From Selaginella tamariscina (Eukaryota > Streptophyta > Lycopodiopsida > Selaginellales > Selaginellaceae): 64,000 nucleotides of DNA. The translations under genes and the position numbers were made by a program. Shown one piece after another: positions 1 through 64,000 of the stretch. The notes under the pieces were generated by a model, which worked only from the letters and a program-made list of their open reading frames with translations, was not told where the DNA came from and did not search any database. The first letter of the stretch is position 1. Every line of letters begins with the position of its first letter. The DNA lies in assembly GCA_003024785.1 (NCBI GenBank), contig PUQB01000307.1, positions 231,675-295,674 on the forward strand, written 5' to 3'.

Positions 1-178
1 TTCATCGCCGCCAACTCCAATACTTGGTGGATTGGAAAGGTTATTTGCCTACTGATCGCACTTGGGAACCTGCATCCAACTTACTCCATGCTTCTTCCAA
101 GTTGCTGCCTTCCATCGGCATTATCCTGCTAAACCAGGTCCCAAGACTCGTGGAACTCGTCTTTAGGGAGGAGGTGCT
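1..178 (+). CDS. 3' end of Ty3/gypsy chromovirus pol (chromodomain), partial
   Basis: The forward frame reads a short segment with the chromodomain pattern YLVDWKGY followed by TWEPASNL, the hallmark of the C-terminal chromodomain of chromovirus integrases, which tethers integration to chromatin. Only the last ~45 residues are in the window; integrase and reverse transcriptase would lie upstream. The frame stays open into the following LTR up to 311. A purine-rich stretch just before 179 fits a polypurine tract. Chromodomain identity is fairly safe; whether the element is intact cannot be judged. Confidence 0.75.
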
Positions 179-823
179 GTCACGACCCGATACAGGATAC
201 AGGATTCCGGATACAGGATACGGGTTGCAGGATTTCCTACAGGAATTCCTACAGGATTCCGATACAGGATACGGTTGCAGGATATTCCTACAGGATATGC
301 CTAGAGGATAAGGGACATGTGGACTCATCTTAGCCTCTGCATGCATGCAGTCACTTTGCATGCATGCAACCACTTTTAGCACTCAGATTAGCTCTTGGAG
401 TTGTGAGCATAAAAGCTCCGACCTAATTGTTGTACAATCAGTTACTATCAACACCAGTCTTACTACGATCAATCTTGTCTTGTCTTGTTCTTGTCTTGTT
501 CCTTGCTTCTTGTCCTCTCCTTGTCTCGCTCCTGGATCCTGTCCTGCTCCTTCTTGCTCCCGGATCCGTCCTGTTCCTGTCTTGTTCCTGGATCCTGTCC
601 TGCACTTCCTGTCTTGTTCCCGATCCTATCCTATCCTGTCTTGCTCCTGGATCCGTCCTGTTCCTGTTCCTGTTCCTGTTCCTGTTCCTGTTCCTGTTCT
701 GTTCCTGTTCCTGTTCCTGTTCCTGTTCCTAGTTCCTGTCCTGCTCTCGGTCCTGTTCCTAAGTCAAGCCTTCCTGTTCTTGGAATCCTGCTCTCTTCCT
801 GGTTCCTGGATCGTGGCTTGACA
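179..823 (+). repeat. LTR of a Ty3/gypsy element
   Basis: It begins TGTCACGACC directly after the purine-rich tract and ends near TTGACA, so it has TG...CA ends. It contains runs of degenerate 'ATACAGGATAC' and 'CCTGT' words. The same sequence recurs reversed at 2009-2528 and truncated at 3845-4180, 19111-19407 and 48980-49258. At the 3' edge it joins a gag fragment of opposite orientation, so this is a rearranged junction and not a complete element. Confidence 0.7.
657..730. repeat. TGTTCC hexamer array inside the LTR
   Basis: About a dozen tandem TGTTCC/TTCCTG hexamers with one interruption. It generates long low-complexity open frames on both strands that are not genes. Confidence 0.9.
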
Positions 824-1990
824 ATGAAATGATATGAGTAGCACCAATGGAGCCTGCACCTACGTCCAACTTTGTGGCTCCTAGACGAAGTGAACATTGA
901 AGTTTTCCGATTGAACTTCAGCTTCAACTTCACACGTCTTGAACTTCCTGCTTTAATAGGATATTCCGCCGCCTTATGTCCTACTTCACCACAATATAAA
1001 CATAGATTCTCACTGCGGCGACGTTGCTTCTCAATAGTGGAAAGTGAGCCATACTTGTATTTCTCAACCTCCATAGGAACTACTCCAGAAGGTGTCGCAG
1101 GAGTATGTACCATAGCTATAGGATTGGTTTGCAGGAACTGCTGATGGGATTTTTCCTGACGACGCTCGAACAAGTGGTTGTCACAGTGAACGGCCTGTTG
1201 CATGATCTCCACTAATATTTGGGCATCCCGTAACATAAGGAGAAGGTCCTTAACGTCATCCCTCAACCCAAAACAAAAGTGTTCAATCAATGCAGTCTCG
1301 TCCCATGGAATGTTCGTGCAAAGTTGCTGAAATTTGAATGCATAGACGGAAGCTAGTCGAGATCCTTGTGTGAGCTTTCGTAACTTTGTGCATGCGGAAC
1401 GGTACTATCGGGATTTCCAAATCAAGCTTCAAAGGCAGCCACGAAACCTTCAAAGTTTTCCATCAACGGGTTGTCACGCTCCAGCAAAGGGGCAACCCAA
1501 GCTCGTGGAGATCCAACTAGTAGGGATGCTAAAAGGCCAACCTTTTATGCATTAGTCGAGTAGCGGCGTGGTTACATGCGGATCAAAAACCTGATCTGAT
1601 TCAGGAACCTTTGAAAATCGGCACGATTGCCATTGAACTTTTTCGGCATGCTAATCTTTGACTCTAAAGAAGTGTTCGATAGAGAGGAAACCACGGATGC
1701 TTGAGAGAGAGCCTACGCAGCAACCTTGGAGGATGCATTAGCAGCTGCATGCACTGCGTTGGTGGAACCTTGCAAATCTGTGACCATTTGGCGCAAAGTG
1801 GCCAGCTCATGAAAGCAATATTTGGTGCTCGCATTGAAATTACTCAAAATCGGTCCATGATTTATGAAAGAAAAAAGAAGAAAATCGAAGGAGAAGAATC
1901 AAGAAAAAAAAAAGTAACTGAAAATCAGAAAGTTATGAAGCAGTTACTATTAAACTATCAAGCCATGATCCAGGAACAAAGAAGTGAGTA
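824..1990 (-). pseudogene. Ty3/gypsy gag fragment with zinc knuckle
   Basis: On the reverse strand the best frame (1290 downward) reads a gag C-terminal segment: FGLRDDVKDLL, then LCLYCGEVGHKAAEYP. This is a CCHC-type zinc knuckle whose last cysteine is replaced by tyrosine. The upstream part (to about 1990) is broken into other frames. Related copies are at 2531-3830, 18131-19110 and 47975-48975. The fragment is cut at 824, where it abuts an LTR of opposite orientation. Gag would normally form the nucleocapsid; this copy is dead. Confidence 0.7.
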
Positions 1991-2008
1991 GGATTTCGAA
2001 AACAAGGA

Positions 2009-2528
2009 AGCTTGACTCAAAAGTAGGACAAGGAGCAGGACAGGAAACTAAGAACCATAAACAAGACAAGAGCATGAGGCAAAGAGCAAGACAAGACAAG
2101 ACAAGATTGATCGTAGAAAGACTGGTGTTGATAGTAAACTAATTTTATAACAATTAGGTCAGAGCTTTTATACTCACAATTCCAAGCTAATCTGGTCATG
2201 AGTCTAATCTGGTCATGAGCTAAAAATAATAACCCTTATCCTCTAGGCATATCTTGTAAATATCCTATAGGCATATCCTGTAGGAATATCCTGTAGTATA
2301 TCATGTAAGCATATCCTGTAGGTATATCCTATAGGCATATCCTGTAGGAATATCCAGCAACAAGTATACTTCCTGTTCCTACAAAAGGATCATACACCAT
2401 CTTTCTGGCCTCTGCAAGAGCCTGGTTTTGTTACAATATAAGGATACATGATACAAGTTACAGGATATGCCTATAGGATATACCCACAGGATATGCTTGT
2501 AGGATCATCCTGTATCCGGTCGTGACAC
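2009..2528 (-). repeat. LTR, reverse orientation
   Basis: The reverse complement starts TGTCACGACCGGATACAGG at 2528 and carries the same ATCCTGTAGG-type words as the LTR at 179. It lies between a protease-gag fragment (2531-3830) and a second gag fragment (824-1990), all on the reverse strand, so it reads as the 3' LTR of the former and the 5' LTR of the latter. Confidence 0.65.
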
Positions 2529-2530
2529 CA

Positions 2531-3830
2531 GAAATAATTAGACGACCATTTGCAACCTCTACAGGAACTGCACGCTTCAACTTCACCACTAGAATGCCAT
2601 GCTGAGTTGCAAAAGTGTCATACATGAAACATGCATTTGCACCAATGTCTAATAGGGCAAACTCCTTGAGCTTTCAATTATTGAGGCAAATGTATACATG
2701 AAACTTAAGTGATGGAATGGTGTGAGCAGCACTAATGGAGCCTGCACCTATGTTCAACTTTGCGGCTCCTAGACAAGTGGACATTGAAGTTTTTCCAACT
2801 AAACCTCAACTTCAACTTCATGCATCTTAAACTTCCTAGTTTTAATAGGACATTCTGCCACCTTGTGTCCTGCTTCACCACACAATATAAGCATAAGTTC
2901 TCACTGCGGCAACATTGCTTCTCAGTAATTAAAGTGGGCCACGCTTGTATTTGTCAACCTCTATAGGAACTACTCCAGAGGAAATGTGCTATAGCTACAG
3001 GATTGGCTTGCAGGAACTGTTGACAAGATTTTTTCCTAACGATGCTTGAACAAACAATTGTCACAACAACAGCCTGTTGCATGATCTCCGCTAAGGTTTG
3101 GGCATCCGGTAACGTAAGGAGAAGGTCCTTCACGTCACCCTCAACCCAAAATGGAAGTGTTCGATCAATGCAGTCTTGTTCCATGGAATGTTCATGCAAA
3201 GTTGTTGAAATTCAGATGCATAAACGAAAGCTGGTCGAAATCCTTGTGTGAGCTTTCTTAACTTCGTGCATGCAAAACAGTACTTATCGGGATCTCAAAG
3301 CAGGGTTCAAAGGCAGCCATGAATCCTTCAAAATCTTTCATCAATGAGTTGCCACGCTCTAGCAAAAGGGCACCCAAGCCCATGGGGATCCAACTAGTAA
3401 AGATGCCAAAAGGCTAGCCTTTTGTGCATCAAGTTGAGTAGCAGCATGATTGCATACAAATCAAAGACCTAATCTGATTCAGGAAACTTTGAAATCAGCA
3501 TGATTGCCACTAAACTTCTTTAGCATGCTCATCTTTAGCTTTGAAGAAGAGTTCGATGGAGAGAAAACCATGGATGCTTGAGAGAGAGTTTGCCACAGCA
3601 ACCTTGGAGGATGCATCAGCAACTGCATGCGCCGCATTGGTGAAACCTTGCAGATTTGTGACCACTAGCGCAAAGTGGGCCAGCTCTGAAGCAACATTTG
3701 GTGCTCGTGTTGAAATTGTTCAAAATCTGCCATGATTTGTGAAAGAAAGAAGGGGGAAAACAAGGGAGAAAAATTAAGAAAAAAGAAAATAACTAAAAAA
3801 TCGAGGAGTTATGAAAGGAGTTACTATTAA
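2531..3830 (-). pseudogene. gag plus start of aspartic protease, joined directly to an LTR
   Basis: Reading the reverse strand from about 3830: degraded gag (homologous to 824-1990), then around 2700-2531 a retropepsin-like stretch FALLDIGANACFMYDTF. The expected catalytic D-T/S-G-A appears as D-I-G-A. Directly after this piece comes the LTR at 2528, with no reverse transcriptase or integrase. The order LTR-gag-partial pro-LTR resembles non-autonomous TR-GAG-like derivatives. Several stops and frameshifts are present, so it is not functional. Confidence 0.6.
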
Positions 3831-3844
3831 ATTATCAAGCCATG

Positions 3845-4180
3845 ATCTAACAGCAAGGAGGCTTGACTTAAGAGTAATGACAAGAACTAGGAACAAGACG
3901 AGAACAGAAGGTAATAAGTAAGACAAGAACAAGACAAGAATAATCGTAGAATGACTGGTGTTAATAGTAACTGATTATATAACAATTAGGTCGAAGCTTT
4001 TATGCTCACAACTCCAAGAGCTAATCTAGGCATGAGCTAAAAATATATTCCAAAGGCTAATTTAGTTATGAGCTAAAATAATGTCCCTTATCCTATAGGT
4101 ATAATCATGTAAACATATCCTGTAGGTATATCCTATAGGCATATTCTGTATCCCATATCTTGTATCTTGTATCCTGTATT
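3845..4180 (-). repeat. truncated LTR, reverse orientation
   Basis: Contains the TATCCTGTAGG / CATATTCTGTA words of the LTR family but lacks the terminal TGTCACGACC. It stops where the A/B/C unit sequence (TACACTAACTTTTGACCC) begins. The same LTR-to-unit junction recurs near 34390 and 49320. Confidence 0.6.
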
Positions 4181-5560
4181 TACACTAACTTTTGACCCTC
4201 TTGATCTTGTCATTTCTTTGATTCTCGCAAACTTAAGTTTCTTTGCCATCAACTACTGATTTTATTTATTAGCCATTGGTTGTTGCACATTTTACAATAT
4301 GAATGCATAATCTTTTGAGTGATTTCAACTATTATTCTAGTGTGAATAGAAACGTAACTAACGTAAAGAGATTTTGATTCAAACTATTAAAGCTGAAGCT
4401 TATAATAGAGTACAAATTGAATGTTTTAGTGGAGAAAGAAAAAAAAAGAACATATATTAATTGCTATTATAAGAGATGAACCAACAATTAATGTTCAACC
4501 GAAATAAAGAAACTCTAACCTCCTTTATTGGTGTCTATGGAGCACTTGTATAGATTTAAATATGGACCTTTCATTCTGGATCTAAATTTAGACTTTTATT
4601 TCTATATTTAAATTTAGACATTTAATTCTGTATTTGATATGAATATGAACTATTGATTTCTTATCTTAGAATATTTTAATGTTGGCGTATACCATTATTA
4701 ACATCAACTTGATATATTTTGGTGGTTCATATGAGCATGGATTGTACAAACCTACCCACATTCGATCAATTTAATGTTGTAGTTAGTTTCAATTTAAGAG
4801 ACGGTACTCCCTTCAAATTTAAACATGGCCAACATATTAACCAACCCATTTGACCTAGCATTAATATCAATTTAAAAGGTCAAACATGGATATATAATTT
4901 GTTTATGATCCTTATAAAACTGTTATATATTGTACTTTATACACCACAAATGATGCAAAAATGTGTGAAACTTTGGAAAAAGCTTTGCAAACTTCTCAAG
5001 AATAAAACCTTCCAATATGTCCATTTGGGGAAATAACAACTTCTTTCATTAGAGCGTAAAAATGCCTATTCCTAGCTATTTGCCATGCATTGTCACTTCC
5101 AATACATCACAAAATAAGAACCATCTAATTCTTAGACACTTTCTCTTTAATCAGCTGATCACATAATTTGCTTAAACTCTTAGCCCAACTTATGTCCTTT
5201 TGACAATATTGTTTGTTATGATATCAACACTTAAACAAGAAAAAAGCCCCTGTCGCATTCCTAAATGGCATCTCATTTGCTAATTGCATTTAAACATTGA
5301 ATTAATAGCACAATAAAACACTATTTGTCATAGTTCTAACTTGGTGTTTGACTACTTAGGTAAAGATTGTGGGATATATGGATAAAAAACTCAAGCATAA
5401 TTGAGTCATCCGTGACCAGGGCCTCTCATAAATATCAATTGATTCGGTTCTTTACTTAGTTGACTTAAAGGGAGAAGAAAGGTTGTGATATTTAGTATTA
5501 AAGTGGTCTCGGGTTCGATTTTTATCAAGGATAAATTTTTAATAAAGCTCATGCCACTGA
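4181..5560. other. AT-rich non-coding stretch of unit A
   Basis: No open frame of note and no recognisable domain. It is conserved in unit B (about 34390-35785) and unit C (about 49320-50680) with scattered substitutions. The frames are full of stops in all copies, so this looks like ordinary non-coding or long-dead repeat sequence. Confidence 0.6.
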
Positions 5561-6130
5561 GGTTGAAATATATATCCTTGCTTAACTAAACCTTATATCA
5601 CATAGGATCGCTTTGCCTAACTAAAACCCTCGATCACATAGGATCACCTCGCCAAGGGGTCACACAATGTGAGGATCTCCTCTGGGCTGTTTGGGATAAT
5701 CTCACACTGTGTATCCTTGCCTGACTAAACCCCTTGATCACACAATGTAGGGATCACCTCGCCAAGGGTCACACAATGTGGGGATCGCTTTTGAGTTATT
5801 TGGGATAATCTCACACTGTATATCCTTGCCTAACTAAACCCCTCGATCGCACAATGTGGGGATCGCCTCTAATCTGTTCGGGATAATCTCACAAGTATCC
5901 TTGCTTAACTAAACCTCACACAATGTGGGAATTGTGTATCCTTGTTTAACTAGACCCACACAATGTGGGATCGCCTCTAAGCTGTTCGGGATCGCCTCTG
6001 AGCTGTTTGGATAATTTCACACTGTATCCTTGCCTAACTAAACCCTCGATCACATGGGATTGCCTTGGCAAGCGGTCACAGAATGTGGGATTGCCTTGAC
6101 CTGTTCAAGATAATCTCACACTGTGGACCT
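5560..6130. repeat. ~125-bp minisatellite of unit A
   Basis: A module of the form 'TATCCTTGCCTAACTAAACC ... GATCACA.GGGATCGCCTCGCCAAG ... CACACAATGTGGGGATC ... GGGATAATCTCACACTG' is repeated about five or six times with variable deletions. Counterparts are at 35785-36330 and 50680-51215. No coding potential. Confidence 0.85.
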
Positions 6131-6159
6131 CAGACATTCAGGTACGAAGATATATATTT

Positions 6160-7121
6160 ACTGTATGAACTTTGCAGGATGAAGGCAGAGAGAGAGATTA
6201 GCCACGAGGCTAAGTGATGTGATTGATTCTAGTATTGGTGTCTTTCCAGTACGTACTTACTACTGTATTTTGTTGCGTTGCGATTTGAATTTAAACCTTA
6301 GACTCGATTCATATATTTTTGCACACTACACATTCTTTGATTTTCATATTCGGCGACCATTTCATCACCCAACGTGACCTTTTTTCCACACGTACGGAAA
6401 GCGGCTAACTGAGGACATACAGTCTGAGGTAGAAGGTGAATCTCCAAGCTGTTGTGAAGGAGACATTAACACATACTGTGCATGTGTGTATGTTGGGGGG
6501 GGGGGGGGGGGGCGGGGGGGAGGGACCGTCATGCACATCATCCCATTCTATGAAACAATTATAAAGCTTTATGTATACTCTCGTATCTGCCCAAAAGCAA
6601 AGGAGATGATCCTCTTTGTATGGTTATATCATGCATACATGTGTATGTATGTGTGTGTGCAAATTCATGGATATGCATATATATGTATACATGTCCCACA
6701 ACACACACATATACGCACATAGGCACATGCACGCACATGGTTGATGGAAGTCCTGCACATGAGTTCTTCTTTATTGGAGTCTATCACGAGGTTTACACTC
6801 AATTCATGGTTTATTATAAAGTGATGAACATTTATATTTATTACTAAGTTGACTTATGAAGAACAAATTCCCTCGGTTGTGTACTTAATGTCATATACAT
6901 ATGTATATCCACATCAATATATAATGCTAAAAAGTTAAGTTTTTTTATTGTGTGGTTCTACATAAGAGTTTATCATCATAATACTATGAACTGTATGAAT
7001 ACACAAAGGTTAATGAAAATTTATCTGTGTGAGACACTGTTTGCTTATGGGAGAGTATATGTTCATGTGATGTTGTGGGTGTGTGTTAATAGAAGTCTTT
7101 GTGTGCACAAGCGAATGAATA

Positions 7122-7158
<37 letters not shown>

Positions 7159-7200
7159 GAAATCCTTATAAGCACAGTTAAATTGCATGTTCACGCGCAC
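6160..7200 (+). repeat. forward-oriented module with inverted partners at 7860-8335 and 12480-13230
   Basis: Starts with an exon-like segment (GCAGGATGAAGGCAGAGAG, then a stretch rich in K/R codons), runs through a poly-G tract, and then resembles, in inverted orientation, parts of 12480-13230 and 7860-8335. Shared words include CATCATCCCATTCTATGA and AAAGCAAAGGAGATGATC. Open frames here are short and full of CA/TA repeats. Counterparts are at 36385-37400 and 51270-52290. It may be a decayed duplicate of flanking DNA of the unknown gene; no product can be assigned. Confidence 0.55.
6495..6524 (+). repeat. poly-G tract
   Basis: Eighteen consecutive G, one C, seven G, A and three G. It is much shorter in unit B (about 36730) and unit C (about 51617). 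A potential G-quadruplex and a likely site of length instability or assembly error. Confidence 0.9.
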
Positions 7201-7661
7201 GCTTATAAGTAATAATAAAATAATTCATACATTATTAATAGTTAAAACGATTCAGTTAATATCACATTGTTCTGCTAATATAAAAGTTAAAAATATGAAA
7301 TTGCTAAAACAAATTATAATTATTCTTTTTAATTAGTACATTTTTAATTAAAAACATTTATTATAATGTTTAACGAGTTAACGATAGAGCACGGATTTCC
7401 GTTAATTCTTGCGATTTATTGGTATTTCAAATCAAAATATATTAATTGATAAATTCAAGGAATTATCATTTTCATGGTTAATTTAGCTAGGTTTACTAAA
7501 CCTTAAACCCTGTGCTCAAAACGTTCTGCATTTTAAATTTGTGAATTACATCTCTAAGTTATATAACTATAGATTAGATTTAGATTTAGTTCTAGACTTA
7601 GATCTGATCATAATAGATCTTAATGTTCCATAGTGCATTAAAAAAAAATAAAAAAATAAAC

Positions 7662-7705
<44 letters not shown>

Positions 7706-7859
7706 GAGGGTTTTGAAGATTAAGTGAGGTGGTGAACCTTGGAAACTGCCTGGGGTCTTTGTAAGCGCTCTAGAATCGCTTTTTCTGCCACCACCAAGGT
7801 GTCTGTGTGGGTTTTGCAGGTGTAAGTGTATGATAACAAGTACACAGGAGACCTCTCAT
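7201..7859. other. AT-rich stretch with (TA)n(CA)n microsatellite
   Basis: AT-rich, with a (TA)n(CA)n microsatellite near 7662-7705 and (GT)n just before it at about 7120-7154. The part from about 7380 to 7625 is missing in units B and C, where sequence corresponding to 7380 joins directly to sequence corresponding to 7627. No gene seen. Confidence 0.6.
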
Positions 7860-8335
7860 ATGAATGATTCACACACACACACACACACATCACACATGTA
7901 CATCTGCATGATCATCTCCTTTACTTTTGAACAAAAACGATCCACAAGTATAATAAATTTGCTTCATAAAATGGGGTGATGGCACGAATGCTGAATCTCT
8001 CTCTATCTATTTATCTATGTATAGACACACACACATAGGGAATGTGTTGGTATAACTAGGTAACGTATCCTGTATCACCTCAGTTAGCCGCTTCTGCAAG
8101 TGTGGAAATTTGATTAGGTTCGCCTAGCACCACTGAAGATGAAAATAAAAAAATGTGTGCAGCGTGCAGAGATATATAAATCGAGTTTTAATTTAGGTTT
8201 AAATTCGAATAGGAATGCAAGAAAAATATTAGTAAGTATATACATCACATCACTGCGCTTCGCAGCTAATCTAGTCCTCTCCGCCTTCATCCTGCACGTA
8301 AACTTGTCATTCTCTCTCAAAGTTCATACAATAGA
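7860..8335 (-). repeat. reverse-oriented module, inverted copy of 6160-6700
   Basis: On the reverse strand it reads an exon-like start (GCAGGATGAAGGCGGAGAG), a lysine/arginine-rich segment (MKAERTRLAAKRSD) and a downstream GCGGCTAACTGAGG, matching the forward module in the same order. The resulting 68-residue frame recurs at 37947-38186 and 52847-53053, but a splice partner is not evident. It could be an orphan exon of a duplicated gene. Confidence 0.5.
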
Positions 8336-9033
8336 CATGTCCGATCGAGGTCCACAATGTGAGATTATCCCCAACAGCTGCATGATCAAGGTGTTTTTCC
8401 TTGTACGAGTCCTCACCACATATACATGTATCTTGGATATATGTACATGTATTTTGTCCTCTATTTATACTTCATATGGTAGTATAACCATCCACATCTA
8501 TATACATATACTGTGTAGAGTAAGGAGTGTTTAATATATAACAAACCTTAGTGCAGAATACATACTTATGTAACCTATAAAATTAGAGTGAGTTTACGCC
8601 ATCCATAATAAGAAACTTAAACGTTATTGTTATTACAAACTTCAGGCACAAAAACACAATGTGTGTAGTATGCTTCGGTACAGCTATAGCTATGTACTGT
8701 GCGTGAGGGTATTATAGATGTGATATATTATATATCAACTGTTCTCTCTCTGTGGCTAGTAATACACACTCAGTACATAACGGATAGAACCTTGGAGGGG
8801 TTCAAAATACACATAAAAATACACGCACTCACACACACACGCTAAATCCATGTATGTATGCAAATAAGTGGAGTCCGAACTGAATGTCCTTGCTGCATGC
8901 CTTGAGTAGATGCAGGCCACACACACAGAGGTACACCAAGCCACACAGGCACAGCCTTAAAACAGGCAGGGTTTATATACACAAACAAAGAAAAACATTA
9001 CAAGTTTCACAAGTTGTTAACAGTCCTACGCAC
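8336..9033. other. 3' flank of the unknown gene, unit A
   Basis: Contains CA/TA runs and the conserved stretch 8640-8760 that is repeated beside the paralogue (13555-13650) and at the end of the window (63835-63930). The short open frames here are not conserved in phase between copies. No gene called. Confidence 0.5.
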
Positions 9034-11603
9034 CTAAATCTCTATCTTATAGACAGCTCTACCACCGCGGTATCCTGAATCCCAATTTATATCCACGCGT
9101 TCCGCTCGGATAGGACATATTTCATAAGCTAATTTCTGGCCCTCAATGTCCACAACCATGCACCTCGGACGGGATCCACTTTCAGGATCAAAGATTATGA
9201 CATGCCGTTGGGGAATGCTAATGCAATGTGTGTCAATGACATCTGTCTTTGATATTTCCAGATGATATACACGACGGTTGCGGATGATGAATCCACCCAC
9301 CTTCATTAAAATAAATTACCATAAGTCCCTATGTGTGAATATTTACAAACGACTTGCCTGAGCCGTCATGGGCGATCCGGGCCAAGGGCCACGAGGAATG
9401 TACGTACTTGGGTTCTGCATGTTCACATCTCACACATGAATACGTGTATACGCATGGCTGAGTTCATATATATGTGTTTTACCTGAGTGAATTGCAGGGC
9501 GTAAAACAATTCGGGAGTGAACTTGTCACCTTTAAGCATAAAGGAGCCTACCCACATAGTTTCATCCGCCACGAGAATGCATAGCAATTCAGGAAAAGTT
9601 CGTCCAACATGTTCCACACGGATCACGTCGGCTATAGTCAGCGGCCTTTCGCTCTGTAAGATAAAGAGGGTAAGACAAGTTTTGCACAGAGCTAAAAGAG
9701 AGTGAAAGAAAGAGTATAAGTCGTGACTTCAGGTCTTACTGTTTGTTTGTAGGAAGTGCACTGCAGTTGATTCGCTGTCAAATCCATAGTACACAAGGTA
9801 TGATCAGCTGTAACAGCAACAAAGTATCCAGAGAGTATCCGCATGAGGTTGCAAGTTGTGGTCAAGCTATGGATTACAGTTGTCCCTACATGTCGGAAAT
9901 CTCTATAGCAAAGTAAACTGGCGTCCCAAGGGTCATAAAACACCTGTAGAAAAAAGCTTTTCAATACAATACGTGTGTGTGCGCTTGTGTGTTTTACCTG
10001 GAAATTATCAACAACCATTCCTGTAGAGTGTGGTTCAGGCCAAGATAGAGGCAGATCTGGAATGACGACCCGAAAGTTCGATAAGTCCACAAGAGAGGAA
10101 CGAACGAGCTGTTTGCGACGTTTGATAAAAACGGTCTTCGCAGTCGCAGCAAAGCTGGGCTCAATCTGACGCTGAAAGTAAAACCATTTCCCAGACGCTC
10201 CAACAAAACGTGTTATTATATGTGTATCCTCATTCGTCTGGATTTCTGGGGGTAAAGCAACACGGAAGCTCGGTTCGACTTCCTCTCCAGGAACACCAGC
10301 AATGATATTAATATACCCACGCTGGTCCTCGTAAACATAAGCATCACTGTATAAGACTATGCTCTGTTAGATATACTTCTCTCTTTCTTACACACAAATA
10401 CACACACACACACCTGCGAGTTGGGGCATTGTGCCAACGTTCCTCGAGGTTAGCACGGAGTTCTGAACCACCTGAGCTTCCTTCAATGTTAATGAATTGA
10501 GCACCCTGCGCAATGATCTGTAATGCAAGACCACGTTAAAACGAAACCGTGTGTATAGAGGGACGTGAACAATATCACATACAAAGAATGCTTACCTTTT
10601 CAACTTGTTCAGAAAGTAGCTCGTCTATTTCATTCTGAAAGAAATTAATATTTAGTATTAGTCAAGTGACCAAGATAGAAATAGCACTATATTGTGTTCT
10701 GTGTATGTGGTGTGTGGGCGTGAGTGTGAGAGAGAGGGGTAGTTTACGATTTTACCTGTAAGAGTCGAATGTCGGCCATCAGATTCATTGCCTGTATTAG
10801 AATTCAAAAACCAGTTTATTGTTTGCAAATAATTTGTATATTATGAACCATATTACATGTTTTACGTGAAACGAGTGTGGATTCACGCAGAAAGATGGAA
10901 GGATTTCCATGGAATTCCATGATCCTAAGTGCAAATTCATAACAAAACGCAAGTTTTCTATGGAAAACTAAAGGAAAATACAAGCAGGTATACGGTGCGT
11001 TAAATTCATAAAAGAGCTCCACGAACAACACAGACTATGGAAGATTTCCATGGATATCGTGATCTAGCTGCAAATTCATAACAAAATGGAAAACTAAGAG
11101 AGAATACAAGCAGGTGGGTTGAATTCATAAAAGAGCTCCACGAACAACACAGAAATATGGAAGATTTCCATGGCATATCATGATCTAGCTGCAAATTCAT
11201 AACGAAATGGAAACCTAAGAGAGAATACAAGCAGGTGGGTTGAATTCATAACAGAGCTCCATGAAAAAACAGATTTCTATGGCATATCATGATCTAGCTG
11301 CAAATTCATAACAAAATGGAAAATAGAGAGAATACAAGCAGGTGGGTTGAATTCATAACAAGAGCTCCACGAAAAAAACACAGAAATATGGAAGATTTCC
11401 ATGGCGTATCATGATGTAGCTGCAAATTCATAACAACTAAGGGAAATACAAGCAGGTGGATTGAATTCATAAAACGAAAAACACAGATTTTTGTATGAAA
11501 TGTGCAAAGTATAGAAGGAAAAAATAGATACTTACTTCACTGGATAATTCCCTGTCACTCTTCCATTGCGAGGAGACGAAGGAACCCTACTCCTATACTC
11601 CAT
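9034..11603 (-). CDS. unknown protein, 8 exons, ~410 residues (unit A, open copy)
   Basis: Exons on the reverse strand, from the 5' end: about 11541-11603, 10756-10791, 10596-10634, 10414-10517, 9998-10346, 9740-9943, 9483-9653 and 9034-9300 (TAG stop). Exons 2-8 have clean GT-AG borders and keep phase. The exon 1 end is doubtful: the best donor (after 11536) gives the wrong phase, while a weaker one after 11541 fits. Readable stretches include NEIDELLSEQVEK, YVYEDQRGYINIIAGVPGEE, FYDPWDASLLCYRDF and VEHVGRTFPELLCILVADE. I do not recognise the family; it has no obvious signal peptide or membrane span. The triplicated, exon-conserved structure argues for a real host gene or one recently alive. 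Copies in units B and C are frameshifted. Confidence 0.7.
11000..11490. repeat. ~117-bp tandem repeat in intron 1
   Basis: Four to five copies of a module containing GAATTCATAACAGAGCTCCA, GATTTCCATGGCATATCATG and GAGAATACAAGCAGGTGGGT. It lies wholly within the first intron of the unknown gene. Counterparts are at about 40830-41300 and 55680-56155. Confidence 0.9.
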
Positions 11604-12746
11604 TCGATCACGCGGGAAAAAAAATTTAAAAGTATATTCTTTGATATCTCTTTCATTTTATTAAACAACTGAAGGGGAGAGGGTTCAACGGTTAAACCGT
11701 ATATTCTACGAAAATATATATACTAATATAGGATAATCCAGGTGATTTTATTAATTAATTTTGCGATTAAATAGTTTTATTTTAAATACTTTATTAAATC
11801 AAATGAATCTATAAACACACACATGTGCTTATACCAAAAGATTGAAAAAACATTAAAATGTCATTACTGTAACATTTTTAAAACTACGTTAAGAAATTAA
11901 AAAAGAAGATGAATGTATAATTTTAATTTAGATATATATTTGTTCTTTTGTTTATGTTTCATTCTTATATATGAGATAACACTGAATGTATATAATTAAT
12001 TAATTTTTTTTTAATTTTAAAAATTTTCGTTAACAATTCAATCGACATATATAAGTCCAAATTGTAACCAAGTCAAACACAGTCCCTATGCATATATAAC
12101 ACGTATGCCTTCCGCTCTCTCTCTCTCTCTCTTCTCACATGCACACACACGCGCGCGCGTGTCCAAGAGAATGCTCTCCTCTCTTACACACACATGGACT
12201 TTCATTAACACCTACAAAACACACGTGGTCACACACACACGCACAGTTTTCTGTTTCTCTTCTCAAATGTACTTGAACTTTCATCAACATGCATGTACAT
12301 ACCCATCAATTTTTTTTTTAACAATTACATATACAAACTCATAATAGCTTTCAAGAACACATGTTCACACTTTTCATACACAAATTATTTATTGTAGCTA
12401 AATTCACCTGTACAGTTTCTCAAATACACAAGCTTTATTTAGCACACACATCATTCTTTCTCACCACCACAAGGATTCCAACACATACACGGTATCCATT
12501 AGCTTGTGCATACAAAGACTTCTATTAACACACACCCACAACGTCTTATGCACATATACAGCCATAGATTGTCAATAGCCTGTGTAGAAAAGAACAGTAA
12601 TAAAAAACATAACCCTTTAGTGTCTGCATACATATACGTAGATGTTTCCCATACAGATGAGGAAATTTGTTCGTAGTAAATATAACTGTAACTAGAAATC
12701 TTCGTGTCTTTTTAATGAAACATGGACTTGAATGTGCGTGCGTGTG

Positions 12747-12797
<51 letters not shown>

Positions 12798-13745
12798 CTT
12801 CATGCACATGAACTGCATTTAAAGAATCCCTTGAAGAAAACCTCATGTGTAGGACTTTCATCAACCATGTGTGTGTAAGTGTTGTAGGTTTAAGTATGCA
12901 TTAGAAAGTATACCAATACCTTTGCAAAAGTTACTTGAACCTGTCATATGGTGTGATTGAGTGTTAGTATACACGCATATATACATACATACATAAATTG
13001 TCATGGTTCATGGGTATACATGTGCGTAAAACCTACATAGCATACGAATGATTCGCGCGCACACACAGACACACGTATGGCATTTGCACAACACATGTAT
13101 GCATGGTATGACCATACAAAGAGGACCATCTCCTTTGCTTATGAGCACACAGATAGAAAGATGATCCACAAGTATACATAAAGCTTGATAATTGTTTTAT
13201 GGGATGGGATGTGCATGAATGATCGTAATTGTGGTGAGTTTAGGGATTGCAAATGAATGTGTGTAAAACATGTTTGTGTGTGCATGTGTATATGCATTAC
13301 CTATGTATATGTGTAGACATGTATATATTATAGAAGTGTTCTGTCAACATTAACACTAGCTCATGCACAGTGGTATGTGTTTGTATGAGATAATACTCTT
13401 GGTTCTCTTTCTCTCTATATGTAATGTGTGTGTACAAATTTCTTATATACCCCTAAAATTTGTCATACCTTCACAACTTAAATAGAGTGAGTATATGCTT
13501 TAAATAAGGTTTAATGTATTATGCGTATCCATAGTAAGAAACTTAGACATTATTGTTATTATGAACTACAGGCACAAAAACATAATATGTGTAATATGTT
13601 TCTGTACAGTATGCACACACACATGTAGCCAAAGAGAGAACCGTTGAGTATTATCTCAAACTATGTATTATATCGTATCTATAATACCCCCATTCACACA
13701 CACACGCGTAAGTATATTGGAGGGATCCAAAATACAGACAAAAGT

Positions 13746-13798
<53 letters not shown>

Positions 13799-13911
13799 GT
13801 AAGTGATGGAGTCCGAACTGAAAGTACACACACGTACACACAGGAACAGCCTTAAAACATGTACGGGTTTATATACATAACGAAAAACATTACAAGTTAA
13901 CCTAAATCTTT
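11604..13911. other. promoter-side and spacer region with microsatellites
   Basis: Upstream of the unknown gene: AT-rich to 12060, then CT/CA-rich DNA with (GT)n(GA)n at about 12743-12797 and (CA)n(TA)n at about 13745-13794. Part of 12480-13230 is an inverted relative of the forward module at 6600-7110. The region 13555-13850 repeats the 3' flank at 8640-8950. No open frame is conserved among the three copies. Equivalent regions: about 41428-43712 and 56287-58488. Confidence 0.55.
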
Positions 13912-15570
13912 ATCTTATAGACCTCCGTGTACCCTGAATCCCGGTTTACATCAGGATGTGTGTCAAAAGGTAATGTATGGCCCGTAATGGCTACAATCAG
14001 GAACCTCGGATCGCATCTCATTGCAAGATCATGGACTATGACATGACGTTGGGAAGATTAATGCATTCTCTGTCAATGGCATCTGTCTTTGATATTTCTA
14101 GATGATATAAACGATTCTTGCATCCCCCCACCTAGTGCTTATGTGTGTATATATTTACAAACAACTTGCCTGATGAGTCGTCATGCGCACTGAGTACGTT
14201 TGTGTTACACCAAATGATCTGCTCGGAAGGCGCAGCAGGAATGTACGTACTTGAGTTCTACATGTTCACATATCACACATGAATACGTGTATACACACAC
14301 GCCGAGTGAGTGGCAGGTTGTAAAACAACTTGGGAGTGAACTTGTCACCTTTTAAGTGTAAGGGTGCCTTCATTTATAATTGCATCCGGCAAGAGAATGC
14401 ATAGCAGTTTAATAAGAGTTTGCCCAGGTATAGTCAGCAGCCATCCGCTCTGTAATATAAAGAGGGTAAGACATGTTTTGCACAGAGCTAAGAGAGAGTG
14501 CGAGAAAGAGTACAAATCATGACTTCAGGTCTTACTGTTTATTTGTAGGAAGTGCACTGCAGTTGATTCGCTGTCAAATCCATAGTACACAAGGTATGAT
14601 CAGCTGTAACAAAGTATCCAGAGAGTATCCGCATGAGGGTTGCAAGTTGTGGTGAGGCGATTACAGTTCTCCCTACATGTCGGAAATTTCTATAGCTAAG
14701 TATACTGGCGTACCTGTAGAAAAAACTTCTCAATATCTATACGTGTGTGTTTTACCTGGAAATTCTTAACAACCATTCCTGTAGGCAGATCTGGAATGAC
14801 AACCCGGAAGTTCGATAGAGGAACGAACGAGCTGTTTGCGACGTTTGATAAAAACGTGGATGTGGAACTCGGTATTCAGCCACAGCACCTGGAAACTGTA
14901 GGTGAGAGAAGCGTGGTTTCCCTTGGTGGTGGCAGAAAAACCGAGGACGTGTATCTCCACTAGCAAATCTGGGCTCAATCTGACGTTGAAAATAAAACCA
15001 TTTCTCGGATGCTCCCGCAAAATGTGTTGTTATATGTGTCTGTGTTTCTGGGGGTAAAGCAACACGGAAGCTTGGCTCGACTTCCTCTCTATGAACACCA
15101 GCAATGATATTAATATACCCACGCTCGTCCTCGTAAACATAAGCATCACTGTATAAGGCTGTGGTCTGCTAGATGTACTTCTCTCTCTCATACACACACG
15201 CACACACACCTGCGAGCTGCGAGCTGCGAGCACGGAGTTCTAATCGATGTGAGCTTCCTTCAATGTTAATGATTCGAGCACCCTGCTCAATGGTCTGTAA
15301 ATTAAATGCAAGACCACATTAAAACGAAAACGTGTGCATAGAGAGGGATGTGAGCAATATCACATACAAGTACAGTGAGAATATGTCGACTTGCTTACCT
15401 TTTCAACTTGTTCAGTAAGTAGCTGGTCCATTTCATTCTGAAAACAATAGTATTAGTTAAGTGAACAGGTAGAAATAGCACTATACTGTGTATGTGGCAT
15501 GTGTGCGTGAGAGAGAGGGCTGATATATAAAATTGATTTTGTCTGTAAGGATCGAAGGTCGGCCATGAGC
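13912..15570 (-). pseudogene. decayed paralogue of the unknown gene, unit A
   Basis: Segments homologous to exons 2-8 of the gene at 9034-11603 occur in the same order (for example the YINIIAG exon around 14950-15140 and the CYRDF-type exon around 14540-14720). The last exon carries a one-base loss in the LP-N-VMS region that shifts the frame. The fourth exon is shortened to repeated CTCGCAG. The fifth exon holds an extra ~110 bases around 14850-14965. Intron positions are retained, so it arose by DNA duplication rather than retroposition. Confidence 0.7.
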
Positions 15571-15639
15571 TATGTCAGAATGAAAACCCAGTTTATTTTT
15601 TTTTTTTTATTATTTGTAAGTAATTTGTATATTAAGACA

Positions 15640-18130
15640 CCAAACGGTCGTAGGAACTTTGCAGGCTAGATTCAGGTGGTTTCGGTGGATTGTCCATGTC
15701 CAATCCCGAGGTTGCGACTTGGAAGCCCGGTCGTTGCCTCAGGTTATGTAGGTGTTATGATGTGTTGGCCTTGACCTGGATGCCGTGAGGGTCCGTGTAC
15801 CGGTGGTTTGGAGTTGCGTTGTAGAGGGCAAACCCGTTGGGGAGGAAGAGAGAGATGGCCCTCCTAGGGTTTGGCTCTAGCTAGAATAGAGGAAGGGTAT
15901 ATGTATTACAGCTGAAATTATAATGTGGCCAAGTGGCCGCTGGACACGACCCCTATCTAGCCCATAAACAAGACGTGAGAGAAGATGAATTAGAAGGACC
16001 TCTATCCACTGTTTGATTACTTGTTTATATATAATGGATTGGGAAGTACTTGGTTGTACTCATTGGGTGGGTGTGTCCTTGGAAAGACTGGGTACATGTA
16101 ACTATCTTAACGTGCTATCTTTTACATCTTGGTAATTAATCCGGACAATCGGATTCAGGTTGCTGTCAACTTTGCTTATCACATGTCCTGATTTGTCAGC
16201 GTTGTCTAATAGTGGTTAACATCCTTTTAGCTATTGTCTCATGGTTGCCCTTTATCAGTACACCACTCGAGTCTTGCCATTGTTTATACGCTCTGCTGGT
16301 CCGTCTTTACATGCGGTCGCATAACCATCAACCAGATGCTCGGACTTACACACTGACATGTCCTTGAGCCATGTCTTTAGTGTCCTTGGCTTACCTTGTA
16401 GTGCTTGTGGTACATGGCAGTCTCCTTCTCAATTGCTTCCAACTTGATCTCTAGTGCAGCTGTCGTTGCATCTTTGAGCTCAGTGGTCCTTTATAACTTG
16501 GCTGCAATTCCCTTGTCCTATTCTTGGCCTTGCACCATATGTCTCATTGATCCGTTCTTGTGCTAGTTGTAGCTCTTCCTCCTTAATGGCCTTTCTAGCT
16601 CTTGTACTGTGGCCAACACTTGGCTTACCTTGACCTCGGCTGCCCATACTCGCTCCATGTTGTCATCCTATTGAGGTAGAATCACCATGGCCCCATCATT
16701 TGATGTGGTCCCCTTGTCTTGGGCCGTGAGTTGTGCCTTGACCCTTTTTACTTCTCACTATTGTGCCTTGAGCTAGTCATTATGTTGGTGTAGTTTTTTG
16801 CTATGGCTATCAATTCGTAGGCATCCTTGAGTTCTGCGTCCTTTCATTAGAACTCGCGATGTTCTCCTAGCCTTGTTGGGCCTTCTCAGCTACTGCATAC
16901 TCACGGTCGCACTAGAGCTGTTTGCGGATGCACTAGAATTGTTTGAGGCTACCCTAAAGATCTTCATGCTTTTCTTGGAGCTCGTCAAGTGCAGTAGTTA
17001 TGGAGGTGCAGGTTTGTTGGATGGATGCTAGTTCTTTCTTCACCTTCTCCCACTATTGAACACCCTAGAGTGTGCTATATTGCCTGGCGTTCCTTTGAAC
17101 GATCTAGTATTGGCTTGTGAGGCTCTTCATGATGGCGTTGTGCTCCTCAGCTATTCCCTTGAGATCCAATTTGTGCCATGCCTTTTCCAATTCGACTAAA
17201 GAGATTTGTGAGATCATCATGTAGTCCAAATGCCCAATGCTCGTTTGTGTGGAAGTGGTGGTACGCATCTAACAAATGCACCTCCGATTCTTCTCCTTTT
17301 GGTTTTGGCTTACCTACTGGCGATTGTGGCAACTGTCTGGTGTGTTCAATTGATTCCTACTGTACTTGTGGTGGGCTAATCGGGTATTGTGATGGGAACT
17401 GTCAGGATTGATTGTGTTGCTAGGGACCTCTTCTCCTCTTGTGGATTTTGAACCTTGGCTGCTTTGATTCTAGAGATTCTTCGTCTCATCCCCTTTTTCA
17501 AGATGACTCCGTGGCCTCCAATTGTTTTCCTTTGTCCATTTGGCTTGCCTCGAATTGCTCCCCCTCTCCTCAGTGTCTTGTGGTGTTGGTTCAAAGTGGC
17601 GTCAGTATGGGGGTTGGAACTCGACTAAGCAACTAGGTGATCACGACGTTGATGTGTTCATTTGTTGAAAGTCTTTGCTTGCTTCCACTTCGATGCTGCA
17701 AGTTAGCGCCAGAATCATGTAGTGTTTGAGGTAGTCTACTAGGTCCACTTCGATCTCTTTCATGTGTAGCATAAGGCATTCACCAACCATGTGGCGATCC
17801 TCCTCTCAATTTTTTTTGTAAACATAAAGGTAACTAGTGCAAGGAACTCATCTACCTATTTTCCTTCTTGTAGGCTAAACCTGGACATGAAGTCTTCTCC
17901 TTATTGTTAGGAACCATTGGTACGTGAGTTCCATAAGACCGTCCAATGGCATCTCACCCTCTAGTAGCTTGAAGACCAATGCTAGGTCGTCAATCTTCAC
18001 ATAATACAACGTGCTTCCCCGTAGGCTAAATTGATTCTGGATCGCTTGGACTTTTTGGTCTCCAGCTAGCAGATTGTATAAAGCATCTTGCTAGCTTTGC
18101 GAACACCAATTCTTCCACATGTTCCCATGG
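15640..18130 (-). pseudogene. degenerate coiled-coil / gag-like sequence, unit A
   Basis: The reverse strand reads in pieces: KKIERRIATWLVNALCYTW and related segments near 17640-17830, then low-complexity helical stretches rich in K, E, A and L down to about 16400. Many stops and frameshifts interrupt it. The copy in unit C (59480-62040) retains more of the N-terminal side. The layout (helical region plus coiled coil) is reminiscent of a retrotransposon gag, but I do not recognise the family firmly. In units A and B the N-terminal side is cut off by the gag-LTR fragment at 18131 and 47975. Confidence 0.4.
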
Positions 18131-19110
18131 AGGATTTTTCCTGACGACGCTCGAACAAACATTGTTGTAGCGAACGGCTTGTTACATGATCTCCACTAGG
18201 CATCCGATAACATAAGGAGAAGGTCCTTCACGTCATCCCTCAACCCAAAATGGAAGTGTTCGATCAATGCAATCTCGTTCCATAGAATGTTCGTGCAAAG
18301 TTGCTGAAATTCATATGTATAACGGAAGCTGGTCGGAATCCTTGTGTGAGCTTCTTAACTTCGTGCATGCAGAACGGTACTTATTGGGATCTCAAAGCAA
18401 GCTTCAAAGGCAGCCACGAATCCTTCAAAATTTTTCATCAATGAGTTGTCACGCTCCAACAAAAGGCAACCCAAGCTCGTGGGAATTTAACTAGTAAGGA
18501 TGTCAAAAGGCTAGCCTTTTGTGCATCAATCGAGTAGTGGCATGATTGCATACGGATCAAAAGCCTGATCTAATTCAGGAAACCTTGAAAATTGCATGAT
18601 TGCCATTAAACTTCTTTGGCATGCTGATCTTTAGCTTTGAAGAAGAGTTCGATGGAAAGGAAACCAACGATTGTCAAAATTGATTTTAAACCATGGTTTC
18701 ACTATTCATGAATAATAAAATAAAATTTAGGGTTAAATATATATATTATAATATATATAATTAATAAATTAATACTATATATTCATAATATTAAAAAATA
18801 TAAGATTTAATTTATGTATTTATATAATTGAAGATCATCAAAAATCATTATATATTTGAGTTAAATTTTTTTGATCTAAGTCATCATGGTTTTTTTAGTG
18901 GTCTAGGTCACGGTCTAAGTCAATTTTATTAATCTATAGAGGAAACCATGAATGCTTGAGAGAGAGCCTGCACAACAGCCTTGGAGGATGCATTAGCAGG
19001 TGCATGCGCCGCGTTGGTGGAACTTGCAGATCTGTGACCACTTGGCGCAAAAAAAAGGGGAAAAACAAGGAGAAAAACTAAGAAAAAAAAGTAACTAAAA
19101 ATCGAGGAGT
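18131..19110 (-). pseudogene. Ty3/gypsy gag fragment, unit A
   Basis: Homologous to the gag at 1150-1990 and 3010-3830. It is interrupted by a 273-bp MITE-like insertion at 18667-18939 and by point decay. It is followed by a partial LTR. Confidence 0.65.
18667..18939. mobile_element. MITE-like insertion with 9-bp target duplication (unit A)
   Basis: A 273-bp AT-rich segment is flanked on both sides by AGGAAACCA (18658-18666 and 18940-18948). The paralogous gags at 1680 and 3555 lack it, which gives the empty site. The ends form an imperfect inverted repeat of the type GATTGTCAAAATTGATTTT versus its complement. A 9-bp duplication suits a Mutator-like MITE; it contains no coding sequence. Confidence 0.7.
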
Positions 19111-19411
19111 TATGAAAGGAGTTACTATTAAATTGTCAAGCCATGATTCAAGAACAATGAGGCTTGACTCAATAGCAGGACAAGAACTAGGAACAAACCA
19201 AGAACAGGAGGCAAGAAGCAAAATAAGAACAAAACAAAAAAAACAAGAATGATCATAGAATATAGTGTTGATAATAACTAATTGTACAACAATTAGGTCA
19301 AAGCTTTTATGCTCACAACTCGAAGAGCTAATCTAGGCATGAGCTAAAATATACTCCAAAGGCTAATTTAAGTCATGAGCTAAAATAATGTCCCTTATCC
19401 TATATGTATAT
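19111..19411 (-). repeat. partial LTR at the right edge of unit A
   Basis: LTR words (GGCTTGACTCAA, AGGACAAGAACTAGGAAC, AATGTCCCTTATCCTATA) run up to the transposon insertion. Continuation of the LTR is found on the other side of the transposon at 34335. Confidence 0.65.
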
Positions 19412-19437
19412 ATGCAAGTTGTAACTAAAATGGGCAT
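19412..19437. repeat. left terminal inverted repeat
   Basis: ATGCAAGTTGTAACTAAA followed by ATGGGCATG. It pairs with the inverted right end with a single A/G difference. A related left end recurs at 62256. Confidence 0.85.
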
Positions 19438-19916
19438 GGCTATAGTCCCATTTCCTAATAATTAGCAATTTTAGCTATTTAATTAGCATTTTCTAATATT
19501 AAAGGAATATTCTTTAGAATATATGTTTGAAAAGAGAATATTCTTTAGAATATTCTATTTTGTATTCTACCCTTTAATAAATTATAGCATTCATTGAACA
19601 AAAATTAATAACATTATAAAAGTAGAATGTATTAAATTATATAATATATTGCCTAATATAACAATTAAGGAAGAGCATAAGAGGTACATTATATAAATAT
19701 TGATGTTGTTATTAAAATATTAATATTTAAATATAACATTATTAATTAAAAATTTGTAGTAGTAATAATATATATATAAAATCCTATAATAATATAGTCA
19801 ATCTTCCATATCATTTTTTAAATTTATATAGTTAAGTATACAATTTGGTACTATTATTAAAGAGTTTATAATAATTATGAATATTAAATATATGATTTTA
19901 TAATTTTGTAATTGCT
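19438..19916. other. AT-rich left subterminal region
   Basis: Very AT-rich, with repeated GAATATTCTTTAGAATAT words. Homologous to 62282-62785 of the truncated relative. It ends at the stop of the transposase gene and probably serves as transposase-recognition DNA and 3' UTR (inference). Confidence 0.6.
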
Positions 19917-22900
19917 TTAAGCTTCAGAAAACATACATTCCCTTGCAGTTTTGTTAATCGTGACTTTATCAACGCTTCTTGACATCCACCCATATCGAAT
20001 GGATTTAACATTTATAAAACATGCTGGGTCTTTTTGATTGGGAGACCATGTTTTCTCTAGGCATCCATTATATCTTTCGCTCTCCTTCTCGTGTCGCCTT
20101 TTTTGTGGTTTGAACCATGCAACCTTAACAATACTATTTTTTGTGATTACTTCAGGTGTGTCGATAATTTGACCCATCCAAATAGGCTGATTATATGACG
20201 CATCTGGAGTAATGAGAACCATCATTAGTTTTTGAAGATCCTTGCAGCAATCAAAGTATGCTTTAGGTTTTTGGTTCCTTTGTCCAACAAAGTGTGGGGT
20301 TTGCACTTCCACATCACTACTGGCTTCTATGTCGTCTATGCTCAGTGATGTCATTTCAATCTCCTCTCGCCACCTTGTTTTAGGCCAGAAAGGGTGTTGC
20401 AATTCTGTACTTGTGACAGTAGGCCCTTCCAACTCTCGAACAACAGTCTCCCAATAGTTGACCACATGCTTATATAGTTCTGAGTAACCAGTTGCCTTAT
20501 CAGAATTCTTTGGCATCGATTTTTGAACCCATGCCACATTTTTTTGATGCCATCAATAATAACCTCTTGTTCCTTGAGCTGGGCACTCAATGGAATAGGG
20601 TCTGGTTGTCCTTCTGGGAGAAGTGGCTTTCCATCCTCTCCACTTTTGAAGAGCATTAAGCCCTCTTTCGGTAACCACTCCTGCTCTGATGGCCGTAACT
20701 TGTACTGCATAATAGGTATACCATCTCGTATGGAGAAAAAGAATTGTAGCGGCACAAGGTGACCAACTAAAGAATCACTCCCTTCTTTTATATACTCCTT
20801 GAGAAATTTTTTGAAGTCTGGCACCTCAGTCACAAGCAAAGCACAACTTTTTTTGGAGATGCAATTTTCAAAAAGATTCATCATATGCGGTAAGGTAAGT
20901 GCACTTGTCCTTTTTGTAGAGTTGGAGACCTTGCTGAAGAACGCATCAATATCTTCATGAGTGTGACCAACCATAAGGAAACTGAGCGTGATTGTTTCAA
21001 ACACACCTTTGGCAACAAGCATTGACAAGTATGCTAGCACATATCTAGAAAATAAAAGTAAGTATGAGCTTGAGAAACCCTTAAGTAAAATGATTTACCT
21101 ATTTTTGTTCTCGCCTGCACAATTATCCATCTGTAAAAGCAAATGACGAGGAAGCTTATTTGATGTTGAGGACACATGTACACTATTTGAGCTAGATCCC
21201 TCCACTGAACCTGAACTCTCAACAGGGCCATCTGTTTTTTGTGCAGGTTGCTGACAATGCCTCTCATATTCCCAAGTAGCCTCAAGTGCAGACGTGTTCA
21301 TGAGAGCATTATGTAAAGGTTGAAGGTGTTGTTTCTTCACTTTGAGATCACTGATAGGACTTGTCTGTGAGTGGGCTTCAAGGTTTCTGAAACACATGGC
21401 TAACGACCCAATAGTGAAATTGGAGTCGCTAGACCAATGTGGAAGTGAAAAGTGTCCATATGACTCACAACCGTGTCCATGTGTTAGCACACCTGTTAAA
21501 GAAATCGGAAGTTTCATGACATTTCCAAGGCACTTTGGTGTTGCAAAGAGCTTTGGAATGCTGGTCTTTGAATGATCCATCTTGTCATGGATCAAGCACA
21601 GGTACTCTGATGGGCGTGATACAGAAAGCATGCGGTGTGCATAGTACTGAGACCGACAAGTTTGTTGTGCAATCATGTGGGCCTCCATCTTCCTTTGAAT
21701 GGTAGTGATCTCCACCAAGGTTTTTGCACAAGCCTCTGCAGCCTTCAATGATGTACAAGTGTCACACTTAGAAAAGCTAGAGTGTTTTGCAATCTCCACA
21801 TCCTTAAAATGAGTATTCCATATGTTGTTGAAGGTACCAGTGCAGATTGCTTGGAGCCCCATCAAACTGAGGCACTTGTTCACATGTTCACACAGTTTCA
21901 ATTGAGTGTAGATTGAAGGTAAAACCTTGAGATTTTCCCTGACCCCTGCATTTGTGGTTCGGCATTTGTGAGGCATCCTGTCTGCATTTGCTTCCACAAA
22001 AGCCTTGAGTATCTCTATGGCTGCCATGATGTGAGAGCGGGTTTTGACCAAGCCAGTGTTCCCATGAACTGAGGTTCGCGCTCCATCTAGCCACTCATCC
22101 CTCCGACGGTAGAACGTGGTCTTTGGGATCCCGTATATACTGTACCAAGCTTTGAAGCAGATGGCCACCTTATTAAATACCATGGATGTACTCTGATAAC
22201 CTGTGTCCGAGGCCATTCCATCAATACACCCAGTTAGTGCAGCATATACAAACTCATGCCTTTGCTTTTGGGTGAGCATACGAAAGACATGTCTACATTG
22301 GGTAATTTCATTCCGGTCTGCCATCTGACAACACTTCTTCTTGCAACAGTCAATCGTGGAAATGCTCGTAACACTTTCGGAAGATGTAGGATCCATCTTT
22401 ACCCTCTTGCTGAAACTTGCAGGGGAAGATCTACAACCCATGAATCGCCTTTTTCTTACAATAGGACCAATGCAAGGAACCTCTTCAAATATGAGTTGTT
22501 CTTCCGGGTTGTTATTATTGAAATCCAACCCAGAATATGTTGAACCATCTTGCCGTCTTAATTCAGATGTTCGCCACCTCACGAGGGATCCAGGATACAA
22601 TGTGCCATTAGGTGAAACCTCTGTCACAACTACACCCACGAAGTCGGACCCTAGTTTCTCTTCTGACACTGCTTCCATTGGATTTATAGCTGTGATGATG
22701 CCTCTTCCGACTTCAATCTCACGAAGAAAGAGAATCACCTCATCCATTACAGCAGGCAAGCCATCATCTGGTAAACTCGTGCTACTATTTGTTTGTGACT
22801 CTGCATATTTTGTGTCAGCCTTGACTTCATCCAAATTCCACAATACAGGAGAACCCTCCTCAAATTCCATTCCCAGAACCTCAACATGCTTGAAAATGGT

Positions 22901-23047
22901 GTTCACCCATACGTACACACAAGATCCTTGGGAAATATTGTGACATGATGCATTATTATCTCGAACTTCCACAGTTCCAGTGCCAACTATCTCGTTGTTC
23001 CGAAGAAGACATACTTTATCTCCAGTATTAAACATATTGTCCTGCAC
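19917..23047 (-). CDS. DUF7869-like DDE transposase (two exons visible, one frameshift)
   Basis: Probable transposase of the element, ~1,020 codons. Exon I is 21099-23047, intron 21045-21098 (54 bases, GT-AG, phase kept), and exon II runs from 21044 to the stop at 19917. Exon II has a one-base loss in a run of seven A (20539-20545) that breaks the frame. Order of features: N-terminal module starting FNTGDKVCLLR, a Cys cluster (CCKKKCCQ, residues ~220-230), a helical region, HDKMDHSK, QMDNCAGENKN spanning the intron, and VGHTHEDIDAFFS. The spaced D...D...D/E residues fit an RNase H-fold nuclease. The last two motifs are what I know from DUF7869-type proteins in transposons of plants and other eukaryotes. 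The 5' end is uncertain: a splice-acceptor-like TGCAG lies at the 23047 edge and the first in-frame ATG is at about 23035. It may be inactive in this copy unless the homopolymer is a base-calling error. Confidence 0.8.
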
Positions 23048-23189
23048 ATAAATAATTGTATTATTTATGATATCTGTTTATGCAATATTTTTAAGAAATC
23101 TGAATTACGGTTACTTAATAATATGCATATGCAATAATACATAATTATGTTTAGAGATAATATCTCATGTTTGATTAATACAACTGATG

Positions 23190-24097
23190 GGCGGGATTAA
23201 TCCCGCCACGAATCCCTCCGACGAGGAACGGTCGGCGGGATTAATCCGCCGCCGACTCAACCCCTTCGGAGAGAGTCGGCGGGATTAATCCCGCCTTGGA
23301 CTCCCTCCGACAAGGAAGAGCCGGCGGGATTAATCCCGCCGCCTCTTCCTCCTCGGGGGGAGTCCGGCGGGATTAATCCCGCCGACTCTCTCCGACGAGG
23401 AAGGGAGTCCGGCGGGATTAATCCCGCCGCCGACTCAACCCCTTCGGAGAGAGTCGGCGGGATTAATCCCGCCTTGGACTCCCTCCGACAAGGAAGAGCC
23501 GGCGGGATTAATCCCGCCTCTTCCTCCTCGGGGGAGTCCGGCGGGATTAATCCCGCCGACTCTCTCCGACGAGGAAGGGAGTCCGGCGGGATTAATCCCG
23601 CCGACTCATCCTCGCCGGAGAGAGTCGGCGGGATTAATCCCGCCGGACTCCCTTCCTCGTCGGAGGAAGAGGCGGCGGGATTAATCCCGCCGGCTCTTCC
23701 TTGTCGGAGGGAGTCCAAGGCGGGATTAATCCCGCCCACAATTCTTACGACGGGGAATGGGTGGCGGGATTAAACCCGCACATAACTCTCTCCAAAACTA
23801 TGATTTCAAAGAGATCTCGGGATAAATCCTGTCCCCAAATCTTTAAAACAGGAAGTGGTGGCGAGATTAATCCCGCCACCCCTTCCCTGCCTCCTAAAAT
23901 GGTTGGCGGGATTAATCCCGCCGACAACTCTTTCTAATAAATTCTGGTAACTCTTCATCAGTTGAGAAGGTTATCGACGGGATTAATCCCGCCACTCTTT
24001 TTCAGTGGCGGAGAAGCATTGCCCGGGAGATGGTGGCGGGATTAATCCCGCCACTTCTTCAAAGAGGCGAAAAAGAAATGGCCGGATTAATCCCGCC
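23190..24097. repeat. palindrome array 1: 19 copies of GGCGGGATTAATCCCGCC
   Basis: Fourteen perfect 18-bp palindromes start at 23190, 23278, 23323, 23366, 23411, 23456, 23501, 23540, 23585, 23627, 23674, 23719, 23905 and 24035. Five near-copies start at 23234, 23763, 23860, 23976 and 24080. Between 23278 and 23736 the period is 39-47 bp, mostly 45. The array starts ~145 bp upstream of the first transposase exon. Each copy holds two CpG. Reading it in frame gives artefact peptides GGINPA/AGLIPP on both strands. Confidence 0.95.
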
Positions 24098-25460
24098 GCC
24101 CCGGTTAACCTAGAATATTAAGTTAAAAGGATATTTAAACGTGATAAATCCCTAACGGAATATATTATAATCCTAATGCATTTCTAAACCCCTAAATTGT
24201 AATTTTAAGAGAGAATGTAAGAGAGTGAATCTTAATAAGTATTTTTAAATTTGTTTATAATACTTACTTGTAAACAGCACTGAAGGCGCCGTGCTTTCCT
24301 ATAAAGAATAGCACCCAATTTAATCTCGCTCCTGAGATGATCACTATGAAGAAAAAAGAAGATCTAAAGAGTGAAAAATACAGAAATGAAGAAACCCTTG
24401 CCGGAGAAAGAACCAGATCTGAATTTGAGTGGGAAATTAAATGCATTTTCAAATTTACATGTCAGACCGACAATACATATGTCAGAAATTCAAATTTTTT
24501 AAAAAGAACAGAAAATAAAATTTAAGATGAGTTGACACAAATATCCGACACTCTGACATATATACTCTCCAGTTCCAATGAGTATTTTAAAATTGCATTT
24601 AATGTTATTCAAGTGATTCAAGCTGTTTAATATTACGAAATTTTAGACTATATTCTACATTCTTAGTATTCAAGTATATTATATTATATATATATATAAA
24701 TATATACTTATACAATAAATAAATTGATATATTATTATGTATCATTTAAAATATATTCATAGTCTGTTTATTATTATTATTTTCTTAATTACTCGAGTTT
24801 AGTTTTCATTTCCTAGTATCAATGGGATATTCTTTAATATTTTATTAATATTTGAAGAATATTCTAATATTAAACCTGATTATCATAATTAAATTAGTCT
24901 TGTTCTTAATTATTGCAGTAATTATTCTACATTTGTATATATTAATGGGATTTTCTCAATTAATTTGTTATTATTTCAAGAATATTCATGTGTTAAACCT
25001 TATTATCAATATTAAATTAATACACACTATGAACATATTTTAAATTATACATAATAATACATCATTTTATCTAATATATAGTCATATATAGTTTTAATAA
25101 TATATATATTAATATCATTTCCTTAATTACTTGAGTAATTAATCTTCTTTATATTAATGGGATATTCTTTATTATTTTCTTATTATTCCAAGAATATTCC
25201 AATATTAAACATGATTATGATAATTAATTTAGTTAATTATTTGAGTACTTAATTTACATTTGTATATATTAATGGGATTTTCTCAATTAATTTCTTATTA
25301 TTTCAAGAATATTTCAATGTTAAACCTTTTTATCAATATTAAATTAATATATATTATTAAAACTATATATGGCTATATATTAGATAAAATCATATATTAT
25401 TATGTATAATTTAAAATATGTTCCTAGTGTGTTTATTAATTTTATTTTCTTAATTATTCG
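24098..25460. other. AT-rich spacer with ~80-bp imperfect repeats
   Basis: No gene. From about 24820 to 25345 a segment like AATGGGATATTCTTTATTAT ... TATTCCAATATTAAAC recurs about four times. The open frames here are AT-rich chance frames. Confidence 0.6.
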
Positions 25461-25696
25461 ATGTTTGTTTTGCACACATATATAAACACAATCATAAATT
25501 TACACACGCATTACAAGAACTTACAAAAACACATATGCACACACATGCACAACCCTAAACCAAACTGAAGAAATAGGTTGCTTCTTTATTGAAAACATCA
25601 TGTTCAACGCATGTATGATATATGTACTCAATCTGTGTGACTGTATGTAACACATTGAATTTACATGTGTAATATTTATATTAAGCTTGTTGGGAG

Positions 25697-25726
25697 CAAA
25701 CCCTAAACCCTAAACCCTAAACCCTA
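25697..25726 (-). repeat. interstitial telomere repeat (CCCTAAA), four units
   Basis: Four tandem AACCCTA units, the plant-type telomere sequence, inside the transposon's non-coding centre. Confidence 0.9.
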
Positions 25727-26165
25727 ATATGTAACACAATGAATTTACTCATGTAATATGTATGTATGTCTGTGTGTATACACGTGTGCATGTATATATG
25801 TGTACTCTGTATGTATATATGTGTACTTTCTGTCTTCTCTCATACATACACACCATGCATGATCCATGTTAATATGTACTGTCTCTCTTCTCTCAAACAT
25901 ACACACCATGCATGATCTATAATATGTACTCGGTCTCTCTAATATTATGTACTAATATGTATGTATGTCTGTGTGTATAATACACACCATGCATGATCCA
26001 TTAATATGTACTGTCTCTCTTCTCTCATATACTATGTATGTATATCTGTGTATAATATGTGTAAGTATATATGTGTACTAATATATGCAATGTGTACAAA
26101 AATAATTTTTCAACACTCTCTCTTCTCTCATACATACACACCATGCATGATCCATCCTAAATCCA

Positions 26166-26192
26166 AAACCCTAAACCCTAAACCCTAAACCC
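26166..26192 (-). repeat. interstitial telomere repeat (CCCTAAA), about four units
   Basis: AAACCCT in tandem, flanked by the same TATGTGTGTATGTCTGTG context as the first tract, so the two tracts probably share a duplicated segment. Confidence 0.9.
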
Positions 26193-26569
26193 ATGTAATA
26201 TGTGTGTATGTCTGTGTGTATACACGTGTGTATGTATATATTATGTGTATTAATATATGCAATGTATGTATGTATTGATACACATGAAACTTTAACACTC
26301 TCATGGACACACACATGTTAAATCCCTGCATGATTTATATTTTTGAGGTGTATGTGATACACCCACGCACACGCACGCGCTAATAATATAAAAAGAATAT
26401 TCGTTTAGGGCGAATCTATATTTTATTCTTTTTAGGGTTTAAGTATATTCTCAGAAGGAATATTCTATTAGGGTTGATATATATATTTAATTCCTTTAGG
26501 GTTTAGGTATATTCTTAGGGTTTCAAGAGGCGGCGGCTGTGAAATCGGCGGCGGCGGCTGTGCACACAG

Positions 26570-26860
26570 GTGAGATCTGTGTGTGTGTGTGTGTGTATGT
26601 ATGTATATATGTATAGGAGTGTGCGTATAATTTATTTATTAGTTTTATCTCTCGCACACACACGCACACTCCTGTGTATGTATATGTGTGTGTGGGTGTG
26701 TGTTTGTTTATCTGTATGATTTTATTTGTTTCGCTCACACACGCATACACACGATATACATACACATATATATATATACCTATATACATATATACATACA
26801 TATATTATGTGTACCAGTATCTGTAAATTTTTTTTATTGATCTTGCTTTACACACACACA

Positions 26861-26906
<46 letters not shown>

Positions 26907-26971
26907 TATGTGTACCAGTATCTGTAAATTTTTTTTTATTGATCTATCTCTCCCACACACACGCGCACTGC

Positions 26972-27014
<43 letters not shown>

Positions 27015-27665
27015 TATATTACAACACTAGTTTATATATATGCTTATATATTCATATGGGTTATATATCTATATACACACATATATATATGTGTGTGTTT
27101 TCTGTATAATTTTATTTATTATTAGTTTTATCTCTCGCACACACACGCACACTCCTGTGTATGTATATGTGTGTGTGTGTGTGTTTGTTTATCTGTATGA
27201 TTTTATTTGTTTCGCTCACACACGCATACACACAATATACATATACACATATATATACCTATATACATATATACATACATACAACACTAGTTTATATATA
27301 TGCTTATATATTCACAGACTCTCTCTCTTTCTCTATAGATTATATATCTATATACACACATATATATGTGTGTGTTTATCTGTATAATTTTATTTATTTA
27401 TTAGTTTTATCTTTCGCACACACACGCACACTCCTGTGTATATATATGTGTGTGTGTGTTTGTTTATCTGTATGATTTTATTTGTTTCGCTCACACGCAT
27501 ACACACGATATACATATACACACATATATATACCTATGTACACATATATTAGGTGTACCAGTACTGTATAATTTTATTTATTTATCTATCTCTTGCACAC
27601 ACACGTACACTCCTATACATACATATATATACACACACATATATATATGTGTGTGTTTTTATCTC
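26570..27665. repeat. composite CA/TA/GT repeats in ~280-450-bp modules
   Basis: A compound module is repeated about three times (from about 26640, 27110 and 27390). It consists of TTAGTTTTATCTCTCGCACA, a CA run, (GT)n, TTTGTTTATCTGTATGATTT, TTCGCTCACAC and TA-rich words. All open frames here are repeat artefacts (Tyr/His/Ile/Thr-rich). Confidence 0.85.
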
Positions 27666-27681
27666 GCTAAGCCCCTCGAGC

Positions 27682-29154
27682 GGCGGGATTAATCCCGCGC
27701 TATATAGTTGGGGCCATGGCGGCGGGATTAATCCGCCGCCGAGGCCCTTCAGGCAGGTATGGCGGCGGGATTAATCCCGCCGCTCTACGACAAACCGAAG
27801 AGCGGCGGGATTAATCCCGCCGCCATGGCCTGCGTGAGGGGCCTCGGCGGCGGGATTAATCCCGCCGCTCATCCATGCCTGCGCGGAATGCGGCGGGATT
27901 TATCTCGCCGGCAATGGCCTGTGTGAAGGTTCTAATGGGCGGGATTAATCCCGCCGGATTCCGCGCAGGGCATTTAGAGGGAATGGGCGGCGGGATTAAT
28001 CCCGCCGCGAGGCCCTCACGAGGCCATGGGCGGCGGGATTAATCCCGCCGCCTTCGGTTTGTCGTAGAGCGGCGGGATTAATCCCGCCGCCCAGGGAATT
28101 CACGCAGGACATGAACGCCGGGATTAATCCGGCCCCACGCTCATGCCCTTCGCGAGGGCGGCGGGATTAATCCCGCCGTTCATGTCCTGCGTGAATTCCC
28201 TGGGCGGCGGGATTAATCCCGCCCCCACCCATCCTGTTCAAAAATGCCGCAGCCAATATATATATGTGAGCGCATGATTTACGAGGGCGGCGGGATTAGC
28301 CGCCGAACCTTCATTACCCGTGGCGAGATTAATCTCCGAACCTTCATTATCCCTTGGTATGTTGAATCAATCCCGCCTAACTCTGTCTGAGACGGAGAAG
28401 GTTTACAAAATACCAATGGAGGGAACCGAGAAGGGTGTGGATTAATTTCACATCCCTTACATGGTGGGCGGGATTAATCCCGCCGTGTACGCATGCCCTG
28501 CGCGGAATCAGGCGGGATTATCCCGCCGCCATTGGCCTGCCTGAAGGGCCTAGGCGGCGGGATTAATCCCGCAAGATTTCGCACAGGGCCTGGGAGGCGG
28601 GATTCATCCCGCCGAACGCCAATGCCCTGTGCAAATCGGGCGGGATTTATCCCGCCGCCATTGGCCTGCCTGAAGTGCCTAGGCGGCGGAATTAATCCCG
28701 CCCGATTCCGCGCAGGGAATTGGCGTCCGGAGGATTAATCCGCCGCATAGGGATCGAGTGAAGGCCCTGGGCGGCGGGATTAATCCCGCCGAGTCTTCAA
28801 TGCCTGTTGGAGAAATGAATCTCGCCCCCTTCCCTTTTCCTCCATTGGTGAGTTGGACCATCCCAAACGTTTCTGTCTAAGACGTAGAAGGTTTACAACA
28901 TACCAATGGAGGGGACTGGGAAGGGTGGCGAGATTCATTTAACCATCCCTTACATGGTGGGCGAGATTAATCCCGCCTCCTTTCTGGAGTCACTGAAGGG
29001 GTGTGAGAAATAAATCCTGCCCAGTTCTCTCTGAGACCGAGAAGGGTGGCAAGATTAATTCCGCACTCCCGTTCAAGGCCTCCAGAAAGGTGGCGAGATT
29101 AATCCCGCCCACTCTTTCAGGAGGCATTGAAGGGGTGGCGAGATTAATCCCGCC
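27682..29154. repeat. palindrome array 2: about 27 copies of GGCGGGATTAATCCCGCC
   Basis: Eleven perfect copies start at 27764, 27804, 27849, 27938, 27989, 28032, 28071, 28160, 28206, 28467 and 28773. Some sixteen near-copies, usually one or two changes, lie at 27682, 27721, 27892, ~28116, ~28289, 28511, 28556, 28596, 28639, 28685, ~28729, 28960, ~29048, 29092, 29137 and similar. The spacers are GC-rich and different from those of array 1. The array ends ~345 bp before the start codon of the ParB/methylase-like gene. Its right third is more decayed (GGCGAGATTAATC forms). Confidence 0.95.
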
Positions 29155-29270
29155 GCACCTTCCATGTGAATATATATGTGTATTAGTATATATAAGTTGC
29201 ATATCTCATTTTATTTACTTTTATCATCTTATCATAATATTTCGAGTAAAAGCTAGGAATCTATGTAAAA

Positions 29271-29353
29271 CTGTCCAGAGCTCACATTTGTGGTGGTTCT
29301 AAAACGAAATGTTATCTTTCTTTTGCACTAACACAAATGTGAGCTTCGGACAG
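29271..29353. promoter_or_regulatory. 22-bp inverted repeat (hairpin) upstream of the ParB/methylase-like gene
   Basis: CTGTCCAGAGCTCACATTTG(TG) at 29271-29292 pairs with 29332-29353, with two mismatched positions and a 39-base loop. It ends ~145 bp before the start codon at 29499, so it lies in the promoter or 5' leader. Function unknown. Confidence 0.7.
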
Positions 29354-29498
29354 TTAATTACGTCTACTTCTCTCTGTGTATTATTTTTGTATATTCGGGT
29401 TTATACAAGTGTGTGTGCGTTTTTATATATTTGTATATTTATAGTGTATTATTTTGCAGAAGGACGATTTGATCAAACAAGGAGATCGAGTCATTAGT

Positions 29499-32400
29499 AT
29501 GGAGTCGTCGTCAAATTCTGGGTAAGAATTAAAATAAAATCTGTTATACTCGGATACTTGAACTAATCATTTTTGTATTCAGATGTGGAATTGAAGTGAC
29601 ATTAAAGACAAGAGCAGGAGAAGAGATGGGCAGGGGGATTTTGGAATCAACTTGGCCATATTTTAAGATAAATGGGAAGCGCATTGGAGCAACCATGGTT
29701 GCTGTCAAATTAACCTCTGTCACATCTCATGGACAAGCAAAACAATGGAAAGTTGATTCGCTAGTCAAGCACCCGAAAGCAGGCTGCGAACCCAGATTGG
29801 ACGATGCTCGACAGATATGCCTTGTTCCATCCAATGTCACGTTCTCGGATCCAGAGGTCGTCAGTTACAACATTAATCTCGGGTGGTTTGTCGACTTGTG
29901 GATAATGATGTTCACGTGTTCACTAATGATGTTGACCTTGGAGTTCTTCTTCAACTCAACGAAAGCCCATCTATGGAGGGGATCCATCTGGATGTCTACT
30001 TCGAAGATCTTCAGACTCATCGAGTAGGTGTATTGTCAGGAGATATTGTTTCACAATACAGAAAATCAGCAAGTGGAGCAATCTTCCCTCTTGACATTGA
30101 AGAAGAACACAGCGACATCATAAGGGAGATTGAGAAGGTGGCTCGGTCTCAGGTTCTCTACAGATCACGTTCAATTTGCTTAGGAAGCTTCGGGAGCTGG
30201 AGGAGTGTGCCGAGAACACTAGAACAGCTGCAGTCGGGGATCACACATGTTGATTCGGATCGCAAAAGAAAATCATCAATCGTTTTGTCAGCTGCACCTG
30301 TGGCATCTCATGCTGCAATAAGTCACAAGGAAATGATGTTGGATGATAAGATTTATCCTTGTAGGGTTAAATATTGCAGCGTCAACCCAAACTTCAATTA
30401 CAGGCCACTCAACCAGGAACGTGTAGCTGAGCTCATGGAGAAGATGAAGGACGACAATTCTTATACCGTTCCACATAATGCTGTTTTGTGTCCATACTAT
30501 GAAAGAAGGAAGGGTGCTGACAAAGTCTGGATCACAACACCAGAACAACTCATGAAGATTCAGACGGAGAATAAAAGATCTATCAAGTACTACATCATTA
30601 GTGGCCAGCACACAATAACGGCAGCCCAACGACTTCTCGATGAACACAACAAAGGAACGATGGCAACAAAACTTTCCGAGCATACCCGTGAGAAGCTGAC
30701 AAAAAGATCGGCGTTTTTAGCTAAGCCGAATCTCACAATCGAGCAGTACCATAAGTTATCGGCGGAATGGGACGCTGCCGACACCAACCACTACAACAGC
30801 AAAATATGGGAGAAGTTTAAACACACGCGAGCCGTGTGGGAATCTCTTCAGCGACCACAAAGAGCTACCGCAGGGAATACACAATCTGCGGAATACCGGG
30901 TAAGCAAATTGTTTGGGCGGGATTTATCTCGCCGGTATATTAATCTGTCTTTTTCCTCAGAGAGTTGAAGAAATTGCAGCAGTTGATTTTGCCCAGGTGG
31001 GCGGGAAGGAAACATCATTTCTGATGTTGATTTCTTGCCCCGAAGATAGGATCTTTGCCAAATGGTTGGGGATTATGGAATCCTTTTCAAAAGGAACACT
31101 GAAGAAGAAGCAGACAAGTGAAGGGGAGCCCTCAGAAAAGTCTGCAAAGAAACCCAGTAAGACGCCGAAGGCTAAGTCTGTTCAATCTACAAAGGATGTA
31201 GACAACGATTTCAAGCTCACATGGTTGAAGCCTTTAAATGGAACAACGATGGAGGAGATGGAAGTCTTGGCTGATTTGGTGATCGATGGCAAACTACAAA
31301 TTAATAACAGCAGCCCAACCTCTCCTTTTCATCTCAAGGCAATGGAGTTGAAGACGGTCAGGCATTTCAAGGAGTGGTTGGGAATACACTGCCACAAACT
31401 GGGTTGGACCTCGACTTCAACATATGAAGAGGTTAGCAAATATTTGCATGTGACGAACGATGATATGCTTGTCGAATGGGTGAACCAATCGGAAGATCTA
31501 GGCAAGAATCTATTGCACGCCAACGCCAAAAAGGAGAACATTGGGATGACGCCTTCTCTTATGGCAGTCCTTCAGCAGCGGAGAACCGAATTGAACCTTA
31601 TAAAGGAGGATGCTACGAATCACGACAAGCCCTACAGATGTTTGTTGTTAGATTCAGACTTTATGGGGTAACATCACTGCTTGTAGGAAACCGTTTCAAT
31701 TGTTCGTGATGGATCGGCGGGTGTCAAAAAATCTTTCGACAGATAGGGCACTAGAGGATCTGGTGGAGAAACTTAGCCGTGCAAGCATATACATAGAAGG
31801 TATTTATTATTGAATTCATGCTTGCGCTCTTCACTGATACCTACTTTTTCAGGTATTTATTTCTTGATTCTTGCTCATGTCACCGATACTTTTGCCTTCG
31901 CCTTCGCCAAGAAGAATAGACATCGTTGGACAGGATTTTATATGAACGATGCTAATCCCAAGTGCATTGATACTGTTGTTCACTTGGTTGTTAGGAATGC
32001 GCCAAACAATTTCAAGCTTCCAAATGACTGGCCAGGCATCTGTTTGCACTCCAACGGCCCTGAACCTCCATCCGATACACCGATAGGTATGAGTGACGTA
32101 TTCGGCAATGTACGTTATCCAAACATTACAAGTCAAGCGGCACGGAGCATCGTCAACTTGATCAGGGGTCCTCACAGTGATGCGTGGGTTTTTGACTACT
32201 GCACTAGGGGGTCCGTCTTGAAGGAGTGTTACCTTCGGCATACATGTGTGTTTGCCGTTGAGAAGGATAAGACCATGGTTGAGGACCTGAACAAGTGGAT
32301 AGATTGGGTCTCAACTGAGTACCCCAACGAATCCATAAAGGCGTATTTGAGAAAGTTCCCTCCAGATAAGTGCGATAGCTCTGAAGGTGAATCTGGTTCA

Positions 32401-32598
32401 ATCTCGGAGTCTGAGAACGAACATCAATCAGATATTAGACCGGAAGTTATCTCGAGGAGTACAGAACATTCGCACACTCCAGGACCCATGGAAACATCAA
32501 TAGAAGATGCAGAAGATCTTGAACCATCTCACAAGCGGCTTAGACCTTCTTCGCCTCATTCAGAAGGTAATAGCGAAGAAGAATTGATAATGAATTGA
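29499..32598 (+). CDS. ParB-like domain + DNA-methyltransferase-like protein (~965 codons, one to two frame problems)
   Basis: Exons: 29499-29521, 29583-30899, 30961-31667, 31687-31799 and 31853-32598. Three introns of 53-61 bases are normal GT-AG with phase kept. The gap 31668-31686 is only 19 bases. A frame change lies near 29877-29895. Near residues 260-360 the pattern is VNPNFNYRPLNQERVAELME ... VPHNAVLCP ... YYIISGQHTITAAQRLL, as in ParB/Srx-type domains (the last motif corresponds to ParB box I/II with G.RR replaced by G-Q-H-T). A basic linker follows in exon 3. The C-terminal part reads VNLIRGP ... AWVFDYCTRGSVLKECYL ... CVFAVEKDK. This resembles motif X/I of beta-class N4/N6 DNA methylases (DPFxGSG ... 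GIE) with the key glycines and proline degraded. No clear DPPY is seen. It ends in an acidic Ser-rich tail with KRLRP. Bacterial and phage proteins with ParB plus methylase are known; here the gene sits in a eukaryotic transposon. Methylase activity is doubtful. Confidence 0.65.
30900..30960 (+). other. intron containing a decayed palindrome copy
   Basis: A 61-base GT-AG intron. Bases 30916-30933 read GGCGGGATTTATCTCGCC, the same two-change variant as the copy at 27892 in array 2. Confidence 0.8.
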
Positions 32599-32959
32599 TA
32601 GAGTGATGAATAGTTGTAAATGAGTGTAACATAAGGCATTTTTGTATATTTCTTTTATATTTGTACAGAAAATAAATTCTCAAGGATTAATGAAGCTTTT
32701 AGTTCAAACATGGGTCACACATTAACAAGGTAAATAATATACCTTGATAATTTTAAGGTCAGCTAATTATCATTTTGCAGATGTAATGAAATAATTGAGA
32801 ACATGGATTTTCAGCATTGCCATGAGGTAAGAGAGGGGTTTGGCGACAATTTCTTGTGCCACATGTCAGAATGACAGAGTTCATGCAGGAAATGGATAAT
32901 AATGCAGCTCAAAACATCGTTACCATGGGGCCACTTCAGTTTTTGCATCATCATTTTTA
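32599..32959. other. spacer between the two forward genes
   Basis: AT-rich 3' region, then a possible short exon at 32803-32826 (ATG start, good GTAAG donor) whose phase does not fit the following phosphatase frame by one base. A TTCAG acceptor lies at 32965-32969. Confidence 0.4.
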
Positions 32960-34046
32960 TTGGCTTCAGTTCCGAAATCAATTTCTTCAGCGCATGCAAT
33001 ATCTGAATCTTGTAAGGATGATGTACAATTAAATGATGAAGGGATAGGCAACGAAATAGTGGCAACGGATAAATGTGAAAGGGAGCAAACAAGTGATTTG
33101 CAAAGTATTCAAGAGGCAACGCTATCTCACGTTACTCATGGCCATATTGTGTTGTTGGATGTCAATGGTGTTCTGCTTCATCGACAAAGGCCCGAGGATA
33201 GAAAAACAGAAATCAAACAAGGAGATTTCATTCCTTGTCATGGTAAATTTCGATATGATATTATTTTTCGTCCAGGGTTGGATCGTCTCTTTCAAAAGCT
33301 TAAGGAGATGGGTGCGCTTGTGGGGATTTGGTCATGCATGCAGATTCATAACTTAACACCGCTGTTGAGTTTACTTAAGAAACATTGTAGTGTTGCAGAA
33401 GAGGTGATTCGTAAAGATTGGATTTTTGACCAGCGAATGTGTTATAAACCTCTCGAATTTCACAATATAAGAAAGGAAAAGCAAGCCATACTTCTTCAAG
33501 AATGAAAGAATAATTGGGACTCATGGGGAGATCAGTCGCTTAAGGATAACGAAGAATGCACATATCTTAGTAGTAGACGACTCTCCTCAGAAGGCTATGC
33601 TCAACCAAAACATTGCTTGTATTCATCCAATCACTTTCGATCCATATTCTGATATCGATATCATGGATGAGCTAGTGAACTACTTGGATACGTGCCTCAG
33701 AAAGAAGAATCTCGAAAATTTTTGTGAGCAGTATCCACCGTATCATACATTTCCTGAAGCTTTTCTTTCTCGTGATATTGAATTTTATAAAATGAAGGAT
33801 AGCAACCGGGCGCTTTATAATATTATTCTTAAGGAACGTCAGTTTTTAGATGAGCCTTTATGCAGACCTTCTCTTATCACATCTTATGTATTAACAAGGA
33901 TGGCAACTCCCAATTGCATTCGTGAGAGTGTTAAGTGGTGGCAACAACATCAAGATATTGACCAAAATGATTTGATTAATCCGGAGAGTGATGATTTAGA
34001 CAAAATGAAAAGATTTCTTTGTATGATAGAAAGAAAGTATTTATAA
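32960..34046 (+). CDS. FCP1/SCP-like HAD phosphatase (frameshifted, 5' end unclear)
   Basis: Reads HIVLLDVNGVLLHR (HAD motif I; D-x-N-G instead of the usual FCP1 D-x-D), then FRPGLDRLFQKLKEMGALVGIWSCM (FCP1 homology region with the motif II serine). After a frame change at ~33469-33482, in a GAAAGGAAAAG run, comes SKPYFFK ... ILVVDDSPQKA, the acidic motif of the family. The C-terminal ~150 residues (33597-34046) are helical and unrecognised. In eukaryotes this family dephosphorylates Ser/Thr in RNA polymerase II tails and other nuclear proteins. There is no in-frame ATG between the stop at 32900 and motif I, so an upstream exon is expected. It is the last gene before the right TIR, in the same orientation as the ParB-like gene. 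Family assignment is good; activity is uncertain, because the second motif I Asp is Asn and the frame is broken. Confidence 0.75.
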
Positions 34047-34308
34047 AAAATTAACATGTTGATAAGAAAATGATTTCATTTGTAATTATGTTTGATAGTA
34101 TTTCTTCATTATTGTAAACTATTTTTAGAATAATATGAATATTCTAAGATATTTTAGGAATATTCCTTACTAAGTAAGGTTATTGAAGGATTAATTAATT
34201 AATTAATTAATATTTAAGGCTTAATTACATATTAATTAAATGATTAATTAATAATTAAAACTTAAGTATTAATTAGTAATTTATTTTATATTCCCATTTT
34301 CACGTATC
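34047..34308. other. AT-rich right subterminal region
   Basis: TTAATTAA-rich, with GAATATTCTAAGATATTTTA words like those of the left subterminal region. No gene. Confidence 0.6.
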
Positions 34309-34334
34309 ATGCCCACTTTAGTTACAACTTGCAT
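34309..34334. repeat. right terminal inverted repeat
   Basis: CATGCCCACTTTAGTTACAA then CTTGCAT, the inverse of 19412-19437 with one mismatch. It is followed by ATAT and the resumed LTR/unit sequence. Confidence 0.85.
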
Positions 34335-35784
34335 ATATCCTGTAAGCATATTCTGTAGGCATATTCTGTATCCCATATTTTGTATCTTGTATCATGTATC
34401 TACACTAACTTTTGACCCTTTTGATCTTGTCATTTCTTGATTCTCACAAACTTAAGTTTCTTTGCCATCAACTACTAATTTTTATTTATTAGCCATTGGT
34501 TGTTGCACATTTACAACATGAGTGCATAATTTTTTAAGTGATTTCAACTATTATTCTAGTGTGAATAGAACGTAACTAACGTAAAGAGATTTTGATTCAA
34601 ACTGTTAAGGCCGAAGCTTAAATTAGAGTACAAATTGAATGTTTTAGTGGAGAAAGAAAAAAAAGAACATATATTAATTGCTAGTATAAGAGATCAACCA
34701 ACAATTAATGTTCAACCGGAATAATGAAACACTTACCTCCTTTACTAGTGTCTATGGAGCACTTGTATAGATTTAAATATGGACCTTTCGTTCTGGATCT
34801 AAATTTGGACTTTTATTTTTATATTAAAATTTAGACATTTAATTCTGTATTTGGAACCATTGATTTCTTATCTTAGAGTATTTTAATGTTGGCGTATACC
34901 ATTATTAACATCAACTTGATATATTTTGGTGGTTCATATGAACATGGATTGTACAAGCCTACCCACATTCGATCAATTTAATGTTGTAGTTGGTTTCGAT
35001 TTAAGAGACTATGAATTGGTACTCCCTTCAAATTTGAACATGGCTAACATATTAACCAACCCATTTGACATAGCATTAATATTAATTTAAAGGTCAAATA
35101 TGGATATACAATTTGTTTATGATCTTCATAAAACTGTTATATATTGTACTTCATACACCACAAATGATGCAAAAATGTGTGAAACTTTGGCAAAAGCTTT
35201 GTAAACTTCTCAAGAATAAAACCTTTCAATATAGACCCATTTGGGGAAAATAACAACTTCTTTCATTAGAGCGTAAAAATGCCTATCAACCTAGCTATTT
35301 GCCATGCATTGTCACTTCCAATACATCACAAAATAAGAACTGTCTAATTCTTAGACACTTCACTTTTAATTAGTTGATCACATAATTTTGCTTAAACTCT
35401 TGGCTCAACTTATGTTCTTTTGACGATATTGTTTGTTATGACATCAACACTTGAACAAAAAAAAGCTCATGTCGCATTCCTAGATGGCATCTCATTTGCT
35501 AATTGCATTTAAATATTAAATTAATAGCACATTAAAACATTATTTGTCATAATTCTAACTTGGTGGGTTGACTACCTAGGTAAAGATTGTAGGATATATA
35601 AATAAAAGATTCAAGCATAATTAGGTCATCATGACCAGGGGCCTCTCATAAATACTAATTAATTCTTTGCCTAGTTGACTTAAAGGGAGGAAAGGTTGTG
35701 ATATTTAGTATTAAAGTGGTCTTGGGTTTGATTTTCATCAAGGGATAAACTTTTAATAAAGCTCACGTCACTAAGGTTGGAGTA

Positions 35785-36330
35785 TATATCCTTGCTTAAC
35801 TAAACCCCTCGATCACATGGAATTGCCTCGCCTAATTAAACCCCTTGATCACATGGGATCACCTCGCCAAGCGGTCACACAATGTGGGAATCTCCTTTGA
35901 GCTGTTTGGGATAATCTCACACTATGTATCCTTGCTTAACTAAACCCCTTGATCACACAATGTGGGGATCACCTTGCTAAGGGTCACACAAATGTGAGGA
36001 TCACCTTTAAGCTGTTTGAGATAATTTCACATTGTGTATCCTTGCCTAACTAAACCCTTGATCATTGTTTGGGTGGGGATCGCCTCTAATCTGTTCAGGA
36101 TAATCTCACATGTATCCTTGCTTAACTAAACCTCACACAATGTGGGGATTGTGTATCCTTGCTTAACTAAACTCCACACAATGTGGGGATTGCCTCTGAG
36201 CTTTTTGGGATAATCTCACACTGTATCCTTACCTAACTAAACTTCTCGATCACATGGGATTGCCTTGCCAAGTTGTTACACAGTGTGGGGATTGCCTCTG
36301 AGCTGTTCAAGATAATCTCACACTGTAGAC
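35785..36330. repeat. ~125-bp minisatellite of unit B
   Basis: Same module as at 5560-6130, with about five degenerate copies. Confidence 0.8.
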
Positions 36331-38861
36331 CTCAGACATGCAGGTACGAAGATATATATCTATTGTATGAACTTTGAGAGAGAATAACAAGTTTACTTGC
36401 AGGACGAAGGCAGAGAGACGAGATTAGCCACGAGGCTAAGTGATGTGATTGATTCTAGTATTGGTATCTTTCCAGTACGTAATTACTACTGTATTTTGTT
36501 GCGTTGCGATTTGAATTTAAACCTTAGACTAGATTCATATATTTTTGCACACTACACATTCTTTGATTTTCATATTCAGCTACCATTTCATCACCCAACG
36601 TGATCTTTTTTCCACACGTACGGAAAGCGGCTAACTGAGGACATACAGTCTGAGGTAGAAGGTGAATCTCCAAGCTGTTGTGAAGGAGACATTAACACAT
36701 ACTGTGCATGTGTGTATGTTAGAGAAAGAGGGGGGGCGGGGGGGGAGGACCGTCATGCACATCATCCCATTCTATGAAACAATTATAAAGCTTTATGTAT
36801 ACTCTCGTATCTGCCCAAAAGCAAAGGAGATGATCCTCTTTGTGTGGTTATATCATGCATACATGTGTATGTATGTGTGTGCAAATTCATGGATATGCAT
36901 ATATATGTATACATGTCTCACAACACACACATATACGCACATAGGCACATGCACGCACATGGTTGATGGAGGTCCTGCACATGAGTTCTTCTTTATTGGA
37001 GTCTATCACGAGGTTTACACTCAATTCATGGTCTATTATAAAGTGATGAACATTTATATTTATTACTAAGTTGACTTATGAAGAACAAATTCCCTCGGTT
37101 GTGTACTTAATGTCATATACATACATCAATATATAATGCTAAAAAAGTTAAGTTTTTTATTGTGTGGTTCTACATAAGAGTTTATCATCATAATACTATG
37201 AACTGTATGAATACACAAAGGTTAATGAAAATTTATCTGTGTGAGACACTGTTGCTTTTGGAGAGTATATGTTCATGTGATGTTGTGGGTGTGTGTTAAT
37301 AGAAGTTTTTGTGTGCACAAGCGAATGAATAATGTGTGTGTGTGTGTGTGTGTTGAAATCCTTATAAGCACAGTTAAATTGCATGTTCACGCGCGCGCTT
37401 ATAAGTAATAATAAAATAATTCATACCTTATTAATAGTTAAAACGATTCAGTTAATATCACATTGTTCTGCTAATATAAAGTTAAAAATGTGAAATTGCT
37501 AAAACAAATTATAATTATTTTTTTAATTAGTACATTTTTAACTAAAAACATTTATTATAATGTTTAACGAGTTCCATAGTGCATTAAAAAAAATAAAAAA
37601 TGAACACACACACACACACAACACACACACACACACACACACACACAACAAGGGTTTTGAAGATTAATGAGGTGGTGAACCTTGGAAACTGCCTGGGGTC
37701 TTTGTAAGCGCTCTAGAATCGCTTTTTCTCATATGAATGATTCACACACACACACATCACACATGTACATCTGCATGATCATCTCCTTTACTTTTGAACA
37801 AAAACGATCCACAAGTATAATAAATTTGCTTCATAAATGGGGTGATGGTACGAATACTGAATCTCTCTTTCTATCTATTTATCTATGTATAGACACACAC
37901 ACATAGGGAATGTGTTGGATAACTAGGTAACATATCCTGTATCACCTCAGTTAGCCGCTTCTGAAAGTGTGGAAATTTGATTAGGTTCGCCTAGCACCAC
38001 TGAAGATGAAAATAAAAAATGTGTGCAGCGTGCAGAGATATATAAATCGAGTTTTAATTTAGGTTTAAATTCGAATAGAAATGCAAGAAAAATATTAGTA
38101 AGTATATACATCACATCACTGCGCTTCGCAGCTAATCTAGTCCTCTCCGCCTTCATCCTGCACGTAAACTTGTCATTCTCTCTCAAAGTTCATACAATAG
38201 ACATGTCCGATCGAGGTCCACAATGTGAGATTATCCCCAACAGCTGCATGCGAGTCCTCACCACATATACATGTATCTTGGATATATGTACATGTATTTT
38301 GTCCTCTATTTATACTTCATATGGTAGTACATATATACTGTGTAGAGTAAGGAGTGTTTAATATATAACAAACCTTAGTGCAGAATACATACTTATGTAA
38401 CCTATAAAGTTAGAGTGAGTTTACGCCATCCATAATAAGAAACTTAAACGTTATTGTTATTACAAACTTCAGGCACAAAAACACAATGTGTGTAGTATGC
38501 TTCGGTACAGCTATAGCTATGTACTGTGCGTGAGGGTATTATAGATGTGTTATATTATATATCAACTGTTCTCTCTCTGTGGCTAGTAATACACACTCAC
38601 TACATAACGGATAGAACCTTGGAGGGGTCCAAAATACACATAAAAATACACGCACTCACACACACACGCTAAATCCATGTATGTATGCAAATAAGTGGTG
38701 GAGTCCGAACTGAATGTCCTTGCTGCATGCCTTGAGTAGATGCAGCCAACACACAGAGGTACACCAAGCCACACAGGCACAGCCTTAAAACAGGCAGGGT
38801 TTATATACACAAACAAAGAAAAACATTACAAGTTTCACATGTTGTTAACAGTCCTACGCAC

Positions 38862-41427
38862 CTAAATCTCTATCTTATAGACAGCTCTACCACCGCGGTA
38901 TCCTGAATCCCAATTTATATCCACGCGTTCCGCTCGGATAGGACATATTTCATAAGCTAATTTCTGGCCCTCAATGTCCACAACCATGCACCTCGGACGG
39001 GATCCACTTTCAGGATCAAAGATTATGACATGACGTTGGGGAATGCTAATGCAATGTGTGTCAATGACATCTGTCTTTGATATTTCCAGATGATATACAT
39101 GACGGTTGCGGATGATGAATCCACCCACCTTCATTAAAATAAATTACCATAAGTCCCTATGTGTGAATATTTACAAACGACTTGCCTGAGCCGTCACGGG
39201 CGATCCGGGCCAAGGGCCACGAGGAATGTACGTACTTGGGTTCTGCATGTTCACATCTCACACATGAATACGTGTATACGCATGGCTGAGTTCATATATA
39301 TGTGTTTTACCTGAGTGAATTGCAGGGCGTAAAACAATTCGGGAGTGAACTTGTCACCTTTAAGCATAAAGGAGCCTACCCACATAGTTTCATCCGCCAC
39401 GAGAATGCATAGCAATTCAGGAAAAGTTCGTCCAACATGTTCCACACGGATCACGTCGGCTATAGTCAGCGGCCTTTCACTCTGTAAGATAAAGAGGGTA
39501 AGACAAGTTTTGCACAGAGCTAAAAGAGAGTGAAAGAAAGAGTATAAGTCGTGACTTCAGGTCTTACTGTTTGTTTGTAGGAAGTGCACTGCAGTTGATT
39601 CGCTGTCAAATCCATAGTACACAAGGTATGATCAGCTGTAACAGCAACAAAGTATCCAGAGAGTATCCGCATGAGGTTGCAAGTTGGTGGTCAAACTATG
39701 GATTACAGTTGTCCCTACATGTCGGAAATCTCTATAGCAAAGTAAACTGGCGTCCCAAGGGTCATAAACACCTGTAGAAAAAAAGCTTTTCAATACAATA
39801 CGTGTGTGTGCGCTTGTGTGTTTTACCTGGAAATTATCAACAACCATTCCTGTAGAGTGTGGTTCAGGCCAAGATAGAGGCAGATCTGGAATGACGACCC
39901 GAAAGTTCGATAAGTCCACAAGAGAGGAACGAACGAGCTGTTTGCGACGTTTGATAAAAACGGTCTTCGCAGTCGCAGCAAAGCTGGGCTCAATCTGACG
40001 CTGAAAGTAAAACCATTTCCCAGACGCTCCAACAAAACGTGTTATTATATGTGTATCCTCATTCGTCTGGATTTCTGGGGGTAAAGCAACACGGAAGCTC
40101 GGTTCGACTTCCTCTCCAGGAACACCAGCAATGATATTAATATACCACGCTGGTCCTCGTAAACATAAGCATCACTGTATAAGACTATGCTCTGTTAGAT
40201 ATACTTCTCTCTTTCTTACACACAAATACACACACACAACCTGCGAGTTGGGGCATTGTGCCAACGTTCCTCGAGGTTAGCACGGAGTTCTGAACCACCT
40301 GAGCTTCCTTCAATGTTAATGAATTGAGCACCCTGCGCAATGATCTGTAATGCAAGACCACGTTAAAACGAAACCGTGTGTATAGAGGGACGTGAACAAT
40401 ATCACATACAAAGAATGCTTACCTTTTCAACTTGTTCAGAAAGTAGCTCGTCTATTTCATTCTGAAAGAAATTAATATTTAGTATTAGTCAAGTGACCAA
40501 GATAGAAATAGCACTAATTGTGTTCTGTGTATGTGGGTGTGGGCGTGAGTGTGAGAGAGAGGGGTAGTTTACGATTTTACCTGTAAGAGTCGAATGTCGG
40601 CCATCAGATTCATTGCCTGTATTAGAATGAAAAACCAGTTTATTGTTGCAAATAATTTTGTATATTATGACACCATATTACATGTTTTACGTGAAACGAG
40701 TGTGGATTCACGCAGAAAGATGGAAGGATTTCCATGGAATTCCATGATCCTAAGTGCAAATTCATAACAAAACGCAAGTTTTTCTATGGAAAACTAAAGG
40801 AAAATACAAGCAGGTATACGGTGCGTTAAATTCATAAAAGAGCTCCACGAACAACACAGACTATGGAAGATTTCCATGGATATCGTGATCTAGCTGCAAA
40901 TTCATAACAAAATGGAAAACTAAGAGAGAATACAAGCAGGTGGGTTGAATTCATAAAAGAGCTCCACGAACAACACAGAAATTAGGAATTTCCATGGCAA
41001 ATTGATCTAGCTGCAAATTCATAACGAAATGGAAACCTAAGAGAGAATACAAGCAGGTGGGTTGAATTCATAACAGAGCTCCATGAAAAAAACAGATTTC
41101 TATGGCATTCATGATCTAGCTGCAAATTTCATAACAAAATGGAAAACTAAGAGAGAATACAAGCAGGTGGGTTGAATTCATAACAGAGCTCCACGAAAAA
41201 AACACAGAAATATGGAAGATTTCCATGGCGTATCATGATGTAGCTGCAAATTCATAACAACTAAGGGAAATACAAGCAGGTGGATTGAATTCATAAAACG
41301 AAAAACACAGATTTTTGTATGAAATGTGCAAAGTATAGAAGGAAAAAATAGATACTTACTTCACTGGATAATTCCCTGTCACTCTTCCATTGCGAGGAGA
41401 CGAAGGAACCCTACTCCTATACTCCAT
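38862..41427 (-). pseudogene. unknown 8-exon gene, unit B copy (frameshifted)
   Basis: Same exon order as 9034-11603; the last exon (38862-39128) and the next (39311-39481) are open. The CYRDF-type exon (~39568-39770) has one base lost near its acceptor and an extra base in GTTGGTGGTC. The large exon lost a C near 40145. These breaks make it a pseudogene unless they are sequence errors. Confidence 0.7.
40830..41300. repeat. ~117-bp tandem repeat in intron 1, unit B
   Basis: Counterpart of 11000-11490; one module is shortened near 40983. Confidence 0.85.
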
Positions 41428-42570
41428 TCGATCACGCGGGAAAAAAAATTTAAAAGTATATTCTTTGATATCTCTTTCATTTTATTAAACAACTGAAGGG
41501 GAGAGGGTTCAACGGTTAAACCGTATATTCTACGAAAATATATATACTAATATAGGATAATCCAGGTGATTTTATTAATTAATTTTGCGATTAAATAGTT
41601 TTATTTTAAATACTTTATTAAATCAAATGAATCTATAAACACACACATGTGCTTATACCAAAAGATTAAAAAACATTAAAATGTCATTACTGTAACATTT
41701 TTAAAACTACGTTAAGAAATTAAAAAGAAGATGAATGTATAATTTTAATTTAGATATATATTTGTTCTTTTGTTTATGTTTCATTCTTATATATGAGATA
41801 ACACTGAATGTATATAATTAATTAATTTTTTTTTAATTTTAAAATTTTCGTTAACAATTCAATCGACATATATAAGTCCAAATTGTAACCAAGTCAAACA
41901 CAGTCCCTATGCATATATAACACGTATGCCTTCCGCTCTCTCTCTCTCTCTTTCTCACATGCACACACACGCGCGCGCGTGTCCAAGAGAATGCTCTCCT
42001 CTCTTACACACACATGGACTTTCATTAACACCTACAAACACACGTGGTCACACACACACGCACAGTTTTCTGTTTCTCTTCTCAAATGTACTTGAACTTT
42101 CATCAACATGCATGTACATACCCATCAATTTTTTTTATTAACAATTACATATACAAACTCATAATAGCTTTCAAGAACACATGTTCACACTTTTCATACA
42201 CAAATTATTTATTGTAGCTAAATTCACCTGTACAGTTTCTCAAATACACAAGCTTTATTTAGCACACACATCATTCTTTCTCACCACCACAAGGATTCCA
42301 ACACATACACGGTATCCATTAGCTTGTGCATACAAAAGACTTCTATTAACACACACCCACAACGTCTTATGCACATATACACGCCATAGATTGTCAATAG
42401 CCTGTGTAGAAAAGAACAGTAATAAAAAACATAACCCTTTAGTGTCTGCATACATATACGTAGATGTTCCCATACAGATGAGGAAATTTGTTCGTAGTAA
42501 ATATAACTGTAACTAGAAATCTTCGTGTCTTTTTAATGAAACATGGACTTGAATGTGCGTGTGTGTGTGC

Positions 42571-42609
<39 letters not shown>

Positions 42610-43568
42610 TTCATGCACATGAACTGCATTAAAGAATCCCTTGAAGAAAACCTCATGTGTAGGACTTTCATCAACCATGTGTGTGTAAGTGTTGTAGGTT
42701 TAAGTATGCATTAGAAAGTATACCAATACCTTTGCAAAAGTTACTTGAACCTGTCATATGTGGTGTGATTGAGTGTTAGTATACACGCATATATACATAC
42801 ATACATAAATTGTCATGGTTCATGGGTATACATGTGCGTAAAACCTACATAGCATACGAATGATTCGCGCGCACACACAGACACACGTATGGCATTTGCA
42901 CAACACATGTATGCATGGTATGACCATACAAAGAGGACCATCTCCTTTGCTTATGAGCACACAGATAGAAAGATGATCCACAAGTATACATAAAGCTTGA
43001 TAATTGTTTTATGGGATGGGATGTGCATGAATGATCGTAATTGTGGTGAGTTTAGGGATTGCAAATGAATGTGTGTAAAACATGTTTGTGTGTGCATGTG
43101 TATATGCATTACCTATGTATATGTGTAGACATGTATATATTATAGAAGTGTTCTGTCAACATTAACACTAGCTCATGCACAGTGGTATGTGTTTGTATGA
43201 GATAATACTCTTGGTTCTCTTTCTCTCTATATGTAATGTGTGTGTACAAATTTCTTATATACCCCTAAAATTTGTCATACCTTCACAACTTAAATAGAGT
43301 GAGTATATGCTTTAAATAAGGTTTAATGTATTATGCGTATCCATAGTAAGAAACTTAGACATTATTGTTATTATGAACTACAGGCACAAAAACATAATAT
43401 GTGTAATATGTTTCTGTACAGTATGCACACACACATGTAGCCAAAGAGAGAACCGTTGAGTATTATCTCAAACTATGTATTATATCGTATCTATAATACC
43501 CCCATTCACACACACGCGTAAGTATATTGGAGGGATCCAAAATACAGACAAAAGTACACACACACACA

Positions 43569-43608
<40 letters not shown>

Positions 43609-43712
43609 GGTAAGTGATGGAGTCCGAACTGAAAGTACACACACGTACACACAGGAACAGCCTTAAAACATGTACGGGTTTATATACATAACGAAAAACA
43701 TTACAAGTTAAC
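41428..43712. other. spacer with microsatellites, unit B
   Basis: Counterpart of 11604-13911 with changed repeat lengths: (GT)n(GA)n at ~42558-42608 and (CA)n(TA)n at ~43555-43605. No gene. Confidence 0.55.
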
Positions 43713-45390
43713 CTAAATCTTTATCTTATAGACCTCCGTGTACCCTGAATCCCGGTTTACATCAGGATGTGTGTCAAAAGGTAATGTATGGCCCGTAATG
43801 GCTACAATCAGGAACCTCGGATCGCATCTCATTGCAAGATCATGGACTATGACATGACGTTGGGAAGATTAATGCATTCTCTGTCAATGGCATCTGTCTT
43901 TGATATTTCTAGATGATATAAACGATTCTTGCATCCCCCCACCTAGTGCTTATGTGTGTATATATTTACAAACAACTTGCCTGATGAGTCGTCATGCGCA
44001 CTGAGTACGTTTGTGTTACACCAAATGATCTGCTCGGAAGGCGCAGCAGGAATGTACGTACTTGAGTTCTACATGTTCACATATCACACATGAATACGTG
44101 TATACACACACGCCGAGTGAGTGGCAGGTTGTAAAACAACTTGGGAGTGAACTTGTCACCTTTTAAGTGTAAGGGTGCCTTCATTTATAATTGCATCCGG
44201 CAAGAGAATGCATAGCAGTTTAATAAGAGTTTGCCCAGGTATAGTCAGCAGCCATCCGCTCTGTAATATAAAGAGGGTAAGACATGTTTTGCACAGAGCT
44301 AAGAGAGAGTGCGAGAAAGAGTACAAATCATGACTTCAGGTCTTACTGTTTATTTGTAGGAAGTGCACTGCAGTTGATTCGCTGTCAAATCCATAGTACA
44401 CAAGGTATGATCAGCTGTAACAAAGTATCCAGAGAGTATCCGCATGAGGGGTTGCAAGTTGTGGTGAGGCGATTACAGTTCTCCCTACATGTCGGAAATT
44501 TCTATAGCTAAGTATACTGGCGTACCTGTAGAAAAAACTTCTCAATATCTATACGTGTGTGTTTTACCTGGAAATTCTTAACAACCATTCCTGTAGGCAG
44601 ATCTGGAATGACAACCCGGAAGTTCGATAGAGGAACGAACGAGCTGTTTGCGACGTTTGATAAAAACGTGGATGTGGAACTCGGTATTCAGCCACAGCAC
44701 CTGGAAACTGTAGGTGAGAGAAGCGTGGTTTCCCTTGGTGGTGGCAGAAAAACCGAGGACGTGTATCTCCACTAGCAAATCTGGGCTCAATCTGACGTTG
44801 AAAATAAAACCATTTCTCGGATGCTCCCGCAAAATGTGTTGTTATATGTGTCTGTGTTTCTGGGGGTAAAGCAACACGGAAGCTTGGCTCGACTTCCTCT
44901 CTATGAACACCAGCAATGATATTAATATACCCACGCTCGTCCTCGTAAACATAAGCATCACTGTATAAGGCTGTGGTCTGCTAGATGTACTTCTCTCTCT
45001 CATACACACACGCACACACACCTGCGAGCTGCGAGCTGCGAGCACGGAGTTCTAATCGATGTGAGCTTCCTTCAATGTTAATGATTCGAGCACCCTGCTC
45101 AATGGTCTGTAAATTAAATGCAAGACCACATTAAAACGAAAACGTGTGCATAGAGAGGGATGTGAGCAATATCACATACAAGTACAGTGAGAATATGTCG
45201 ACTTGCTTACCTTTTCAACTTGTTCAGTAAGTAGCTGGTCCATTTCATTCTGAAAACAATAGTATTAGTTAAGTGAACAGGTAGAAATAGCACTATACTG
45301 TGTATGTGGCATGTGTGCGTGAGAGAGAGGGCTGATATATAAAATTGATTTTGTCTGTAAGGATCGAAGGTCGGCCATGAGCGTCCTTGC
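43713..45390 (-). pseudogene. decayed paralogue of the unknown gene, unit B
   Basis: Nearly identical to 13912-15570, including the same last-exon base loss, the extra segment in the fifth exon and the CTCGCAG-repeat shortening. The decay therefore preceded duplication of the unit. Confidence 0.7.
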
Positions 45391-45469
45391 CTATGTCAGA
45401 ATGAAAACCCAGTTTATTTATTTATTTTTTATTATTTGTAAGTAATTTGTATATTAAGACACCAAACGG

Positions 45470-47974
45470 TCGTAGGAACTTTGCAGGCTAGATTCAGGTG
45501 GTTTCGGTGGATTGTCCATGTCCAATCCCGAGGTTGCGACTTGGAAGCCCGGTCGTTGCCTCAGGTTATGTAGGTGTTATGATGTGTTGGCCTTGACCTG
45601 GATGCCGTGAGGGTCCGTGTACCGGTGGTTTGGAGTTGCGTTGTAGAGGGCAAACCCGTTGGGGAGGAAGAGAGAGATGGCCCTCCTAGGGTTTGGCTCT
45701 AGCTAGAATAGAGGAAGGGTATATGTATTACAGCTGAAATTATAATGTGGCCAAGTGGCCGCTGGACACGACCCCTATCTAGCCCATAAACAAGACGTGA
45801 GAGAAGATGAATTAGAAGGACCTCTATCCACTGTTTGATTACTTGTTTATATATAATGGATTGGGAAGTACTTGGTTGTACTCATTGGGTGGGTGTGTCC
45901 TTGGAAAGACTGGGTACATGTAACTATCTTAACGTGCTATCTTTTACATCTTGGTAATTAATCCGGACAATCGGATTCAGGTTGCTGTCAACTTTGCTTA
46001 TCACATGTCCTGATTTGTCAGCGTTGTCTAATAGTGGTTAACATCCTTTTAGCTATTGTCTCATGGTTGCCCTTTATCAGTACACCACTCGAGTCTTGCC
46101 ATTGTTTATACGCTCTGCTGGTCCGTCTTTACATGCGGTCGCATAACCATCAACCAGATGCTCGGACTTACACACTGACATGTCCTTGAGCCATGTCTTT
46201 AGTGTCCTTGGCTTACCTTGTAGTGCTTGTGGTACATGGCAGTCTCCTTCTCAATTGCTTCCAACTTGATCTCTAGTGCAGCTGTCGTTGCATCTTTGAG
46301 CTCAGTGGTCCTTTATAACTTGGCTGCAATTCCCTTGTCCTATTCTTGGCCTTGCACCATATGTCTCATTGATCCGTTCTTGTGCTAGTTGTAGCTCTTC
46401 CTCCTTAATGGCCTTTCTAGCTCTTGTACTGTGGCCAACACTTGGCTTACCTTGACCTCGGCTGCCCATACTCGCTCCATGTTGTCATCCTATTGAGGTA
46501 GAATCACCATGGCCCCATCATTTGATGTGGTCCCCTTGTCTTGGGCCGTGAGTTGTGCCTTGACCCTTTTTACTTCTCACTATTGTGCCTTGAGCTAGTC
46601 ATTATGTTGGTGTAGTTTTTTGCTATGGCTATCAATTCGTAGGCATCCTTGAGTTCTGCGTCCTTTCATTAGAACTCGCGATGTTCTCCTAGCCTTGTTG
46701 GGCCTTCTCAGCTACTGCATACTCACGGTCGCACTAGAGCTGTTTGCGGATGCACTAGAATTGTTTGAGGCTACCCTAAAGATCTTCATGCTTTTCTTGG
46801 AGCTCGTCAAGTGCAGTAGTTATGGAGGTGCAGGTTTGTTGGATGGATGCTAGTTCTTTCTTCACCTTCTCCCACTATTGAACACCCTAGAGTGTGCTAT
46901 ATTGCCTGGCGTTCCTTTGAACGATCTAGTATTGGCTTGTGAGGCTCTTCATGATGGCGTTGTGCTCCTCAGCTATTCCCTTGAGATCCAATTTGTGCCA
47001 TGCCTTTTCCAATTCGACTAAAGAGATTTGTGAGATCATCATGTAGTCCAAATGCCCAATGCTCGTTTGTGTGGAAGTGGTGGTACGCATCTAACAAATG
47101 CACCTCCGATTCTTCTCCTTTTGGTTTTGGCTTACCTACTGGCGATTGTGGCAACTGTCTGGTGTGTTCAATTGATTCCTACTGTACTTGTGGTGGGCTA
47201 ATCGGGTATTGTGATGGGAACTGTCAGGATTGATTGTGTTGCTAGGGACCTCTTCTCCTCTTGTGGATTTTGAACCTTGGCTGCTTTGATTCTAGAGATT
47301 CTTCGTCTCATCCCCTTTTTCAAGATGACTCCGTGGCCTCCAATTGTTTTCCTTTGTCCATTTGGCTTGCCTCGAATTGCTCCCCCTCTCCTCAGTGTCT
47401 TGTGGTGTTGGTTCAAAGTGGCGTCAGTATGGGGGTTGGAACTCGACTAAGCAACTAGGTGATCACGACGTTGATGTGTTCATTTGTTGAAAGTCTTTGC
47501 TTGCTTCCACTTCTGATCCCATTGATGCTGCAAGTTAGCGCCAGAATCATGTAGTGTTTGAGGTAGTCTACTAGGTCCACTTCGATCTCTTTCCATGTGT
47601 AGCATAAGGCATTCACCAACCATGTGGCGATCCTCCTCTCAATTTTTTTTGTAAACATAAAGGTAACTAGTGCAAGGAACTCATCTACCTATTTTCCTTC
47701 TTGTAGGCTAAACCTGGACATGAAGATCTTCTCCTTATTCGTTAGGAACCATTGGTACGTGAGTTCCATAAGACCGTCCAATGGCATCTCACCCTCTAGT
47801 AGCTTGAAGACCAATGCTAGGTCGTCAATCTTCACATAATACAACGTGCTTCCCCGTAGGCTAAATCTGATTCTGGATCGCTTGGACTTTTCGGTCTCCA
47901 GCTAGCAGATTGTATAAAGCATCTTGCTAGCTTTGCGAACACCAATTCTTCCACATGTTCCCATGGAGGATTTT
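45470..47974 (-). pseudogene. degenerate coiled-coil / gag-like sequence, unit B
   Basis: Counterpart of 15640-18130. The piece 47455-47658 keeps a 67-codon frame (KKIERRIATWLVNALCYTW). It is cut at 47975 by the gag fragment, at the same base as in unit A. Confidence 0.4.
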
Positions 47975-48979
47975 TTTGACGACGCTCGAACAAACAGTTG
48001 TTGTAGCGAACGGCTTGTTACATGATCTCCACTAGGCATCCGATAACATAAGGAGAAGGTCCTTCACGTCATCCCTCAACCCAAAATGGAAGTGTTCGAT
48101 CAATGCAATCTCGTTCCATAGAATGTTCGTGCAAAGTTGCTGAAATTCATATGTATAGACGGAAGCTGGTCGGAATCCTTGTGTGAGCTTTCTTAACTTC
48201 GTGCATGCAGAACGGTACTTATTGGGATCTCCAAAGCAAGCTTCAAAGGCAGCCACGAATCCTTCAAAATTTTTCATCAATGAGTTGTTACGCTCCAACA
48301 AAAAGGCAACCCAAGCCCGTGGGAATTTAACTAGTAAGGATGTCAAAAGGCTAGCCTTTTGTGCATCAGTCGAGTAGTGGCATGATTGCATACGGATCAA
48401 AAGCCTGATCTAATTCAGGAAACCTTGAAAATTAGCATGATTGCCACTAAACTTCTTTGGCATGCTGATCTTTAGCTTTGAAGAAGAGTTCGATGGAAAG
48501 GAAACCAACGATTGTCAAAATTGATTTTAAACCATGGTTTCACTATTCATGAATAATAAAATAAAATTTAGGGTTAAATATATATATTATTAATATATAT
48601 AATTAATAAATTAATACTATATATTCATAATATTAAAAAATATAAGATTTAATTTATGTATTTTATATAATTGAAGATCATCAAAAATCATTATATATAT
48701 TGAGTTAAATTTTTTTGATCTAAGTCATCATGGTTTTTTTAGTGGTCTAGGTCACGGTCTAAGTCAATTTTATTAATCTATGGAGGAAACCATGAATGCT
48801 TGAGAGAGAGCCTGCACAACAGCCTTGGAGGATGCATCAGCAGGTGCATGCGCCGCGTTGGTGGAACTTTGCAGATCTGTGACCACTTGGCGCAAAAAAA
48901 AGGGGAAAAACAAGGAGAAAAACTAAGAAAAAAAAGTAACTAAAAATCGAGGAGTTATGAAAGGAGTTACTATTAAATT
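47975..48979 (-). pseudogene. Ty3/gypsy gag fragment, unit B
   Basis: Best-preserved gag piece of the family: 48400 down to 48032 is open for 122 codons, with AWVAFLLERNNSLMKNFEGF and FHFGLRDDVKDLL. It lacks the zinc knuckle and carries the MITE-like insertion upstream. Confidence 0.7.
48508..48783. mobile_element. MITE-like insertion with 9-bp target duplication (unit B)
   Basis: Same insertion as at 18667-18939, flanked by AGGAAACCA at 48499-48507 and 48784-48792, so it was present before the unit duplicated. Confidence 0.7.
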
Positions 48980-49258
48980 GTCAAGCCATGATTCAAGAAC
49001 AATGAGGCTTGACTCAATAGCAGGACAAGAACTAGGAACAAACCAAGAACAGGAGGCAAGAAGCAAAATAAGAACAAAACAAAAACAAAACAAGAATGAT
49101 CGTAGAATGACTAGTGTTGATAATAACTAATTGTACAACAATTAGGTCAAAGCTTTATGCTCACAACTCGAAGAGCTAATCTAGGCATGAGCTAAAAATA
49201 TACTCCAAAGGCTAATTTAGTCATGAGCTAAAATAATGTCCCTTATCCTATATGTATA
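48980..49258 (-). repeat. partial LTR at the B/C junction (empty transposon site)
   Basis: LTR sequence runs without interruption through CCTATATGTATATCCTGTAA near 49250, the point that holds the 14.9-kb element between units A and B. Confidence 0.75.
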
Positions 49259-50679
49259 TCCTGTAAGCATATTCTGTAGGCATATTCTGTATCCCGTATT
49301 TTGTATCTTGTATCATGTATCTACACTAACTTTTGACCCTTTTGATCTTGTCATTTCTTGATTCTCACAAACTTAAGTTTCTTTGCCATCAACTACTAAT
49401 TTTTATTTATTAGCCATTGGTTGTTGCACATTTTACAACATGAGTGCATAATCTTTTAAGTGATTTCAACTATTATTCTAGTGTGAATAGAACGTAACTA
49501 ACGTAAAGAGATTTTGATTTAAACTGTTAAGGCCAAAGCTTAAATTAGAGTACAAATTGAATGTTTTAGTGGAGAAAGAAAAAAAAAGAACATATATTAA
49601 TTGCTATTATAAGAGATCAACCAACAATTAATGTTCAACCGGAATAATGAAACACTAACCTCCTTTACTAGTGTCTATGAGCACTTGTATAGATTTAAAT
49701 ATGGACCTTTCGTTCTGGATCTAAATTTGGACTTTTATTTTTATATTAAAATTTAGACATTTAATTCTGTATTTGGAACCATTGATTTCTTATCTTAGAG
49801 TATTTTAATGTTGGCGTATACCATTATTAACATCAACTTGATATATTTTGGTGGTTCATATGAACATGGATTTGTACAATTTAATGTTGTAGTTGGTTTC
49901 GATTTAAGAGACTATGAATTGGTACTCCCTTCAAATTTGAACATGGCTAACATATTAACCAACCCATTTGACATAGCATTAATATTAATTTAAAGGTCAA
50001 ATATGGATATACAATTTGTTTATGATCTTCATAAAACTGTTATATATTGTACTTTATACACCACAAATGATGCAAAAATGTGTGAAACTTTGGCAAAAGC
50101 TTTGTAAACTTCTCAAGAATAAAACCTTTCAATATAGACCCATTTTGGGGAAAATTAACAACTTCTTTCATTAGAGCGTAAAAATGCCTATCAACCTAGC
50201 TATTTGCCATGCATTGTCACTTCCAATACACACAAAATAAGAACTGTCTAATTCTTAGACACTTCACTTTTAATTAGTTGATCACATAATTTTGCTTAAA
50301 CTCTTGGCTCAACTTAGTTCTTTTGACGATATTGTTTGTTATGACATCAACACTTGAACAAAAAAAAAGCTCATGTCGCATTCCTAGATGGCATCTCATT
50401 TGCTAATTGCATTTAAATATTAAATTAATAGCACATTAAAACATTATTTGTCATAATTCTAACTTGGTGGGTTGACTACCTAGTAAAGATTGTAGGATAT
50501 ATAAATAAAAGATTCAAGCATAATTAGGTCATCATGACCAGGGCCTCTCATAATAAATTATCTTTGCCTAGTTGACTTAAAGGGAGAGGAAAGGTTGTGA
50601 TATTTAGTATTAAAGTGGTCTTGGGTTTGATTTTCATCAAGGGATAAACTTTTAATAAAGCTCACGTCACTAAGGTTGG

Positions 50680-51215
50680 AGTATATATCCTTGCTTAACT
50701 AAACCCTCGATCACATGGAATTGCCTCGCCTAATTAAACCCCTTGATCACATGGGATCACCTCGCTAAGCGGTCACACAATGTGGAATCTCCTTTGAGCT
50801 GTTTGGGATAATCTCACACTGTGTATCCTTGCTAATAAACCCTTGATCACACAATGTGGGGATCACCTTGCTAAGGGTCACACAATGTGAGGATCACCTT
50901 TGCTGTTTGAGATAATTTCACATTGTGTATCCTTGCCTAACTAAACCCTTGATCATTGTTTGGGTGGGGATCGCCTCTAATCTGTTCAGGATAATCTCAC
51001 ATGTATCCTTGCTTAACTAAACCTCACACAATGTGGGGATTGTGTATCCTTGCTTAACTAAACTCCACACAATGTGGGGATTGCCTCTGAGCTTTTTGGG
51101 ATAATCTCACACTGTATCTTACCTAACTAAACTCTCGATTACATGGGATTGCCTTGCCAAGTTGTTACACAATGTGGGGATTGCCTCTGAGCTGTTCAAG
51201 ATAATCTCACACTGT
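50680..51215. repeat. ~125-bp minisatellite of unit C
   Basis: Counterpart of 5560-6130. Confidence 0.8.
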
Positions 51216-53717
51216 AGACCTCAGACATGCAAGTACGAAGATATATATCTATTGTATGAACTTTGAGAGAGATAACAAGTTTACTTGCAGGACGAAGGCA
51301 GAGAGACGAGATTAGCCACGAGGCTAAGTGATGTGATTGATTCTAGTATTGGTATCTTTCCAGTACGTAATTACTACTGTATTTTGTTGCGTTGCGATTT
51401 GAATTTAAACCTTAGACTAGATTCATATATTTTTGCACACTACACATTCTTTGATTTTCATATTCAGCTACCATTTCATCACCCAACGTGATCTTTTTTC
51501 CACACGTACGGAAAGCGGCTAACTGAGGACATACAGTCTGAGGTAGAAGGTGAATCTCCAAGCTGTTGTGAAGGAGACATTAACACATACTGTGCATGTG
51601 TATGTTAGAGAAAGAGGGGGCGGGGGGGAGGGACCGTCATGCACATCATCCCATTCTATGAAACAATTATAAAGCTTTATGTTACTCTCGTATCTGCCCA
51701 AAAGCAAAGGAGATGATCCTCTTTGTGTGGTTATATCATGCATACATGTGTATGTATGTGTGTGCAAATTCATGGATATGCATATATATGTATACATGTC
51801 TCACAACACACATATACGCACATAGGCACATGCACGCACATGGTTGATGGAGGTCCTGCACATGAGTTCTTCTTTATTGGAGTCTATCACGAGGTTTACA
51901 CTCAATTCATGGTCTATTATAAAGTGATGAACATTATATTTATTACTAAGTTGACTTATGAAGAACAAATTCCCTCGGTTGTGTACTTAATGTCATATAC
52001 ATATGTATATACATCAATATATAATGCTAAAAAGTTAAGTTTTTTATTGTGTGGTTCTACATAAGAGTTTATCATCATAATACTATGAACTGTATGAATA
52101 CACAAAGGTTAATGAAAATTTATCTGTGTGAGACACTGTTTGCTTTTGGAGAGTATATGTTCATGTGATGTTGTGGGTGTGTGTTAATAGAAGTTTTTGT
52201 GTGCACAAGCGAATGAATAATGTGTGTGTGTGTGTGTTGAAATCCTTATAAGCACAGTTAAATTGCATGTTCACGCGCGCGCTTATAAGTAATAATAAAA
52301 TAATTCATACCTTATTAATAGTTAAAACGATTCAGTTAATATCACATTGTTCTGCTAATATAAAGTTAAAAATGTGAAATTGCTAAAACAAATTATAATT
52401 ATTCTTTTTAATTAGTACATTTTTAACTAAAAACATTTATTATAATGTTTAACGAGTTCCATAGTGCATTAAAAAAATAAAAAATGAACAAACACACACA
52501 ACACACACACAACACACACACAACACAGATTAATGAGGTGGTGAACCTTGGAAACTGCCTGGGGTCTTTGTAAGCGCTCTAGAATCGCTTTTTTCATATG
52601 AATGATTCACACACACACACATCACACATGTACATCTGCATGATCATCTCCTTTACTTTTGAACAAAAACGATCCACAAGTATAATAAATTTGCTTCATA
52701 AAATGGGGTGATGGCACGAATGCTGAATCTCTCTTCTATCTATTTATCTATGTATAGACACACACACATAGGGAATGTGTTGGTATAACTAGGTAACATA
52801 TCCTGTATCACCTCAGTTAGCCGCTTCTGAAAGTGTGGAAATTTGATTAGGTTCGCCTAGCACCACTGAAGATGAAAATAAAAAAATGTGTGCAGCGTGC
52901 AGAGATATATAAATCGAGTTTTAATTTAGGTTTAAATTCGAATAGAAATGCAAGAAAAATATTAGTAAGTATATACATCACATCACTGCGCTTCGCAGCT
53001 AATCTAGTCCTCTCCGCCTTCATCCTGCACGTAAACTTGTCATTCTCTCTCAAAGTTCATACAATAGACATGTCCGATCGAGGTCCACAATGTGAGATTA
53101 TCCCCAACAGCTGCATGCAGAGTCCTCACCACATATACATGTATCTTGGATATATGTACATGTATTTTGTCCTCTATTTATACTTCATATGGTAGTACAT
53201 ATATACTGTGTAGAGTAAGGAGTGTTTAATATATAACAAACCTTAGTGCAGAATACATACTTATGTAACCTATAAAGTTAGAGTGAGTTTACGCCATCCA
53301 TAATAAGAAACTTAAACGTTATTGTTATTACAAACTTCAGGCACAAAAACACAATGTGTGTAGTATGCTTCGGTACAGCTATAGCTATGTACTGTGCGTG
53401 AGGGTATTATAGATGTGATATATTATATATCAACTGTTCTCTCTCTGTGGCTAGTAATACACACTCAGTACATAACGGATAGAACCTTGGAGGGGTTCAA
53501 AATACACATAAAAATACACGCACTCACACACACACGCTAAATCCATGTATGTATGCAAATAAGTGGAGTCCGAACTGAATGTCCTTGCTGCATGCCTTGA
53601 GTAGATGCAGGCCACACACACAGAGGTACACCAAGCCACACAGGCACAGGCAGGGTTTATATACACAAACAAAGAAAAACATTACAAGTTTCACAAGTTG
53701 TTAACAGTCCTACGCAC

Positions 53718-56286
53718 CTAAATCTCTATCTTATAGACAGCTCTACCACCGCGGTATCCTGAATCCCAATTTATATCCACGCGTTCCGCTCGGATGGACA
53801 TATTTCATAAGCTAATTTCTGGCCCTCAATGTCCACAACCATGCACCTCGGACGGGATCCACTTTCAGGATCAAAGATTATGACATGCCGTTGGGGAATG
53901 CTAATGCAATGTGTGTCAATGACATCTGTCTTTGATATTTCCAGATGATATACACGACGGTTGCGGATGATGAATCCACCCACCTTCATTAAAATAAATT
54001 ACCATAAGTCCCTATGTGTGAATATTTACAAACGACTTGCCTGAGCCGTCACGGGCGATCCGGGCCAAGGGCCACGAGGAATGTACGTACTTGGGTTCTG
54101 CATGTTCACATCTCACACATGAATACGTGTATACGCATGGCTGAGTTCATATATATGTGTTTTACCTGAGTGAATTGCAGGGCGTAAAACAATTCGGGAG
54201 TGAACTTGTCACCTTTAAGCATAAAGGAGCCTACCCACATAGTTTCATCCGCCACGAGAATGCATAGCAATTCAGGAAAAGTTCGTCCAACATGTTCCAC
54301 ACGGATCACGTCGGCTATAGTCAGCGGCCTTTCGCTCTGTAAGATAAAGAGGGTAAGACAAGTTTTGCACAGAGCTAAAAGAGAGTGAAAGAAAGAGTAT
54401 AAGTCGTGACTTCAGGTCTTACTGTTTGTTTGTAGGAAGTGCACTGCAGTTGATTCGCTGTCAAATCCATAGTACACAAGGTATGATCAGCTGTAACAGC
54501 AACAAAGTATCCAGAGAGTATCCGCATGAGGTTGCAAGTTGTGGTCAAGCTATGGATTACAGTTGTCCCTACATGTCGGAAATCTCTATAGCAAAGTAAA
54601 CTGGCGTCCCAAGGGTCATAAAACACCTGTAGAAAAAAGCTTTTCAATACAATACGTGTGTGTGCGCTTGTGTGTTTTACCTGGAAATTATCAACAACCA
54701 TTCCTGTAGAGTGTGGTTCAGGCCAAGATAGAGGCAGATCTGGAATGACGACCCGAAAGTTCGATAAGTCCACAAGAGAGGAACGAACGAGCTGTTTGCG
54801 ACGTTTGATAAAAACGGTCTTCGCAGTCGCAGCAAAGCTGGGCTCAATCTGACGCTGAAAGTAAAACCATTTCCCAGACGCTCCAACAAAACGTGTTATT
54901 ATATGTGTATCCTCATTCGTCTGGATTTCTGGGGGTAAAGCAACACGGAAGCTCGGTTCGACTTCCTCTCCAGGAACACCAGCAATGATATTAATATACC
55001 CACGCTGGTCCTCGTAAACATAAGCATCACTGTATAAGACTATGCTCTGTTAGATATACTTCTCTCTTTCTTACACACAAATACACACACACACCTGCGA
55101 GTTGGGGCATTGTGCCAACGTTCCTCGAGGTTAGCACGGAGTTCTGAACCACCTGAGCTTCCTTCAATGTTAATGAATTGAGCACCCTGCGCAATGATCT
55201 GTAATGCAAGACCACGTTAAAACGAAACCGTGTGTATAGAGGGACGTGAACAATATCACATACAAAGAATGCTTACCTTTTCAACTTGTTCAGAAAGTAG
55301 CTCGTCTATTTCATTCTGAAAGAAATTAATATTTAGTATTAGTCAAGTGACCAAGATAGAAATAGCACTATATTGTGTTCTGTGTATGTGGTGTGTGGGC
55401 GTGAGTGTGAGAGAGAGGGGTAGTTTACGATTTTACCTGTAAGAGTCGAATGTCGGCCATCAGATTCATTGCCTGTATTAGAATGAAAAACCAGTTTATT
55501 GTTTGCAAATAATTTGTATATTATGACACCATATTACATGTTTTACGTGAAACGAGTGTGGATTCACGCAGAAAGATGGAAGGATTTCCATGGAATTCCA
55601 TGATCCTAAGTGCAAATTCATAACAAAACGCAAGTTTTCTATGGAAAACTAAAGGAAAATACAAGCAGGTATACGGTGCGTTAAATTCATAAAAGAGCTC
55701 CACGAACAACACAGACTATGGAAGATTTCCATGGATATCGTGATCTAGCTGCAAATTCATAACAAAATGGAAAACTAAGAGAGAATACAAGCAGGTGGGT
55801 TGAATTCATAAAAGAGCTCCACGAACAACACAGAAATATGGAAGATTTCCATGGCATATCATGATCTAGCTGCAAATTCATAACGAAATGGAAACCTAAG
55901 AGAGAATACAAGCAGGTGGGTTGAATTCATAACAGAGCTCCATGAAAAAAACAGATTTCTATGGCATATCATGATCTAGCTGCAAATTCATAACAAAATG
56001 GAAAACTAAGAGAGAATACAAGCAGGTGGGTTGAATTCATAACAGAGCTCCACGAAAAAAACACAGAAATATGGAAGATTTCCATGGCGTATCATGATGT
56101 AGCTGCAAATTCATAACAACTAAGGGAAATACAAGCAGGTGGATTGAATTCATAAAACGAAAAACACAGATTTTTGTATGAAATGTGCAAAGTATAGAAG
56201 GAAAAAATAGATACTTACTTCACTGGATAATTCCCTGTCACTCTTCCATTGCGAGGAGACGAAGGAACCCTACTCCTATACTCCAT
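53718..56286 (-). pseudogene. unknown 8-exon gene, unit C copy (last exon frameshifted)
   Basis: All exons correspond to the unit A gene. The large exon and the CYRDF-type exon are open as in A. The last exon (53718-53983) has lost one base near 53796 (CTCGGATGGAC versus CTCGGATAGGAC), which replaces the final ~25 codons. It is thus less damaged than the unit B copy. Confidence 0.7.
55680..56155. repeat. ~117-bp tandem repeat in intron 1, unit C
   Basis: Counterpart of 11000-11490. Confidence 0.85.
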
Positions 56287-58488
56287 TCGATCACGCGGGA
56301 AAAAAAATTTAAAAGTATATTCTTTGATATCTCTTTCATTTTATTAAACAACTGAAGGGGAGAGGGTTCAACGGTTAAACCGTATATTCTACGAAAATAT
56401 ATATACTAATATAGGATAATCCAGGTGATTTTATTAATTAATTTTGCGATTAAATAGTTTTATTTTAAATACTTTATTAAATCAAATGATCTATAAACAC
56501 ACACATGTGCTTATACCAAAAGATTGAAAAAACATTAAAATGTCATTACTGTAACATTTTTAAAACTACGTTAAGAAATTAAAAAGAAGATGAATGTATA
56601 ATTTTAATTTAGATATATATTTGTTCTTTTGTTTATGTTTCATTCTTATATATGAGATAACACTGAATGTATATAATTAATTAATTTTTTTTTAATTTTA
56701 AAATTTTCGTTAACAATTCAATCGACATATATAAGTCCAAATTGTAACCAAGTCAAACACAGTCCCTATGCATATATAACACGTATGCCTTCCGCTCTCT
56801 CTCTCTCTCTTTCTCACATGCACACACACGCGCGCGCGTGTCCAAGAGAATGCTCTCCTCTCTTACACACACATGGACTTTCATTAACACCTACAAACAC
56901 ACGTGGTCACACACACACGCACAGTTTTCTGTTTCTCTTCTCAAATGTACTTGAACTTTCATCAACATGCATGTACATACCCATCAATTTTTTTTATTAA
57001 CAATTACATATACAAACTCATAATAGCTTTCAAGAACACATGTTCACACTTTTCATACACAAATTATTTATTGTAGCTAAATTCACCTGTACAGTTTCTC
57101 AAATACACAAGCTTTATTTAGCACACACATCATTCTTTCTCACCACCACAAGGATTCCAACACATACACGGTATCCATTAGCTTGTGCATACAAAAGACT
57201 TCTATTAACACACACCCACAACGTCTTATGCACATATACACGCCATAGATTGTCAATAGCCTGTGTAGAAAAGAACAGTAATAAAAAACATAACCCTTTA
57301 GTGTCTGCATACATATACGTAGATGTTTCCCATACAGATGAGGAAATTTGTTCGTAGTAAATATAACTGTAACTAGAAATCTTCGTGTCTTTTTAATGAA
57401 ACATGGACTTGAATGTGCGTGCGTGTGTGTGTGTGCGTGTGTGTGAGAGAGAGAGAGACTTCATGCACATGAACTGCATTAAAGAATCCCTTGAAGAAAA
57501 CCTCATGTGTAGGACTTTCATCAACCATGTGTGTGTAAGTGTTGTAGGTTTAAGTATGCATTAGAAAGTATACCAATACCTTTGCAAAAGTTACTTGAAC
57601 CTGTCATTGAGTGTTAGTATACACATATATACATACATACATAAATTATGGGTATACATGTGCGTAAAACCTACATAGCATACGAATACACACATGTATG
57701 CATGGTATGAATACAAAGAGGACCATCTCCTTTGCTTATGAGCACACAGATAGAAAGATGATCCACAAGTATACATAAAGCTTGATAATTGTTTTATGGG
57801 ATGGGATGTGCATGAATGCGTAATTGTGGTGAGTTTAGGGATTGCAATGAATGTGTGTAAACATGTTTGTGTGTGCATGTGTATATGCATTACCTATGTA
57901 TATGTGTAGACATGTATATATTATAGAAGTGTTCTGTCAACATTAACACTAGCTCATGCACAGTGGTATGTGTTTGTATAGATAATACTCTTGGTTCTCT
58001 TTCTCTCTATATAATGTGTGTGTACAAATTTCTTATATACCCCTAAAATTTGTCATACCTTCAAACAACTTAAATAGAGTGAGTATATGCTTTAAATAAG
58101 GTTTAATGTATTATGCGTATCCATAGTAAGAAACTTAGACATTATTGTTATTATGAACTACAGGCACAAAAACATAATATGTGTAATATGTTTCTGTACA
58201 GTATGCACACACACATGTAGCCAAAGAGAGAACCGTTGAGTATTATCTCAAACTATGTATTATATCGTATCTATAATACCCCCATTCACACAACACGCGT
58301 AAGTATATTGGAGGGATCCAAAATACAGACAAAAGTACACACACACACACATATTATATATATATATAATATATATTATACATTGGTAAGTGATGGAGTC
58401 CGAACTGAAAGTACACACACGTACACACAGGAACAGCCTTAAAACATGTACGGGTTTATATACATAACGAAAAACATTACAAGTTAAC
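56287..58488. other. spacer with microsatellites, unit C
   Basis: Counterpart of 11604-13911, with a contracted (GT)n(GA)n tract near 57420-57457 and a rearranged TA tract near 58352-58381. No gene. Confidence 0.5.
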
Positions 58489-59405
58489 CTAAATCTTTAT
58501 ATTATAGACCTCCGTGTACCCTGAATCCCGGTTTACATCAGGATGTGTGTCAAAAGGTAATGTATGGCCCGTAATGGCTACAATCAGGAACCTCGGATCG
58601 CATCTCATTGCAAGATCATGGACTATGACATGACGTTGGGAAGATTAATGCATTCTCTGTCAATGGCATCTGTCTTTGATATTTCTAGATGATATAAACG
58701 ATTCTTGCATCCCCACCTAGTGCTTATGTGTGTATATATTTACAAACAACTTGCCTGATGAGTCGTCATGCGCACTAGTACGTTTGTGTTACACCAAATG
58801 ATCTGCTTGGAAGGCAGCAGGAATGTACGTACTTGAGTTCTACATGTTCACATATCACGTGATACACACACACTACATTCATATATATGTTGCGTTTTAC
58901 CCGGTTGTAAAACAACTTGGGAGTGAACTTGTCACCTTTTAAGTGTAAGGGAGCCTACCCAAAGGTGCTCTTTATAATTGCATCCGGCAAGAGAATGCAT
59001 AGCAGTTTAATAAGAGTTTGCCCAGGTATAGTCAGCAGCCATCCGCTCTGTAATATAAAGAGGGTAAGACATCATCTAATCGATGTGAGCTTCCTTCAAT
59101 GTTAATGATTCGAGCACCCTGCTCAATGGTCTGTAATTAAATGCAAGACCACATTAAAACGAAAACGTGTGGATGTGAGCAATATCACATACAAGTACAG
59201 TGAGAATATGTCGACTTGCTCACCTTTTCAACTTGTTCAGTAAGTAGCTGGTCCATTTCATTCTGAAAACAATAGTATTAGTTAAGTGAACAGGTAGAAA
59301 TAGCACTATACTGTGTATGTGGCATGTTGGCGTGAGAGAGAGTGTTGATATATAAAATTGATCTTGTCCGTAAGGATCGAAGGTCGGCCATGAGCGTCCT
59401 TGCCT
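58489..59405 (-). pseudogene. decayed, internally deleted paralogue of the unknown gene, unit C
   Basis: Same last exon as in A and B, but sequence joins from ~59070 directly to the short LTINIEGS-type exon. The two large middle exons are gone, ~900 bp less than in A and B. Confidence 0.65.
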
Positions 59406-59479
59406 ATGTCAGAATGAAAACCCAGTTTATTATTTGTAAGTAATTTGTATATTACGACCGTCGGGATCTTTTGCAGGCT

Positions 59480-62040
59480 AGATTCAGGTGGATTGTCCAT
59501 GTCCAATCCCGAGGTTGCAACCTGGAAGCCCGGTCGTTGCCTCGGGTTATGTGGGTGTTGTGATGTGTTGGCCTTGACCTGGATGTCGCGAGGGTTTGTG
59601 TACCGGTGGTTTGGAGTTGCATTGTAGAGGGCAAACCCGTTGGGGAGGAAGGGCCTTCCTAGGGTTGATAGTCTTTACATAATAATTTATTATAATTGGA
59701 ATAAAGGAAGGGTATATGTATTACAGCTGAAATTATAACGTATCTAACCCATAACAACACGTGAGAGAAGATGAATTAGAAGGACCTCTATCCACTGCTT
59801 GATTGCTTGTTTATATATAATGGATTGGGAAGTAGAAAGACTGGGTACATGTCAACTATCTTAACGTGCTATCTTTTACATCTTGGTAATTAATCCGGAC
59901 AATCGGATGTAAGTTGTTCAACTTTGCTTATCACATGTCCTGATTTGTCAGCGTTGTCTAATAGTGGTTAACATCCTTTTAGCTATTGTCTCATGGTTGC
60001 CCTTTATCAGTAGACCACTCAAGTCTTGCCATTGTTCACATGCACTGCTGGTCCTTCTTTACATGCGGCCCGTAACCATCGACCAGATGATTAGACTTGC
60101 ATGTTGACATGTCCTTGAGCCATGTCTTTAGTGTCCTTGGCTTACCTCGTAGTGCTTGTGGTACATGGCGGTCTCCTTCTCAATTGCTTCCAACTTGATC
60201 TCTAGTGCAGCTATTGTTGCATCGTTGAGCTCGGTGGTCTTTATAACTTGGCTGCAATTCCCTTGTCCTATTCTTGGCCTTGCACCATATGTCTCATTGA
60301 TCCGTTCTTGCGCTAGTTGTAGCTCTTCCTCCTTAATGGCCTTTCTAGCTCTTGTACTGTGGCCAACACTTGGCTTTACCTTGGCCTCGGCTGCCCATAC
60401 TCACTCCATGTTGTCATCCTATTGAGGTAGAATCACCATGGCCCCATCATTTGATGTGGTCCCTTGTCTTGGGCCGTGAGTTGTGCCTTGACCCTTTTTA
60501 GTTCTCACTATTGTGCCTTGAGCTAGTCATTATGTTGGTGTAGTTTTTTGCTATGGCTATCAATTCGTAGGCGTCCCTGAGCTCTGCATCCTTTTTGTTC
60601 CAACTCGGCAATGTTCTCCTAGCCTTGTTGGGCCTTCTCAGCTACTGCATACTCACGGTCGCACTAGAGCTGTTTGCGGATGCACTAGAATTGTTTGAGG
60701 CTACCCTAAAGATCTCATGCTTTTTTTGAGCTCGTCAAGTGCAGTAGTTATGGAGGTGCAGGTTTGTTAAATGGATGCTAATTCTTTCTCCACCTTCTCC
60801 CACTATTGAACACCCTAGAGTGTGCTATATTGCCTGGCGTTTCCTTGAACGATCCAGTACTAGCTCGTGAGGCTCTCCATGATGGCGTTGTGCTCCTTAG
60901 CTATTCCCTTGAGATCCAATTTGTGCCATGCCTTTTCCAATTCGACTAAAGGGATTCGTGCAATCATCATGTAGTCCAAATGCCCAATGCTCGTTTGTGT
61001 GGAAGTGGTGGTACGCATTTAACAAATGCACCTCCGATTCTTCTCCTTTTGGTTTTGGCTTACCTACTGGCGATTGTGGCGACTATCTAGTGTATTCAAT
61101 TGATTCCTACTGTACTTGTGGTGGGCTAATTGGGGCCTATTGTGATGGGAACTATCAAGATTGATTGTGTTGCTAGGGGCCTCTTCTTCTCTTGTGGATT
61201 TTGAACCTTGGATGCTTTGATTCTAGAGATTCTTCATCTCATCCCTTTTTCAAGATGACTCCGTGGCTCCGATTGTTTTCCTTTGTCCATTTGGCTTACC
61301 TCGAATTGCTCCCCTCTCCTCGGTGTCCTGTGGTGTTGGTTCAAAGTTGCGTTGGTATGGGGGTTGGAACTCGACTAAGCAACTAGGTGATCACGACGTT
61401 GATGTGTTCAGTTGTTGAAAGTCTTTGCTTGCTTTCGCTTCTGATCCCATTGATGCTGCAAGTTAGCGCAGAATCATGTAGTGTTTGAGGTAGTCTACTA
61501 AGTCCATTTCGATCTCTTTCCATGTGTAGCATAAGGCATTCACCAGCCATGTGGATATCCTCCTCTCAATTTTTTTTGTAAACATAAAAGTAACTAGTGC
61601 AAGGAACTCATCTACCTGTTTTCCTTCCTGTAGGTTGAACCTAGACATGAAGATCTTTTCCTTATTCATTAGGAACCATTGATACGTGAGTTCCATAAGA
61701 CGTCCAGTGGCAGCTCACCCTCTAGTAGCTTGAAGACTGATGCTAGGTCGTCAATCCTCACATAATACGACGTGCTTCCCCATAGGCTAAATCTAATTCT
61801 GGATCGCTTGGACTTTCCGGTCTCCAGCTAGCAGATTGTATAAAGCATCTTGCTAGCTTTGCGAACACCAATTCTTCCACATGTTCCCAAGGAAGATTGG
61901 AAAACCCTATGAAGTGCATCTTCCTCTTGGATTGCACTACTACAAGTAGCTTGATCAACTCTTTGGGAGTACTTGGGGAATACTAGTTTTGCTATTCTAT
62001 CGTGCCCCTCATAGGTTACTTGGATCAACATCGGTCTGAT
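59480..62040 (-). pseudogene. degenerate coiled-coil / gag-like sequence, unit C (longest copy)
   Basis: The reverse strand keeps more of the N-terminal side than A or B: from 62031 it reads LIQVTYEGHDRIAKLVFP (a beta-grasp/PB1-like feel, low confidence), then KKIERRISTWLVNALCYTW in the 61463-61696 frame. Coiled-coil pieces continue down to ~60150. Frames change near 61690 and 61900. Product not recognised; it could be a retrotransposon gag or a dead host gene. Confidence 0.4.
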
Positions 62041-62255
62041 GCCTCAGTCCATTTTATAGCATGGTGTCGAAGAAACTTGGTGGCATGTGGAGCATCTGCT
62101 ATAGAATATAGAAAAGAACAAATGTTCTTTGGATGTTTGTATTGCCTTTTTAAAAGGGTGTTGACGTGGTAACTCTAGTGACATCATCTAAGATGAATGA
62201 CAAGTCTATCTATGTGCCTTGATTATGTAATGACCGCGCTACCCGATCATCGTTG

Positions 62256-62788
62256 ATGCATGTTGTAACTAAAATGGGCATGTCTATAATCCATTTTATA
62301 ATAATTAACGATTTTAGTTATTTAATTAGCATTTTCTAATATTAAAGAATATTTTTTAGAATATATATTTAAAGACAAAATATTCTTTAAAATATTTTAT
62401 TTTGTAATTGACTCTTTAATAAATTAATAGCATTCATGGACCAAAAACTAATAAATTATAAAGTAGAAGGTATTAAATTATATATATATTATATTTAAGA
62501 TTGTAAGGGCCTAATATAGAAATTAAGGAAGAACATAATAGGTACATTATATAAATATTGATATTGTTATTAAAATATTAATATTTAAATATAATATTAA
62601 TTAAAATTTGTACTATTAATAATATATATATAATATACAAAATCCTATAATAATATAGTCAATCTTCTATATCTTTTTATAATTTATATAGTTAAGTAAA
62701 CAATTTGGTATTATTATTAAAGAATTTATTATAATTATAAATATTAAATATATGATATTTTATAATTTTGTAATTATTTTTTCAATCT
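62256..62788. mobile_element. truncated left end of a related TIR transposon
   Basis: Begins ATGCATGTTGTAACTAAA, one base off the left TIR of the 14.9-kb element, and follows its subterminal region (19412-19912) with moderate divergence. It stops at the point corresponding to the transposase stop codon. No coding sequence and no right end are seen. Confidence 0.75.
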
Positions 62789-62925
62789 TTTGAATTCTTA
62801 TGTATAAGCACATGTGTGATTCATTGATTTAATAAAGCATTTAAAATAAAAGTATTCAATTGCAAGATTAATTGATAAAATCACCTGGATTATCATATAT
62901 TAGCATATATATTTTCATCAGTGAT
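62789..62925 (-). repeat. inverted fragment of the unit (matches 11705-11845)
   Basis: The reverse complement of 11705-11845 is recognisable (AAGCACATGTGTG, AAAATCACCTGGATTATC), directly abutting the truncated transposon end. A rearrangement breakpoint. Confidence 0.75.
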
Positions 62926-63570
62926 TAAATCCGTAGTCAAAAATACTACAGAAATGTTTAATTACTAATTTATTAATTATTAATTTAATTTATTTACTAA
63001 TTCATAACATTTTTTTTACTACAATATATATCACTGATTTTCATAATACACGATTTGACAAACCCTAATCAATAAGCTCTCAATTATATGTATTTTTATA
63101 AAAAAAACCCACGAGTTGTTCCACATTTTATATAATAAGAAGTTTATTCAATGTGTGTATGTAGATAATGTTTCGTCCATGGTAGCTTATAATTCTATTA
63201 AACAGCCATCCTAAATCTATTCATTAATGGTAAGTTTGAATTCCATCTCAGTAGCTACCCTAAATTTCATCTTGCATTTACTTTAAATTATTATACATTT
63301 AATCTAATAATTATCCTAAATTTATAAAGTTAAGGTGGGTTAAAATTTCAAATAAAAAAAAACTTACCATGTTAAGAATAATAATTGATTAATATGTTTA
63401 ATAGGTTAAGAATACAATTTAAAGAAGTTAAGAATAATAACTAGGTTAAATATTCACTTTTATATTAAACTCGCAAGTTAAAAATAACAACTAAGTTAAT
63501 GGTTTAATTAATTAATGAATTAAAAACATAACTTAAGAATAAACTCACCAATTAAGAATAACAAATGAGT
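62926..63570. other. AT-rich stretch, nothing recognised
   Basis: TTAATTAA- and AAGTTAAGAATAA-type words, no open frame. Confidence 0.6.
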
Positions 63571-64000
63571 TAAAAGATCTTGTTTAACACTCTCTCACAA
63601 ACCCACACACACATACACACATGTCCAAGAGAATGCTCTCCACACGTGGACTTTCATTAACACGCACAAACACATGTGGGCACACACACAGTCTTGTGTT
63701 TCTCTTCTCAAACGCACTTGCACTTTCATCAACATACATGTACATACCCATCAAATTTTATAATTGAGAATTACATATACAAACTCGTAATAGCTTTCAA
63801 GAACACATGCTCATACACAAATTATATTGTGTATTACGAACTACAGACACAAAAACACAATGTGCGTAATATGTTTCTATACATACTGTACACACATGTA
63901 GCCAGAGAGAGAACGTCGAGTATTATCTCAACTATGTAATATATCATATCTATAGTACCCCCACTCACATACACACGCGTAAGTACATTGGATCTAAAAT
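63571..64000 (+). repeat. fragments of another unit copy
   Basis: 63571-63830 matches 12140-12400 (GTCCAAGAGAATGCTCTCC, CTTTCAAGAACACATG). 63831-64000 matches 13545-13740 (CTACAGACACAAAAACACAA, TAGCCAGAGAGAGAAC), with the ~1.1 kb between them missing. A further paralogue probably continues beyond the window. Confidence 0.7.

Follow-up and report, generated by a model that had tools for sequence, protein, structure and literature searches.

The palindrome arrays and their question

The window analysed here, by which we mean the whole 64-kb stretch of Selaginella tamariscina DNA, contains two dense arrays of one perfect 18-bp palindrome, and the question that it raises is to what these arrays belong and what, if anything, reads them. 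Arrays A and B (Table 1) together hold 25 exact 18-mers, 14 in A and 11 in B, and when indels are allowed 44, 46 and 49 cores are counted within them at up to 3, 4 and 5 edits, respectively, in agreement with an initial annotation of this DNA that had given about 46 copies in two clusters, 25 of them perfect. Gapless matches with at most 3 mismatches number 42 in the window, against 0.01 expected from 100 dinucleotide shuffles. Chance matches start at 6 edits, where 53 fall inside the arrays and 17 outside, and at up to 5 edits the sole further copy in the window is one of those 17, the lone palindrome at 30916, with 2 mismatches. The 61-bp intron around it is kept, palindrome included, in all seven element copies that have the region. 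This copy, which had been overlooked, lies in the element but past the interval 23190-29154.

Core centres are 39-47 bp apart in 33 of the 36 intervals between clear cores, intervals across decayed cores being left out; a further count gives 188 of 211 but carries little weight, since it was confined to units whose spacers measure 15-35 bp. From the edge of array A to the GTG at 23047 we measured 143 bp, and from that of array B to the ATG at 29499, 345 bp; these distances match the roughly 145 and 345 bp to the transposase and the "ParB-like" gene reported before, and the array ends match as well.

Table 1. Features of the element, in positions of the window
Feature	Position	Strand	Evidence or details
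Whole TIR transposon, 14.9 kb	19413..34333	.	TIR pair; contig C1 has 7 more full-length copies
Left TIR, TGCAAGTTGTAACTAAAATGGGCATG	19413..19438	+	TIR pair; TA ends 7/9 left flanks listed
GAATATTC palindromes	19505..34165	.	Subterminal 19505, 19536, 19548; 34137, 34158; central 24857, 24980, 25192, 26395, 26458
Transposase gene, remaining part (DUF7869 continued; exon boundaries approximate)	19917..21040	-	PF25273 E 1.2e-25 in ORF 20351-21040
Transposase coding exon, ATG at 23035	21101..23041	-	N-terminal region and start of DUF7869; PF25273 E 2.5e-12
Predicted leader intron of transposase gene, encloses array A	23042..24267	-	Splice-site scores and conservation
Array A	23190..24097	.	14 exact 18-mers, ~20 cores with decayed ones, ~45 bp apart
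Predicted 5' leader exon of transposase gene (start uncertain)	24268..24440	-	Donor 24267, region's best; 8/8 copies
Predicted 5' leader exon of plus-strand gene (start uncertain)	26500..26569	+	Donor 26570, region's best
Predicted leader intron of plus-strand gene, encloses array B	26570..29459	+	Acceptor 29460, region's best; 7/7 copies
Array B	27682..29154	.	11 exact 18-mers, ~32 cores with decayed ones
Accessory gene	29499..32598	+	Exons ~29460-29521, 29583-30899, 30961-31799, 31854-32598; two frame breaks in window copy
Lone palindrome, GGCGGGATTTATCTCGCC	30916..30933	.	In 61-bp intron 30900-30960 of plus-strand gene
Third gene, NLI-interacting-factor-like (NIF) phosphatase	32800..34046	+	PF03031 E 4.3e-9
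Right TIR	34308..34333	-	TIR pair; TA starts 7/10 right flanks listed

A high-copy transposon carries the palindrome

The carrier of the palindrome is a young, very abundant DNA transposon with terminal inverted repeats (TIRs). TA is found on both sides of the element in only three of the eight full copies, and the flanks are TA-rich. The NIF phosphatase gene is 97-99% identical in the seven other copies, and Rfam gave no match at gathering scores across the element. A second palindrome, GAATATTC, occurs 10 times in the element, where 0.48 are expected, and nowhere else in the window; the eight element copies have 7-10 each, in the same three places. Because the two ends and the central part of the element are occupied by this different palindrome, the 18-mer presumably need not be a transposition site.

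The whole genome (300.7 Mb) contains 27,128 exact 18-mers, and none of a reversed-pattern control. Stretches of contig C1 that were picked for holding 18-mers, and that therefore speak for sampled places rather than for the whole genome, have 101 exact copies. Of these, 99 are no more than 2 kb from element DNA as located by an element probe with its arrays masked, and the remaining two, up to 2.3 kb away, adjoin an element copy that is diverged and rearranged and whose right end was not found. Six other stretches of 8 kb, picked by coordinate, hold 8 exact 18-mers, all in the two that have an element copy. Wherever sampled, the 18-mer is tied to the element, being in its DNA or at most 2.3 kb from it. 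Nor is it absent from other full copies: array A is present in all eight full copies and array B in all seven that have its region. In other databases the 18-mer was found in one viral stretch and in 49 prokaryote stretches, each of the latter having a single copy or two, with no arrays among the matches listed.

This distribution bears on the possibility that the arrays are read by a host transcription factor that links expression of the element to S phase or to a hormone. Its attraction lies in the half-site GGCGGGA/TCCCGCC, which we take to resemble the E2F core, and in GGATT, which presumably resembles the ARR-B/GARP core, as well as in the predicted position within leader introns (see below). 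The E2F consensus is flanked by TTT/AAA, however, whereas ATT is found here, and a host factor should have sites elsewhere in the genome as well, yet the copies that could be placed are in or near the element. We consider a host factor improbable.

Conserved cores, diverged spacers and turnover of units

The palindrome had been said to be kept while the spacers differ, and this is the case: the spacers of A and B are as unlike as shuffled sequence, and the core differs at about 5% of sites. With decayed cores excluded, which flatters core conservation, and with pairs that are not independent, the 43 listed cores of the window (about 3 edits or fewer) give, over 300 pairs of A against B, 0.053 edits per site in the core and 0.513 in the spacer, the latter against 0.541 ± 0.054 for shuffled spacers. 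Within A, 37 related pairs differ by 0.008 in the core and 0.263 in the spacer, and related pairs within B by 0.067 and 0.224. Across eight copies, where cores of up to 4 edits were admitted, the core difference is 0.062-0.064 in three classes whose mean spacer divergence runs from 0.15 to 0.35, reaches up to 0.097 where spacers are least alike (divergence of at least 0.4), and is 0.083 for A against B.

Turnover of the units proceeds by duplication of blocks, in part with inversion. In the window copy, near-identical spacers (less than 6% divergence) form four pairs in the same orientation and four inverted, and at 6-20% divergence there are three and nine, respectively. Matching spacers (at most 15% divergence) are in the same orientation in 405 cases and inverted in 31 when compared between copies; within one copy the counts are 34 and 14. 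Inverted spacers bounded by palindromes within one copy could bring to mind a site-specific, shufflon-like inversion at the palindromes, but the prevalence of the same orientation, across copies and within them, speaks against it, as does the lack of a recombinase domain among the nine ORFs scanned, and we find this already disfavoured explanation scarcely credible.

One may also consider a passive minisatellite, in which blocks are copied with their ends at palindromes, so that perfect cores propagate and no protein reads them; an 18-bp palindrome would let a copying end re-anneal either way round. In line with this are the block duplications, seen between copies with coding exons about 99% identical, the near-identical spacers in both orientations in the window copy, and the mild self-complementarity of the spacers, whose non-redundant sets have mean z of -1.24 (20 of A) and -1.33 (30 of B). 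The initial annotation had invoked selection or homogenisation on the palindrome, and these duplications, between copies with coding exons about 1% apart, show that homogenisation does also occur. A minisatellite would not account for a core common to both arrays and a regular spacing, given that the spacers of A and B are unrelated, nor for the lone palindrome in the later intron or the lack of 18-mers in the rest of the element. We think it unlikely, although it is the main rival of the binding-site reading. That block copying alone could hold cores alike without selection was counted against a binding-site reading, and the regular spacing, although A and B spacers are unrelated, was counted for it.

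No clear CpG excess, as a sign of hypomethylation, was seen in exons or young cores. Spacer CpG observed/expected ratios (0.69 and 0.56) are similar to those of the flanks (0.60 and 0.63), and CpG decay in cores is higher in the old copy L076 and in the diverged copy b8.

Predicted leader introns and RNA folding

The arrays had been assigned to the two divergent promoters, one at each; the best-scoring, conserved splice sites instead place both of them within predicted 5' leader introns, downstream of the promoters. The top donor/acceptor pairs are 24267/23041 on the minus strand and 26570/29460 on the plus strand, and the chosen sites are conserved in all eight copies on the transposase side and in all seven with the region on the plus-strand side, the donor GTGAGATC of the plus-strand leader among them. 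Since a rival donor-like site at 27757, inside array B, scores nearly as high as the chosen donor (9.9 against 10.3), the placement remains a prediction.

If transcribed, such leader introns might form long hairpins, either to be diced into siRNA or to alter splicing, and the palindromes would then serve pairing. As RNA, array A folds at -708 kcal/mol (a z of -32.9 relative to 20 shuffles). When cores are kept and spacers shuffled, array A has -698.5 against -522.5 ± 6.7 (10 shuffles) and array B -1003.1 against -769.4 ± 7.0 (6 shuffles), and in five other copies array A also folds below its null (6 shuffles each). Selection on the RNA strand was not upheld: the transcribed strand folded better in an uncontrolled comparison (p 0.06 for A and 0.0005 for B), but after control for composition and redundancy these values become 0.67 and 0.95. 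When 14 chosen inverted spacer pairs are paired up, moreover, the opposed mismatches are not mainly G-U (6 of 29, with 3 A-C), and palindromic DNA would fold in this way anyway. RNA structure thus seems to us a rather poor candidate for what the arrays do.

Proteins of the element

The transposase belongs to the DUF7869 family, the sole Pfam family above its own cut-off in the transposase ORFs (47.2 and 90.7 bits, gathering cut-off 26), and it has the HDKMD motif in common with all eight relatives, which are 28-36% identical to it. In their precomputed Pfam annotation PF25273 appears in five of the eight, PF26133 (DUF8039) in four and both in two; no relatives were found in viral contigs. The genome has 7345 candidate transposase exons, and the 68 that were scored are 99-100% identical, all without stops. 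Coding constraint is evident on this gene (exon Ka/Ks < 0.5) and on the accessory gene, where Ka/Ks is 0.18-0.48 for 29883-30901 and 0-0.21 for exon 4, and is below 0.5 in three of the four pieces tested, with values up to 0.59 in the last exon. Pairwise exon comparisons show 0-14 frameshifting gaps yet only 0-1 stops in full copies (3-4 in the diverged b8), so the frame breaks are likely, though not proven, to be assembly indels.

A profile built from the transposase N-terminus picks up the N-terminus of the accessory protein (E 4.4e-6, best shuffle 0.26, in a set of the protein itself and 2000 shuffles), and the two proteins seem to have an N-terminal domain in common. Otherwise no relatives were found among 5.8 billion proteins, in viral contigs, or by sequence in the PDB, and a single tblastn match to phage (E 5) was judged to be chance. 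The libraries tried gave no recognisable DNA-binding domain and no Pfam match above cut-off, and a single-sequence fold model has a pLDDT of 34.5, too low to carry meaning. The label "ParB-like" came from a match by eye and is not backed by the libraries, neither ParB nor a ParB/Srx domain having been found in Pfam, NCBIfam, PHROGs or PDB sequences. A GQHTITAAQRL motif was spotted by eye in the protein. On an unsupported reading of the sequence, the C-terminal half of the protein may derive from a DNA methyltransferase that has degenerated and now serves for binding.

Clustered palindromes that adjoin a gene with this motif could suggest a parS-like partition site, or a centromere-like one, for a ParB protein. 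Given that no ParB match was obtained in the libraries tried and no ParA among the nine ORFs scanned, and that it is hard to see why an integrated element should need partitioning, we regard this as very improbable.

A proposed explanation and known systems

We propose, and give it about an even chance, that the arrays are cis-acting, high-density binding sites for a dimeric protein encoded by the element, similar to the targets of VANC and serving autoregulation and anti-silencing. Such a protein would bind the 18-bp palindrome as a dimer, with one subunit per GGCGGGATT half, and the likeliest binder would be the constrained accessory protein, or else the N-terminal domain seemingly common to it and the transposase. 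Dense sites in non-coding DNA would allow the protein to locate copies of its own element, and once bound within the leader introns it would regulate both genes. Most likely it would activate element copies or maintain their activity, through anti-silencing together with autoregulation.

The VANDAL transposase is of the Mutator type, whereas that of this element is a DUF7869 protein. TIRs of CACTA (En/Spm) elements begin with CACTA and TnpA sites are subterminal and short; the TIRs here have the pattern TGCA[AC]GTTGTAACT instead, and the transposase family differs as well. What recalls En/Spm is the transposase N-terminus, weakly TNP1/EN/SPM-like (E 0.052, below cut-off), and the DUF8039 of four of the eight relatives. 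The maize TnpA, too, is encoded by its element, and it has been linked to the demethylation of that element and to its activation (cited in PMC10398659). VANDAL21 and VANDAL6 of Arabidopsis, with the anti-silencing proteins named VANC, are described as likewise having a dense short motif in non-coding element DNA, introns included, a motif that is rare in other transposons, arrays that grow and shrink fast, and both transposase and accessory genes (PMC5735166, PMC10398659). The VANC21 motifs are found in the non-coding DNA of their element, introns among it (PMC5735166), and in the present element, too, a motif array in non-coding DNA is tied to the element in the places sampled; the VANDAL motif, however, is given as a 9-mer in one orientation, while ours is a perfect 18-bp palindrome. 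Sirevirus LTRs likewise have clustered palindromes in non-coding cis DNA, up to 32 units per element and at CpG-island borders, but the part of the study cited here describes an LTR retrotransposon with short palindromes, mostly with a CGG-CCG core, as against TIRs and DUF7869, and it locates them either within the LTR, upstream of the TATA box, or close to env, and makes no mention of leader introns (PMC2829016). CRISPR arrays are alike in geometry only, having palindromic repeats with spacers of regular length; they were rejected, since spacers here recur and are duplicated in blocks, Pfam shows no Cas domain among nine ORFs, and the carrier is a eukaryotic transposon.

Self-versus-genome discrimination and escape from silencing by transposons have, to our knowledge, been detailed for few families only. 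Here the genome itself supplies 27,128 exact copies of a site that is long and unambiguous, together with many intact transposase exons and element copies of differing age, so that binding, methylation and array turnover are open to direct test. It is possible, if doubtful, that we are looking at a second independent origin of sequence-specific self-recognition in a DNA transposon of plant type, in which the accessory protein of a DUF7869 element, dissimilar to everything in the libraries searched, reads perfect 18-bp palindromes arrayed within leader introns and thereby maintains the activity of its family, thousands of copies strong. If the accessory protein is the binder, transposon superfamilies with no relation to one another would have evolved self-targeting arrays, and the proteins involved would be unrelated too.

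Palindromic arrays and their confinement to the element

An earlier reading of the sequence had reported some 46 copies of an 18-bp palindrome, 25 of them perfect, in two clusters, and our recount agrees with it: GGCGGGATTAATCCCGCC occurs in 25 exact copies in the window, 42 are found when up to 3 mismatches are allowed (vs 0.01 expected), and arrays A and B together hold 46 at up to 4 edits, indels allowed. A single additional 18-mer, missing from the first list, lies further downstream, and beyond these three places the window contains none at up to 5 edits. The median distance between the centres of clear cores (the 18-mers, as distinct from the spacers between them) is 45 bp, with 33 of 36 intervals falling at 39-47 bp when those involving decayed cores are excluded. 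The palindrome arrays are real and strongly non-random.

Features of the element and its surroundings (window coordinates; introns are predicted from best-scoring splice sites)
Feature	Position	Strand	Remarks
Inverted TIRs (TGCAAGTTGTAACTAAA...)	19413 and 34333		
Transposase gene		minus	DUF7869 domain
Transposase leader intron	donor 24267, acceptor 23041	minus	
Array A	23190-24097		
Accessory gene leader intron	donor 26570, acceptor 29460	plus	
Array B	27682-29154		
MicroRNA-precursor-like hairpin	29271-29356		
Accessory gene	29499-32598	plus	initially called ParB-like
Single 18-mer	30916-30933		
Third gene	32800-34046		NIF phosphatase domain (NIF/CTD-phosphatase-like)
Second palindrome GAATATTC	19505-34158		10 sites
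Lone left end of a related element	62257-62775		86% identity over 528 bp; no 18-mers at up to 5 edits

The sequences flanking the element are rich in TA. Among 5.8 billion proteins the transposase has eight relatives at E <= 0.001, 28-36% identical to it, of which precomputed Pfam annotation assigns DUF7869 to five, DUF8039 to four and both to two. The third gene, carried by all eight full copies of the element, is perhaps a captured host gene.

The initial annotation had proposed counting the 18-mer genome-wide and looking for it in other copies of the element. The count gives 27,128 exact 18-mers against 0 for a reversed-pattern control (300.7 Mb, 1391 contigs), in a genome whose CCCTAAA repeats and introns suggest a plant. 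The 100 places listed, all on a single contig (C1), are mostly paired clusters approximately 3.5-4 kb apart, and here we found seven more full-length copies of 11.9-14.8 kb (one of which, b4, includes 2.5 kb of N), which share 93-99% identity with the window's copy in their main coding exons. Array A is present in 8/8 full copies, and array B and the intronic 18-mer in all seven that have the region. The C1 stretches, which were selected for containing 18-mers, hold 101 exact ones. Of these, 99 lie no more than 2 kb from element DNA, as detected with an array-masked probe; two lie slightly further off, at up to 2.3 kb, next to a copy (b8) that is diverged and rearranged and whose right end was not located. 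Six further 8 kb stretches were picked by coordinate; two have element copies, and these carry all eight exact 18-mers. In these sampled places the 18-mer is tied to the element throughout. Outside the plant, one Prevotellaceae MAG has the 18-mer as single copies on a number of its contigs (JAIRUB01, e.g. L013, L022 and L026), often close to contig ends; this is probably an unrelated bacterial palindromic repeat.

The element and its arrays have been recently amplified. In a protein search the transposase exon was 99-100% identical over 650 residues and free of stops in 68 scored copies, these being the best 68 of 7345 first-look candidates. Since the 101 exact 18-mers fall in 10 element copies or fragments on C1, or roughly ten per copy, this one contig leads to an estimate of some two to three thousand element copies for the whole genome. 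Two copies (L061-L064; C1:898959-912564 and 917619-931172) share flanking sequence on both sides, and it is therefore likely that the host segment was duplicated with the element already in place.

Core conservation and turnover of units

As first noted, spacers differ between the clusters while the 18-mer is kept. In the window, for the 43 listed cores (about 3 edits or fewer), array A and B spacers differ by 0.513 edits per site, on a par with shuffled spacers (0.541 +- 0.054), and cores by 0.053 (300 pairs), and related pairs differ by 0.263 in spacer vs 0.008 in core within A (37 pairs) and by 0.224 vs 0.067 within B (15 pairs). When 211 units from all eight copies are compared (cores with no more than 4 edits), the cores differ by 0.040 where spacer divergence is 0.03, by 0.062-0.064 from 0.15 to 0.35 and by 0.097 at 0.52, and by 0.083 for A against B; in all these comparisons decayed cores are excluded and pairs are non-independent. 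Binding sites for a protein of the element are, in our view, the most likely function of the arrays, at about an even chance. The main rival, passive homogenisation of the arrays, seems rather unlikely. Block duplication is seen in the order of units, with BJFF occurring twice in array A of the window and BJF once in that of copy b5, the coding exons of the two being approximately 99% identical. Unit I, at the right of array A, is found in 8/8 copies, and units L M of array B in 7/7. The window's copy has near-identical spacers in both orientations; between different copies, matching spacers agree in orientation in 405 cases and are inverted in 31, which argues against flipping as a fast ongoing switch. 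In an older copy (L076), where long segments are 89-92% identical, only one exact 18-mer is left, and its cores have decayed mostly by C-to-T/G-to-A changes with ATTAAT almost intact, as expected for methylated DNA.

Predicted leader introns

The arrays had been placed at the two divergent promoters of the element. We correct this placement, since the best-scoring splice sites (simple plant matrix) are conserved and put both arrays probably inside leader introns: donor and acceptor of the array A intron are kept in 8/8 copies, and those of the array B intron in all seven with the region. A second-ranked donor of the accessory gene, at 27757, falls within array B (score 9.9 vs 10.3). The lone 18-mer would fall within a further, third intron, and the prediction sets the divergent promoters between the arrays.

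Every array tested forms a large fold-back. The transcribed strand folded better in an initial comparison, but this preference was absent once composition and redundancy were controlled, and thus we see nothing that points to selection for pairing of the RNA. Just past array B, in the same predicted leader intron, is a hairpin resembling a microRNA precursor (-46.8 kcal/mol, z -8.6, fold of 29255-29375), without a match in Rfam. It recurs in all seven copies that have this region, in some of them altered by small indels. Rice miR820 is a transposon-borne miRNA that targets a host silencing gene.

Candidate binding proteins

The name "ParB-like" gained no support, as a test of ParB membership in Pfam, NCBIfam, PHROGs and PDB sequences gave no hit. 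On visual inspection, the accessory protein's C-terminal part (31854-32598) looks like the ...DPFAGSGT... region of beta-class DNA methyltransferases with key residues lost, a likeness that had no support in the domain libraries searched. The Ka/Ks values of the accessory gene, many based on few substitutions, indicate purifying selection: 0-0.29 in the first piece (5 comparisons), 0.18-0.48 in 29883-30901 (6), 0-0.21 in exon 4 (7) and 0.13-0.59 in the last exon (6). The transposase exon gives 0.07-0.33 (6), and the NIF gene, less clear than the others, 0.15-1.16 where defined.

A profile of the transposase N-terminus matches the accessory N-terminus at E 4.4e-6 in a search of the latter itself plus 2000 shuffles (best shuffle 0.26); the window's transposase N-terminus is also weakly TNP1/EN/SPM-like, under the cut-off (E 0.052). 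A domain that both proteins seem to share, together with an array of sites in each gene's predicted leader, suggests joint autoregulation of the two genes. For the site at which the transposase would act on the ends, GAATATTC appears a better candidate than the 18-mer: in the window it occurs exclusively inside the element, in both subterminal regions and the centre, and it occupies the same three places in eight copies.

Comparison with known systems

Neither the 18-mer nor the term DUF7869 was mentioned in the literature searched, and among the matches listed for ParB, transposons and methylation, titles and abstract openings described no such element. Two papers on VANC head the listed matches for anti-silencing, palindromes and tandem repeats, and VANC is the nearest working analogue. 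The VANC21 motif YAGTATTAY forms dense arrays across non-coding sequence of VANDAL21 but is seldom met in other transposons, and fast-changing repeats occupy VANB21 and VANC21 introns as well as sequence upstream of VANA21 (PMC5735166). VANC causes silent marks to be lost (PMC10398659). Sirevirus LTRs contain clusters of palindromic motifs of up to 32 units (PMC2829016). On the features tested we rejected membership of the element in VANDAL or CACTA. By analogy, the Selaginella element may work like these families.
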